A stretch of DNA of 64,000 nt from Sporobolomyces roseus. Taxonomy: Eukaryota > Basidiomycota > Microbotryomycetes > Sporidiobolales > Sporidiobolaceae. The notes below the pieces were generated by a model. That model did not search any database, had not been told where the DNA came from, and saw nothing but the letters and a program-made list of their open reading frames with translations. Every line of letters begins with the position of its first letter. Position 1 is the stretch's first letter. The translations under genes were made by a program, and so were the position numbers. The stretch lies in assembly GCA_016617785.1 (NCBI GenBank), contig JADILM010000004.1:806001-870000 (forward strand). Direction: 5' to 3'. Of this stretch, positions 1 through 64,000 are shown in pieces.

Positions 1-61
1 CAGCAAACTGGGCTCCTCTCGAGTTGAGGAGCCAGTAGAGTAATGAAAGGTATTGACTTAC

Positions 62-94
62 GCTGATATCAACCTTTTGTTTGCCTGGAAGCAT
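62..94 (-). CDS. Partial first exon of an unknown gene leaving the left edge
   Basis: A short minus-strand stretch reads ATG and ten further codons (MLPGKQKVDIS) and ends exactly at a canonical GTAAGT donor (revcomp of 56-61), so it looks like the first exon of a gene whose remainder lies left of base 1. The phase is 0 at the junction. The peptide is too short to assign a family. Support is only the start codon plus the strong donor, so this is a tentative call. Confidence 0.3.
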
Positions 95-1582
95 AGCTAA
101 GAGTGTGTTGAGGGAGTTGGAAGACTTTAGGTTTCAAGTGACGTTTGTCGAGTGGAGTTGAAGCGATTTCCCTAAGTTTCTGTCGAGTTGCTGTGAAGGG
201 AATCTGAAGGGTTTGCGTCTATATTCTAGTAGAGTTACTGTGGTTGTAGACTGAAGCTGTTTTGAGAGAAGGGCGAACCAGCGAGTTCGCAGGAATTGTT
301 TCTCCTATTTCGTACTTCTAATCGATTACAAACTAACCTGCAATTACATCCGCTGTCCTCGATGCGTTCAATCGACGCCAGCAAGTCTGCTTCGTCGAGA
401 TCGAGATACTCTGCTATCAGAAAGCGGCTGAAAAGTTGCGACGACGCAGGGAAATTGTCGACGAAAAAAGAACGATGCGAAAGTCGTCGTCTCGACTCGC
501 ACTCGTAAGAAGTCAAGCCGCACTCTCGCTTCGAGCACGCTATCTCCGACACCACATCGCTCTCGGACAGAGATAGACAGGATTCACGGGCCGACTCGTC
601 TCGCTGCAGGATTTTCTTCGCAAGGGTTTCTCTTGAAGTATGAAAACTCAATGAACTCGAGGGAACCGATGAATCTCCGTCCAGCCGGCGTCGAGAAGGA
701 GATCTTAATCGACGGAACCATGAGCAGGAGTGGGAACCGCTCGAACCGGGAAGAGAGAGTGGGGAGAAGGCCAAATTAACTTTGGAACTCTTCTCGACTT
801 TCCCAAGGTCAAAGGACCTGTCTCTCGACCTCGAACCTCAGTACTGTAGACGACGAACAAACGACGAGGGTGATGATGGAGGGTTTCAAGCATCGTCATG
901 GAATGGCCTGGTCAAGAGACAAGATTGCGAAGAACACTCAAAGACGAATTACTACGACGACGATGGCTTGCTGTGTCTGTTTCACCGCCATGCTGATTCC
1001 ATGACGATCCCAATAAGCTCATCCTTTGCAGGGCTGTCGCTCTCGGGACGAGTCGCAGAGTGCCAGGGCTATCGAGCTGAGACGAAGTTTGGCGACTTGA
1101 CTTGTTAAATCGTCGAAAAAAGCAATTGCAGCTGCAGGATTGAATTCAATCGACTCGGCACAAGATCATCCTGTCGACGTCGGTGTCGTCGGTCGAGAGG
1201 AGAGGAGACATATGAAAGTGCGAAACAGGAAGGTTCGAAGTTTAATGAAACTTCGAATTCTTGAAGTGATGAAGAGGTGTGTGCCGTGTGTTTTCACTGA
1301 CCGAAACGTCTGCGTCCGCTCCCTACTCTCTATTCAGTCGTCGTTACGTTGAAAGGAAAGCCAGAGGAAACGAAAACGCGAATCCGGCGATCGACTTTCG
1401 TCTCCTCTAGCGCCTCGCGTTGATCTTCCCCCTTCGAATCTTCTTTTTTGTCCTCCCCGTCACTCTCTCCATCCTATTTCAATCAGTAACAGGCTCAAGC
1501 AAGAAGAGGAGCGGTCAGCTACAGCAACTCGTCCCCTCTCCCCTCCGGCCTTCCTCTCATCACTCTCCGTTTCCCCTGAAAA
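95..1582. other. Gap upstream of the RasGEF gene; one weak minus-strand ORF
   Basis: No convincing gene. A minus-strand frame stays open over 235-774 and encodes an Arg/Ser-rich stretch with an acidic, helical-looking end (around LDLDEADLLASIER). It ends near a GTTAGT donor-like site. It has no ATG start and no recognisable domain, so it could be an exon of an unknown gene or chance. The last 200 bases (about 1380-1580) are pyrimidine-rich, as expected for the leader of the plus-strand gene that follows. Confidence 0.4.
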
Positions 1583-4500
1583 ATGTCAATCTCACCCCCT
1601 TCGACCCCTCCTCTCGGTTCTCTCTACGTTCGCGCATTACATACATTCTCACCAGAATCACTCCCACCAGATCCAGCAGAAGCCGGTACTTGCTTGTCAT
1701 TCGAACAAGGTCAAATCATCAAATGCCTCAACCAAGATCAAAGTGGTTGGTGGGATGGAGAATTAGAAGGGAGACGCGGATGGTTCCCTTCCAATTATGT
1801 TGAGGTGATAGACACAAAAGAAGCAGAATCTCCGAGTCCCAGGAGGAGGAGACAAGCGACTACAACTCGAAGAATCGCTCACAAACATTCTCGAGAATCG
1901 GTTCAACTGAGTCCAGAGGCCAACACCCTTCTCAGTAGTATCGAACAGAATGTAGGATTGTTGGAAAACGCGGTCAATAGATCGAGTAAAGGTCATTATC
2001 AACCTAGTACCGCTTGGTGAGTTTTCTCCTTTTGTTGTTGGGGCACCCGATCTCGTTCACTCTCGCTCGAGCTAACGAATTATATGATCGTACAGCGTCA
2101 TCTCCTCGATTCGAACAGTCTTGTCGGCTACTCAAGCTCTCACTCGCGATTCTCCCGTCCTACGAAAACACCATTCTCTCGCTTCTTCTCGAAAACACAT
2201 CCTCTCTTCCCTCGCCTCGCTCGTCAATCAAGCTAGGAAAGCATCAGCACCGGAAGATAGAGGAGATGAAGTGGAACGGATAGAAGCAGGCGAAATGTTG
2301 AAGATGGCGCAAGACACTGTTGGATTCGTCAAGGGATTCTTGGAGGAAGCGGAAAGGAGAGGAGTCGAAGTCAGTCTCAGTCTCGGGAGTTCACCAAAGA
2401 TGGTGCAGGGTGAAGGAGAAGAAGCTACGATTCGACCGGTCAAGTCGTCAGGAAACCTCAAAGATCGACGACCGACTCTCGAAACTCTCGAAAACCCTAT
2501 GCCTACTTCGACCTTTCCCATGCGGTCCGATTCTCCTCCACCTAATGTTCCTACATCCTCTTCACTCCACCCTCCTCGCCCTCGACTCTCGATGTCGCCA
2601 ATCGTCCTTCGAACTCCCTCTGCTCTCACGAAACACCTCTCTACTCTTCACGATTCCCTTCTTTCCACTATCGCCGCTCTCATCGGACACATTCATTCTC
2701 ATTCTCGCACCTCGTCACCGGCTAGCAGTTTCGCTCAACTTATCGACCTCACCCGAGAAGGAATCGAACGAGTTCGAGATGTTCTCGAAGTTGTCGAGGC
2801 GGTCGGAGGGAAATCATCGGAAGAAGGGTCGGGAGCGAAAGATGACGAAGATCAGGATGAACTCATGAAAGCTCTTTCGCTCACGAGGGAACGACTCTAC
2901 GTTGCGACGACAGCTCTCGTCACTGCCGCAAGAATCGCTACTTCACCTCTAGCATCTGCCGAAACGCTACCTACGAGAGAGGAGGAGGACAACGAACGCA
3001 AAGGGTTACTTGGAGCGGCTACTGGAGTCTTGCGAGCTGGAGGGGATTGCGTTGGAGCGGTGAAATCAGTCGGAGGGAAACTGCTCGAGGGAGAAGAAGG
3101 CTTCGAGATCATCTTAGCCAAGAGCAGGAGACCTTCAGAATACGAGCTGGACTCGGAGGACGACTCTTCAGCAGCGATGGCATCAAAGTTTGCGGATGCA
3201 CCCTCTGCTCCTGCACTGGGTAGAATCAGAAACGCTCATACTCTGAGTATGTTGGGAAGGAAGGCAACGAGCTTGAACTCCTTGAGACAGAGGTTCGAGA
3301 AGGAGGACGATTTGGGAGAAGAACCGGAGGATGAAGAAGAGCAAGAAGAGGAAGAAGAAGAACGTGATCAAGCGAATTCGTCAAGAGGAAACGGACGAAG
3401 GAAATTCTCACCATCTCACACTCTCTCGTCATCATCCTCATCTGCACCATCGACTATCACTCCTGTCGCTCCCAATGAGATGTCCCCTTCTCGAGCTTCG
3501 ATTCCGATGTCACGCAACGCCTCGTCAGGTTCCGGTTCAAACACGGGTTCCGTCATGTCAAGAACAACCGCTAGTAGTATCGCAGGAACTTACGTTACGG
3601 GCGAGACGAGTCCTCGTAGCTCATACGGTACTTCATCGGGAATCAAATTCGCGAGCGGGACCAGTTCGAGCAGTAACGGCGTTCCTCCTATACCCTCGGC
3701 TGGACGAGGTAGGAGTTCGACTCGACCCACGAGCGGTAGCAAGTCATCGAATGGTCGACCATCGATCGACCGCCTTCGAAGCGACTCGCCAACGATTCAA
3801 CTCAACTCTGCCTCTTCCCCTACAAACTCTTCGCCTCTCTCCCAAATCTCTTCCCCTTTCCTCTCAGCCCTTCCTCCTCCAGTTGGATACACCTCATCCT
3901 CACCGCAAATCTCCGCTGAGCGCAAGAACGACTCCTCGACCCCTTGGTACCTCGAACGCGATTATCAACCTCGTGAAATCTCGTTCAATGCCGACGGACA
4001 TGTTACCGGAGGTACTTTACGCGTTCTTATCGAGCGCATGACCCTTCACGACACGACCATTGACCCCGCTTTCGCAACGACTTTCCTCCTCACCTTCCGA
4101 CTCTTCACTTCGCCAACTGAGCTAATCTCTCTACTCTATCGTCGATTCGATCTGTCTCCCCCTCGACATCCCGAGACTGGAGAAGAGCTTGTCGGCGAAC
4201 AGATCAAGCAGTGGACCGCCGTCAAACTCACTCCGATTCGACTCAGGATCTACAACTTGATCAAGACATGGCTCGAAATGCATTGGCAACACGAGGCGGA
4301 TAGCGTGATCGTCGATGGATTGAAGGATTGGTCGGGAGGACGACTCAAGGCTGCGATGCCTGCCGCGAGCTCTCGCATGCTCGACTTGATTGAGAAACGA
4401 GTGATGGCGGCGGAACGGGAACGTCAAGATTCGCTAGAACTCGAACCAAGACCTTCAAACGCTAGTCAAACCAGTTTCTCGAGCAGTGGATTCTCAAGCG

Positions 4501-5872
4501 GATTCAACAATTCTTCGACATCGCTTCAACTGCCGGTACCCGCTGGAATTCAGAAGAGCTTGTTGAGGATGGCTTCGACCGATCGACTCAAGGCGGGTAA
4601 ACCTGTCATCCCATTCTCCTCCCTTTCACCTGTCCTCTCACACTCTCCCACTTCAAGCTCGTCAAACCCTTCCTCGCCTATCTTCGACTCTTACTCCCCT
4701 TCTTCACCGACTGCCGCTCAATCTCCCACCCCCATCGTCTCAAGATCGCTTCTCTCGATGCTTCGATCGCCCAGTGGTCGACAGCCTTCAGTCACCGACG
4801 TTGACCCTCTCGAACTCGCTCGTCAGCTCACCATCATGGAATCTCGAGTTTACTGTTCGATTCGACCGGAAGAACTCCTTGGGTCCTCATCTGCTTCGAG
4901 CAGTTCGGGCAAGAAGGAGGGAAGCGTGAGGAAGATGAGTGCTTTGAGTACGAGGTTGACGGGATGGATCGCAGAAACGATTCTCGGAGAGACGGATCAA
5001 AAGAGGAGAACTTCGTTGGTCAAGTACTTTGTCAAACTCGGCGAGGTGAGTTATTCCTGCCATTCCATTCGTAACTAAATCTGAGCTGATGTCGTTTTCG
5101 ATCGACAGCGTCTCCTCCTCTTGAACAATTACAACGCTCTCTTCGCCGTTTTCACCGCTCTCAATTCTTCGACAATCGCTCGACTTCGGAAGACGTGGGA
5201 TGGCCTCGCACCGAAGTATCGACAATCCCTCGAGACGCTTCGTCGAGCTACCGATCATTCGAGGAATTACGCTGAGTATCGAGGCAAGATTCGTCAAACC
5301 GTCCCCCCTTGTCTTCCTTTCGTTGGTGTGAGTCTTCATCGTTGCCTTGTAGAGCTGCAGACAGAGACTGACGTTGTTCTTGTCGATTCACAGCTATTCT
5401 TGACCGATTTGATCTTCATCTTCGAGGGAAATCGAGCGGAACGTACTTCTCCCACCGATCCTACACTCCGCTTGATCAACTTTGATCGATACCAAGTACG
5501 CTCATCACGCTACCTGACATTTATTATAGCGAGACTAACGCTTTCTTCATCCCGAACAGAAAATGTCTCGAATAATCGGAGACTTACAGCGATTCCAAGT
5601 TCCCTATACTCTCGTCGAGGTTCCCGAGCTTCAGACTCTCCTCTCCAACATGCTCGAAGGTCCTCTCAAGCATGGACAAGATGCTCAATCCCTCTGTGAG
5701 TTTTTACAGTACCTGTCCGCCTCTCGCTCTCGAATCGTAGAACTGATTAGCGACTCTTCCTCCCGTAGACCGACAATCTCTCATGATTGAGCCGAGGTCG
5801 AACGCTCCCTCGACAAACGGTTCAATGGATAGTAGATCGAGAGGAGGAGACGTTTTCAACTGGAGAGGCTGA
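1583..5872 (+). CDS. CDC25: SH3-domain Ras guanine-nucleotide exchange factor (Cdc25 type)
   Basis: It loads Ras with GTP at the plasma membrane and so feeds the cAMP/PKA or MAPK pathway. Exons are 1583-2016, 2096-5045, 5109-5327, 5394-5495, 5560-5695 and 5769-5872, giving 1314 residues. An SH3 domain lies at about residues 13-75 (ending in the classical PSNYVEVI). A long Ser/Pro-rich linker follows with an acidic run near 555. The RasGEF N domain starts near 780 (GGTLRVLIERMTLHD) and the catalytic domain runs from about 1046 to 1295, closing with the family tail RQSLMIEPR. This order matches fungal Cdc25/Ste6 exchange factors. The start is the first ATG ahead of the SH3 domain, in a purine-rich context. 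The neighbour at 6293 is convergent. The family call is secure; which Ras it serves is inferred. Confidence 0.95.
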
Positions 5873-6292
5873 TCTTACTCCATCTTCGTTAAATCTTAGA
5901 CTACATCATCCTGCTACGGCAGTTGTATCCCTTACGCACCTTATCATATCTATTCTCTCTTTATTTATTTATTCGGTTTCTCCGGTCTTCGTTCTCGTAG
6001 ATTTCGAGCTCAAATTGTTGCCAAAAACAGTCATCAGTCGTTCGTCTACACTGTTTGACATCGAGAGTGTATTCGACACATTCTACCGCAAGCTCCCGTC
6101 GTTGATACGTTCGTTGCGAAACGAACAAAGTTGGCTTTCTGATCGACCTCTTATCTGCGAGAAGCGGCTCACTTGAGACGTCAAGGGACACGGTGGAAAC
6201 TAACCATATTGCGAGTCCATCAAGGGATATTCAGTGTAAGAGAGACCGACGGAACTACGCGCAAAACACTCAACGAGGCCGAAGTCATACAA
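5873..6292. other. Convergent 3' gap
   Basis: Tail-to-tail spacer between the RasGEF gene and the zinc-finger gene. T-rich tracts near 5955-5975 could serve 3' end formation. I see no gene. Confidence 0.5.
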
Positions 6293-7382
6293 TCACGATC
6301 GTTGCACTCGTACCTTCTCCAACGCTCGTCCATAGATCCCTGCTTTGCGATAGGAAAGGTTCGCTCGAGCTTTTGCGAGAGACCGCAAAGAAGACAGGTC
6401 TTGATGTCTCGGGGTCTCGGCACTACGAAGTGTAGCGGGAGGAGGACCTCTCGGAGGGGAGCTACGAGCAGCAGGAACGTGGGCGTGATACCGATTGTGA
6501 AGCGAGAATCTGTCGGAATCGTTGATCGGCGGGTCGAGAGCACGAGGTCTCGTGAATGGCACAAACGGAGGAAGTTGTGCAAACGGAATAGCTGGAGGAA
6601 GGTTTGAGTCTGGAGCATGCGAGACAGCTCGACTGTGGTCGTTCGGTCCGAACCCAGCTTTCCAAATTATGGGTCGCTCAGGGAGAGGTTTGACGAGACC
6701 ACTGTCTTCTCCCTGATACCACCGAGAGATGAGTGTTGATCTCTGTGCGATCAGATGAAAGAGCTTACGGTGTAAAGGAAAGTCTTGCGATCGCGATTCC
6801 ACTCTCTTCCCGGCAATTGATCGAGCGGGTGCTCATCTCCAAGGTCGGGACAGGCTTTCTTGTGGTCGGCGCTGAAGGCAAGACGAGATGAGAGATAGTC
6901 GTCGACAGCTGCGAGGAAGAAGTAGCAGGGAACTCACTCGCTCAGGTTCGCTAGATAGGCAGAGCATGCCGGGCACTGCCTAACCAGGCCCTCCTTCCGA
7001 GGATTTCGATGAACTCCCAATTGATGTACGATGACCACGGGTTGCTGCAGCGGGATGGTCAGTAAAGTATTGACATAAAGACCGAGAGGAGCGCTCGAAC
7101 GAATTACTTTACGGTCATGACGATCACAGTAATTACACCAGAAATGCCCGTCGTATTGATGTAGATGAATATCTTTGACATGATTCTTTCCAGTCTGTCC
7201 AAATCGAGCAAACGAACGGAATTAGCAAACTAGTCCCGGCAAAAGACTTGAAACCTCCAGCTTACTTTCTTCGCAATGTAGCTGATGGGGCAGCTCCCTT
7301 CCTTCAGGATCCATTTGCATTCAAATCTCCCGGTCTCTGCGTTCTTTTTCACATAGTCGGCAGGGTCTTGAGAGAGGTTCAT
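6293..7382 (-). CDS. Uncharacterised protein with three zinc fingers
   Basis: Exons in transcript order are 7382-7266, 7194-7108, 7044-6938, 6871-6769 and 6712-6293, giving 277 residues. Once spliced, three zinc-binding patterns appear, each spread over exon junctions: C22-X8-C31-X12-H44-X4-H49, C59-X2-C62-X12-H75-X4-H80, and C92-X2-C95-X11-H107-X3-C111. That regular ligand spacing strongly supports the exon model. The C-terminal 140 residues are Pro/Arg/Ser-rich and look disordered. I do not recognise the family. A DNA- or RNA-binding role is inferred from the fingers only. The chosen ATG opens the exon with the first finger; an extra upstream exon cannot be excluded. It lies downstream of IWR1 on the same strand, with a 378-bp gap. 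Confidence 0.72.
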
Positions 7383-7760
7383 CCTTCTGGACTTGTTGAT
7401 GGACTGTGCGTCGCTGTAGCCGTTCGATACCGTACGGGGAATCGGTCGGTATCGAATCAATCTGAAGTAGCTGGTTGTAAAGTATGAGTAACGGGTAGGA
7501 ATCAGGAAGCGTCTCGACTGAGAAGCTTGAAAAGAGGTCAGCGGATAGAGACAACGCCGCGGTAATCCGGCTCAGACACGCGTAGACTGGCCTACACTAT
7601 GAAGCAATCCATAAGCTGCGAGCGACTGAAGCGCTGAGAGGAAGCTAGTGAAGCTGGGAGATTTGCAGCAATTTCCGACCGCTTGCAAAACGCTTCACTG
7701 TCCGAAGTGAGCTGAGTAATGGCGGTGATCGATTGGTCCGTACTCAATAACCCTATCCTC
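7383..7760. other. Gap between IWR1 and the zinc-finger gene
   Basis: Both flanking genes are on the minus strand, so this holds the 3' end of IWR1 and the promoter of the zinc-finger gene. Open frames here are not supported by start codons or domains. Confidence 0.4.
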
Positions 7761-9428
7761 TCAGTAATCTGAATCTCCATTCCCACTCTCTCCACCATCT
7801 TCATCCCATCGATCACTATCCTCCGATTCCTCATCCGGATAATCATTCCTGTAATCTCCCTCTTCTGGAGACACTCCCATCCCGCCATCAGCCCAAACAG
7901 TCTCGAACAGAACAGAAGAGCGAGACGTACCATTTGAATCCTGATCTGCATTATCCTCCTCTTCACTTTCACTCTCGGCTTCTTCCCTCAAAAGTTCCTC
8001 ATCATCCTCCAATCCGGCCAATTCTCCAATCCTCTTCAATCCTTCCAAAGAAGAGACGTCGAACCCTGACCCACCTGGAGTAGACGGAGTAGCGGTCGAA
8101 GATGTTTCAGGTCGAAGGTCGCGGTAATAAACGTCGTAGACGAAATCTGCGTCCTCTGCGTCGTCGTCTTCCGAGTCTGAAGAGGAGGAGTTGTCGACTA
8201 TTGGTAGAGGAGGAGCGAGAGACGTGGAGGAAGACGAAGAAAGAGAGGTCGAAGCGTTTTCAGTCGAGTCTTGTACTGTACGAAGCGTTCTCACAAACAT
8301 GCGGTCAAACCGGGTGCTCGAGCCATGATCATGGAGAGAGAGAACGACTACTCACGCGTCAAGTATTCCTTCAACATATCTCCAAAATTATCCATCATTC
8401 TCGAATCCTCTTCCTTCTCTTTCCTTCCCAAATCTCTCTTCGTCTTCTTCCTAACCCCTCCCAGATCTTCTTCAATCGCATCATAGATCCTCGTCTCCTC
8501 CAACTTTTCCCTCTCCCTTTGTTCCCTCTCCCTCAATTCGACCGAACTCCAAACTTTAGGGGGTCTCAACCCTTTCCTCACTTGTTCTTCTTCCTCCAAC
8601 CTCTCCAACTCGGCTTGACTGTCTTCTCGTTGTCGTTCAATGATTCGGTACCGTGCTCGTTTCTTCTCGAGGTGGTAAGGAGTTGAACGATCTGGTTTTG
8701 ATTCGGTCGTTGTAGGGGTGGATGAGCCTCGAGGTGATCCCCCACCACCTCCTAATGGGGATGCAGTACCAGGTCTCGAATTCGAACGCAGTTGTGCAGC
8801 TGATGAAGGAAGTTTGCGGGTCTTTTGGGTTGGGGTAGAGGAGGGGGAAGGGACAGTCGAAGAGGAAGAGGATGAGGTGTTGTTGCGAAGAGATGCGGAG
8901 GAAGGGATTCGAGCGAGGGGACGCTGGGAGAGGTGTGGCGGATGGAGGAGGAAGGAAGAGATACGATCCTGTATTTTTTGAGGAATGAGAGGTGAGCAAG
9001 AGCAACAGGGAGAGGGAGAGGGAGGAGGAGAGAAAGCGTACTTTAACTTGACGAGTTTTGGTTGGATTGTCGAATGAATCGAGGGAAACTGTTTCTGCGA
9101 ATCGGAATATACCTGCGTAGAGTGGGATCGGATCAGCTAGATTACAGTGAGAGGACAGGAAGGGAAGGGAATGGGATGGGAATGAACCTCTTGAAGTAGT
9201 AGTAGTCTGGGGTTGAGGTAGTAGAGAAGGCGGGATGTGGTGAGTAGCTTTCCTTCTCTTGGTTGATGGTTCAGGTTGTTCGATGACTGGTACATAGCGA
9301 GAGGGAATGAGCAAGAGTTACGAGGAGATGAAAGGGAACAAGGACAGTTTACCTAGTGCATCCAAGGGGAGTTGATTAGTAGTACGCTTCCTCTTGATCC
9401 TTAGTATAGAGAATGAAGGATCAGACAT
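7761..9428 (-). CDS. IWR1: Iwr1-family factor for nuclear import of RNA polymerase II
   Basis: Iwr1 binds assembled RNA polymerase II in the cytoplasm and carries it into the nucleus. Exons in order are 9428-9353, 9286-9188, 9112-9042, 8968-8356, 8275-7931 and 7864-7761, giving 435 residues. The N-terminus has the family opening (ILRIKRKR followed by LPLDALVIE). A basic/acidic helical middle carries the element FVYDVYYRD, and after the last splice the diagnostic segment DSN..GDYRNDYPDEES appears. The last intron (7865-7930, 66 nt) has no stop and keeps frame if retained, but removing it restores the conserved spacing of the DSN and NDYPDEE elements. Its ATG is only 47 bp from that of the divergent gene at 9476. 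Confidence 0.9.
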
Positions 9429-9475
9429 GGTTTAGAAGATAAGCCTGTGACTGGGAAGAGACAGGAACAAGTTTG

Positions 9476-11098
9476 ATGTCATCAAACTCACTCTCCTCTC
9501 AACTCAAACACGCTCTTGAACAGCCAGACCCGATGGCAGACGTGCTATCTTATCCAGCTAGGCACGACCAACTAGCAGGACCTCATCCAACAGCGTCTGC
9601 AATGCATCTCGCGAGGCCCCGTCGCTTACCTTCAGAGGACATCCTCACAGAGACTCTGGCTTATCCGGATCAGTCAGAACAGGATAGAGACTATACAGAT
9701 GATTTGGAGGATCTAGTCAGGTCAGCACTCTCGTCTCTTTCTCCGTTTCTCCTATTCTCCACTATTAACCCCCTCTCATCCCGAATCTATAGTATAAAAG
9801 TGACACAGCAGCTACACTCTCGACGTTCACAACAGACTATCAACACAATGTCCTACCTTCCCTCTCGCGAATCAACCAATTCGTTTCAAAATTTACCCCT
9901 CTCATCTTCCGATTCTACCTCGCCTACCTCTCCCACTCAGCGTTCACTCATCCCTCGACGACAAGGAAACACCTCGAGTAGATCACCGTCTCCAGAAGTA
10001 CCGCGTGAACTCAGTACGAGGAGTGGGAGTATATCGAGCAGTCACAGTTTATCGAGAATCCCTTCGCCTATCAACCCAGTCGCAATGTCGAGAGGTAATA
10101 GTAACCAGTCGACGACGAGCTCGAACGGTATCGGAGAGAGTGGCGAAGACAAATGGGAGACTCTACAAGTCGGAAACAAACAACTCTCAACTCGAACTCC
10201 AACTCCTCGTTCAAAAACAACAAATTCTTCGAAACCTTTCCCTTCCTCTTCTACCTCGTCCACTTCGCGGCAATCTTCCAAACCATCTCCCGATTCCTCC
10301 AACCCTCGTAAGCGTGCCCAAACAAACCTTTCCACCTCCCCCTCTTCCTCCTCGACCACCCCTCGTAAACCCTATCAAAACCGAACGAACCTAGTTCCCT
10401 CTCCCTCCTCTTCCCACTCCACGCGTCTCAAGAAATCCTCGACCTCCTCCCCTCCAACCCGTCAAAAATCCCTCTCTACAACAACAACAACGACACGTGA
10501 ATTCTCCTCTTACCCTTCCTATTCCGATTCCGACGCATTCCCTCTCCCCTCGGCTCTAGTGAACACGGCACCACAAGTGTTTGTCAATGATGAGGGAGAG
10601 TTTGTGCACGAGGGGAGAGCGGATCAGTTAGTGATCCCTACGGTTGCGAGACGGATCGAGGCGGAAAGGTTGAGGAAATTAATGGATCGGGGAGAGGCGG
10701 GACTTGTGAGTGAGTGGGGGGTAGATGGGTTGCCTAGGGTGGAAGGGAAATGGAAGGAGAGAATGAAGCGTGAGGGAGGGGAGGGGGAGCGAATAGGAGA
10801 TCAACAGCAAGGGGCAGGAGAGACTGCGATGGGCGAGGAGAGAACCGGGAATGGGAACACGCCATACTCAGATCACCCTTACGCATCGAATGAACCGCCA
10901 GAACCTCAACCACCTCAAATCGGATCTCGGAAGACGACTTCGAATTCGAATTCTCAAGGTCAGACTCTGCAAACTCCGCCAACAACGACAACAACGAAGG
11001 AGAAAGACACGAAACTTGAGAAGAACCCGATACAGAGTCAAGCACAACGGGATAAGGACGTCGAAAAAGCTGGATGCTGTAGTTGCGTAATCTGCTGA
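9476..11098 (+). CDS. Serine-rich low-complexity protein ending in CVIC
   Basis: Family not recognised. Most of the protein is Ser/Thr/Pro-rich and probably disordered. The N-terminal 80 residues hold two similar acidic/aromatic motifs (DVLSYPARHDQL and ETLAYPDQSEQ). A more ordered, charged block sits two thirds along (VNDEGEFVHEGRADQL, then IEAERLRKLMDRGE). The last residues are GCCSCVIC, a cysteine cluster with a CaaX-shaped end, so lipidation and membrane anchoring are inferred. My model is 9476-9720 joined to 9793-11098; that 72-nt intron also keeps frame if retained, and other acceptors are possible. A TATAAAAG string at 9793 followed by an ATG at 9848 leaves open a shorter transcript. 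Confidence 0.68.
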   Translation: MSSNSLSSQLKHALEQPDPMADVLSYPARHDQLAGPHPTASAMHLARPRRLPSEDILTETLAYPDQSEQDRDYTDDLEDLVRSALSSLSPFLLFSTINPLSSRIYSIKVTQQLHSRRSQQTINTMSYLPSRESTNSFQNLPLSSSDSTSPTSPTQRSLIPRRQGNTSSRSPSPEVPRELSTRSGSISSSHSLSRIPSPINPVAMSRGNSNQSTTSSNGIGESGEDKWETLQVGNKQLSTRTPTPRSKTTNSSKPFPSSSTSSTSRQSSKPSPDSSNPRKRAQTNLSTSPSSSSTTPRKPYQNRTNLVPSPSSSHSTRLKKSSTSSPPTRQKSLSTTTTTTREFSSYPSYSDSDAFPLPSALVNTAPQVFVNDEGEFVHEGRADQLVIPTVARRIEAERLRKLMDRGEAGLVSEWGVDGLPRVEGKWKERMKREGGEGERIGDQQQGAGETAMGEERTGNGNTPYSDHPYASNEPPEPQPPQIGSRKTTSNSNSQGQTLQTPPTTTTTKEKDTKLEKNPIQSQAQRDKDVEKAGCCSCVIC

Positions 11099-11801
11099 GC
11101 TTCCCCTCCCTTCTCCTCCCTGTTCTCCTTACTCCCTCGACGTCAATCTCTGACCCTCTGATCGACCCTCACTACATCGATCAAAGCAATCGAAACCTTC
11201 GATCCACTTTCCCTGAACTGTATCTTTCGCTCTTTTTCTCTTTTTCAATCTCCCGCCTGAGCCTCGCAACACCTTACCATACCACCTTATACCCCTTTTT
11301 TCTCTTCATCACTGTATCTACTCGATCTCTACCCTTTCCTCGCATGCCTATACCTCTACCCCCGAACTTTTTCCTTACCACTTTTTTCCTTCGTTTTTTT
11401 CCTTCGTCTTTTTTCACATCCCAGCGCCATCTCGATCGGGTTTCGTTTGTAATCCTCTCGAAATGTCTCCAGCAGCAGATAACCTCTTCTTCTCCTGTTA
11501 TCGCAAATTCGTCCTCCTCTCTCCTTGCTACGAAAAATGCGCTCGAAAGTAAATTTCGCTGTTCTCGTTCACCACACTTCTCACCTCAGAACAACGTCAA
11601 GAGAAAAGGTTCGAGTATACGTTACATGTAAGCGGGAGGATAAGTAGTAAGAGCGTAAGAAAGACGAAAAGATGATTGATGGCGGTTAGAGGCAAGAGTG
11701 AGTCGAGAGATATGAAGATGGGTAAGTTAAGCGTAACACAACAGAATGAAACAGAAGTCAGAGATCGCAAGAGGGAGGTTCGAAGATGACGCAGTCGAGG
11801 C
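11099..11801. other. Convergent 3' gap, pyrimidine-rich
   Basis: Tail-to-tail spacer between the CVIC protein gene and RNase H2 subunit C. It is strongly C/T-rich on the plus strand with long T runs near 11380-11420. No gene is supported. Confidence 0.5.
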
Positions 11802-12925
11802 TTAGTAAGCGTGAATCTGTGGAGACGGGAACGATACACAATCAGTCTCGAAACGACAGGTTGTGGAAAGTCCCAGGTACTGACCTTTGCGGCTAATCCA
11901 ATCCATTCTTTGACAGTTCTAGCCACCTCATCTTCCTCCTCAACCCTTCCACCACTAATCATGAAATCAGGGTTCCAAACCTCGATCTTGTCGAACGTTG
12001 AGAAAGGTTTCAAGTGTTTCTCGTCGCGAGCTAAGTCGATTGAAGAGAAGGAAGGGTGGGCCGAGACGGAAGGAGTAGTCGGGAGGTGGAGATGGGTCGA
12101 GAGGGAAGTCGACGAGCGAGAGAGGAGAGGGGCGGGAATCGAGGGGGGAAGGGAATCGGAAAGGGGTGCGGTTTCATCGGAGGGAGGGATGGCGGAGTTT
12201 GAGTTTGAGGTATCGACAGTGGAAGGAGCTTCTTCAGTGGCGAGAGGAGGTGCGAGATTGGGCGGACCAGGGAGTGCAGCAGTTGAAGCGGATTCGAGAG
12301 TTTCAAGTTTGGTTTCTTCGACGGGGATTTCTTCCTCAATGATTTCCGATTCCTCCTGTTGTTGCATCTCTTCATCCTCGTCGGTATCATCATCGAGACT
12401 GAATCCAGCTTTAGCTTTCCCCTTCCCCTTTGCAGCTTTAGCTTTCTCCTTCGCCGCTTTAATTGCCCTCTCCCTCGCTTCCTTTGCCGCTTTCCTCGGA
12501 CTCCTCCTCATCGTATCTCCCGCATTCATCTTAAACTCTCCCTCGTCCTTCTCACTCGACAGCTTAGCTCTCTTCGCACTCCTCTCTTCCCTGGCTTTTC
12601 GATTCTTTTCAGCTTCCAATTCTTCCCAATCATCTTCCGTAGCAGTCGGAGGTACAGCAGCTTCTGTTGAGAAGACTAGACCTTTGTAACCTTGTGGTAC
12701 ATCGAACGTGCTCGAGATTAATCTCCTCCCTCTGAATGCTGCTTGTCTGTGACTTCCTTTCTTGATTGATGAGGCGTCTTCCGCGTCGTAAGGTCGAGGA
12801 TGGAAGTAGGTCGAGATTGGAGCTGGTCCATCGAAAGCTAATGAGCAAGGTAGGAGGGAGATGGAAGAGAGGGAAGGGAGTGGAGATGGAGAAATAGTGA
12901 GGACTGTTTGAGGTGGTTGAGGCAT
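11802..12925 (-). CDS. RNH203: Ribonuclease H2 subunit C
   Basis: Non-catalytic subunit of the heterotrimeric RNase H2, which removes ribonucleotides from DNA and RNA-DNA hybrids in the nucleus. Exons are 12925-11885 and 11816-11802, giving 351 residues. The family signature is clear: LLPCSLAFDGPAP with ISTYFHPRP, then FRGRRLISSTFDVPQGYKGLVF. The conserved fold closes with FDKIEVWNPD and the W-I-x-L-A helix. A long charged, Lys/Ala/Glu-rich insert splits the two conserved halves. The final exon is only 15 nt and supplies IHAY and the stop; without it the frame runs on for about 90 non-conserved residues. The start is the ATG just before the first conserved strand; the upstream extension has no ATG near a good context. 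Confidence 0.9.
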
Positions 12926-13207
12926 CGGGGGTCGCGGGCGCGAAGAGGAGGTGATACACGGATGGAGAGAGGAGAGGTGATTCGCGGCGGAAAGAGAGTG
13001 GAAAGGTGAGAGAGAAGAAGGAGAAGGGAAGTTTTCGCAAAAATCGGACTTCTGAACTTTCGCAAGAACGCGATTTGAATGCCTCCGATCAATGCATCTC
13101 GATACTGACAATGATACAGTCGAGGGAACGACGCGTCATGTTCGAAAAAGATTGACTCTATCAGAATCGCAGTCTTTCGCAAAATGTTCTTCGTAAAGTT
13201 TCAAATT

Positions 13208-15062
13208 TCAGTGCGAGTCAAGAAACTCCTGCGTAAGCCGATGCTCCATGTCAGGAATCGTTATGTGATACCCTGCTCCTCGCAGGCGCCATTTCCCGTG
13301 GAGGTAATCGATCACTAGCGGATCCCTGAGGGTCTCGAACACTGCTTCCTCTCCTCCATCTCGTTCACCGTAGAACAGAGGTGGCTGTTCGAGTACCTTG
13401 GCAAAAACTGTCGCTCGATCAGATGGACGAGCGAAAGGACCTTGAGGAGCGCAATTAGGAAGTTTACTGAGTTGCAAGCGGAGACTAGAACACCCAATCC
13501 CGCTATCAGTCATGGTCTCGACAGCACTGAAAGACAGAAGAGACTTACACTGCGAGTAGTCGATCAAGGAAGATCCTGTTTCTGTGGGTGTCGACAACTC
13601 GACGTTCGAGATAGCCGACTACAAACAAAAAAGAATCAGTTCTGACGATCATAGTCATGACGCTTGAGCGACGGGAGTGACAGCAGGAAGTGACGATACT
13701 CAAGCGACAGGACCGGCAGTCCAGGTATCGAATCATGAAGGGAAGAGAGCTTACAGAACGCTTCTGACAATACTCGATATCTTTCCGCTTCTGCTGCCCG
13801 TTCAATCAGTTCTCCAATCGTGCAGCCTCCCGCTAAGATTGAGCTGTGAACATTATTTTGCCGTCAGTGACAAGCTGTGCGGGATCCAATGGAGACTGAC
13901 AAACTCACCATCGTAAAGAGAGCTGTTTCCGTTGATCGTCGTCCGGAACAAAGTCTGCTGCTCTTCGGGAGAGGGTTGCAGCTACACGGAGCATTTCTTG
14001 ATTAGGGAAAGCGATAGACAGCGACGGAATCCGATGCTCAAGGTTCTCTTTGAGATGAGCTTTCACTCGCAGTTGAACAGCTTGGGCGAATAGAGCGCGA
14101 GCCAGTGGTCGGGTCTGTGAGTTACATGGATATTCAGCTCGATAAGGGATACGAAAAAGTGTACTAGAGCGTGTTACGACTTACTCGAAAGATGACATTT
14201 TCGACGGGATCTGGACGTTCGGGAAGGGTAGCCATGTTGCGAACGGAGTACTATAAGCGACGTCGTGAGTGAGCAGAGCGCTTATTCGATCGTCATCGAG
14301 GTAGACGCACATCGATGCAAGTCTCTGCGAGCGAAGTAGCCATATCGAGACTCTCGACGGGACCGTCGGTCAAATCGTCGATCAAGATCCAAGTGTGCGC
14401 ATCTGTAGCTCGAATACTGTCAGTCTCGAAGGTGCTGAGTATCTCAAGCTATGAAGAAGAGAGAACGGACCCAAAACAGCTGCACGACATCGATGCAAGT
14501 CCTCTTCAATTTCTTGACCCAATGATCCCTTCTTCAAGTCGGGCAAAAGTTCGAGAAGATGTTCGACCACAGGTATAGGTTGTTGTGCGAAGACTAGGAT
14601 TTTGCCTGTTTCGAGATATCGAATGATTAGTCGCCAAGGTCGTGGAGATGTTCGAGTTGACTTCACTCGCGAGTCTGCTTGCTTCTGCAAACGAGTCGCT
14701 CGCGTCTTCGTTCATCTGCCTCGCTTCTTCAATCTTGGCTTGTCGTTCCAGAGGTCGGTACCATTCAGGTCGTAGTCTTTTGGCGACATCTACATTGAAT
14801 AGAGCTGTACCAAGATCGTAAGTCTGGAAAGTCGGGCAAGGAACGAAGAAATGTTTGGCTCACCCAAATCATACTCACACAAATTCAAGTAGGCCGCTGC
14901 TCGGTTGCAGAACAGAGCCCCTACGTGTTCTGCTTCTCTGTCGAATTCGATTTCGATAGCTTGACTGTAGTATTCGATAGCTTCTTGCCATTTCTTCGCC
15001 TTGAAAGCAGCGTTTCCGAGGTCTCGTAGAGTACTGGATCTTGGTCTCCCTCGCCCGGACAT
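13208..15062 (-). CDS. TPR-domain protein, otherwise uncharacterised
   Basis: Nine exons in order: 15062-14864, 14804-14667, 14605-14471, 14402-14311, 14250-14185, 14114-13909, 13843-13755, 13618-13549 and 13484-13208, giving 423 residues. The N-terminus carries tetratricopeptide repeats (LGNAAFKAKKWQEAIEYYSQAI, then ALFCNRAAAYLNLCEYDLAL), so a protein-protein or chaperone adaptor role is inferred. The rest has no domain I can name; it contains a predicted alpha-helical middle and a C-terminal block with VFAKVLEQPPLFYGERDGG and MEHRLTQEFL. All nine junctions keep phase, which supports the model. The region between 13600 and 14900 has one intron about every 150 bases. Confidence 0.75.
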
Positions 15063-15657
15063 CTAGAGAGAATAAGAAGTACGTCAATACGAATTTCCCT
15101 ACGCAGCTCGAGCTTGAGAAGTTAGACTGACCTTCGAAAGTCACTTCCGAGAATGGGGAAGAAAAGGAGTATATTCGAGTCGTGGAGGATAGCTGAGCTG
15201 GTAGATGGAGTTCAGCTGGCCTGGTCGGGTCTTTACAGCCTCAAGATGAGGTCGAGATCGACTGTGGGAGAAGTCGAAGAAGCAAAGAGAGAATTCTGTC
15301 CTCCTACGACTCACTCGCGGACAAGGACACACAAAGACAGCCATTTCAAGCACTCAGAATCTAGCGCAAGCGTTGTCAAGCGTTGTCAAGCGTCTCTCGC
15401 GCGTCGTCGCCGAAATATCGGTCGCTCAACTTCTTCATCTTGCAGTTCGATTTCACAGCCGATGACACCATCAGTGCAGCAGATGTCACCTTGGAGAGTG
15501 CGAGGAGAAGTCTGCCGATGGCTGGACGGATTGCTCGGGAGCTAGCGTACCGTGTTGTAATGAGGTGAACGATTTAGCTGGTAGCGAAGTGTCACGCAAC
15601 ATTGCTAGGCTTTCTGTCGCTCTTACGGACTGCAGCGTTGTATCGAGAGGGATGATT
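15063..15657. other. Gap upstream of the TPR gene
   Basis: It lies between the 3' end of the DCAF-like gene and the start of the TPR gene, both on the minus strand. It contains a 10-bp direct repeat (CAAGCGTTGT) in two full copies and a partial third at 15368-15393. No gene is supported. Confidence 0.4.
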
Positions 15658-15881
15658 TCATTCGACGACTTCTTCCCAAGCGTTCAAAAGTGCCTCGTAC
15701 TCTGCCTGCTCCGAGACCGTCAACGAAGCCTGACTCCCGTCCTCCTCCACTTCCTCCTCCTCCTCATCGCTACTCCTCCCCTCCTGTTCCTCAAGCGAGT
15801 GAATACTGTTCAGAATCCTCCTCGTAGTTCCCTCTTCCCCCTCAGCCGCTTCCCTTTCCTCCTCCTCTTCATCCCCTACTG

Positions 15882-15915
<34 letters not shown>

Positions 15916-17678
15916 CAATCCATCGACTTCCCCCTCCTCTGCATTCCTCCAACAACCTTCGCTGTCACTTTCTCCGATGATCAGTTCGTCGAAATACTCC
16001 AATACCTCTATATCTTCCTTCCTCAGTCTCTTCTCCCTCTGATCCACTGTCTCTCCCAGTCTCAGCGAAGTTTCCAAACCAGGATCAGCAGGCCCAAACA
16101 AGGAAGAAAGTAATGAAGCTGGTTCTGCTCGAGGTTGGCGAGGGTGAAACGTCCAGTTCGATGGAGAGGGTGAAGGAGATCGAGCACGGGTAGTGGCAGA
16201 GGGCGAGTGACGAATGATGAGTTTCTCGACTCCGCATGAATAGAGGTAGGGGAGAGTTGGGTGGTAGAGTGCTGTGTTTGGGATGGAGCGATGAGAGCGT
16301 AGGATTGAGGAAGGTTGCGAGATCGAATGAGGAAAGACGAGGGAAGCGGGAGTAGTCGGAGTGGAAAGTGAAAGGTAACCTATCGGTACGAGCAACAGTC
16401 AGTTTAGCTCGAAAGGATGATGTGAATTTTGCTCACCATTTTCTGTTTCCCCTGCTGGCCAAATTCCGTCTCCAAACCCTGCTCTCCTCTGACCTTCCTC
16501 CATCTTTTCTCTGCTCGGTACCTCCCAAACATAAACTTCAAAATCATCGCTCCCTGCCGCATAGTAAAGTCCTTGACCCTCCTTCGCATCGGGTCCTCCC
16601 CCAAACGACCCATGTTTCGTTGTACACGCGTTTCTGTACGTCTTAGGGAACCCTTCTGGTCGAGTTGAATCGGAGGGTGAAGGAACAGGAGCGGAGAAGG
16701 TTGCGAGAGGAGAAGGAGAGGAGAGTGAGTAGAGTGTAGGGAGATGGCCGGAGAGGGTGAGGCAAATGAGTGAGCCAGTCGGTGAGAAATTGAGGGATGA
16801 GACTGCTGGTCGAGCACGTTGAGTTCGAGGTTGTCCGTTTGTCGTTGACGCAGGGAATCGGACTAGCTTCGCTTCAAAGTTGACGACTGCTACGTTTCGA
16901 GCTAATCGTTGATTTGGTCCAGAGTTGGTGTGGCTAGAGTTGTTCGTCCAGGCCATTCTCGAATCGATCAATCCAGAATGAGCGTCTTCACCCGCATATG
17001 CGAAGAGTTCGTGTTGTAGAGGATGAGATTGGACTCCCTCCATCTCGTGAGCGTCGGCCAAGATCCCTACTGCTGCCGAAGTCGTTCGCGTATCATATTG
17101 CCTGAGTGTACCATCGGAAGAAGCGGAAATGAAGAGATGAGGGTTCGAGGGATGACAGGAAAGTCCATGTATCGAATCGTCGTTGTCGATCCAGACTTCC
17201 GTTGGCCGTCCAGGTGATTCAGCAGATGTCGTACTAGCGGTTTCAAGATCGTGACAGATGATTGCTGCGTCGTTTCCAGCACTGAATCGATCGTTTAGCT
17301 CCATCGCAGACGAAAATTGTTGAATGAGACTCACGAATAAACCTTGTTGCCGGTACAGTCAAAGTCGACAGTGAAGATGTTACTCGAAGCGCCTCCGTAG
17401 TACGCTCTAGGTTCTCCCAATGTCCCTCTGTCGTCGCTAGAGAGTGCCTCGTGAATCAAAATTCGTTTATCGTCTCCTCCGCTCGCTAACCATCTTCCTT
17501 CTCCCGGTGAGATTGCGAGTGCGTTGACACAAGAGTGATGTGCTTGGTATGCTGAATGGCTGGTGAAGGGAGAGGAGTAGACTGAGGAGAGGAGTGCGGT
17601 TCTTCGAGTGGGAGGGAGAGTCGATGGATTTGAGAGGAACAGATCGGTTGAGTGAAAGGGACGCTTCCTGGAGTTCAT
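15658..17678 (-). CDS. WD40-repeat protein, DCAF-like (CUL4-DDB1 substrate receptor type)
   Basis: Exons are 17678-17335, 17281-16437 and 16379-15658, giving 636 residues. WD repeats start near residue 40 (HHSCVNALAISPGEGRWLASGGDD), with others at IHGLSCHPSNPHLFISASSDGTL and VSSLNFSPTGSLICLTLSG. After the second intron the sequence HRSIPNTALYHPTLPYLYS..GVEKLI is the block typical of DCAF5/DCAF6/WDTC1-like propellers, where histidine boxes and the closing blade occur. The tail after residue 450 is acidic and contains an uninterrupted Ser-Glu repeat encoded near 15890-15915. A role as substrate receptor of a CUL4-DDB1 ubiquitin ligase is inferred from family resemblance. The start ATG precedes the basic leader; the upstream extension begins with GTG and was not used. 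Confidence 0.85.
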
Positions 17679-17816
17679 TGGTAGTATAATGAGTGGTATT
17701 CGAGAGCTCGAAGGTTGCTGGTTGTGAATGGTAAGAGAAAGAAGATGGATCTCGTTTCTTGCTCTCCTACTCTCCACTTTCACTCAAAGCGCTGATCAGC
17801 TAGCTCAGTATCAACA
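17679..17816. promoter_or_regulatory. 138-bp divergent promoter region
   Basis: The DCAF-like gene and TANGO2 start head to head here, 138 bp apart, so their promoters must overlap. I see no obvious TATA box. Confidence 0.5.
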
Positions 17817-19026
17817 ATGTGCATAGTTTTCTTCACCTCTACACCCGAGTACTCTCTGTGAGCTCCTCTCTCCTCTTCTATCGGCCCCACCAGATCTGAT
17901 CCTCCCCTCCTTGCCCATCGAATTACAGTGTACTAGCTTCGAATCGGGACGAGTTCCTAGCGCGACCTACCACTCGAGCATCCTTCCACTCCTGGTCCAC
18001 TTCCCTCTCCTCCCACACTTCCTCTCCAACTCCCTCAAACCTCGTACTTTCAGGTCAAGATCTCGAAGCTGGAGGTACATGGCTGGGCATCTCTTTCCCA
18101 CCACCAAACTACCCAAAGGAGGAGGAAGGAGAACGAATATTGAGATTCGCGACTTTGACAAATTTCACGGAAACTATCGAACCGACGAATCCACCTAGAC
18201 CTTCGAGGGGGAAGTTGGTCAAAGATTTTCTGGATTACGAGGATGGAAAGTCGGTCGAGGAGCATTTGAGGGGATTGGAGGAGGAGAAGGAGGAATATGC
18301 CGGATTCAATCTACTCGTCGCGGAATTGAGGTTACCCTCGACGTCTTCCTCATCATCTACCTCGACTCGAAACGACCCTGTAACTATCGGTTACTGCTCA
18401 AATCGGGAAACGACGACGAAGAAAGCCCGAACGCTACCTTCTTTCGAACGAGATTCGAAAGTTCGAGGACTCAGCAATGCGACACTCGAAGCGGAACCTG
18501 GGGAAGAAGTTTGGCCGAAAGTGAAGAGTGGATGCTTGTCAGTCGAAGAAGCGGTGAAAGGAGCGGAAGAGAAAGGTGAAGAGGAATTGGTCGAGAAATT
18601 GTGGGAAACTCTGAGGTACGTTTTAAATCTCCCTCCTGATCCTCGACTGCAATGCTCAACTCTCGATAACTTCGTAGTACCGCTTCACTCTCGGCGATTA
18701 CCCACCGTTCTCATCTCCGAGAAACTGTTCTCGTTCGACCACTCTCGATTTCCCCTTCCTCCCCTCTGCCTCCAACACCGCCTCCACTCCCCTCACCTTC
18801 ACTACCCTCATCGCCTTCTGTCTTACCCGACTCGACGACTCATGGAAACCGAGAAGGAGAAGAAGGAACGAGGTGGTATGCGACGAGAACTCAGACGGTT
18901 GTTTTGATCGAGAGGGAGACTGGTCGAATCGTTATGAGAGAAAGGGAGGGGTATAGGCTGGAAGATGGGAGACCGGTATGGGTTGGAGATAGAGAGGAAG
19001 AGAGGATCTTTGAGTTTACGATCTGA
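17817..19026 (+). CDS. TANGO2: TANGO2/NRDE-family protein
   Basis: Conserved protein linked in animals to Golgi organisation and to mitochondrial and haem or lipid handling; its biochemical activity is debated. Exons are 17817-17857, 17929-18615 and 18678-19026, giving 358 residues. The N-terminus starts MCIVFFTS, with the family Cys at position 2 that becomes N-terminal after Met removal. The signature ASNRDEFLARPT follows at about residues 17-28, then GGTWLGIS. The C-terminal part contains TRWYATRTQTVVLIERETG and ends EFTI, matching the last strand of the family. A Pro/Ser insert of about 40 residues near 260 is not part of the usual fold. It is convergent with the MLP1-like gene. Confidence 0.9.
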
Positions 19027-19046
19027 GCTACCATTCCGAGTGTGCA

Positions 19047-19086
19047 AGTGAAGTTGCTTTTATCTGCTAGTGAAGTTGCTTTTATC
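19047..19086. repeat. 18-bp direct repeat, two copies
   Basis: The unit AGTGAAGTTGCTTTTATC occurs at 19047-19064 and again at 19069-19086, perfectly, with a 4-bp spacer. It lies in the short convergent gap after the TANGO2 stop codon. Confidence 0.8.
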
Positions 19087-19216
19087 AGATCGAGATATTG
19101 TTTACCGTCTGTTGTTGTCAGTGTCTTCTCTCGATATCTTCACTGCTTCTTGGTCGGGTTGAGCCACAGAGAAAAATGCTATACAATCAGAATTAGGTAT
19201 CTACAGAAAACGAAAA

Positions 19217-22200
19217 CTATGCTCCTCCTTTTGGTCTCTTCGGATCTCCTTCACCTTCTCCTTGACTTTCTCTTTGCCTCTTCGCCGCTCCAGCCGCTCC
19301 TCCTCCTCCAGGTTGAGGTTGTCCAGCTCCTGCTGCAGCACCAGCTACCGTTAATCCACCTTGACCTAACAATTGTCCCAAAACTCCACCTCTTGCAGCT
19401 CCTCTCAACGCTAATCCAGGTGAAGCGGGTTGAGCAGCTCCTTGCGCGACCGGTGGTTTCGCTTGAGGTGTCGAAGGCGTCGAAGCGGGAGGTGACGAGG
19501 CGGCAGCTCCTCCTCGACCTCCTCGATTCGCTTGTCCAGCTCCTCTCGCTCCTCGGGGAGCACCTCTACCTCGCGCAGCTTGACCTCCTCCTCTATTCGC
19601 ATTTGCTGGAGCGGAAGTTGGTGCAGTGGGAAGGGATGCAGAGGTTGTCGTAGATCCGTTCGAAGTCGAAGCGGGAGGTGGTCGAATAGGAAGACCTGCA
19701 GGTATGGGTTTCGTTGCGTGTGCAGAAGGTGTGGGAGCGGAAGTGGGAGTAGAAGTGGAAGGTGTAGGTGCAGGCTTGGGAGCGGAAGCGGGAACGGGAG
19801 CGGCTTTTTGAGGAACGGCAGGAGTGATTCCGGCATCGGTGAGTTGTTTCTGGTAAAGGGCGAGCTTCTCCCTCAAAGTCGCGACGCTCTTGTTGAGTAA
19901 GTTGTTCTTCATCGATCCTTGTTTCTCGATTTGAGCCTTGGTATCGGAAAGGATTTGATCGTTCGTAGCTTTCTGCTTCTCGAGTGCGTCCTTGACGGCG
20001 TTCGCGATAGCTTGTTGTTGAGCAGCAGAACGCTCCTTCTCGATGACGGCGACCTTTTGTTGGACGATGGCGTCGATGTTGGGAGGAGGAGTTGTCGAGG
20101 AAGATGAAGCGGCTGAAGCTTGAAGTTTCTTGATTTCCGCTGAGAGTCGTTCCGTGATCTCCTTCTCCCGCTTCACCGATTCCTCCTGCATAGTCTTCTT
20201 AACCTTCTCGAACTCTTCCTCCATTCCTTTCCTCGCACCTTCGAGAGCTTGCTTGATCTGCTCCTCGCTCGCTGCTCCTTCACCCGTCGATCCTGCTCCG
20301 GCTTGTAACTTCGTAATCTCCTCCTTGGCTGCTCGAAGCTGCGCCTCGAACTTCTCAGTAACATCCTTGACTGCCGCTTTGCTAGCCTCCTCCCGTTGAC
20401 TTGCGAATTCGGCCTCTTTCTCAGCAATCTTCGCTTTCGCAGCTTCGGCGATTTGCTCGTCGGTAGGTTGCGTTGGTGGAGGTGCGAGTTCGGCGAGGCG
20501 AGTTTGTACAATCGATTCGATAGCTGCAGAGTTGTCGGTAGAGACGGAAGATTTGAGGGTCTCGATCTCCTTGAGGCGAGCTTCGAGTTCAGCTTGACGA
20601 GTCTTGGCCTCAGCAGACATGCGTTTCTGTGAGGCGCCGATGATCGATGTCAGTATCAAAAGAGAGTTGAGAGAGAGAAAGGAAGAACAGCTAACGTTGT
20701 CTCGGAACAAAGGAGCTTCTCGAGCAGCGAGACGATCTTTCTCGGCGGTAACAGTCGCTTTCTCCTTTTCGAGGGCAGTTAGTCGTTCTTGTAGGACCTT
20801 GAGCGAGTCGTCGTTCGTCGTTTGCTGTGTTTGTTGACTGGCGAGACTGGCGGCGAGAGCGCTCTTTTCGGCTTCGAGAGTAGTGATGCGAGTCTGTAAT
20901 TCGGTGAGAGCGGCTTGTGAATCGGCTTGAGCTTGAGCCTATACAAAGAACAGTTATCAGTAAAGCCGACAGACATATGAGCAGTGTACGACTTACGATA
21001 GCAGCGGTGGCAGCACTTGCAGCTTCAGCTGAGTTTCCAGATTCGAGTTTCGCTTTGAGTTCTTCAACCTCCTTCGTGAGTACGTTGCGTTCGTCACGAG
21101 TGCTTCGAGCTTGAGTCTGAAGAGCCTTGAAGCGATCCAGACCGTTCTGCCAATTCTGCTTCATCGATTCTCCCTGTTCGAGTCGCGAGGGAGAGAGTCA
21201 GATAAGTTCGGCAACGTCAGCGAGAGTAGGAGACATACGAAAGCACTCTTCTCCTCGATTTGTTTCGCTAGCTCGTTCTTCTCGGCTTCGACCGCGGCAA
21301 GAGTAGCTTGAACCTTTTCGACCTCGTTCTTGAGTACTTGTAGCTCTTCAGGATCAATACGCTCGTATTTGGCGAGGATCGTCTGGTTGCGTGTCTTCCA
21401 TCGTTCGTTGTCCTCCTCGAGTAAGCGCATGTTGTTCTGTTTCGATTCGACTTCGGCTTGGAGTACTCGAACTTGCTCCTTGAGTGGCTCGATCTCAGCT
21501 TGAGCTTGACGAAGCTGGGTGTCGAGCGAAGTGACTTTGCGGACGTTCGCCTCGTTCTCGTCGCGAAGGGTTTGATTGCTTTCGCGGAGGAGTTTGGCGG
21601 TGTGAATGGATTCGAGGAGTTCGGCGTGCTGAGCAGAGGAAGTGATGGAGTCGCCAGCCTTTTGACGTTCTTCGGAGAGAGCTTGACGAGTTTCGTTGAG
21701 TCCTCGTTCGGTGTATTCGAGTTGTTGACGAAGACGAGCAGCTTCTTGCTTGCTGTAGTCGAATTGGAGATCGATGATTTCCTTCTCTCGTCGGAGGTAA
21801 CGAATGACTTCGCGGAGTTGTTCAACCGAGGCAGCGTGAGAAGCAGTGATCGAATCGACGGCGTCCGAATCGGCAACTCCTCCTTCGGAAGAAGTTCCAG
21901 CAGCGATAGCTGCGTGTCGAGCGTGAAGTTGACTCGCTTGAGCGGTAGCAGTTTCGAGATGTTGAGCGAGAGTAGAGTTCTGCTCCTTGAGTTCCTCGGC
22001 GCTGCAACAAGTTATGAATCGTCAGTTATGCTGAAACGAAGCGAGGTGAGGAGAGAGGCTCACCGTTTGCGAACGTCGGACAGTTCTTGCTCGAGAGCTC
22101 GCTTCTGTCTCGTCCAGCTTTGTTCCGAAGATGTGAGGTTCGCCTTTGCGACTTCAGCAGCCGTTTGATGTTCCCTGATCGTCGCTCGAACACTCTCTAG

Positions 22201-25200
22201 TTGCTCCTTGACCTCGCTGAGTCGCTTGACGTCGTCGGCGTGGGCAACGAGCTCTCGTTCGTACTTCTCATGAGCGTCCTTCGCGAGTTGAGCTTGTCGT
22301 CGCATATCGTCTTGGGCGGAAAGTTGAGCCTCGCGAGCAGTTTGATCGGCTGAACGGAGACTGATCATCTCATCCTCGAGTACCTTGCGCTCCTTCTCGA
22401 AAGCGACGCGTGCAGATTCGATCTGACGGTGTAGATCCGAGTTTTGTGTGTTCGAAGCGGTGAGATCGGTAGTAAGCGAATGAAGACGTTCTCGAAGGCT
22501 GGTGACTTCTCCCTATCACAGAGAAGAGTTATAAGACGATCAGCAAACAGCATTGCAGTTGGGAGGGAACTGAGTATAACTTACATCTTTCTCGGCAAGG
22601 GAAGATTCGGTCGAAGTCTTGTACTCCTCGTAAGTTGCAGTCATCTCGCGAAGACTGTCTCCTTCGGTTTCTGCGATCGCCTGGTACTGCTTGACATGCT
22701 TCTGTGTGCGTTCGAGTTCCTCCTTGACAGATCGTAACTCGGCGCGAAGTTCTGCGACGGTGACTTGAAGTTGTTCCTCGACAGTCCTGCCTGCCTCGCC
22801 TTCTCCAGCGGCAGAGCGACCTTCGAAAATGGCGAGCTTCTCCTCCTTCGCTTCGAGCTGAAGTACGAGGTCGCGAACTCGCTGTTCGAGATGTTCTTGA
22901 GAGGTTTGCGCCGCGATGAGGGTTTCTCGAGTCGATGAGTGTTCGGTAGTCTGTGAGCGGACATCGAATCGTCAGCAAGCTATCGACGCATGAAGACTGA
23001 GTGTTTCCTTACGAGCTTGTCGAGACGTTCTTGGAAAGTCTTGCCCTCGATCTCCTTTCGAAGAGAGAGTTGTCGGTTGTTGTCCTCGGCTTGATTGAGT
23101 CTTTCCTTGAGTTCCGCACTGCATGATATCCGTGGCAGGTCAGCGAAATCTTCGAGAGACAGGAGAAGAACGCGAAAACGCACGCTTGTGATTCGAGTCT
23201 GACAACGTTGTCCTCCAATCTTCGTCTAGCATCATTTCCACTCCTCTCGAGCTCGTTCTGCATCGTTTGAAGGTTTCGCATGAGTTCGGAAAGATGAGCA
23301 CGTTCTCGGCTGAGTGCAGCATTCTCCTCGACCAAGCGATTCTCGACGTTCTATGGAATGAGAAACGAAGATCATCAGCCGAGTCGACGACAGGGGGACT
23401 TCGAAAGGAGGCTTACCTTTGCGACTTCTCGCTCGGATCGCAGATTGGTGTTCTCGTGTCGTAGTTGTTCGGCAGAGCTTCGAAGTTCGAGGAGATCCTC
23501 CGACATCTATCAACGGGGGCAAATCATCAGTTCCAGCTTCACAGCGTTCCGTCAGAGCGAGGACTAGCCTTGTGAATCGAGGAATCTTGCTTCGACATCG
23601 TCTGTTGTAGTTCGGATGCTCGTTTCTGACTCTCCTTTATTTCACCCTCTCGGAGTTCGTAAGTTTCGTTGAGAAGTCGGAAGCGTTCTGCAAGAGATTG
23701 ATGCATCAGTGGCGTTTCAACCACTGCACGCAGAAAGGGGAAGATAGGCTTACCAGACATGAATTCAGCTTGAGCTCGTGATTTGGCCAACTCAGTTCTC
23801 GCTGCACTAGCATCCTTCTGAGCCTGGGTCAAATCTTCCCTCAATCGTTGTGTATCGATCGAAATCTCGTTCTTGTACGCGTCAAAGTTGGCTTGAACCT
23901 CGGTGAGTAATCTCGAAGCTTCGATGTCGGATCCTGCGATGGCGTTTCCTCCTTCGATAGCTCCTCCGTTCGAGGTCGATCCACCTCGTTGAGCGAGCAT
24001 TCTCCTGAACATGTCCCTCTCCTTCTCGTAAGCCTCTGTCCTGGTCCTTGAGCTTTCCACCTCTTCCTTCAACCTCAAAATCAATTCGTGAGCCTCTTCA
24101 ACCGCCTTGTTCTCCTCTCCCCTCCTTCTCGCTGCGGCGTCCTCTTCACCTTTCTCGAGCTGTTGACCCATTTGACGAGTGATCTTGAGGAGTTTCTGGT
24201 TTTGGACTTGAAGTTCGTTGATGGTGCGGAAAGTAACGAGATGAGCTGAAACGACGGAATCGGTATCTCCTGATTCTTCGGCACGTCGAAGAATGACGGC
24301 TTCGTCTTCGTCGAACGAGGAATCGTTCGCATCTCCTTCGATTGAGGTGTTGTCGGAAGCAGCGAGTACTCGAGAAAGGGTGCGAATTTGTCGACCTAGA
24401 TCTGAGAGTTGCTGGGTGAGGATTACATTGTCGGTGGAGAGGCGTTCGACGTCGAGACGGAAGGATTCGGTTCGTCGTTCCGAGGTGTCGCGGTCGGTGA
24501 GAGCTTGAGCGAGTTGCGAGGCGAGTTGAGTAGCTTCAACCGAGAGTCGTTCGTATTCTAGTCGTTGTTCTTGGAGGAGCGGAGCCTGTGAAAAAAATCA
24601 CTCTCAGCTCGTCAGACGGTACAAGAAGGTTTGAAGCAACGTACTCTTTCCTCGATGTCACCAAGAATTTGAGCCAGAATTTCTCCTAGTCGCTTAGTCT
24701 CTGCTCGTTCCTTCGCCAATTCCTCCTCCATCTTGATGTACTCGCCATAGATCTCTGCGTAACTTCTACCATTCTTTTGACCACGTACTGCAAGTTGTGC
24801 TGAAGGTGAAAGGGCGAAAGAATCGGAAGCGAAGGATCCAGGTGTTCCTGGCACGAAATCGGCTCCTCCGTCTCTAGAACCATTGCCCCGCTCGAGCGCT
24901 TCCCTCAGTTCCTGATACCTCACTTCGAGCGCATCTCCCCTCTCCCTCTCCTGAAGCAATTGATCCCTCAACTCGTCCTCCTTGTCTGCCAAAGCGTTCC
25001 TCTCCTCCTCCAAAGCCTTCTCGACTTCATCAACTCGTTTCTTCCTCTCTTCTTCTCGTTTCTCCATCAACTCGACCAGCCTCCTCATACTAGCCATTTC
25101 CGTCGAGAAGTTCCCTTCATTCATTCCCAATTCTTCCCTAACTTTCAACAATTCCGTCGTAGTTTCGTTGTGTTTCTCCTTCAATTGCTCGTGAGCCTTC

Positions 25201-25956
25201 TTGATCGTCTCCAAACTAGTCTTCGAATTGCGTTCTTCGATCGTCTTGTTCTCGAGTTCTGATTGAAGTCGAGTGATTTCGACATGCTTCTCTCGTCGGT
25301 AAGCAGACCATTCGGATCTGCCTCGTTCGAGTTCGGCTTTGAGGAACGTGTTGTCGGCTTCGAGGGATGTGACGCTGCTTTGGAGAGTTTGTAGGCGGAG
25401 AAGGGAAGTTCGAGAAGTCGAAGTGGTCGAAGCGAGGTTGGCTTCGAGTTCCGAATTTGAAGCTTGCAAGCTCGTGTGAAGTGTTCGCAGGGACGTCAAG
25501 GTTTCTACAATCGTATCGAAAGGTCAACCAAAACTGCTCAGGACAGAGAGGAGACTTTCCCCCGCTTTCATCACCTCGAGTAGAGAGAGAGAGAAACTAA
25601 CCCTCTACGCTCGTACGTTCTCGCTGTTCCTTCTCTAATAGCTCCATAATCCCTCTCTTCTCCTTCTCTACCACCTCTACTTGTTTCTTGAGCTCCCCAT
25701 CGCCTTGTTGTTCCCTAGTCCTCGACTCTTGCAATTGTTTAACTTTAGCTTCAATCTCTTCCCTCTTGCGTTGTTCCTCCTCTGCACGTTTCGTAGCAGC
25801 TTCAGTCTTTGATTGTGCTTGTTCGAGTGAAGTTACAGCATCTGTTAGTTTCGATGAGAGGTCGTGGAGGGTTTGTTCCGCTTCAATCTGTTGTCGATTA
25901 GATTCGGCTTGAAGCGCCTCGTACTGCTGTTCGATCGAAGGAGGTGGATCGGACAT
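19217..25956 (-). CDS. MLP1: Nuclear pore basket coiled-coil protein (Mlp1/TPR family)
   Basis: It forms filaments of the nuclear basket and works in mRNA quality control, chromatin tethering and spindle checkpoint anchoring. Thirteen exons: 25956-25602, 25504-24645, 24585-23754, 23687-23569, 23506-23417, 23350-23184, 23118-23013, 22950-22585, 22512-22064, 22001-21239, 21173-20997, 20938-20696 and 20626-19217, giving 1978 residues. About 1800 residues are almost unbroken heptad coiled coil. Two diagnostic blocks of the family are present: VIRYLRREKEIIDLQ near residue 1181, and EDNERWKTRNQTILAKYERIDPEEL near 1310-1335. The tail after about 1853 is Gly/Arg-rich (RGRGAPRGARG), then Ala/Gly/Pro-rich, and ends with a basic cluster. 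The intron after exon 4 appears to use a GC donor. The start is the ATG before an acidic helix; the 1.5-kb region upstream is shared with the MADS gene. Confidence 0.93.
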
Positions 25957-27442
25957 GGTCAGCCCTACTTTATAGGAAGGGAGACCAGCCGAGCGATGGT
26001 TTGGAGAAAGTCAAAACAGGTACAGCGATCCGATTTTGGTTTCTTACCTCTCACTCTCGAATCTCGCTTATGTCACGACAATGACCTAGACTGCTCTTAC
26101 GCTTAGTGATTCAATTGATCCAGCTCTTATGAAGTGTACTTGAGTTGAAGTCGCTTTTCTCGACATCGTTCACTACGACCCTCCTTTCTTGCGCCTCCAC
26201 CACACCGGGATTGTCATCAAGCTGCGCCAGCACTCAGCTCAGGTGCAAAACAGACCGCAGAGGTGACCATCCCAGTTGCCGGTCGCCAATTTTCCATTTT
26301 CACCTCTCTCAACTTCGACTCTCAGGAGTTTCGGCCCCTCTACTCCGGCGTCGTCCTTCCAAGATTTGGATCTCGAAGTCACGTGATTGATCGCTGAGCC
26401 CCTCTAAGTATCCATTGGACGACTCGGAGAACGGCAAGAGGAACGTCGAGAAGCGATGGGTTTCGCAGGAGAAGATTTGCAGGACCCCTTCAACTGAGTT
26501 CCTGACCTCGTAACCTTGGGCAGTGACACTCTGACGACCTCAAAGCCCTCACTCAACGTCGAGGAAGACCCTGCTGCCCTCTGCTCGCTATCCGACAATC
26601 GCCAAACCCAACTGTCAAGTTGCTCGGGGTTCACTGGCTCTAAACGCTGTTCGTCGCAGCGTGACAGGTACGAGGATCAAGCTTCCGCCGACAGCCGTCG
26701 ATACGACACGAAACTTCCACTTCAACGGCGGTGCAACTATCTCCGACAAACTCCTCTACTTTGACTCCACAACTTCCTCCGCAACTTTGCAACCCGGACT
26801 CTGGCACTTTCCGGCGCCGTCGCTGTCTTTCTCGCTATCATACCTTTCGCCGCCCGTCGCTGCTGACGATCTTCGCCAGCTGCTTCGTGACGAGTTTCTA
26901 CTTTCGACTCCGCATTTAAAAAAAATCGTTTTCTCCTCCGCTTCTCGGCCCCAACTTTGAGGATTCGGAGGCGATTGACTTTGTTCCGTCGGTGTTGTTG
27001 CCGTGTTGCTGATCAATCTTGTTCGCAGGGGAATCAATCGCGCTCAACATCGAGAAAATTCAAAGTTCGAAACGAGGTGCAATCTCGTTGCCTGGTCGGC
27101 TGTCTCAGCGATGGAGAGTAGGGACGAGCGCATCGAAGGTACGAGGACAAGGAGCGACACGGAACTTGTGGCTTCTTTCCCAGCTTCTTTGCCCTAAAAG
27201 GAAGGTTCGCATCGAGAGTCTGAGTTCTCGAATCCTCGTGTCGAGGCTGCGGTTTAGCTTTGTTACACTCTTCAACATCTCTACTGCCCTTCTGTCGACG
27301 CAAGTAAGCAAGCAAGCAGGAAACAAACATTCCTTGCGATCAAATTGCGAAATCATCGAAAAATCTTCTCCTTCGCTTCCCATTTCCCCTCCCCGTTCCA
27401 AGCCAGCTCATCAGTCCTCAAGGTAGTGTGACATTCTCTTAG
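25957..27442. promoter_or_regulatory. Long divergent intergenic region
   Basis: Head-to-head spacer between the MLP1-like gene and the MADS-box gene, the longest gene-free stretch in the window. It holds many short open frames on the plus strand without coding character, an A8 tract near 26919 and scattered GAGG/TCGAC elements. A long leader, possibly with upstream ORFs, for the MADS-box transcript is inferred. I see no gene that I can support. Confidence 0.45.
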
Positions 27443-29573
27443 ATGTCTACTACGAGTGACCCGTTCCTCAGCCCACCCTCGTCTGTACACACCACTCCAT
27501 TTCTGACTTCCAATTCGTCAAATTCTCGACCCAATTCGCCCACTCGTTCCTACAACTCTACTATCGACTCTTACACGACTTTGCCTACTCCACCATCATC
27601 CTCTACGAACCCATTCCAGTTCGATCCGACTCCTTCCACGTCGAGTAACTCGTCCCATTCCTCTTCTCTCAACAATCAAAACAATCAACAAAACAATCAA
27701 TACTTTGACCCAATTCACTCCTTAGCACCTCCAGTACCTTCTATACCGAATAACATGATGACTCGGGCTGCATCTGCCGGTTCTTCTTCCCACCATCACC
27801 TCGCGTCATCTTCACAAGGAGGAAACCATCTCTTACAACAACAAGTTCCCCCTATCATTTCTTACGACCCCAATGGATCCCCTTCAGATGAGGAAGAGGA
27901 GGATGATGATGGAGAGAGTGGTCTGCAAGGAGGGGGGAGTAGACCAAGGAAGAGAAAGAGTACGAGGGATTTGAGAGGGACCGCGTCCAGTCAAGCGAGC
28001 GCTCAAGCTAGTTCTTCAAAAGCTGGAAACAGTGGACCCTCGGGAGATGATGACAAAGATGATGACAAGGGGAGGAGGAAGATTCAGATAGAGTACATCG
28101 AGGAGAAGAGTAAACGGCATATCACTTTTTCGAAACGAAAAGCGGGGATCATGAAAAAGGTCAGTCAAAACTTCGTGTTGTCTCTGCTCTATACATGTCA
28201 GCTCACTACACAAGTTAATGTTGTAGGCTTACGAACTCTCAACGTTGACCGGAACTCAAGTCCTCCTCCTAGTCGTCTCTGAATCCGGTTGGGTTTACAC
28301 TTTCACGACCGACAAGTTCAAACCTCTCGTCAAGGAGGATGCGAATGGAGATCTGTCGCAGGGTCAAAAGCTGATCGCTGCTTGTCTCGTAAGTTACACT
28401 CTTCTCGCTATCTAGACAAATTCAATCAATCGTTGACGGTTTCGTCGATTTATTTCGCAGGAGGGGAAAGAATCAGTTCCGAATCTGATTCCAGGCGGGT
28501 ACCACCCTGCAGCTTCTTCGACTGCTAGCAACTTTGAAGCAAACTCTGCTCAACACGGAGGTCAGATCTCGCTCAAAACGAATCAACGATCCCTTCGACC
28601 GACAGCGACGAATCGAAGAGTCTCGTCAAAAGGACGTAATCACATTCCTACTGCGATCAACACCGGTTCAGGTCCTATGGACAACTCTCTTCCTTGTCCT
28701 CCTGGCAGTGGAGGCATTCCTCCTGTTCCTCAACTCCCAACTCCTCATTCGGCAAACGGTTATCTCGAGCTCGCTAGCCCTCTCTCACCTCGAGATCCTC
28801 GTTCGATGAGTCACCCTGTCTCGCCCGCTCGAACAGGTTACGGCACGATGCAGCAGCAGCAAGCTCAAGCTCAGGCTCAACACCAAGGTTATTCGCAAGG
28901 TCAAGATTACGCCGAAATGATGCATCGAGCAGAGATGATGCAGTTACAGCATGGAGCTTACGCAGACGATCCGAACGCGTTCGATCTGTCTTACGGAGTG
29001 AGCACCTTCTTTCCCTCTCCTTGCTGTATCGTCGAGTTCCATGCTAATTCAATCGCGTCGCTCGTCAATTAGCTTCCTCAACCCAACACTTCTATGGCCT
29101 CGAATCACGGAGGTTTACATTCTTTACACGACCCTCACGCTTATTCGAACTCTAGTTTACCTCACCCGCCCCAATCGCAAGCCGTTCACAACGCACCTCA
29201 ACGAACTCTTCACCACGCTCGTTCTCATCCCCATCTTCAACACACGACTTCGAGTGATTCCGCATCCGCTTACGAACTGTACGGGAGTCATCCTGGAGCA
29301 CCGAATCAGTCTGGAGGAGGTACTGGAGGAGGCGGAGGAGGGAATTACACTCATGTCAGAGATGTCTCGAATGGATCGCAGTACGCGCAGGGAATGGATC
29401 CTAGACAGAACGGAGTGAATGGTGGCTATCAAACTCCTATGCATTCGGGAAACAATGGAGGAGGAGGGAGTCAAGCAGGAAGTTTACACAATACACCTCA
29501 CGCACATCAACAACAGCAGCAGCAACAACATTTGCCCATGTACGGTAATGACGAGCAATACGCTGGACGATAA
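27443..29573 (+). CDS. MCM1: SRF-type MADS-box transcription factor (Mcm1-like)
   Basis: Sequence-specific nuclear factor expected to bind CArG-like boxes and to work with cofactors in mating, cell-cycle and stress genes. Exons are 27443-28159, 28227-28388, 28461-28997 and 29073-29573, giving 638 residues. The MADS box starts at residue 210 (GRRKIQIEYIEEKSKRHITF, then SKRKAGIMKKAYELSTLTGT) and is interrupted by the first intron between MKK and AYEL. The SAM-like extension (VVSESGWVYTFTTDKFKPLV) follows. The sequence KxKIxIxxIxxxxxRxxTFSKRK places it in type I (SRF/MCM1), not MEF2. The 209-residue Asn/Ser/Pro-rich leader and the long His/Gln/Gly-rich tail, including a Gln8 run near the end, are probably disordered activation regions. 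Confidence 0.93.
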
Positions 29574-29931
29574 CCTATGAACACGAATCCAATCCAATCA
29601 CTCAACATTCGAAGATACCCCTAACTATGATTTTCTTCCTCTTTTTGAACGCTTTTCAATCGTTTTCTTTCATGCTGTACCTAGTCCCCTCTCTTACGCT
29701 TTTCACACCTCCGGATCTCTACTGGTTTACCCTTCCCCCTTTTTCTGTGTCCCCCAAATTTGTTGGTGTTTTCCTGCTTTACTTTCTTTCTGCCTCAACT
29801 CGAGCTTTTCTTGTCGATACCCCTTCACACCTGGAACTGTTCATAACCTTAGAATCACACATTGCGCGCATACGATCGAGAGGGATACAACAACATTGCT
29901 TAACAACGACACACGAGAGACGGGAGATATG
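29574..29931. other. Convergent 3' gap
   Basis: Tail-to-tail spacer between the MADS-box gene and MON1. It is T-rich around 29625-29800, consistent with 3' UTR. No gene is seen. Confidence 0.5.
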
Positions 29932-32900
29932 CTAAGAGAAAGATGGAGGGTTCGTTAGGAACAGTCTTTGCTCCTCCTTTTCGACCCAACGACTGACACC
30001 CTTTGCGGCTGAGACGACGGCAGAATGAGGTAGGAAAGGCGAGGTTGCGATGTAAAGCTCGAATTGAGGTGTAGACTAGACGAGAGAGAGTGAGAACGTT
30101 AGTCCTCGTTCATCGCGAGACTAACCGAAGTCACGCACCCAGCCTAGGACAGCTTCTTGTTCAGTTCGAAGATATTGTACTTGAACAGGTTTGCGAGCTG
30201 GCGTCCCACTTTGAGCGGGTCGAGGATGAAGGACGTCTGAAAGGTGCTGATAGAGCGTGATCAACCTGAACATGGCAACTTCCCTCAGCTGAGCGTGAGC
30301 ACCACAAATGGTGAAAGAGAAAGACAGATCACGCACCGATACCGAGCTGGAAGAGGAATATAGTCTCCTTCCCATGCAGGTCTCGTCGTTTGCACCAGTG
30401 AGCGAGATTTGTAGACGAAATGTCGTAAACCAGGAATCGCCAATTCACCTGTACAGTCTTTCAGGCTTGGATCAATAAATTGACTCTCAGTCCAGAAAAA
30501 GTGACCGAATGAGGGACGTACCTAGAGAATACTCTTGAACGGATCTAACTTTTTCGATCTCGTGCACCAATCCACCTGCAGCTTTGCCTCCCTTCCGATT
30601 CTTTCCCTTCGCACTCGCATCACCCGTCGTCGAGCTGAGCAATCTCTCCTTGATCCCCTCTGCCGCTTCTTTGACCCCCGAGAAAGCTTCCCGATCAGTC
30701 GAAAGCAAGATGAGTCCGACGCCTCCTCCTCCTCCTTCGCTCGCCGATTGATCAGTATCAGAGAGTGGTGAAGCAGGGGCAAGGAATGAGACGTAAGCGT
30801 GGAGGAAACCTTGTGCGTTGAATCGAGGAAGACAGATGGGTAGCCACGATTCAAGTCCGGGTTCGGTTAAGGGTGAAGTACGTTGATCGTCATTATCCTC
30901 CTCATCGTCGTGATATCGGTTATGGGTTGTGTCATTGGGGTTATCGAGCTGATTGCGCGATCGAGGCGAGGAAGAATAGACGGTCGAAAGGAGTAGGTGA
31001 AGATCTGTAGGATGAATCGAATGTTTCTTCGGTCTCAAAAGAGTCACTAGTCGACCTCGAGCGAGTAGTAGGACGTAGAGTAGATCGAGTTTCTGCGAGA
31101 GATAGTGTCCGCCAGCTTTTAGCTCAAACGGAGGAAGGAAAGGAATTTGGACGCACTCTAGCGACTTCTCGACCTGGATCCAACGCTTTCGCAATATCCA
31201 TTCGAACATTCGGATCTATTCGATAGACTTCTATCGAAGAGGTCAAGACTGGAATCGAGGTTTGTAGAGATCTGACAAGGGAATGAAAGAATGGTTCGGT
31301 TCCTGTCGAATTCCTCGTGTTCATCAGCTTTGGTGCTCTGAGCTGAATAGGACAGACGAGCGCTCACCTTCCATCATTCTGCGAAGATCGAAGTTGCTTC
31401 GACGGGAAAAGATCGATTGAAGTTGAGTCAGGGTGACAACGCTGAGAACTTGCAAGTACAGATAATCGAGATGTGTTCTCAGCTGTGTCGATGCGTCAAG
31501 GTCAACGAGAGGTCGTACACGAACGACAGACACCGAGTGCTCACAGCTGATTCAGGTTCACCCCAAGTACTCGACACAACAAGGTAAAGAGGCGATTTCA
31601 AGAGGAAAGTGATTCGAGCATCGCCAACATCGACACACCTAGAGCAATCGAGCGTTCCAGTATCAGCTCCACCTGCTCTGCGAGGTAAAAGAGGAGTAGG
31701 GCAACTTTACCGAATCTTGTCACCTTCATCTGCGAAAATTGAGACGATCGCTTGCATGACTCCGACCAATCCACTAGCCATATCTTCATCAGAATCTCTG
31801 CGAAAGGACTCAGTAACATCAGCCTAGTCCAGGGGGAGAGGCTGAGTAGATCAGAGTCAGCTCACGAGGTGTAAACCAATTTCCCAGCAGTCGACAGGAT
31901 GAAGTATCTCCTTCTCTCCAACCGCTTCATTCCCTTCTCACCCTTCTCACCCGCTCCCACACTCTTGCTGCTCATACCCGAAACCGTTCTGCTCATAGCC
32001 ACTCGTCTCTCGACCTCTTTCTCGATCTCCCTTTGATCCCCTCTCCCACTCCCAGCTTTCGCCAATTGAGCTCTCAACATTTCGCGTGGATCAGGATGTG
32101 ATTCAGATCGATCCACAAGTGCTCCTTCTTCCTCTGCGTCCTCTTCTTCTTCTTCGTCATCAGCGGAGGAGGAGCAGGAAGTGGTAGAATCGTTATCGGA
32201 GAGATTGGAGTGAGGAGGGGAAAAAGAGGAGATTGCGGTCGTTTCCGGGTCTTGTGAGGGAGTATCTTCGAAGGAGGAGGAGGAGTTAATTTTGATTGCT
32301 GGTGGTGGATCGATGTCGGGGAGGAGAGAGGAATGGGTCGAGAGTTGAGGAGAGGCGAAGGGGGAGGCGTGCGTTAAGGGGGTGGGAGGGTCGTCGAGAG
32401 AGGGAGTCGAGATACGTGTCGTTCGTCCTGGAGTTGAATCGACTTCTCCGGTTGATAACGAGATGGTAGGAATCGACGTTTGTTTCTCGGGTTTAGTAGA
32501 GGCACTCGGCTCAGTTTCATTTGATGGATCTTCCTTCTTGCCTTCCCCATCGACCTGCACTCGAATCGTTCCATCCTTGTTGGCCTTTCCACTCCCTCTC
32601 CCTTTCCGAGCTCCGTGTAGTCTTGCTGTCAATCCTTCGAGACTCGAATCCGAACTCGCTCTCGACCTTCCAGCGCTACTTTCCTCTGTCTCGTCTCCTG
32701 CAGTACTAACTTGAGAGGTCTGGGAAAGTGTCGTCGATAACACAGGGCGCTCATGAGAAGCAGAACGAGGATTCGTCGTAGAAGTGGGGGATTCTTTCCA
32801 TGCTCCTCCTGGTGGACCTGATACTACTCTCCTCCTCCTCGCGTGAGATGTGTTCCTTGTACTAGATGCTATCGAGTGTGAATCATCGCTTGATAGAGTT

Positions 32901-32992
32901 GAAGTTGAGGGAGAGTCGAGAGAGAGTGAAGCGGTCGAACGAGATGTAGAAGTCAAGTTACGGAGGAGAGAAGGGAGTGCCGATGCTGGCAT
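29932..32992 (-). CDS. MON1: Mon1, subunit of the Mon1-Ccz1 Rab7 exchange factor
   Basis: Mon1 with Ccz1 activates Rab7/Ypt7 and drives endosome and autophagosome maturation to the vacuole. Exons: 32992-31866, 31797-31711, 31638-31545, 31482-31368, 31302-31157, 31092-30522, 30448-30337, 30265-30139 and 30075-29932, giving 840 residues. The first 340 residues are a Ser/Thr/acidic low-complexity leader. The longin part then reads RRRYFILSTAGKLVYTS, MASGLVGVMQAIVSIFAD, ARITFLLKSPLYLVVSS and QLQSIFSRRSNFDLRRMMEGTEPF. The C-terminal domain has LPICLPRFNAQGFLHAYVSFL and GLRHFVYKSRSLVQTTRPAW. All nine junctions restore the conserved blocks. A block rich in Ser, Asp and Asn (about 455-500) is a lineage-type insert. 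It is divergent from the PNPO gene, 166 bp away. Confidence 0.93.
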
Positions 32993-33158
32993 ACAAGCAG
33001 ACTGACCCCTTCAAGTCGATCAATGAGTCAAGAGTCAGCGGGAGAGTCATCGTCTTTCTCTCTTTCTCTCTTTCTCATCACTCGATTCCATTACAACTCG
33101 CTTGAACTACTCAAGAGTCTCATTGGACTACTCAAGTAATTCTCTCGATACTCGGTGC
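32993..33158. promoter_or_regulatory. 166-bp divergent promoter region
   Basis: Head-to-head start region of MON1 and the PNPO gene. It contains a pyrimidine tract of repeated CTTTCTCT units at 33053-33076. Confidence 0.5.
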
Positions 33159-34133
33159 ATGCTCGTAAGTCTCTCCCCAAGCTCTCGATCCCTAAATGTC
33201 GGCTCAACAATTCTCCTCCTCCCCCAGATCCGACGCTGTCCCACTCTAGCTCTACCTTTCCTACGGTCCACCCTTTCTCTCCCTCGCTACTACCTCCACA
33301 CCTCACCTCTCATCATGTCTTCTTCGAACCCATCCAAACTCCAAACCGTTCAAAACCACGAAACCTACATTTCCCAAGGAATCCCTTCCTCGTCCTCTCT
33401 CGACCCGAACCCTTTAACCCAATTCTCAACTTGGTTCGAACTCGCCCAATCTAAACCCGATCAAGTACCCGAACCGGAAGCGATGTCGATCAGTACTTGT
33501 TCATCTCGATCGATTCCTTCGACTCGAGTAGTACTCCTCAAACAAGTAGACGAGAGGGGATTCGTTTTCTATACAAACTATGCCAGTCGTAAAGGGAAAG
33601 AACTGTTTCCTGATGGATACGAAGGGGATGAAGGAGTGATCAAAGGTGGTTATGCGTCCATCGCGTTTTATTGGAGAGCTTTACATCTTTCGGTGAGGGT
33701 CGTAGGGAGGGTCGAGAAAGTCGATCGAGAAACTACAAAGGAATACTTTGATGGACGACCTGTTGGGAGTCGGATTGGGGCGTGGGCGAGCGCTCAGAGT
33801 GAGGTATTGAAGGGAGGGAGACCGGAATTGGAGGAGAAAGTTAGGGAATTGGAGAGGAAGTTTGGGGTACCCGAAGGAACTGCTACTGGTACAGCTTCGA
33901 GTGTCGAGGTGGGACCCGATGGGGGAAGGAAGAAGATGGAATCGACGGAACAAGAGAACAAGGAGAAGAATGTAGAGATTCCGGTACCTCCGTTTTGGGG
34001 TGGTGTCAGGATCGTTCCTTTCGAGGTCGAGTTCTGGGCGGGGAGACCTTCGAGGTTGCATGATAGGTTTAGGTACACGAGGGAGGAGGGGGACGAGGTT
34101 GCAGAATGGAAGATTGAGAGATTGAGCCCATGA
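33159..34133 (+). CDS. PDX3: Pyridoxamine 5'-phosphate oxidase, with probable mitochondrial presequence
   Basis: FMN enzyme that oxidises pyridoxamine- or pyridoxine-phosphate to pyridoxal 5'-phosphate. The core has the family blocks RVVLLKQVDERGFVFYTNY with SRKGKEL (FMN and phosphate binding), FYWRALHLSVRVVGRVEKV, SRIGAWASAQSE, and the C-terminal WGGVRIVPFEVEFWAGRPSR with LHDRFRY. A Glu/Lys-rich insert of about 35 residues precedes that last block. My preferred model is a 6-nt first coding exon (33159-33164, Met-Leu) joined to 33228-34133, 303 residues; this makes a leader of Arg, Leu, Ser and Thr with no acidic residue, typical of a mitochondrial presequence. The internal ATG at 33315 would give a cytosolic form. 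The 63-nt intron keeps frame if retained. Confidence 0.9.
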   Translation: MLVSLSPSSRSLNVGSTILLLPQIRRCPTLALPFLRSTLSLPRYYLHTSPLIMSSSNPSKLQTVQNHETYISQGIPSSSSLDPNPLTQFSTWFELAQSKPDQVPEPEAMSISTCSSRSIPSTRVVLLKQVDERGFVFYTNYASRKGKELFPDGYEGDEGVIKGGYASIAFYWRALHLSVRVVGRVEKVDRETTKEYFDGRPVGSRIGAWASAQSEVLKGGRPELEEKVRELERKFGVPEGTATGTASSVEVGPDGGRKKMESTEQENKEKNVEIPVPPFWGGVRIVPFEVEFWAGRPSRLHDRFRYTREEGDEVAEWKIERLSP

Positions 34134-34999
34134 GGTGGGAATAGATGGTCGACGGAGTATCTTGGGTACGCTTTTACTGCTGTTATGCACTGTCATGCTT
34201 ATTCTCGAGGTCATAAAGTAGCTTGATTCGCTTATTGCAGAGACGTTGAGAAGGCTGAGTTGGAAGAGGCAGAGGGAGAGAGAGAGGAAAGGAAAGAGAA
34301 TCTTTTGTGCGTAAGGGCGACTCTCGAATGGTCGAGGATGTTAGAGAGGGACGTCTGGTCGTCTGTTGAATCGATGGTGATCTCAGGGACTTTCAAGTAA
34401 CGCTGAGAACGAGTCGACAAGCAAGCGAGGGTAACGGGGAAAGCACGCTTTGACTCGCCCAACTCGCAGTTGAGTGACCACTATTAGTCGAGGTGGATAG
34501 CCACGTTGAGGGTGTCGTGCTGAGGTTGAAGTTGAGCTCAAACAATGAGTTGACGATCAAGTGTTGTCGATCCTTTGTTCTGAAAATTTATCGCGAGGTC
34601 AAACCTGTTTCTCAGGCCTGCCTGTCCCCATCGCTTGTCGGCGTTGCTCACCTCGTCGAAAGCTGCTCGTTCCCTCTGCGATCAACAGAGGAAGCCAAAA
34701 AAACATGACCGAGTCGAGGTTGCCTCGCAAAGTAGAAATCCAAACTAGCGAACTCTCTTGCATCCAACCTCTCGGATCTTTTCCTAGACAGCCGACTACT
34801 CTTTAATCTACGGCCTCTATCAACTGAAACGACAAACTAGACTCCGCCGAAAAGAAGGGGACTTGTAGTCAAATTTACTCTACTCCTTCCCGCAACCTCT
34901 CCAGTTTCTCCAGTTTCTCCACCACAACTTGTCGACACCCTTAGAACTCGACAACCTAATAGATACTCAACCGCAACAGTGTTACACAGTCATTTAGAT
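34134..34999. promoter_or_regulatory. Upstream region of the CreA/Mig1-like gene
   Basis: Gap between two plus-strand genes. It holds the PNPO 3' end and the promoter and leader of the zinc-finger gene. A 9-bp unit (CTCCAGTTT) is repeated at 34899-34920. A small minus-strand open frame at about 34232-34462 lacks an ATG. No gene is supported. Confidence 0.4.
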
Positions 35000-37954
35000 A
35001 TGGAGGGAGCTCCTCCACCGATACCGCCTCCTAGTGGAATTCCTCCTCATTCAGCAGCGAATCCACCACAACTAGACGCTAATGGGATGACACCAGCAGG
35101 TGTTACTGCTGCTTCATTAACTCCTGACAAGTCTATGATCCCTCGGTCAGTCTCTCTCTCTCTCTCCCTCTCTCTCATCGCTCTCTCTTATCTTCAAACA
35201 ATCGGTCTCGCTCCCTCACCTCGATCAATTCGATTCATTCGACTTCTATGGCTGTCGATGACTGAATTCAAGAGCATACACGAGTTCGAAATGTACTGAT
35301 CAGTTAGCTTTGTTCGTCTCGCAGTCCCTACAAATGTCCTCTTTGTCCGAGGGCATTCTATCGATTAGAACATCAAACAAGACACATTCGAACTCATACG
35401 GGAGAGAAACCTCATGCTTGTACTCATCCAGGGTGAGTTGACCACTTTCCTTCCGTTCCCTCGATTCGACTTAGCGTAGCAAATGGCGTCAACAATTGTT
35501 TACCGACCGAGAAAAAGGTCAAGAAAGGTTACTTCGAGGGCATGGCTTCGCCCACGATCCACGATCACTACATCCCTCTCACTTGGAAGACTGTTACTGA
35601 CTCGGGAGTTTGCACTGTCGGATTATAGATGCGAGAAACGTTTCTCTCGTTCAGACGAACTCACTCGACACGTTCGAATTCATTCAAGTGATCGAGGGAG
35701 GAAGAAGACGGCTCAACAACAAGCTGCCGCCGCCGCCGCAGCGGCAGCAGCCGCGAACGGTCAACCTCCTCCGCCAACAGGGAAGAAAGGTTCGAAAGCT
35801 GCGAGAGAAAGTAGACAACCTAGTCCAGCTGTTGAAGTGATTGATGTGAGTTCACACTCTTCCTCTCGATCATTCAGTCATCTGCTCGTTCGATGGCGAA
35901 AGACGAGCAGGAGAGAAAGCGAGTAACGGCGAACTGACTGTCTTTCTCTTCAAATCAGGATGGATCGGAACTCGCTCGTCAAGCAAGTAATGCTCAAGCA
36001 AACTACGGTCAACCTATGATGGGATACGTAAGACTCGAGTCGTTCGCCTCACTTTCTCGAGATCAAACTGATTTTTCTCTCATTGTAGCCTTACTACCCT
36101 CCACCTCCTCCTGGTTATCCCGGTTACCCTTATCCTTCGATGCCCATGTTTCCTTACGCCTACCCTGGTGTACCTCCCACAACCTCCTATCCCGGCGCTC
36201 CTCCCTCTGCTCCCCCGAATTCGACCTATCCTCCCGCTTTCGCTTCTTACACTCCTTACGGCTACGCTACTTTACCCCAAGTCCCCACTCAACAAGTACA
36301 GCAACAACAATCTTCCTCTGCTTCGGCTCAACAACAAGCCCTGGCTAGTCAAGTTGCAGCTGCTGCCGTCGCCGCTTCTCAACAGCAACATCAACAAGGG
36401 CAAATGCAAGGACAAGTTAGAAATGGACAGCAGCAACAGCAACAACCTCAGTCGGGAGCAGATGGTCAACCTTTGAGTGCTTTGGCGTTGGCAGCGGCTA
36501 GTGGATTACACGAGATGGAGCAGGAAAGAGAGAAGCAGGAACAGGAGAGGAGGAATCAATCGAATTCGGGACCGAACAGTGCGACCAACTCTCCATATGG
36601 ATCGTTCGATCAGGGAGGAGGATACTGGCCGAATCCTTACGCTCAACTGGCTGGACCTCAAGGAGGTATGGTTCAACCTCCAACTTACGGCATGAACCTT
36701 CCCCTTGGAATTCCTATACCTCCTACACCTCAGCAACAGCAACAACAAGAGGATGCACTCAAACAACGAGCAGCTCAAGCGTCCGCTGCTGCAAGTCGTC
36801 GTCAATCTCACGCTGCCCCTTCAGCTCAAACTTTCCTCGGAGCTCCCGACGATACTATCTCCCGTCATTCTCACTCTCACGACCCATCTCATCCCGGTCA
36901 TCACCTCTCACTGAACCGACATCAACATCGACACGCTTTCTCTCCTTACGGCTACCCTTCCTCTTCCGCCGATCAATCTCTCGTCAACTCTCCCGCTTCG
37001 AGTCCAGGTCGATCCGACGTTCACGCAGACGAAGATCATCACAATATTCATTCGCATCACACTTCTGGTCAGAACTCGCCCTTCCCTCCTATCCCTTCTG
37101 CTGGCGCTGGAATCGTTCCAGGAATCGGAATGGCTTCTCAACCTGGCCACGGTCAAGCTCAAGCGATTGGTCAACTCCAACAACAACTTGCGTATCAATT
37201 GACTCCTTCGACTTCGCCAGTACTCGGTCCTTTGAAAGGTTTGACACTCATGAGTGCTCAAGCTTCTCGAGCTCCTTCAACCGTACCGAGTCGAGCGACG
37301 AGCCCCGTCCACCTCCCTCCGCTGAGACTTCCTGGCGCTGAGGGAGGGAACAGTGGAGAAGGAAGTCGCGCTGGTTCCCCCGAACAACACCTCCAACAAC
37401 ACTCGATGGAATCTCATCATCGATCTCACTCTCATCATCATCGATCGCATCCTTACTCGAAGAGTCAACCTGGTTCACCGACGAGCGGTACACATCACCT
37501 CCATCACAGCAACCTTCATCGACCACCACTTTCGAGAGGTAGTTCGAATTCGGCCAACGGTTCTTCTTACCCTGGAACTCCCGTCGCTGGACCTGTCGTC
37601 AGTGAAGAACGTTCTCTACCACCTCTCTCCGCGCTCAACAGTGCACCTTCCTCGATCGGTTCGAACGCTGGAGCCTACTTCCACGCCGGAGGTCATTCCC
37701 AACCCAATTCTCGACCAAACTCTCGACCAAACTCTCGACCTACTTCTCCCAACAACAACCTTTACTCGCATTACGGCTCTTCGGACTCGCTCAATTCGCT
37801 GGGATCCGCGAGCGGTATCATGCCACCTCAGAATCAGGGTCAGACTTATTCGAGGAGGGCTCAGTTTGGAATGACTCCGATCACTTCGCAAGTCAAGGAA
37901 GAGAGGTTGAACGGATATGGAGGAGATGGAGGAGAGGAAATGATGGAGCAATAG
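35000..37954 (+). CDS. MIG1: C2H2 glucose repressor, CreA/Mig1 family
   Basis: DNA-binding repressor of genes for alternative carbon use, expected to bind GC-rich SYGGRG-type sites. Exons: 35000-35145, 35325-35432, 35629-35845, 35959-36027 and 36089-37954, giving 801 residues. Two adjacent C2H2 fingers at about residues 50-107 read [20 protein letters not shown], then [20 protein letters not shown] and [20 protein letters not shown], the CreA/Mig1 signature; the second finger is split by an intron after Gly. They are followed by a polyalanine run of ten near 120. The long last exon is rich in Gln, Pro, Ser and His, with poly-Gln runs and several SRPNSRP repeats near 720-735, and looks disordered. 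A 68-nt intron probably lies in the 3' UTR (37969-38036). PEPCK, a classic target class, lies 17 kb downstream. Confidence 0.93.
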
Positions 37955-38724
37955 AATGACGGCTTCAGGTGAGTTCATCTTCTTGATTCTCTTTAATTCG
38001 TTTTTGCTAAAACTCATTGAACCCCTTCTTTCACAGCTACGAGAACCTCCTGTACAGTACGACCGCTTCTACACGACGACCCTGATTTACAATATATAGA
38101 CGAGAGGTCACGATACACCTTCATCCAAGGTATATCTGCCTCTTCACCCCAAAACCATAGACTTTTCCGCCTTTCTTTACTTCGCTTTTTTACTATTCAT
38201 ATTCCTCCCCTCCCCTGTCTTACAACCCATTAATCTTTCTTTCCCTCCCCCTATTCATCAGCTTGTTTCGTTCCTCTCCTCTCAGTAACCGCACCTATCC
38301 TACATACCTCGTTATTTCGCTCTTTTCCCTCTGTGCTTTTTGATGGCTGTCTGCCCTGCTCATTGATATGCTTCTCTGCGTACATACTGATTCGAATCAG
38401 CTTGTTCTCTACATCGCTCACGCACTCCTCTCTCTCGCTTTTTGCAAACAAACGCTTGAATCTTTGTTTTTCCTTTGACCGAAACTTCTGCTCGTATGTT
38501 TAGACGTATGATATCGTACAAAGGACTCTAGCGAGAATGGCGAGTCAATCGTCGTCGAATTGAGAGAATGTTTGTGCGATATTCAACCTTCGAGAAAGCG
38601 TTTTCAGATCTCTTCTACTCACCTCACTCACCTGTACAAAGCATCAAGCACGCCAATACAAGCCCTCGAACCCTCAAGGAATCCACCTAGTCGATCACGA
38701 GCTTACCGGCGAGGAAACGCGACA
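37955..38724. other. 3' UTR with probable intron, then kinesin promoter
   Basis: Gap between two plus-strand genes. At 37969-38036 a GTGAGT donor, a TGCTAAAAC branch-like site and a TTTCACAG acceptor mark a likely 3' UTR intron starting 14 nt after the repressor stop codon. The next 450 bases are T/C-rich. No gene is seen. Confidence 0.5.
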
Positions 38725-41700
38725 ATGTCATTCACTCAACTTGACCAGAGACCTCTCACTCCCAGCGGCGAGAGGAGACCATTCAAACCATCAGTCAAGC
38801 ACGGTAATGGCTTCACACCACCTGCGAGTCCTCTGGCACCCCCAACGAGTCGAATGGAAAGGTCCCCCTTCCCTCAATCAACATCAACATTCACTCCAAC
38901 TCCCTCAACTCGGCCACTCACGAGATCGGCAGTTCAGAACCTACCCTCATTCAACTTACAAACCGCTTCTCCACCAATAAGAGAGCGCAAGACCTCGAAC
39001 TCTTCCCCTCTCGATTCAGATTCTTTACCTTCAACCGCACCTAGAATTCGTGCCAGGGTCACTCCAGCCGCATCTCCACGTCGTAAACCAGTCGTACCCG
39101 GTGCAGAGAATGCCGAACCAGCTCCCTCTTCTTCGTCCTTCATGGGTCCCCCCAGTAGTCCTCTCAAGCGTTCCGCACCTCTCGCGTCGTTCCCTCGAGC
39201 TCCTCCTCTCACACCTTTACCTCGGACTGCTCCCTTCTCCTCTCCCTTCCCGGCACTTCAATCGCTTCCCGAAGATCGATCTTTAAACGACAGAATGGCG
39301 AGTTTAGCGTTCGAAGCACCGAGAGATAGGGGAAAAGGTGGGAAGGAGAATGTTCTCGTTTGTGTGCGAGTGAGACCTCCGGCGGCGAAATTGGCGAAGG
39401 CGAGTGCGACGATCGAGGAAGTTGCTTGGGATGTCAGCGAGCTCGAAGGTAGATTATCGTTAAAAGCGGGAGGACCTGAATTCTTATTCGGTTCGTTTTT
39501 TTTGGTTCTGCTCCTTCTTTCTGAGCAAGAGGTTGACGTATCTCTTGCGAATACAGATTCTGTCGTCACTGGATCAGAGAACTACGATGTATATCAGGAA
39601 GCGGGGAAAGATCTCGTACTGTAGGTCGATCCCTCAGCTTTTGCATGTTTCTCGCAAAAACTGATTTTGATTCGATCATACAGGGACGCGATGGAAGGGT
39701 TCGACGCAGTCATCTTCGCTTACGGTCAAACAGCATCCGGAAAGACTTTCACACTCTCGGGCGACCAGTCGAATCCCGGTATCATCCCTCAAGCTGTCTC
39801 TGAAATCTTCACCTACATTCGGGATCATTCGGAGAAGGAGTTCTTGCTTCGAGCATCATACCTCGAGATCTATAACGAGACGCTCAAAGATCTTCTCGAT
39901 CCGACAGCTGGACCAGTCAAGATTCGTCAAGATGAGAAAGTGAGTCTTTCTTTGTCGCTCGTTCACTCCAGAGTCGAAGCTCACACAACTCCGCTTGATC
40001 CAGAAACGATTCTTCGTCAGTCCCCTCCGAGAAGAGGTCGTGACTACCGAGGCGCAAGTAGCGGCGTTATTGCGAAGAGGAGCGGACAATCGACATGTCG
40101 GTCAAACCGATTTCAACGAGAGAAGTTCTCGATCTCACAGTGTCTTCCAAATGGTGCAAATCTCTTTGATAATCAGTGGCTGTGTACACTAGCTGACTTG
40201 GAAATCGTCTCGCAGACGATCGAGTCAAGAGATGAAAATCCTACTTCACCCTCTTTGCAAAACGCTGCGACTTCCTACGGTGTCAAGACCCCTAACACTC
40301 CTCGAATGGCACCTGGAGGCGATGGAGTAGTCAGAATGAGTCGACTGTCCTTGATCGATCTCGCTGGATCAGAACAAGCTACGAGTCAGACGGAAAGGAG
40401 AAGCGAAGGTGCTTTCATCAACAAGAGGTGAGTCGCGTGCTCCTATGAGTTATGAAGACGCGCAGAGCTGACCGATTTGTTGGCCGAAAGTCTACTCACA
40501 CTCGAGAAAGTCATCGCTTCTTTGACCGATGGCAAAAAGTGCGTTTTCGCTGGTTTCGCCTCTGTCTGCTGATGAATACTGAGCGATTCCGAACGGTCAC
40601 AGGTCACACGTTCCCTATCGAGACTCGAAGCTCACTCAGATCCTCCAACCTTCGCTGTCCGGAGACGCACGAGTTGCGGTAATCGCTACCTGCAACCCTT
40701 CTCCCGCTGCTATCGAAGAAACGAAATCTACGCTCAAGTTCGCTCAACGAGTCAAGAAGGTTCAGCTCAAAGCTGCGATCAATGAAGTCGTCGATGATAA
40801 GGCTTTGATCACAAAGTATCGCTCGCATGTGAGCCTTCGCACTCTCTACTTTCTCCTCCGACTGAGCTAATCCGGTTCTAACTCCCTCCCTGTAGATCGC
40901 TATGCTCGAGGCTCAACTAAGTGCCACTTTGACGGATTCTGCACCTCCTACACCTTCACAAGCTGATCTCGAAGCTGATCACTCTCGAGTAAGAAACCAA
41001 TCCCTTTTCAATGTTTTGCGAGTGATCGCTGATCATCGTCTTGATCCTGAACAGACGAAGCATCTCGAAAGGGTCCGAGGTCTTGAGAAGCAAGTCGAGG
41101 AGTTCCGCTCACTCTTCTTGACCAGTAACAATATGGAGCAACGACGACAAAGCGTAAGCCCTCCCTTCTCCTTCTCTCGACCTTCAGGGGCCTGACGTCC
41201 AATGCGATCTTCGATAGGCGCTACCACCTCGACCAGTCTCTCCAGTCAAGATGCCTCGACCGATGTCAGCGATTCAAGAAGACGAACGAACGGTCTTCGA
41301 AGAGAAGCTTCTGGACGCTCAAGACGAGATCTCTGCACTTAAGGACGAACAAGAAGAGCTACAAGGCCGAATCGCGGATCTCGAAGCTGCTCACCTCTCG
41401 TCTCTCAAGAATGGAGCAAAAACTTCGGAATCTGAGAAAGATGCGATGATTCTCGAATTAACCAAGGAGAACAAGGAGCTGCTAGTCATCGCAAGGAACG
41501 CAGATGTCGAAGGGGAGCTTAAGAGGCAAGAAAGGAAGTACGAGAGGATGTTGGAAAAATGTCGAGTATACGAAGAGGGACTCGAGTCGACTTTGGAAAG
41601 CGAACGAAGGGTGAGTTTCTCGTTGCCCCTCTGCTACTCGTTGAGTATCGGCTGAGCAATCGAGCATTCACAGCGTGTCGCACAATTCGAACGATTCATT

Positions 41701-41989
41701 CTTCAACATCTCACCGCTCAAACCGATCTCGTTGCTGGTCGTAGAAGATCTTCAGTCGCTCTCACCCATTCGCCTTCCGTCGCTGGTTTCGTACCTTTGA
41801 TGGCAGAGTCGCCTGACCTCGATGCTATTTCACCAGATTTCGTCGAGCTCGATCATCTACCTGTACGAAACTTTCTCCTCCTTCGTCTCTCGTCGCTTTG
41901 ACTGACTCTTTCCTTTCTCTCGTTGATAGTTCTCAAAGGCGGGATGGGACACTATCAAGCGTTCAGGCTCTCGTATCTTCCCCGTATAA
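38725..41989 (+). CDS. Kinesin motor protein, probably kinesin-7 (CENP-E/Kip2-like)
   Basis: Microtubule motor. Exons: 38725-39490, 39557-39620, 39684-39939, 40004-40153, 40216-40427, 40491-40538, 40603-40828, 40896-40988, 41055-41153, 41218-41610, 41674-41862 and 41930-41989, giving 851 residues. A Pro/Ser/Arg-rich leader of 207 residues precedes the motor, which starts ENVLVCVRVRPP. The nucleotide motifs are FAYGQTASGKTFTL (P-loop near 288-297), NERSSRSHSVFQM (switch I) and LIDLAGSEQA (switch II), followed by VPYRDSKLTQILQPSLSGDA and the neck VKKVQLKAAINEV. A roughly 35-residue insert before switch II and the P-loop form GQTASGKT suggest kinesin-7. A coiled coil follows at about 560-740. 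The tail is short. Subfamily is inferred; kinesin identity is certain. Confidence 0.93.
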
Positions 41990-42181
41990 ACTATCTTCTT
42001 TTGCAGCTCTCAGTCGGAACTTTTTCGTAATCTTCTCTCCGCTCAGTACATATTCACTCCGACGCTATTTGTTGCAAATTTGTTGTTTCTCTCCTAGACT
42101 CGCGGTCTGATCTCAACAAGTCGAGCGTGTTGCGACGAGACAAGAGTTGAACAATATCTACGAAGGATAAATCTGGCTGTT

Positions 42182-43116
42182 TCAAGCTACCCAAGATGCC
42201 TTATATTCCTTTCCTCCCTCGAAGGGCGTGGCTAAGTGGAAAGCGCCAGTTCGAGTATCGTGCAAGAGATTGATGATATTTGGGAAGTTGTAGATTGGAC
42301 CAACACCAATCGAAACGCCAGGACAGATTGACTCTGAACAGCTGTGAACGATCATTGTCCTCGCCCTGAGTCCGGGTAGGTGTTTAACCGACAAGTTAGG
42401 ATCGAAGAGATCCAACTCCTTCCCACAGACAGCGTCGAAGCCCCCATGCAGTTTAGCCTAAATTTTCAACGCGAAAGATGGTCAGCACGAGCTGGTGAGA
42501 TAGTTCCCCGAGAGTAGCTCACCAATGCAGTCGACACCGAGATCAGCATGACCGGTTGAGTCTTGTCGAGAGGGGGGAGATTCCTACAGGGTACTCCCGA
42601 GAGGAAATGTGTGCTGTTCTCCCCTGCTTTGTCGAGAAGGAACGATTCGTACGTGGGTTTGTAGTTGGTATAGCCTGTCAGATTAAACCAGTCGAATGTT
42701 TGACTTCCTAGGCAGGAGGGGAGTGTCGTGGCTGATGGGTCGAGCGGTCCACAAGGAGTAGGAGATGGGGAGGAAGGAACGAGAGTAGTCGTGCTTGGAG
42801 CTCGAGTGGTGATGACACGAGTCCAGATTGGGGTCGAGGTAGTAGTGGTAGTCGGACGAGTCGAGGTGACGACCTTACTCCATACGAGAGGGGAGGTGCT
42901 AGGAACGGAGGAGGAAGAAGAGGATTTCGAAGTTTCGACTTTTGACCAAACGAGAGGGGAAGTAGAGGTGGGCATCGCAGTTTCGACCTTGGACCATACG
43001 AGAGGAGACGCCGAAGAAGGTTTCGTGGTGTCAACTTTTGACCAAATGAGAGTATCGGCGGATGCTGATGCGATGGCGAAAGAGGCGAGGGAGAGGAAGG
43101 GGAGAAGAGACGGCAT
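42182..43116 (-). CDS. Secreted protein with five WSKVET-type repeats
   Basis: Exons 43116-42523 and 42457-42182 give 289 residues. The N-terminus is a clear signal peptide (hydrophobic stretch, AIASASA cleavage region near residue 20). Five degenerate repeats follow, each built on W-S/T-K/R-V-x-T with tryptophans at residues 25, 41, 57, 79 and 98, separated by Ser/Thr/Pro linkers likely to be O-mannosylated. A Cys-containing domain follows: Cys residues lie in TPCGPLD, PSCLGSQ, GVPCRN, AVCGKE and HSCSESICPG, with N-glycosylation sequons NLT and NST. I do not recognise this domain. A role as cell-wall or secreted effector-like protein is inferred only from these features. It is divergent from COG6. 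Confidence 0.75.
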
Positions 43117-43715
43117 CGGTGCGAATTGACTGTGAGAGGCGAGGACGAGGAGATAAAAGAGGTGGGATCGAGGCTGACGAAAGGCATTCGAGGGATGAAC
43201 AAAGTCGGGAGAGGTTGAAAGGGATGCGAGAGTCGAAGATGAAACGAGAAAAAGGGGAAATTTCGGAGAAAGGGAATGGTAGAAGTGCGGGAGGGACAAA
43301 GACGGATGCTCACCAGTCCACCTATGACGAAGCTAGCAGGAACTAAGTGCCGAAACGCTTCGACTAGTAGGGTCGGAAACGAGAAGCGAAGAGAAAGGTG
43401 CCGTCACCGCAAGATCATTGGACTACGGTTGGCCTGAGCAAAGTCAGTGCTGTATCGCTACTGTAACAGAGCATCCTCCTCGTAGTGTGATCCGATCTTG
43501 TGGTGAAGCGTTTGGAGATGAAGGTTTTCGAAAAAAGCGAGAAGGGAGTTGGGACTGTCCCGCTGTTGGTCTGCCCGTATTCCTAGATAGTGTGAGCTGA
43601 AGGTCGAAGCCAGGGAGCAAAGCAAGTCGAGTAAGTGAATCGCGAGAGCTTGGAAAGGTGGAGCTGCAGTTCGCTTTCAACCTCTTCACCTCAGCCTCTC
43701 AAAAGATCAGGCAGT
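43117..43715. promoter_or_regulatory. Divergent promoter region
   Basis: Head-to-head region of the secreted repeat protein and COG6. It is purine-rich up to 43300. Short open frames lack coding character. No gene is seen. Confidence 0.4.
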
Positions 43716-46309
43716 ATGGCGACGACACAGTCTAGGCCACCGCTACCGACGCGTACAAGCTCTGGCAACCTTGCATCATCCTCAACACGCAATCCACTCA
43801 ATCTCAAAGTCCATCGATTGCTCTCCTCGAACCTCGAAGATGCAGGCACTAGAGCTGCACTAGACACTTTGGGAGAGCTCGAAAAGGCAGAGCTCGAGTC
43901 AGACAAGAGTGCGCAGGGGAGAGGGATAGGAGCAGCTCTCAAACGAGGAACTGGATTGAGGAAGGAAGTCGATGGGAGAATGGCACAAGGGAGTAAAGAG
44001 TTCTTGCAAGCATTCTCCGAAGTCAACGATGTACGTTCAATCGTATTCTCGGAGTGGAATAACGAGAGGAAGCTGACATTTCAATTTGTTCGTTTTTCTC
44101 TGCGATGGAACAGAAACTGAGCATGTTGCAATCCCATCTCGACGCGATGCACGTCTGCTGCGATGAAGTACAGTCTGAACTTGATCGAGCGAACAAGGGA
44201 ACTCGGTATCTCCTCGAACATGCAGAAGGTTTACGTCAACAACGGTTCGTTTCCAATTCTTCCTTCTTACGGTTTCTGAAGTCGCTCACACCTCATACCC
44301 TTCCAACACCCCACAGATCGAACGTCACTGTACAGCAATCCCTCGTCCACCTATTCTTGACCCGCTTTACTCTGTCCGACACCGAATTGAGGGCGTTGAC
44401 TTCGCGAGATGTACCGGTTGGACCAGAACTATTCGCCGCGATGGACAAGACGGAACGGATACGAGCAGATTGTCGTGCATTACTGAGTGGAGAAGCTGGA
44501 GAAGGGACGAAAGCTGGGTGAGATCAATTCATGTATCTTCGACTATCTGAGAGGATTCGCTGAGCATTCGTCTTTTGCGCAGTCTCGATATCATGGAGTA
44601 CACATCACAACATCTCGAAGCGGGATATCAGAAGATCTACAAGTGGTGCACATTTCAGGCTCGGGGGTTTGCGAGGGACGTTTTGGAAGTTTCAGCAACT
44701 GTGCGAGCAGCAATCGCCCGACTCAAATCTCGACCTGATCTCTTATCGTCCGTTACTCTCCCTACGTCAGTTAGAGTACTTGATGCTGACTTCGTAGTGC
44801 AACAGCGAGGTATTGACCGTACTTGGAACGACGAGATCAACATCTATCCTCAACCTCTTCCTCGATGCTCTCACTCGAGGCGGACCGAATGGACTACCTC
44901 GCCCGATCGAACTACACGCTCACGACCCCATTCGCTACATTGGAGACATGCTGGCGTGGATCCATCAAGCGATGGCTGGCGAAAGAGAATTTTTGGAGAG
45001 TCTGTTTGGGATCAAGGATGAAGGTAGATGGATGGGAAGTGTTCATGCTTACAGTCTGAGATCTAGAGGGGTGATCGAGACCAGTGATGAAGATCGAGTG
45101 AAGACGCTACTCGACAAGGATTTCGAAGGATGTGGGAGACCGCTCAAGGTGAGTCGAATCGCTCATTCATCGCTCTTGAGGGAGACTGATGATGAGGAGT
45201 ACTGCCACGTAGATTCGAGTACAGCAAACAGTCAAGAGTCAAGAAAGCAGTATCATGGCGTACAGAATCTCAACTCTGATTCATTTCTATCAAGTTACGA
45301 TGGATCGTACTATCGGCTCAGATGCACTCATGTCGGAAGTACTCAGCGAGTGAGCCTCTTATCCTTTGCCTCGCATAGCTCCATCAACTGATCGATTATC
45401 TCGCAGATTAATGAATCATTCCTACGAAGTCTTCTTCGAAACCCTCAAAGCGCAAGGTCGAAGTTTCCTCCGATTCATTCAACCTCCCGCCGCCGCCCTC
45501 TCTGCGCCTACCCAGCTTCGCGACGCCCTCTCAATCCTCCGAGAGATCATGTCAGTCTACTCGACTTCTCTCCTCGATCACGAGGCTTCGATCGCTTCGC
45601 CCGAGAAACGTCAAGTCGAGTTCAAGGACGTTCTCGATGCAGCTTTGGATCCAGCTCTCCAGATGTGCGGAGCGATGGCAGAGATGAGACCGACGACCTG
45701 GGATCAAGCGGTGTTTTGGGTCAATTGCGATGAAGCGGTTTTGGGCTGTCTAGAACCATTCGACTTTACGAAAGAACGGAGGGAACTGGTCAGGGAGGAC
45801 GAGGCAAAGCATGTTGAGAGTCTCACAGCTGAACACGTATGTCTACTCCAGCTCTCAGATGGCTTCAGCTGCTGATTCCTTTCTCTCGATAGTACGAGCA
45901 CCTTTCAAAGGACAACGGACTTCAACCCGTTCTTGCAGCGTTGAAAGCGAAAGACCCTGAAGTGAGTCCGACCGCCTACCTTTCACCGTGTCGATGAGCT
46001 AATCAAGGATGTTCTACTCAGACTCCACTCTCGCATCTCAACGAAGCTTCCGCCAACGTCGTTATTCAAGCTATCACAACCTTTTCCAACTTCCTCTCTA
46101 CTGTTGATACGCTCGGTTCACCGCGACTCTCTCTTCTCCCTCCTCATCTCGCTTCGTCGATTCACTCGGAAGCACTCGCTCGAGTCAGTCGAGCTTACGA
46201 TCAAGTGTACGATGCGGTTCTCGACGAGAAGAATCGTTACGAAGGAAGACATACTTTGCTGAGGAGGAGTAAGGAGGAGGTTGCGACGCTTCTCGGAGTC
46301 ACAGCATAG
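43716..46309 (+). CDS. COG6: COG complex subunit 6
   Basis: Subunit of the conserved oligomeric Golgi tethering complex, needed for retrograde traffic within the Golgi and so for glycosylation. Exons: 43716-44030, 44114-44244, 44317-44517, 44583-44747, 44806-45148, 45213-45349, 45407-45836, 45893-45961 and 46022-46309, giving 692 residues. Family blocks are LKVHRLLSSNLED at the N-terminus, SMLQSHLDAMHVCCDEVQSE (coiled coil), and the strongly conserved LFLDALTRGGPNGLPRPIEL with HAHDPIRYIGDMLAWIHQA. MDRTIGSDALMSEVLSELMN follows, and the C-terminus has ARVSRAYDQVYDAVLDEKNR. For the fourth intron several junction pairs keep frame; the one chosen gives DLLSEVLTVLG and fits the usual spacing. Confidence 0.92.
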
Positions 46310-46902
46310 GCGATTTTAGGGGAGTTTGAATCTGTTTAGTGCGAAACTTGTTGTGTCAATCTACTTCATCTCCTGTCTGAGTGATTGACTCGCGAGCAGT
46401 ACCTCTCCTCTTGTAGAGCGCGACGTAGGAGAACAGCTGTGAAAGAATCCAGTGTGCAAAAGGGAGAGAAAAGAGGAAGAAAAACAAAAATGCGAAAAGA
46501 CAGGAATGGGAAAGAGGAGAAGCGAGCAAAGGCACAATGGAGGTAGAAAGAGGTAGAAGGCGATCACACTCGAGGCGGGGCAAGAGAAAAAACAGTGGTA
46601 TAGGCAAAATCCAGAGGGATGGAACAAAGTGAGAAAAACGAAAAGGGAACAGGGCGGAAGAGACTATGTATGACGATGGGATCGAGTGTGATTGACCAAG
46701 AAAAGCTTGAGGGTAAAGCCTGGAGTGAGGAAAGGGGGGAATATGGGTATCAAGAAAGGCGTCGAAAAGGGTTGAGAAAGGCTTTGCTATACGTCGGTTC
46801 GAGTAGAAGGTGAAAGGTGATTTCGCGGGAGAGAGTGTGTGTGGTATAGACCGACGGTGCAGATGATGCTGGAAGATAGAGAATGTCTAGACGTGAAACC
46901 GA
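46310..46902. other. Convergent 3' gap
   Basis: Tail-to-tail spacer between COG6 and the cyclin gene. It is purine-rich on the plus strand between about 46440 and 46800. No gene is supported. Confidence 0.5.
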
Positions 46903-49347
46903 TTAGGACGATTCTTCGGAAGCGGCGCGCTTGACAGCCCAGTTTCTAGCAAAGATTGACGCCTTGAGGAACTCTGTGAGAAGACGATAGAGTCCATGAG
47001 TACTCGGGCTCAGTGAAGGGATATTGCAGAGAGATCGACTCACTCTTGTTCGAGTACTTCTTGAATACGAATTTCTCGTCGAATCCGGGAGCAGCGATCG
47101 ATTCGAGGAGGAACCCAGCAGGAACGAGGAGTTGAGCCTCGGTGTAGTCAGAGTAGAAGATGAAAGCCTCATTCTGTTCCAGATCGCTGAGCATTAGTCT
47201 CGGAGAACGCGAATGAGGTTGAGCTGAGAACTTACCCAGTCTCCTCCAAGCATTCTCCTCGCAAGATACATTCCGATAGCAGCAACCATACTAGGCTTTG
47301 CTCGCAAGAATCGATGATCGAGGAGAGTGACTTCCATGAGGAATTTCGAGAGGGTGCGAGTTTGGATGTCGTAATCGTCGGCTTTCGAGATTCGTCGAAC
47401 CCAAGAGTAAGGAGAGCAGTAGGAAGATATGTTGAACTCGAGAGACTACATGTCATGAAGGTTAGCTCATGAGCGTTGAAGAATCGAGATCGAAAGGATG
47501 CGTACAGATAGCATAATTCGTTCACCCTTGAGAATCTCTTCTCGACTGTAACCACCTTCCGTCATGTAAACGAACTCTTCAACTCTGCCATTGACGAAGT
47601 GCGAGCGATGTCAGTCGCGATGCATCCATGAGAACGAAGCGAATCGGAACTTACGAAGGAGCCATGATTTCCTCGTATTTCGCAGCGATGAACATAGCGG
47701 TGACTCCGACGAGTTGGAATTTGACGAGCGAGACGACACGGTTCGAAAGGAATCGATCGATAACGTTGACGGCGATCCAAAGTGTTTCGGGAAGCATGTG
47801 ATACCTCATGTGAACTTGCAAGAGCCAGTCGATGAGAGTCGTACGCATAGGCCTGTGGGACAAGACAGAGGTCAGGCTCATGTCGAAAAAGTCGGGAAGC
47901 GAAGAAGAACGCACCATTCGATTTCGCTTTGGTGATCCATGTATCGAGGGTTTGGCATCGAAGCCTCCTTTGTACGTTGGAACAGCTGAGGTCAGCGAAT
48001 GTTTCTGACACTAGGGAAACGTTGAGAGTTACCTCGAGTTTGCTCATGTATGAGAAGATCTCGTCGCTGTACTCTGCCACCATGCTAATGTCCCAGAAAT
48101 CTTGTTCCTCCTTAAAGTCTCGCTTGATTTGCTGAAGAAGTAACTCGCTGTGGATGGCATCCTCATCGTCGACAAGATCGGCGACCCAGTTCTCAGGGTC
48201 GACTTCGATAGCTTCTTCCGTCGTGAGGATTCGAACCTTGTCGTCATGATGCGAAGTGAAAGCACCGGTTTCCTCCTCCTCATCGGCGAACTCGACATCG
48301 TGAGTGCGTTTGTGACTCTTGGCTTGAGCGTGAGTCGAAGGAGAAGACGGAGCGGTAGGCCCTTCAGTCTTCATTTGTTGATCTTGAACCCATTCGCTCG
48401 TTCCGTCAATTCCTAATCCGACCGCCGCTTCATCGTCCCTCAGCACTTCGATATCTCCCTGTCCAGACCAAGCTCCTTCCCATTCACCTTGTTGCAACCG
48501 TGGTGCACCAGGAGCGACAGAGGGAGCAGCTTGAGCTTTCGAACCGAGTGGTGCTCGAGCAGGACGGGTCGACTTTGACGGGAGACCTCCTGCGGCAGAC
48601 GACGAGTTGATCTTGAGACGACCGAGTCCGACACCGGTTGAGGAAGGAGGTTGAGGGACAGTAGAAGCGACATTGGAAACGGTGGAATTCGAAGAAGCGG
48701 TTCTTGACCGAGTGTGAGGTTTGACGAGACCTCCGTTGATCGAATCTTTCGATGTTCGATCGACTTGAACCTGTAGAGCGATATTCGTGTCAGTAAGGTC
48801 GAGAAGTTTGAAGTGGGTAATGAAGTCACTACATGCGAACAACAATCTTTTTCGGCGAAGATGAGCGAAACTTACACGGGTTGCTGCTCCAGCGTTTGAT
48901 ACATCCCCCAAAGCTCTCCTTGGTCCTGGTAATGCTGTCGCTTTCCCTACTGCAACTCCAGTCGTTGTTGTTGAAACTGTTTTCCCAGCTAATCTTCCAG
49001 CAGTTGACAGAGAAGTGGTTGAAGTCTTGCCAATCAACCTCGGTTGTGCTTGAGCTGCCCCTACGTTCGCTGCAGAAAAGTTCTCATCCTGACTGAGTCG
49101 CATAGGTGCTCGAGAAGCGCGGCGTGGGCGAGGAACCTAAATTTGAAAGAGAAAGGGTAACAAAATGTTGAACGAGATCGTCAGCGACTGTAACACTGGT
49201 TTAGATCTATTTGCACCCTTCAGTATCTCTTCATCCTGTCCACGTTCCCTTCTAGCTAACCGATCCTACGATCTGAGGTGTTGTGAGAGTGAGGGAGAGA
49301 TCTGTAGAACATCGACTGACCTTGGCTTGATTCGCTGCTGTAGACAT
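46903..49347 (-). CDS. B-type mitotic cyclin
   Basis: Regulatory subunit of Cdk1 at G2/M. Exons: 49347-49321, 49136-48876, 48770-48033, 47985-47915, 47852-47655, 47584-47506, 47445-47236, 47173-47044 and 46973-46903, giving 594 residues. A perfect destruction box R82-x-x-L85-x-x-x-x-N90 (RRALGDVSN) marks it for APC/C. A long Ser/Pro/acidic region leads to the cyclin box: NPRYMDHQSEIEW, MRTTLIDWLLQVHMRYHMLP, ETLWIAVNVIDRFLSNRVVS, TAMFIAAKYEEIMAPSVEEF. The second cyclin fold has LEFNISSYCSPYSWVRRISK and ends in a short basic tail. The order matches Clb/Cdc13/NimE-type cyclins. The 27-nt first exon is followed by a 184-nt intron. Confidence 0.93.
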
Positions 49348-50481
49348 GCTTGAGAGGTTGTCGGAAGGGTGTACTAGTGTTGTAGAGTATTTTAAAGGCT
49401 ATCGATAGAGTCGGAAGAGAGTTTGAGACTGGAGAAAGGGAAATCGAGGTTGACCACAACAAATGAAAGTTGAACTAGTGTAAAGCGACCTAACGCGTAG
49501 AGGAGAGGGTAGGGGAAGGTGTGGAAGGTGTCCTCGTTGGTGGACTGCCTTGATGAGGAAGATAGGCGAGACGAGGGAGATAAGAGAGGGAGAGCGAACC
49601 GGTTGATTGATTCTGGTTTCAATTCTATAAAAAAAATACCCTAGTCTACCTCAGAACTCGTCTGAATCGATTCAAGATAGCTCGCTCAAGCTCGTTCTGA
49701 TCTTGTAAATATCTAGGGATCAGAAGCTTCGCAGAAATAGAGAGGAAAATAAGCGAAAATTGTGTCTCGCTTTTCGCAAAGTTTCGCAATATTGCAACAC
49801 TCACTCTGCTGTTGCATGTGCACTTCACTCTTGTATGGCCCGATGCGACCGTTGCGGCTCGAGGTGCTAAGCTCTCGTCCCTCTGGAAATGAGAAGTTTC
49901 GTTTCGATCCCTCTCGAGTTTTCGCAAGACTCTCCCTATTACACTTGTTCGCACTCACGCTGACGGAGGGGGAGCATGTTGTCCACTCAGCCATGTTGTC
50001 CATTCAGCCATGTTGTCCACTCGGACGAAAGAGATCTCCGAATACCAGAGAGTAAGGAGGGTACCGCTGAACGTACTCTCCTTGTTTCGCAAGCTTCGAA
50101 ATTCCAGAAGAGGAACGCTATGCTTCGTCGCTGCCACACGAGGCAATTCTCGCGACAGCTCGAGAGTAGTCTTACAGTCCTTGTCTTCGGTGTTTGGTTC
50201 GCCCGGCTGAGTAGGTGCGGTTTGTCGATTCGTGTCGAGGTCGAGCGCTTCGCAAAAATGCTCCAGGTTTCTCATGCTCGCTATGCGCTTGGGGCTGAAT
50301 TTTTTCAGCGAACGAGGCGGACATATGGGACAGTGGACGGCGGAAATGGTCTACTGATATCCCTTACAGATGCAAAGGAACTGAACAGATTGAAAACGAA
50401 GGGATCCAAATTTTGACAAAGACAAAGGACGAAAGTCGAGCAAGAAAGGCGAAAGGAGGTATACTAAGACATCTAAGATTA
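49348..50481. promoter_or_regulatory. Cyclin B upstream region with tandem repeat
   Basis: Gap between two minus-strand genes, holding the cyclin promoter on the left and the 3' end of the Kex2-type precursor gene on the right. A 17-bp tandem repeat lies at 49975-50024. A poly-A tract at about 49630 (plus strand) is close to the cyclin start. No gene is supported, although short frames on both strands are open. Confidence 0.4.
49975..50024. repeat. 17-bp tandem repeat, three copies
   Basis: The unit CATGTTGTCCACTCAGC occurs at 49975-49991, with one change at 49992-50008, and as a 16-bp third copy at 50009-50024. It lies in the gap between the cyclin gene and the Kex2-type precursor gene. Confidence 0.85.
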
Positions 50482-51306
50482 TCAAGCGGAAGGCACGACG
50501 GCTGCGCCAATGTTGGGAGTCGCAGGCTTGAAACGAGTTTCAGCACCTTGATCGAGAAAGCTCAACGAGAAATCAGTTTCGGTTCGAACTTTCTTTGAGG
50601 AAGGTAGTTCTGGCTCACCGGTACGAACAACGGCATCTTGCGAATTTTCAGCGTCCTTCAATTTGATCGTTTGGGATGGTTTTTGATCGGGAAGGAACCG
50701 AAGAGTGCCTCCAACGGACTGCAAGGAGAACCCACGGGGAGGGAGAGCTGAGAGAGCGAGACGACTGAGCACGTCAATCTATGCTCAAGGGAACAGCGAT
50801 TAAAAGAAGTCGGGTTCGAACTCACGAGTGTCTCCCCTCTTGATTCTGCGAGCATTCGTCTCGTCCTCCTCGACTTGCGCTCTCCACGACCTCCTCTCCC
50901 TCGAGAGCGCATACATGGTATCCCAGTCTGACTGTTCGTCGGGACTGCGTTTGCGAGCAGAAGGGAGAGGGGAAGACATCGCTTGACGACGATTGAGCAT
51001 TCCCGAAGGAAGAGGAGAAGGAGCTTGACGTTTCGCGAGGAGGTTCTCGTATTCGTATCGACGTTGGAGGGAAGCTCTGAGAGCGGAGAGAGTGGGAGTT
51101 GCAGATCGTTTGGCCAAAACAGGTGTTGCGGATCGACGAGCGAGAGTTGGAGTTGCTGAACGACGAGAGGGAGGAGGGAAGACAGGAGATCCAACTTGTT
51201 GTCGAGCGTAGTGTTGGTGAGCTTGCTGATTTGCGGGATAGTGGGCGAGGGAAGAGGTGAAGAAGAGCGACCCAATGACGGCGAAGAGGAGGAAACGAGT
51301 CGACAT
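50482..51306 (-). CDS. Secreted precursor with many Kex2 sites and short peptide repeats
   Basis: Exons 51306-50826, 50747-50619 and 50546-50482 give 224 residues. A signal peptide ends near Ala21 (LFAVIGSLFFTSSLA). After it, dibasic Kex2-type sites occur at RR48-49, RR57-58, KR66-67, RR82-83, KR92-93, RR106-107, KR119-120, RR138-139, RR153-154 and KR156-157. They release related peptides: SATPTLARR, SATPVLAKR, SATPTLSAL..., then QAPSPLPSG... and QAMSSPLPSA.... The QA starts resemble Ste13 dipeptidyl-aminopeptidase trimming sites. This is the layout of Kex2-processed repeat proteins (pheromone-like, repellent-like or RiPP precursors). Function is unknown. The two introns are canonical, the second (72 nt) keeping frame if retained; reading past the first donor instead gives a short tail REFEPDFF. 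Confidence 0.75.
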
Positions 51307-52265
51307 TGTTTTCTTGAGGTGGATCTTTCGAGGTTCGAGGATGGGAGTAGAAGATAGATACACACGAAAGAGAAGTCATTCGAGCCCGAGAAACTATCAG
51401 CTTGAACAGAAAGTTGAACGAGCAGACTTCTTCAGACGAATTTCGAAAACGACCGTTCGACTCGCAGGATAGAGCTTATTCTTCATGGCTCAGAGTAGTG
51501 CCAACGCTTTCACGAGGTAGGCAAAAAGCGCTCAGTAGTTCAAGGATGTGCGAAGACGTTAATCGGGCAGATTCTGTCAAGAAGGTCAAAGAGTTGCGAA
51601 AAGAATTCGAATGTCGACGAGTTTCCGTGAACCCGAGTCTCTTTGGTGCAATGCTCTTCTGATGAGACTCGACAGTAGGCTATGGCTAGGAGACTTGAGG
51701 TCCTCGACAAGCTCGATCTGTCTTCACGAGAGTACATTCTGCATTTCAAGTTTCAAGCGATACGATCAACGCCAATATGCTAGTCAAGTGAAACTGGTTC
51801 GTCTGCTCGACGTTGACGACGAAGATAGCTTGTCGACGAAAACGACGACGACTTCACGCCTCAAGTCAAGAGGGAAGCCGCGGTTTCGGGTCAAAAAGGG
51901 AAGGTTTTGACTGGAAAAAGTGGACAATTACCCTTACTTTTGAGATTCGGCCAATCAAATCTCATCAATTTTTGAACCCGGTCGGCGAGCCACGGAAGTG
52001 ATTCGTTTCCTGCTATTCCCGAGAGAGCGAGAGTTGCACTTCGTTTCGCAAAGCTTCCCTCTCTTTCTCTCTCCCTTGAACCCCTTCTTTCCTCCATCTT
52101 CTCCTCTTCTGCTTTGCTTTGCTAGCACCTACCCTCTCTCATACAGTGAGCTCTGCCTCCTCTTCTCTCTCCCTCTCTCCCCTCATCCCCCTCATTCGGA
52201 ATCCTTGAAACTGACGCTTTCCCTTGCAGCTCTCCCTCCCTTTCACACTTCAACACATTCTCAAT
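51307..52265. promoter_or_regulatory. Divergent region upstream of PEPCK
   Basis: Head-to-head gap between the Kex2-type precursor and PEPCK. The last 200 bases before the PEPCK start are strongly C/T-rich (52060-52260), typical of a highly expressed fungal leader. I found no clear tandem CreA-type sites by eye. No gene is supported. Confidence 0.45.
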
Positions 52266-54964
52266 ATGTCTCCCCGCTCAATGACTCCCATCCGTCACGG
52301 AGAAGAACCTACCAATGATCCGTGAGTCTTGCCTTTCCCATTCAAGGTTGATTGAGATGGGTCACGAGGGAAGCAACGAAAATACTCGAGGACGGCTTGC
52401 GTGGATCCGGTAGATGCTAGAGTAGCTCATAGGTTCCAGTCTGGGTGCTTTCGAGGTTGGGAAGTCGTTGGAAAGGGAGGAAAAGGACGGAGCGAAGGTT
52501 GCCGGAGAATGCTCGTCTTCCCTCGCTCAGAACGACATAGGCTTGCATCCGAGCCACTCTATACCATCCTCGCTGTCCTCTCCGACTGTCCTGCTTGCTT
52601 TCTGCTGACGAGGGAAGACGGGAAACGACTCTTCTTCAATTCTTTTCCCCCACTTCTGAAAATGGCGGCAAAGCTGACCCTCTCTTTCTCTTTGATGACA
52701 GCGCGAATGAGCCTACCTACGGTCTCCTCGGAAAGGAGCTCTCCATGTTCTCGGAAGCCGGTTTCGACATGCAAAAGATTCACCTCAAGGTTCGCTTTTC
52801 TCTCTTCTTTCGTCGTTTACAACCTCCGAGACTGACGGTTTCGTCCTTTCATACTTTTAGCGTAACGCTCCCGTCGCTCAACTCTATGAAGACGCTATCA
52901 AGTACGAAGGAGCCGTCATTGCCGACTCTGGAGCCTTGATCAACTTCTCCGGAAAGAAGACTGGTCGTTCGCCCAAGGACAAGCGTATCGTTTTCGAAGA
53001 GACGTCGAAAGACGATGTCTGGTGGGGTGCTGTCAACATTCAAATGGATGAGCACACTTTCGAAATCAACCGTGAACGTGCTATCGATTATCTCAACACC
53101 CGCGACAACGTCTAGTAAGTCTATCATTGATCTAATACTTCCGTCTCGCAACGTCCTGACACATCAGCTCTCTACGTGTAGCGTCTTCGACGGTTTCGCC
53201 GGATGGGATCCCAAATACCGAATCAAGGTTCGAGTCGTTACTTCCCGAGCCTACCACGCCCTCTTCATGCACAACAGTGAGTCTCATGCTCTACTCTCTC
53301 AGATCATCTAGTCTCCCTACTGACGAAACCCTTCGTCGACAGTGCTCATCCGACCTACGAAGAAGGAACTCGCCGAGTTCGGAACTCCTGATTTCACCAT
53401 TTACAACGCTGGACAATTCCCTGCGAATCGATTCACTGCCGGTATGACCTCGCAAACTTCCGTCGAAGTCAACTTCAAGCGTCACGAGATGGTTATCCTC
53501 GGTACTGAATACGCCGGAGAGATGAAGAAGGGTATCTTCTCAGTTATGGTTAGTCAAAAACCTTCATATTACCTTGTTTCCTGCCTACAGCTACTGATAA
53601 GATACGACATGTGACGACAGCACTACCTCCAACCCGTCAAATTCGGCAACCTTTCCCTTCACTCTTCCGCCAACCAAGGTCCCGATGGCGATGTCTCCCT
53701 CTTCTTCGGTCTCTCCGGAACTGGAAAGACCACTCTCTCTGCCGACCCTCGTCGTGCTCTCATCGGTGACGACGAACACGTCTGGTCCGACACTGGTGTC
53801 TTCAACATCGAAGGTGGATGGTGAGCCAAACCCCTACAAGTGTCTTTCTCGTTTCTCTTGCTCACTCTCAAATTCTCCTCTTTAGCTACGCCAAGTGTGT
53901 TGGTCTCGACGCTGAGAAGGAACCCGATATCTACAACGCTATCCGATTCGGTTCAATTCTCGAGAACGTTACTTACGACCCTGACACACGGGAACCCAAC
54001 TACGAGGACACTGGTATCACTGAGAACACTCGATGCGCTTACCCTATCGAATACATCAACAACGCCATGATCCCTTGCATGTCACCAAATCAACCCAAGA
54101 ACGTCATCTACCTCACTTGCGACGCTTTCGGTGTTCTTCCTCCTGTCTCCCTTCTCGACTCTAACCAAGCTCAATACTGGTTCCTTTCTGGTTACACTTC
54201 GAAGACTCCTGGAACTGAGGATGGTATTGCTGAGCCCACTCCTACTTTCTCGTGAGTTTCTCTTTCTCTTGCGCTCTTACACCATTCCCCTTTCATCGTC
54301 CCTTCCCTTCCCTCCCTCCTTCTGCCCCTGAATTCGTAACTCCCGCTGCCCCTTTCCCCCCCTGCACTCCGTTCCGAAACTTCAAGCTAACTCTTCGTCA
54401 AATCGTCATAGAACTTGTTTCGGAGCCCCCTTCATCATCCTCCACCCTTCCCGATACGCCTCTATGCTCGCCGAACGTATGAGCAAATCCGGGACGCGTT
54501 GTTGGTTGGTCAACACCGGGTTCGTTCTTTTCTTCAAACTGCATCGAAACTTGGGCGTAAACGAAAACTCATACTTTCCTCGTTGATCACAGATGGACTG
54601 GAGGAGCCTTCGGAACTGGGAAGCGATGCCCTCTTAAGGTCACCCGAAAGATCGTCGACTCAATTCACGATGGTTCCCTCGCCAAGTGCGAATTCAAGAA
54701 GTCACCCGTCTTCAACCTCTCTATCCCTACCGCTCTCGAAGGTGTTCCCTCAGAACTTCTCGAGCCCAGTCAAGCGTGGGCCGACAAGGCTGCTTACCAG
54801 AAGACCAACGAGAAGTTGGCTGGTATGTTCTCGGCCGCTTTCGAACGTTATTCGAAAGAGTGCGCTCCTGAAGGTAAGCTTCTCACTCCTCCTCTCCTCG
54901 CTTGCTCCTTCTCATACTGATTGGTTCTCCGTCTACAGTCGTCGCTGCTGGACCTAAAATCTAA
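52266..54964 (+). CDS. PCK1: Phosphoenolpyruvate carboxykinase (ATP)
   Basis: Gluconeogenic enzyme that turns oxaloacetate and ATP into phosphoenolpyruvate, CO2 and ADP in the cytosol. Exons: 52266-52321, 52702-52789, 52861-53114, 53182-53276, 53343-53548, 53621-53820, 53886-54251, 54412-54519, 54593-54873 and 54939-54964, giving 559 residues, the usual length for the fungal ATP-type enzyme. Signatures: [20 protein letters not shown] near the N-terminus, kinase P-loop [13 protein letters not shown] (from residue 263), [30 protein letters not shown], and GARYAFGERM-type region represented here by [20 protein letters not shown]. The first intron is unusually long (380 nt, 52322-52701). Carbon-source control is expected from the family; the window also encodes a CreA-type repressor. 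Confidence 0.96.
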
Positions 54965-55393
54965 ATCCGAATCCATGACACAAAGGACTTTTCTCGCTGT
55001 TGTTTCCTCTTGCTTGTAACCCTTAGCCCATCTTTGTGCTGCTTCCTCTTCCGTACCTTGACTTTTGGCCCTTGTCACTCGTAGTGCATCGAGTGCAATG
55101 ATCCCATTGAATTGCTCTTTTTCCCTATCTCGAGATTTGAGCGAGAGAGATATATTGCGAAGGGGTCAAAGAGGCCTCGTTCGTCGTTCGTGCTTGAGCT
55201 CCAACGATACCGTTCCATCTATTGTACACTTGGGTCGGCGTTGTAGAAGATTGGACAACCTCGTCAACTTTAATCCCTTGCGAAACTCGCTTTTTTTTCT
55301 GGAAGTGTGCGAATTTGCCACGCGCGTCGACATGTCCAAAAACCTGTCTTTCCCTCCTTCCTCTCTCCTCATTCTTTCTCAAACTTCAACTCG
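54965..55393. other. Gap between PEPCK and thymidylate synthase
   Basis: PEPCK 3' UTR and promoter of the next plus-strand gene. It contains a T9 tract at about 55291. No gene is seen. Confidence 0.5.
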
Positions 55394-56426
55394 ATGGCAT
55401 CCAATAACGCAGAAGAAGAACAATACCTCGACTTGGTGAGACGGATTATTACTACTGGAGGTAAACGAGGAGATCGAACTGGAACTGGAACTCTGTCCCT
55501 CTTCGCTCCACCTCAACTCCGATTCTCCCTGTCCCGACCCTCTCCAGACTCCTCAGACTCGCCCACTCTCATCCTGCCCCTCCTCACCACCAAGAAAGTC
55601 TTCACTCGAGGGATTATCGAAGAACTCCTTTGGTTCGTCAAAGGTTCAACCGATTCAAAACTACTCACTGCAAAAAACGTCAAGATATGGGATGGGAACG
55701 GAAGTAGAGAGTTCTTGGACAAAGTAGGATTGGGTCATAGGGAAGAAGGAGATTTGGGACCGGTTTATGGATTTCAATGGAGACACTTCGGAGCAGAGTA
55801 CAAGACTGCAAAAGACAACTATGAGGGTCAGGGAGTAGATCAATTGGCAGAAGTCGTGAGGAAGATCAAGGAGAACCCAATGGATCGAAGAATCATTCTT
55901 AGCGCTTGGAATCCAGCAGGTAAGGAATCCTTTCGCAACTCTTGACCTCCTCCTTCCTCGACTAATCATTCGCTCTTTCAACGCTCTGACAGACATCCCA
56001 AAGATGGCTTTACCACCCTGTCACATGTTCTGTCAATTCTACGTAACCCTCCCCTCTCCCTCGTCTCCACCAAACTCTCTCAACCTCCTCTCCTGTATCA
56101 TGTACCAACGTTCCGCCGACCTCGGTCTCGGCGTCCCCTTCAACATTGCCTCATACGCTCTCCTAACCCACATGATCGCCCTCATCACCAATACGATCCC
56201 ACACGAATTCATCCTCCAAATCGGAGACGCTCATGTTTATTTGGATCATGTCGATGCACTACAAACTCAATTGGAGAGAACACCTTACGAATTCCCAGAA
56301 TTTGTTTGGAAGAGGACTAGGGAGGAAATTGACGAGACGGGTGGGATTGATGGGTTTAGGTTGGAGGATTTTTCGGTCAAAGGGTATAAATCTCATGAAT
56401 CGATTCCTATGAAGATGAGTGTATGA
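55394..56426 (+). CDS. CDC21: Thymidylate synthase
   Basis: Methylates dUMP to dTMP with methylenetetrahydrofolate, the only de novo source of dTMP. Exons 55394-55919 and 55993-56426 give 319 residues. Signatures: [10 protein letters not shown] (dUMP phosphate-binding arginine near residue 28), [34 protein letters not shown], the catalytic cysteine in [12 protein letters not shown] (about residue 185), [20 protein letters not shown] and GDAHVYLDH. Two short inserts relative to the usual fold are visible: a Ser/Pro/Asp stretch before LPLLTTKK, and a Ser/Pro stretch after CQFYVTL. The dimer-interface motif QRSCD of many species reads QRSAD. It ends with KMSV, close to the common C-terminus. It follows PEPCK on the same strand. 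Confidence 0.96.
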
Positions 56427-57469
56427 TCATCCCTTGGTTGTCTTTTTTCGGTGAGCCTGCAACTTTTGCTCGAAACCTCATCGTGACTTGGAAACTGACT
56501 CGTTGCTGCGAGAATCGAGTGTAGCTCTCTAGATTCTTTGGTATTCCCCCTCCATCTCTTGCACTACAGCACTGCCAACTCGACTGCTATCCTACATCGA
56601 TTCTCACACGACTCTCGGACGAGGCTCAGACTGCGCTTCAAGAGTAGAGTGATGTGAGAAACGAGACGAGAGAGACCCAGTGATTGCGAACCTATAACCC
56701 AAAGAAAACAAAGTGATACCTACTAGCCTAGATCCTACACATACAGACAGATCCTACACATACAGACACAAAAGAAGAAGAAAGGGGTAAGGTAAAGAGT
56801 GAACTGAACTCAAAAGAGAGAGGGTAAGCTAAAAAAAACACAGAGATACTGCTGAAACGATTTGCGAAAAGGGTATTACTGCTGCTGAAGGAAACGTGAT
56901 GGTGAAGGAGAGAGACCGAGGAAATCTGTGAAAGGGAAGACTCGGAACGAGAGAAGGGGGAATGTCGGAGGAAAGGGAGTTTGTTGAGACCGGGGAATTG
57001 AGCGCTGCGGAGGACTGTGACTGGTGAAGGGCCATGGAGAGGTCAGAAGCGATGAAAGAGCGGCGACACAGGTAGAGGACGGACGATTGGAGGAAGGAAA
57101 AGGGGGGGAAGCGAGTCAAATTGAGGAGTTGTGATCAGAAGGGTGGCTGTCAAGGAAGCGCAAGGAGAACGCGGGATAGTGAGATGTACGAGGGTATAGT
57201 CCGGAGTCTGGTGATATTGAGAGAGAAGACGAGTTAGGTGCTCTGGGTCGTTGCGAAAAAGAAAGTCGATTTGGACGTTTTCGAAACGTCTTCGAGAGAG
57301 CATCGACCGAACCCAACTTCTCCACTCCCAGCTCACGACCTTGTGTCTCCCTCTTACTCTTCCATCGTGCCTGACTGACCAGAACCCACCCGTTTCATCC
57401 CAGCCCTCGCCGTCGACATTCTAGATCACCTTGCCCTCCCCCCCCCTTCTCAGTCTCCCTCTTCCTCCT
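56427..57469. other. Convergent 3' gap of 1 kb
   Basis: Tail-to-tail spacer between thymidylate synthase and RSR1. It holds a 19-bp direct repeat at 56730-56767 and an A/G-rich stretch up to 56850. Minus-strand frames here (56829-57336) lack convincing starts or domains. No gene is supported. Confidence 0.45.
56730..56767. repeat. 19-bp tandem repeat, two perfect copies
   Basis: The unit AGATCCTACACATACAGAC occurs at 56730-56748 and immediately again at 56749-56767, downstream of thymidylate synthase. Confidence 0.85.
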
Positions 57470-57695
57470 TTACAAGATAGTACATTTCCTCCGTCTCCCA
57501 CTCGCTCCACCACCTCCCTTCTCCCCCTTCGCACCGATCCCATCCATCCCACTCGCCCCGCGATACCCATTATTCCGTTTCGCTCCTTTCCCACTAGGAT
57601 TCGCCTGTTCAAATTTAATCATTTGTCTAGTAATATCTGCAAACACTTCTTCAATCTATCCTTACCCAAAGCACAATCAGCACCACCTCATCAAC

Positions 57696-57729
<34 letters not shown>

Positions 57730-58703
57730 AAAGGGAACGAGGAAGACGTACGTTTATTTCTCGTCGAGAAGAAGTTTCATAATATGGAACTCCACCCCAT
57801 TCTCTCGATAAATTGACGGCAGTTTCTCTTCTCACTTGTCGTTCGTTGACCAAGTCCAATTTACTCCCTACTAATACGATTGGGGTTTTTTGTGGCTGAA
57901 CCACCTCAATTCATGGTTTTCGAATCAGCTCGAGCGAGCAGGAAGAGAAGGGAAGGGGAATGAGGGGAAGGGAGAAGCGTACGATGGAGGATAGGTTTGA
58001 AGCTTCTTTGATTCGTTGGATTTGTTCTCGGAGGTGGTGAAGTTCAGAGATGGATTCTGAAGAGGTTAGGGAAAAGACTAGGAGGAATCCATCGCCTGAT
58101 TTAATACTACTCTCATCTCGAGACACTTCGATCAGCTAAAACCTCATCCAACGAAGGGAAGGAGGAGGGAAACGTACTACATGTGATGTAAAGACATGAA
58201 CTATTGAAAACTTTCCAAACTTGATCAGCTCGGAAATTCGTTCGACAAGAGAAAGATTGAAAGCGTTTTACTTGTTCAGTTCCGGCGGTATCCAACACTT
58301 CTAGACTAACCGTGATTCCATCGACGTTGATGGTTCGTCTATAAGAATCTTCTATCGTTGGATCGTATTTCTCGACAAACAACGAGTGGACGAATCGGAC
58401 TGTCAAAGCGGATTTACCTACTCCTCCTCCTCCTAGTACTACTACTTTGTATTCCCTATTGTTGGGAGAGAAGAGGGTGTGGTCAGGAGCTGACCCCCAC
58501 ACATGGAGTAGAAAGGGGAAGGGGAGACAACGAATGCTTCTGGGTATAGAGGGAGCTGGTCGATTAGCTATGAGGTGGTGGGAGATGGGTCTCGTCGTTG
58601 TAGAGAGGGTAGATTGAGAGTTTGAAAGGGGGAAGGGAGGCGAGGTAGATGCGCCAACCCCCGTCTGGAAACGAGAGAGACAAGGTTCGACTCACAGTGG
58701 CAT
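57470..58703 (-). CDS. RSR1: Ras-family GTPase Rsr1/Bud1 (Rap-like)
   Basis: Small GTPase of polarity and bud-site control. Exons: 58703-58696, 58455-58272, 58200-58178, 58106-57983, 57895-57752 and 57655-57470, giving 222 residues. It reads [18 protein letters not shown] (P-loop 11-18), effector region [19 protein letters not shown] with the Thr at the position of Ras Gln61 that marks Rap/Rsr1, [25 protein letters not shown] (guanine binding) and YYETSS. It ends in a Gly/Lys/Arg-rich tail and CTIL, a geranylgeranylation-type CaaX. The first coding exon is 8 nt and exon 3 is a 23-nt microexon; with both, the switch II helix and YIKSGDGF fall in register with the family. A GA-dinucleotide tract lies in the last intron near 57695-57722. 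Confidence 0.92.
57695..57722. repeat. GA dinucleotide tract inside the last RSR1 intron
   Basis: About 13 uninterrupted GA units on the plus strand (CT on the coding strand). They form the pyrimidine-rich part of the intron 57656-57751. Confidence 0.8.
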
Positions 58704-58862
58704 AGATTCCCTGATTCCCTATTCAAATCGTACCTGAGCAGTAGAGAGCAGAAGCGAGTCAAGTGGGTCAAGAGTGAACGACTCTAACCTCCAAATTGAA
58801 TGAAATGATCAACTCGTCTCCTTTACCACTCACTCTCACACCCAACCACGCCCACTACAATC
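58704..58862. promoter_or_regulatory. 159-bp divergent promoter region
   Basis: Head-to-head start region of RSR1 and the ZNF830-like gene. No obvious TATA element. Confidence 0.5.
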
Positions 58863-59772
58863 ATGTCTTCACTCAAATCATTAATGAAACAAAAGAAGCA
58901 ATCAGCGCGACTCGTTCATCCTCACGCCAAATACTCGACTCAAGGTCAACTATCCTGTACTCTCTGTAACGCAACCATCAAGAATGAACAGATTTGGGGC
59001 AGTCATTTGGTATCAAAAGTGAGCTACTCTCCCTCTCTTCTCTTCTCTCGTCGCTCACATTCAAGTTTATAGCAACATCGAGTAAACGCACAACGAATAC
59101 AACAAGATAGACTACTAGCAGAACAACAACAACAACCAATAACAACGGGCAAAAGAAGATCTCGTTCTCCTTCCTCAGAATCCTCATCCTCCTCGAAACG
59201 TCCTCGACCCGACGACAACCTCCCCTCCGACTTCTTCGCAGACCCTTCACTCGCTCCCCAACCATCCACTCCCACCGCTCCCCTACCACCCACAACAACA
59301 ACAACAACAACAACAACAGAACCAACTCCACTCGAGACAGAGGAAGAAGAAGAAGAAGATCCAGAAATTGATTCATTCCTTTCATCCCTCTCCGCTCCAA
59401 CTCCCGCTTCTGCATCGACAGCAACCGCGACGATCTCTGCCAAACCCATCAAGTTCGAATTTGGAGCTCCGAAAGTACGGGAGAATGGAGAGACGACGGA
59501 AGAAGGAGTCGAGGAGGAGGAAGGAGAAGAAGAGGGGGAAACTGAGGTGGAACGGAAAGAGAGGGAAATGAGGGAGGAGAGGGAGGAAATGATGGCACGG
59601 TTAGAGGAAGAGGAGAGGGAACAAAGGGAGGCGGATGACAAAGTTACCGTATGTTTTCAGACTCTTGCTTGTGATGAGCATTTGGGAGAAGAGCTGATTA
59701 GTGTGAATCGAACAGGCGTTAAAGAGGAGATTGGAACTGATGAGACAGCAGAGGAAGGGGAAGAAACCGTAG
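58863..59772 (+). CDS. ZNF830/CCDC16-like zinc-finger protein
   Basis: Nuclear protein of a family tied to pre-mRNA splicing and genome stability in animals and plants. Exons 58863-59018, 59073-59648 and 59716-59772 give 262 residues. The N-terminus has the family start MSSLKSLMKQKK, HPHAKY, and a single C2H2 finger LSCTLCNATIKNEQIWGSHL ending at the HR pair just after the first intron. The middle is Ser/Pro/Thr-rich with a Thr9 run and an acidic Glu/Asp run. The C-terminal helix is very charged (REEREEMMARLEEEEREQRE) and the last exon adds ALKRRLELMRQQRKGKKP, the conserved closing helix. Function is by family analogy. Confidence 0.88.
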
Positions 59773-60127
59773 TTTGAGTGGAACAAGAGATGGTAACGAG
59801 ATCAAGGGATCGAACTCAGGATTCGTTGCTCAAAGATTTTTTCTCGCCGGATTCACCTCGAATAGCGCGTCGAGATTTGTGATAAGGAAAGTGTCTGATG
59901 GATTGGCAAGGAGGGAGAGAAAGGGTTCAGACACAGAAAGGAGAATATCCGAGAAAAAAGCAAAACGATCAATCTGAATCTACTCGATAGTCGGTCTCAA
60001 ACAAACGGAATGCACTCGCTCCACTCGATCCTATCAACACCATCCCCTCTGTCTCCCCTCCCTTCCTCCACTTTCTCACCTCCCACCCGCCGAAACCGCT
60101 CCTCCGGGACTCGACAGTCGAGCTCAT
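59773..60127. other. Convergent 3' gap
   Basis: Tail-to-tail spacer between the ZNF830-like gene and the first small paralogue. No gene is seen. Confidence 0.5.
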
Positions 60128-60791
60128 TCAGTAGCGGGCCCTCCTGGTATTCGGACCTTCGCCCAGCTCAGTGGCGAGCTCAGCATGGGTGTCTCCAGCA
60201 CGCTGCATCGCTCCCGTGCCGTAGATCGAGTTCTTTCGACCATGACCGTGGAAATTCTGAGCGGCGAGCGAATGGGCAGTGATAAGTTGCTGCTGGTTCT
60301 GACGCTATCATGGGGAGAGTCGCGAGACTATGATCAGCTTACGGCGGACTCGGACTCGAACGATATAGAGAGGGACGGCCAGCTGACCTCGGGATGAAGT
60401 ACTCCGTCCAAACGAGTTTTCCCTTGCTCTGTCCACTGTCGAACCCTCTTCTCAAGCTTGATCAATCTTGCTTGGTCGTCCGGGTGCTTGTTCAACCAGT
60501 CCTCGCCTTCGCCTTTGAGCTTCTTGATCTCTGCAAGAGCTTTTGCTTCGGCCGCTTCACTCCATTGTTTCGCTTGCTTGATTTGACCGGGGAAGGCTTC
60601 CTTCTCTTGCGCGTAGAGACGAGTGAGATCGTCTTTGGCAGTCTTGAGTACATTGGGAGGGTTGACTCTGACCAAACTGGATCAGGAGGAGCCAAAGGTA
60701 CAGGAGAAGGGAGGAAAAGGAGGATCAGTTCACGCGGTTAGAGACGATCTCAAGGATGTAACAAGACTCACCCAGCTTGAGAGTACGACAT
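60128..60791 (-). CDS. Small helical protein, copy 1 of a tandem pair
   Basis: Exons 60791-60772, 60676-60388 and 60256-60128 give 145 residues. After a seven-residue first exon (MSYSQAG) the 289-nt middle exon encodes a highly charged helical region (LTRLYAQEKEAFPGQIKQAK, WLNKHPDDQARLIKLEKRVR) ending in HPE. The last exon reads NFHGHGRKNSIYGTGAMQRA and a short tail. I do not recognise a family. The neighbour at 61078-61711 is a paralogue with the same exon plan and the shared motifs L-x-R-L-A/Y-x-E, Q-I-x-Q-A-K, HP near the middle, HPE at the exon end and IYG-x-x-AM-x-RAG in the last exon. A mitochondrial or nuclear role cannot be decided from sequence. Confidence 0.72.
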
Positions 60792-61077
60792 ACCACTTTC
60801 AATCGATATGAATGCTGTGAGCGAGTGAGAAGTAGGAAGATAAGAGATGCAAGGCAAGAGGAGCGAGAAGTTGAAAGGGTCCGAAGCAAATCCGCGGCTG
60901 TCTCAGGATTTCTCGAGTAGTGGGCTACTTTCGACTTCTGTGGAGTATGATGTACTTGAGGTACACTCAGGGAGAGTCGCGCTACGTAGGCGAGACGACT
61001 CGGAGAAACCGGGAATTTCGAGAATTCGCAAACTATCAAAGCTCGTCGGCCACTCACCATCCCCCTTCGCAGACAGC

Positions 61078-61711
61078 TCAGAAGCTACTCCTCCCAGCAG
61101 TACTATCTCCAGTCAACCTAGCGTGACATTCTCCAGCTCGACTCATTGCTTGAGATCCGTAGATTCGTTGCTTTCGCAAAGAATGGAAATCGAAGAGCTG
61201 CTGATATTGGTTACGAGGCTGTATCGATCGGGGAGATAGCAGAAGCCAATGAGTAGCCTCCGTCCGAATCCGTCAAGACTACGCAGAGACAACGACGACT
61301 CACCTCAGGGTGTATGAACTCGTCGAATCTTTTCATTGCCCTCTCCCTGAGCTCCCCCAATTCCTCCTCTAATTCCGCAACTTTCCTCTGCGCCCTCGGA
61401 TGATCATTCATATAATCCTGTCCCAACGACTTCCATTCTGCGATCTCGTCCTCGATCGCTCGAATCGCTTGAGCTAACCCTTTCTTCGCTTGTTCGATTT
61501 GCGAAGGGAGGCGAGACTGTTCTTCTCGAGCGAGTCGTAAGAGGGTGGAACCGGCACCACGTGCGAAGTCTTCGAGTTGGGTCTTGAAGACGCTGACTGT
61601 CGGTGGAGAGCTTTTTACCGAGCAGATGAGAGACGAGAGTGAGCTCGACACGGTCTGAGGAGGACACAAACCCAGGACATAGAGGGAGTCGACTCACAGC
61701 ACAGTCGTCAT
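61078..61711 (-). CDS. Small helical protein, copy 2 of a tandem pair
   Basis: Exons 61711-61698, 61592-61304 and 61197-61078 give 140 residues. It starts MTTVLVFKTQLEDFARGAGS and continues as a charged helix (LLRLAREEQSRLPSQIEQAK, YMNDHPRAQRKVAELEEELG) ending FIHPE; the last exon reads LFDFHSLRKQRIYGSQAMSR and AGECHARLTGD. The middle exon is 289 nt, identical in length and phase to copy 1. The last acceptor is a CAGCAG tandem, so one extra Gln may be included. Divergence is strong at the amino-acid level, so the duplication is not recent. Family not recognised. Confidence 0.72.
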
Positions 61712-62081
61712 TCTTCGAGCGTTGTCAGTGAGAAGTAGGAGGGAGAGAGACGAGTTAGCGCTCGAGCCAAAATTCTCCATCTCCGCGGATCCGATCGGAT
61801 ACGCCTCAGTCCCGAAGCGACGCAGGCTCGCAGGGCAAGGACAGCTATCACACTCATTCTCAGGGGAGGGAAGTAGCCAAGCACGAACAGCAAGAAGGAA
61901 GCTGATCGTCGAAGCTCGAACTTGGGAGCTTGCCAGCGAAGAACCGCGACAGTAGCTCACGCGATGATACTACGCCTGATGTAGAGTAGATGAACACAGG
62001 TAGAGGCTCCGAAGGCTCTCAAGCATCCCTCGCAAACTTTGATTTGAGCATTCGCAATTTCCCGAAAGTATTCCCAATTCC
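61712..62081. other. Gap upstream of small paralogue 2
   Basis: Between two minus-strand genes. It holds the promoter of copy 2 and the 3' end of the next gene. Open frames on both strands have no support. Confidence 0.45.
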
Positions 62082-62861
62082 TCATTCCTGCTCCCTCGTA
62101 TCCTTCTCGACCACCGCCCAGCTTTTACCCATGGCCTCCTCAATCTCCTTTATTTCCTTCGCAGGAGCAGATTGAGCGTGAAGCGCTTGATGTTTGGCTG
62201 CATGTTCTTCGGGATCGAAATCAGAATACCTGCGGCGGAGGTGTGCGAAATGGTGAGGTTCGTGGAAGTAGCGTCCATTGTCGTGAGCCTGCAAATGACC
62301 GACGAGATGTTCAACAAAAGACATTCGAGCGAAACGAGAACGAAACAACGGAAACTTACGGGATCTCGAGAACGAGAGGCCTCCCTCGATTCAAAGTGAT
62401 CCATCCTGTTCTGCCTCCTGGTCCCCTGCCTGGGACGTCTGGCGGAAGGAGTCCAAGGAGTCTCATCGCGATTCTCCGACGTCTCTGGAGGGCGTTTAGC
62501 CTTGCGAGCCTTCCGATACAAGCGATCGTCTTCTTCGAATCCTTCCTCTTCTTCATCCGAGAGGTTCTTAAACTTGCTCGTCGAGTCTGGATCCTCTTGT
62601 TGACGCACTGAATCGCGAAGATCACGCTGAGGTCGTCGAATGCGAAGGACGCCGTGAGGAGGTCGCCTTCCGTTGTGACCCTCCACTGCGAATGGGTTCT
62701 TCCTCTCCTTGGACCTACGCCTAGGCGAGCGAGCTATTGGACTAGCGATGTCGGACCGAGACGACGACAGAGGAAAACGCGAGGAGGCAAAGGGTTTCGT
62801 CAGCAAGGGCGGAACAGTAGATTCAAAGGGAGAGGCTTACTCACTCATGATCGCTCTCCAT
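62082..62861 (-). CDS. Small Arg/acidic-rich protein of unknown function
   Basis: Exons 62861-62845, 62741-62360 and 62288-62082 give 201 residues. The first part is basic and RS-like (RSPRRRSKERKNPF, RRPQRDLRDSVRQQEDP), followed by an acidic run (LSDEEEEGFEEDD) and a second basic part (RRPRQGTRRQNRMDHFESRE). The last exon is different: FHEPHHFAHLRRRYSDFDPE, then EHAAKHQALHAQ and a helical end. I do not recognise the family; a nuclear or RNA-linked role is only suggested by composition. The first exon (17 nt) is the weakest part of the model. Confidence 0.6.
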
Positions 62862-63340
62862 GACCTGGAGTCGACGGTGAAGGAGGAGTGAAAGAGTAGG
62901 AAGTGAAGAAACGAGAACTTTGCTTTGGCGGAGTTCCGCGGTTTATGCTGTCTAAACCCGTCGAAAACCACTGCTGTTCACTGCTTTTGATGGCCAGAAG
63001 AGCAGTAGTGAGCGTTGTAAGCTGTAGACGGCGATGTCGAATCTGCTCGCTCGCTCGACCCGTTCGGAGAAACTTGCGAAGAAAAACGAAATTTCACGAA
63101 ATTTCGAACTATCGCGCCAGCAACTCTAGTCTAGAAAGGACATCCATACATGCATCGATGCTGAAGTCAGTGAAGACGATCGATTCAGACTAGAGAGAAG
63201 GACGTACCCCATTCAAGCAAGCTCAAATCGCGGAAAGCTCTTGTATTGCTCCGCGATTCGCCTTCTACTTCGCCTTCTACTTCCTACGACGTTCTGGGTT
63301 AGATCCCCCTTCGATCGTTTCGACAGCTTCATTGTAAGCG
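62862..63340. other. Gap before the right-edge gene
   Basis: Between two minus-strand gene models. A minus-strand frame over about 63277-63471 (ending EGGSNPERRRK) could instead be the last exon of the right-edge gene. Otherwise I see nothing. Confidence 0.35.
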
Positions 63341-63810
63341 TTAAGGACGCGATGGTGCTCGCTCGCATGAACCCCTCGCAACATGGTCTCGAATGTTTGT
63401 TCGTCTGGACCCTCCCTCCTCCTTCTTTGCCTGTTCGCCGTTGCGCCCTCTTGGTGTGGCAATCCGAGCACCTTCGAGCGAGCATTCTTCAGGTGTTGGG
63501 CAGGAGTAGCGGCTGATATGGCGAGACGACATTGTTCGTTTCGCGTTGGAGAGCGTCAGCGGATCGGCCGACCGACATGCTACTCTCTTGCGAACGTAGG
63601 GGAGGACGACGAGGGTTGGTAGGCAATTTGCTCACTCTGTGAAGGGAGATTCGCAAAAGAGAATCAGCTCAAATCGATCACCTCCTCCTCCTCAAGCAAG
63701 CAGATACACACCGTGTACTCCCAGATGACGAAGAGGACATCTCCTGGGCGTCGGATGGCCTCACGAGAACGTTCGACCGCTCTCCGAATAGTCTCGTCAA
63801 TGCTGACCAT
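63341..63810 (-). CDS. Poorly resolved gene at the right edge, possibly partial at its 5' end
   Basis: The best-supported exon is 63810-63712, reading MVSIDETIRRAVERSREAIR and ending LFVIWEYT at a GTGTGT donor. A next exon starts at about 63635 (SEQIAYQPSSSSPTFAR). Two alternative last exons exist: one ends at 63341 (with CPTPEECSLEGARIATPRGR), the other at about 63277 (with FETMLRGVHASEHHRVLNAY). I could not decide between them. The ATG at 63810 directly follows an AG, so the exon may continue from an upstream exon ending in GAAGAAGAA at 63989-64000 next to a GTGAGT donor, which would place the true start outside the window. No domain recognised. Confidence 0.4.
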
Positions 63811-64000
63811 CTGCTAGCTCGACTGCTGATAGTCTCTGATTCTTGGAGCTGATGCCTGTCTTTGCCCTGAGTTTCTCCCTCTCCATCGGTCGAGTGGTGG
63901 CTTTGTTGGCGGTAAAAGAGAGAGAGGTAAGGGAAATACAAATCAGCGATGCTCCGAATGATGCAGAGAAAGAAAGCGAAGGACTCACTTCTTCTTCCGC

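Follow-up and report, generated by a model that had tools for sequence, protein, structure and literature searches.

Several peptides are released from one Kex2 substrate in the case of Rep1 of Ustilago maydis and Ece1 of Candida albicans. Fungal precursors with similar units between Kex2 sites have also been surveyed as a class, the KEPs. According to the main text of Le Marquer et al. 2019 (PMC6339444), their pipeline asks for a secretion signal without a membrane segment, judged by SignalP and TMHMM, and for at least four KR/RR fragments, of which at least three are similar, with repeats making up at least 15% of the protein. Umemura 2020, according to the main text (PMC7329392), requires a tandem array of three or more repeats, each 8 aa or longer and lying between Kex2 sites, with 40-aa seed scoring. 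The KEP peptides of Coprinopsis cinerea are described in PMC9769878 as linear, often pyroglutamated and in some cases trimmed in the Ste13 manner, partly on the basis of expression in P. pastoris; some come from non-repeat stretches, namely the piece from the signal peptide to a single Arg and the C-terminal end. In red yeasts, pheromone precursors with CAAX-like motifs have been described at the MAT loci (PMC3236058). Sporobolomyces is not named in the main text of either KEP survey (PMC6339444, PMC7329392), whose supplements may list relatives, and four repeat strings of the protein described below were not found in the literature searched.

The window, by which we mean the whole stretch of 64,000 nucleotides from Sporobolomyces roseus that was analysed, sits on contig C4 of a 22.4-Mb genome in 15 contigs. 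An earlier note, made from the letters of this DNA, had placed a Kex2-processed repeat precursor at 50482..51306. The coordinates are right: the gene lies on the minus strand, with the ATG at 51306 and the stop codon ending at 50482. The note had the location and missed both a 78-nt intron and a conserved C-terminal module in exon 2. The spliced product has 248 aa and is encoded by two exons, with the following features, all on the minus strand:

50826..51306, minus: exon 1, with the signal-like start, His-rich segment, SATP and QA units, acidic linker and ETNARRIKRG, as supported by aligned orthologues
51244..51306, minus: residues 1-21, signal-peptide-like start MSTRFLLFAVIGSLFFTSSLA, from hydropathy and a helix at 3-20 in the orthologue model
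51202..51243, minus: residues 22-35, His-rich segment HYPANQQAHQHYAR, whose last residue is a single Arg, followed by Gln
51058..51159, minus: residues 50-83, three SATP units, SATPTLARR (from 51159), SATPVLAKR (from 51132) and SATPTLSALRASLQRR (from 51105)
51028..51057, minus: residues 84-93, fragment YEYENLLAKR, which separates the two repeat blocks
50947..51027, minus: two QA units, QAPSPLPSGMLNRR (from 51027) and QAMSSPLPSARKR (from 50985)
50833..50862, minus: residues 149-158, ETNARRIKRG, which holds two KR/RR sites and is conserved more strongly than any other stretch
50748..50825, minus: intron of 78 nt, GTGAGT...TCTCAG, two residues past the conserved IKRG
50482..50747, minus: exon 2, encoding the conserved C-terminal module PLPPRGFSLQSVGGTLRFLPDQKPSQTIK and a variable tail, up to and including the stop codon

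The exon junction RIKRG-xx-PLPPRGF is common to the public models P0002, P0003, P0004, P0006, P0007 and P0008. An unspliced reading of 168 aa, running to 50800, was discarded because exon 2 is conserved in the orthologues while the sequence after the donor differs between the models. P0001, P0005 and P0010 probably read into the intron, and P0009 probably does so in part. Alternative splices (e.g. of 57, 61 and 117 nt) were also tried, and none yields the conserved junction. Searches of the genome with exon 1 and with exon 2 showed that the gene is single; no second copy was found with either exon, one extra exon 2 match (E 0.49) being taken as chance. A Pfam scan of the 248-aa protein gave no family, and nothing was found in the window by tRNA scans or by Rfam at the gathering threshold.

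The highest mean Kyte-Doolittle hydropathy over 19 residues within residues 1-21 is 1.62, at residue 5, and beyond residue 25 the highest mean is 0.35; together with the model helix, this agrees with the signal peptide proposed in the earlier note. The protein contains neither Cys nor an N-glycosylation sequon, and it ends in ...AVVPSA, so that the absence of a CaaX end was also read correctly. Cutting at KR/RR in silico gives 11 fragments. Neither Tyr nor Cys occurs in the five repeat units, whose GRAVY values range from -0.21 to 1.21. The third SATP unit of the window protein lacks the terminal basic pair (SRR) found there in all five orthologues compared. As a separate observation, the predicted mature N-terminus is a His, in the His-rich HYPANQQAHQHYAR, and where orthologues extend over this segment they have a counterpart; it is a speculation that such an N-terminal His could bind copper.

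To judge the basic pairs and repeats against chance, the residues were shuffled. Ten KR/RR pairs lie in the 137 residues from 22 to 158, the same number that had been noted before, compared with a shuffle mean of 3.67 (P 0.00045); across the whole mature part the count is 10 against a mean of 4.02 (P 0.0023), and all dibasic pair types together give 12 (P 0.0028). The near-identical spacers reported earlier correspond to the three SATP and two QA units, and repeated 4-mers number 10, compared with a shuffle mean of 0.66 and a shuffle maximum of 9 (P 5e-5). Alike residues in the SATP units often use different codons (units 1 and 2, 7/9 residues alike, 5 of those 7 by different codons; units 1 and 3, 6/7 alike, 2 by different codons; units 2 and 3, 5/7 alike, 4 by different codons), thus the repeats are not a fresh duplication of DNA. 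In all three comparisons synonymous differences per site (0.43-0.62) exceed non-synonymous ones (0.07-0.30). The frame therefore looks as if it had been selected as a protein, the small number of codons making this indicative only.

A protein search and a profile search, in which scoring covered the 7993 candidates with the most shared words, together gave 11 relatives (P0001-P0011). Seven of them carry a species name (S. carnicolor, S. salmoneus, S. ruberrimus, S. pararoseus with two, S. koalae and S. phaffii, i.e. six species). Searching with the C-terminal region of P0002 gave 6 matches among 9 candidates, all within the same 11 proteins. No named relative outside Sporobolomyces appeared in the protein, profile and C-terminal-region searches, which need shared words of 5 residues and could miss diverged relatives. 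P0001 differs from the window protein at 1 of 168 residues in the unspliced reading, and its repeats are identical. Sites and conservation were counted in five orthologues, P0002, P0003, P0004, P0006 and P0007, out of the ten proteins that the protein search had given. P0001 was left out of the counts as being near-identical, P0005 and P0010 because their models read into the intron, P0008 and P0009 because their models start internally, and P0011 because it covers exon 2 only. Among those counted, P0006 has no start and P0003 has a piece of PEPCK at its end; one gapped cell (P0006, site 138) was scored as not kept.

The mean pairwise identity was calculated for the window protein and the five orthologues over 15 pairs, or 10 pairs for the signal and His-rich segments. 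In the front part it was 58% for the signal, 69% for the His-rich segment, 67% for the QQVGSP segment, 75% for the SATP block and 61% for YEYENLLAKR, whose counterparts read YDFESYLKRR and similar. It reached 85% in QAPSPLPSGMLNRR and fell to 58% in the second QA unit, 53% in the SPDEQS fragment and 36% in SWRAQVEED. In the rear part ETNARRIKRG stood at 93% and PLPPRGF...TIK at 85%, followed by the acidic tail with 42% and the last 19 residues with 50%. A stretch of exon 2 at 50542-50619 on the minus strand (approximately residues 204-229), which contains a KK pair, is absent from the named orthologues in the alignment and present in P0011.

The earlier note had named the loss of repeats and dibasic sites from orthologues as what would count against its reading; this was looked for and not seen. 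KR/RR sites are kept in 42/50 cells (10 sites in 5 orthologues), six sites in all five orthologues, two in four, one in three, and site 57, at the end of the first SATP unit, in one. This conservation is only modestly above background because isolated K/R residues are also kept, in 44/58 cells; mature residues are identical in 623/983. Both repeat types are kept by the five orthologues, some in altered form. Counted by eye, each orthologue has three SATP-type units (with SSTP, SALP, SASP and TATP variants), as does the window protein; QA-type units, among which GV and SL variants were counted, number three in each orthologue and two in the window protein. An automated pattern count gave 3 or 4 SATP-type units, a number that includes similar stretches elsewhere in the protein. 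The earlier proposal of peptides beginning with SATP holds in that the units are there, but their clean framing fails in most orthologues. In four of five, no KR/RR parts the first two units, the first being without its basic pair, and the length of the SATP peptide thus varies by species. A free SATPxLA would not be a constant product, since unit 3 of the window protein lacks the basic end and site 57 is kept in only one orthologue.

The most conserved part outside the repeats and the IKRG stretch is the C-terminal module, PLPPRGFSLQ-VGGTLR-LPDQKPSQTIK, which is on a par with the best repeat unit. The tails of P0002, P0004, P0006, P0007 and P0008 contain no further KR/RR, and that of P0003 contains one, at the point where the model runs into PEPCK. 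An AlphaFold model of the orthologue P0002, made from 9 sequences, is of low confidence for the greater part of the chain (mean pLDDT 56.8, pTM 0.18). Its better parts are short, namely the helix 3-20, two charged helices (75-93 and 134-156) and a beta-hairpin with strands 182-187 and 190-195. The C-terminal module had a mean pLDDT of 79-80 at residues 171-190 and 69 at 191-200, and no secondary structure was seen in the repeats. A model of such low confidence fits a precursor, as weak evidence.

When set against the KEP surveys, as their main texts describe the class (PMC6339444, PMC7329392), the window protein resembles fungal KEPs in its signal-like start, the similar units between KR/RR and the lack of a CaaX end, and differs in its few repeats, which fall into two families, in a low repeat share and in a C-terminal module that is long, conserved and free of repeats. 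The hydropathy and model helix are compatible with a signal peptide, and the 11 KR/RR fragments exceed the four of the Le Marquer pipeline (PMC6339444). By eye, three similar SATP fragments of 9, 9 and 16 aa can be counted, the third being longer and divergent. The repeats make up 8.5-11.9% of the spliced window protein, depending on how units and length are counted, and would reach 16.1% only in the unspliced 168-aa reading. We did not file the protein as a formal KEP in the sense of PMC6339444 because the spliced form is below the 15% rule. The earlier note had seen the architecture of KEP proteins here; the orthologues and the presence of the enzyme families speak for this, and the repeat filter does not. 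The best reading of the sequence is that the protein would work like a KEP, the known kind being the broader one of Kex2-cut precursors of several secreted peptides.

The likeness to the KEPs of Coprinopsis cinerea and Pleurotus, as described in PMC9769878, lies in the short linear peptides, predicted in our case, some with N-terminal Gln, and in products from non-repeat ends; the matching features in the window are the QA units, the SA-TP starts, HY...HYAR|Q and the C-terminal module after IKR. In a comparison by eye, the cores reported there (QYKAPSW, SGVAADW; PMC9769878) end in W, unlike SATPxLA and QAPSPxPSGMLN of the window. Ste13-type dipeptides, SA-TP and QA, follow Kex2 sites in the window protein; their use by such an enzyme is doubtful because S. 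koalae (P0007) has GV in place of QA. Compared with the products of Rep1 and Ece1, the repeat peptides of the window are short, contain proline and are only mildly hydrophobic.

The enzymes that such a precursor would need were searched for in the genome. A kexin P-domain match was found at one locus, beside which lie exons that look subtilase-like by their motifs. A DPPIV_N match was also found at one locus, at the level of the DPPIV family and without implying Ste13, and S10 carboxypeptidases, likewise at the family level and without implying Kex1, gave 13 matches at four places. For the neighbourhood, 20 frames at 36-63 kb were scanned with Pfam, out of the 79 stop-to-stop frames of at least 150 aa in the window:

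39.6-40.4 kb: kinesin
44.6-45.9 kb: COG6, in three frames
53.8-54.3 kb: PEPCK
55.3-56.4 kb: thymidylate synthase, in two frames
58.1-58.7 kb: Ras-family GTPase
one frame of the window: a match to Baculo_11_kDa, below the cut-off

Eleven of the 20 scanned frames had no Pfam match, and neither UstYa nor another peptide-modifying enzyme was found among them. The long minus-strand frame 47565-49136 gave no Pfam match at E 0.01; by its motif EYSDEIFSYM it presumably resembles the front of a B-type cyclin. The peptide gene and the PEPCK gene, whose start was placed by eye at 52266 on the plus strand, are divergently transcribed from an interval of just under 1 kb (51307-52265). If they share a promoter there, the peptide gene could be linked to gluconeogenic or starvation conditions. 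The S. salmoneus model P0003 carries, at residues 219-290, a C-terminal portion of PEPCK encoded in the orientation of the peptide gene, while in the window the corresponding PEPCK stretch (54597-54812) is on the opposite strand; a difference in local gene order or an error in the model would account for this.

Given the observed gene structure, repeats, dibasic sites, conservation and presence of the enzyme families, the gene probably encodes a secreted precursor that is cut by Kex2 into several small linear peptides, where cleavage, secretion and function are predicted from the sequence. The signal peptide would direct the precursor into the ER, a Golgi kexin (Kex2) would cleave after KR/RR, and a Kex1-type carboxypeptidase would remove the basic residues. 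The predicted products in the window species are SATPTLA, SATPVLA, the proline-rich QAPSPLPSGMLN, QAMSSPLPSA and some non-repeat fragments, together with a C-terminal peptide that would start with GDTPLPPRGFSLQSVGGTLRFLPDQKPSQTIK. An N-terminal Gln may cyclise to pyroglutamate, and SA, TP or QA would be possible trimming targets for a dipeptidyl aminopeptidase, although not all species keep this signature. The likely place of use is extracellular, where the peptides would signal from cell to cell or to other organisms. The small number of repeats (3 + 2) and the second QA unit, 58% identical, count against this explanation.

It is rather unlikely, though the strongest of the alternatives, that the C-terminal module freed at IKR|G is the main product and the upstream repeats serve as a pro-segment or as spacers of little activity. 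The identity of the module equals that of the best repeat, the ETNARRIKRG that precedes it is conserved even more strongly, the module forms the beta-hairpin in the P0002 model, and five of the orthologous tails have no further KR/RR; however, QAPSPxPSGMLNRR is as conserved as the module and is itself repeated, and mere spacers would need neither. We give a lower chance to a secreted, proline-rich and largely unstructured protein of the wall or surface that stays uncut at most basic pairs. This improbable reading would agree with the few repeats and with how well isolated K/R are kept, but the dibasic pairs are in excess over shuffles, and the protein lacks Cys, a sequon and the hydrophobic tail that goes with a GPI anchor.

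Pheromone and cyclic-toxin roles, which the earlier note had listed as known for KEP proteins, are unlikely, and for each we see hardly any chance. A sexual pheromone precursor would share its overall plan with the ascomycete alpha-factor precursors, with Kex2 sites and with SA-TP and QA readable as Ste13 dipeptides; unlike those, the window protein comes from a basidiomycete and has other peptide sequences, and no STE2 match was found in the genome, a weak result as the control genomes were also silent. The ending AVVPSA is not the CaaX end of a lipopeptide pheromone, and the red-yeast precursors with CAAX-like motifs sit at MAT loci as described in PMC3236058, whereas STE3 lies on contig C11 and the window on C4. 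Precursors of cyclic dikaritin-type RiPPs likewise have a signal peptide and Kex2-flanked repeats (as described in PMC9769878), but no match to UstYa (DUF3328) was found in the genome, where the controls were silent too, or in the 20 of 79 window frames scanned, and the five repeat units offer neither Tyr nor Cys.

For the secreted precursor of several peptides, which we prefer, a further and tentative step would be a peptide system of Sporobolomyces and its close kin, in which SATP-type peptides, QAPSPxPSGMLN and a hairpin-forming C-terminal peptide, made at a fixed ratio, act jointly at the cell surface or in communication; the C-terminal peptide would then be a conserved secreted factor that is new and has no known relatives. 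We regard this as doubtful. A single gene, found conserved in six named Sporobolomyces species, that would yield a few defined peptides makes a tractable case. The point most worth following is the non-repeat C-terminal module, a conserved and concrete candidate product that surveys based on repeats could overlook.
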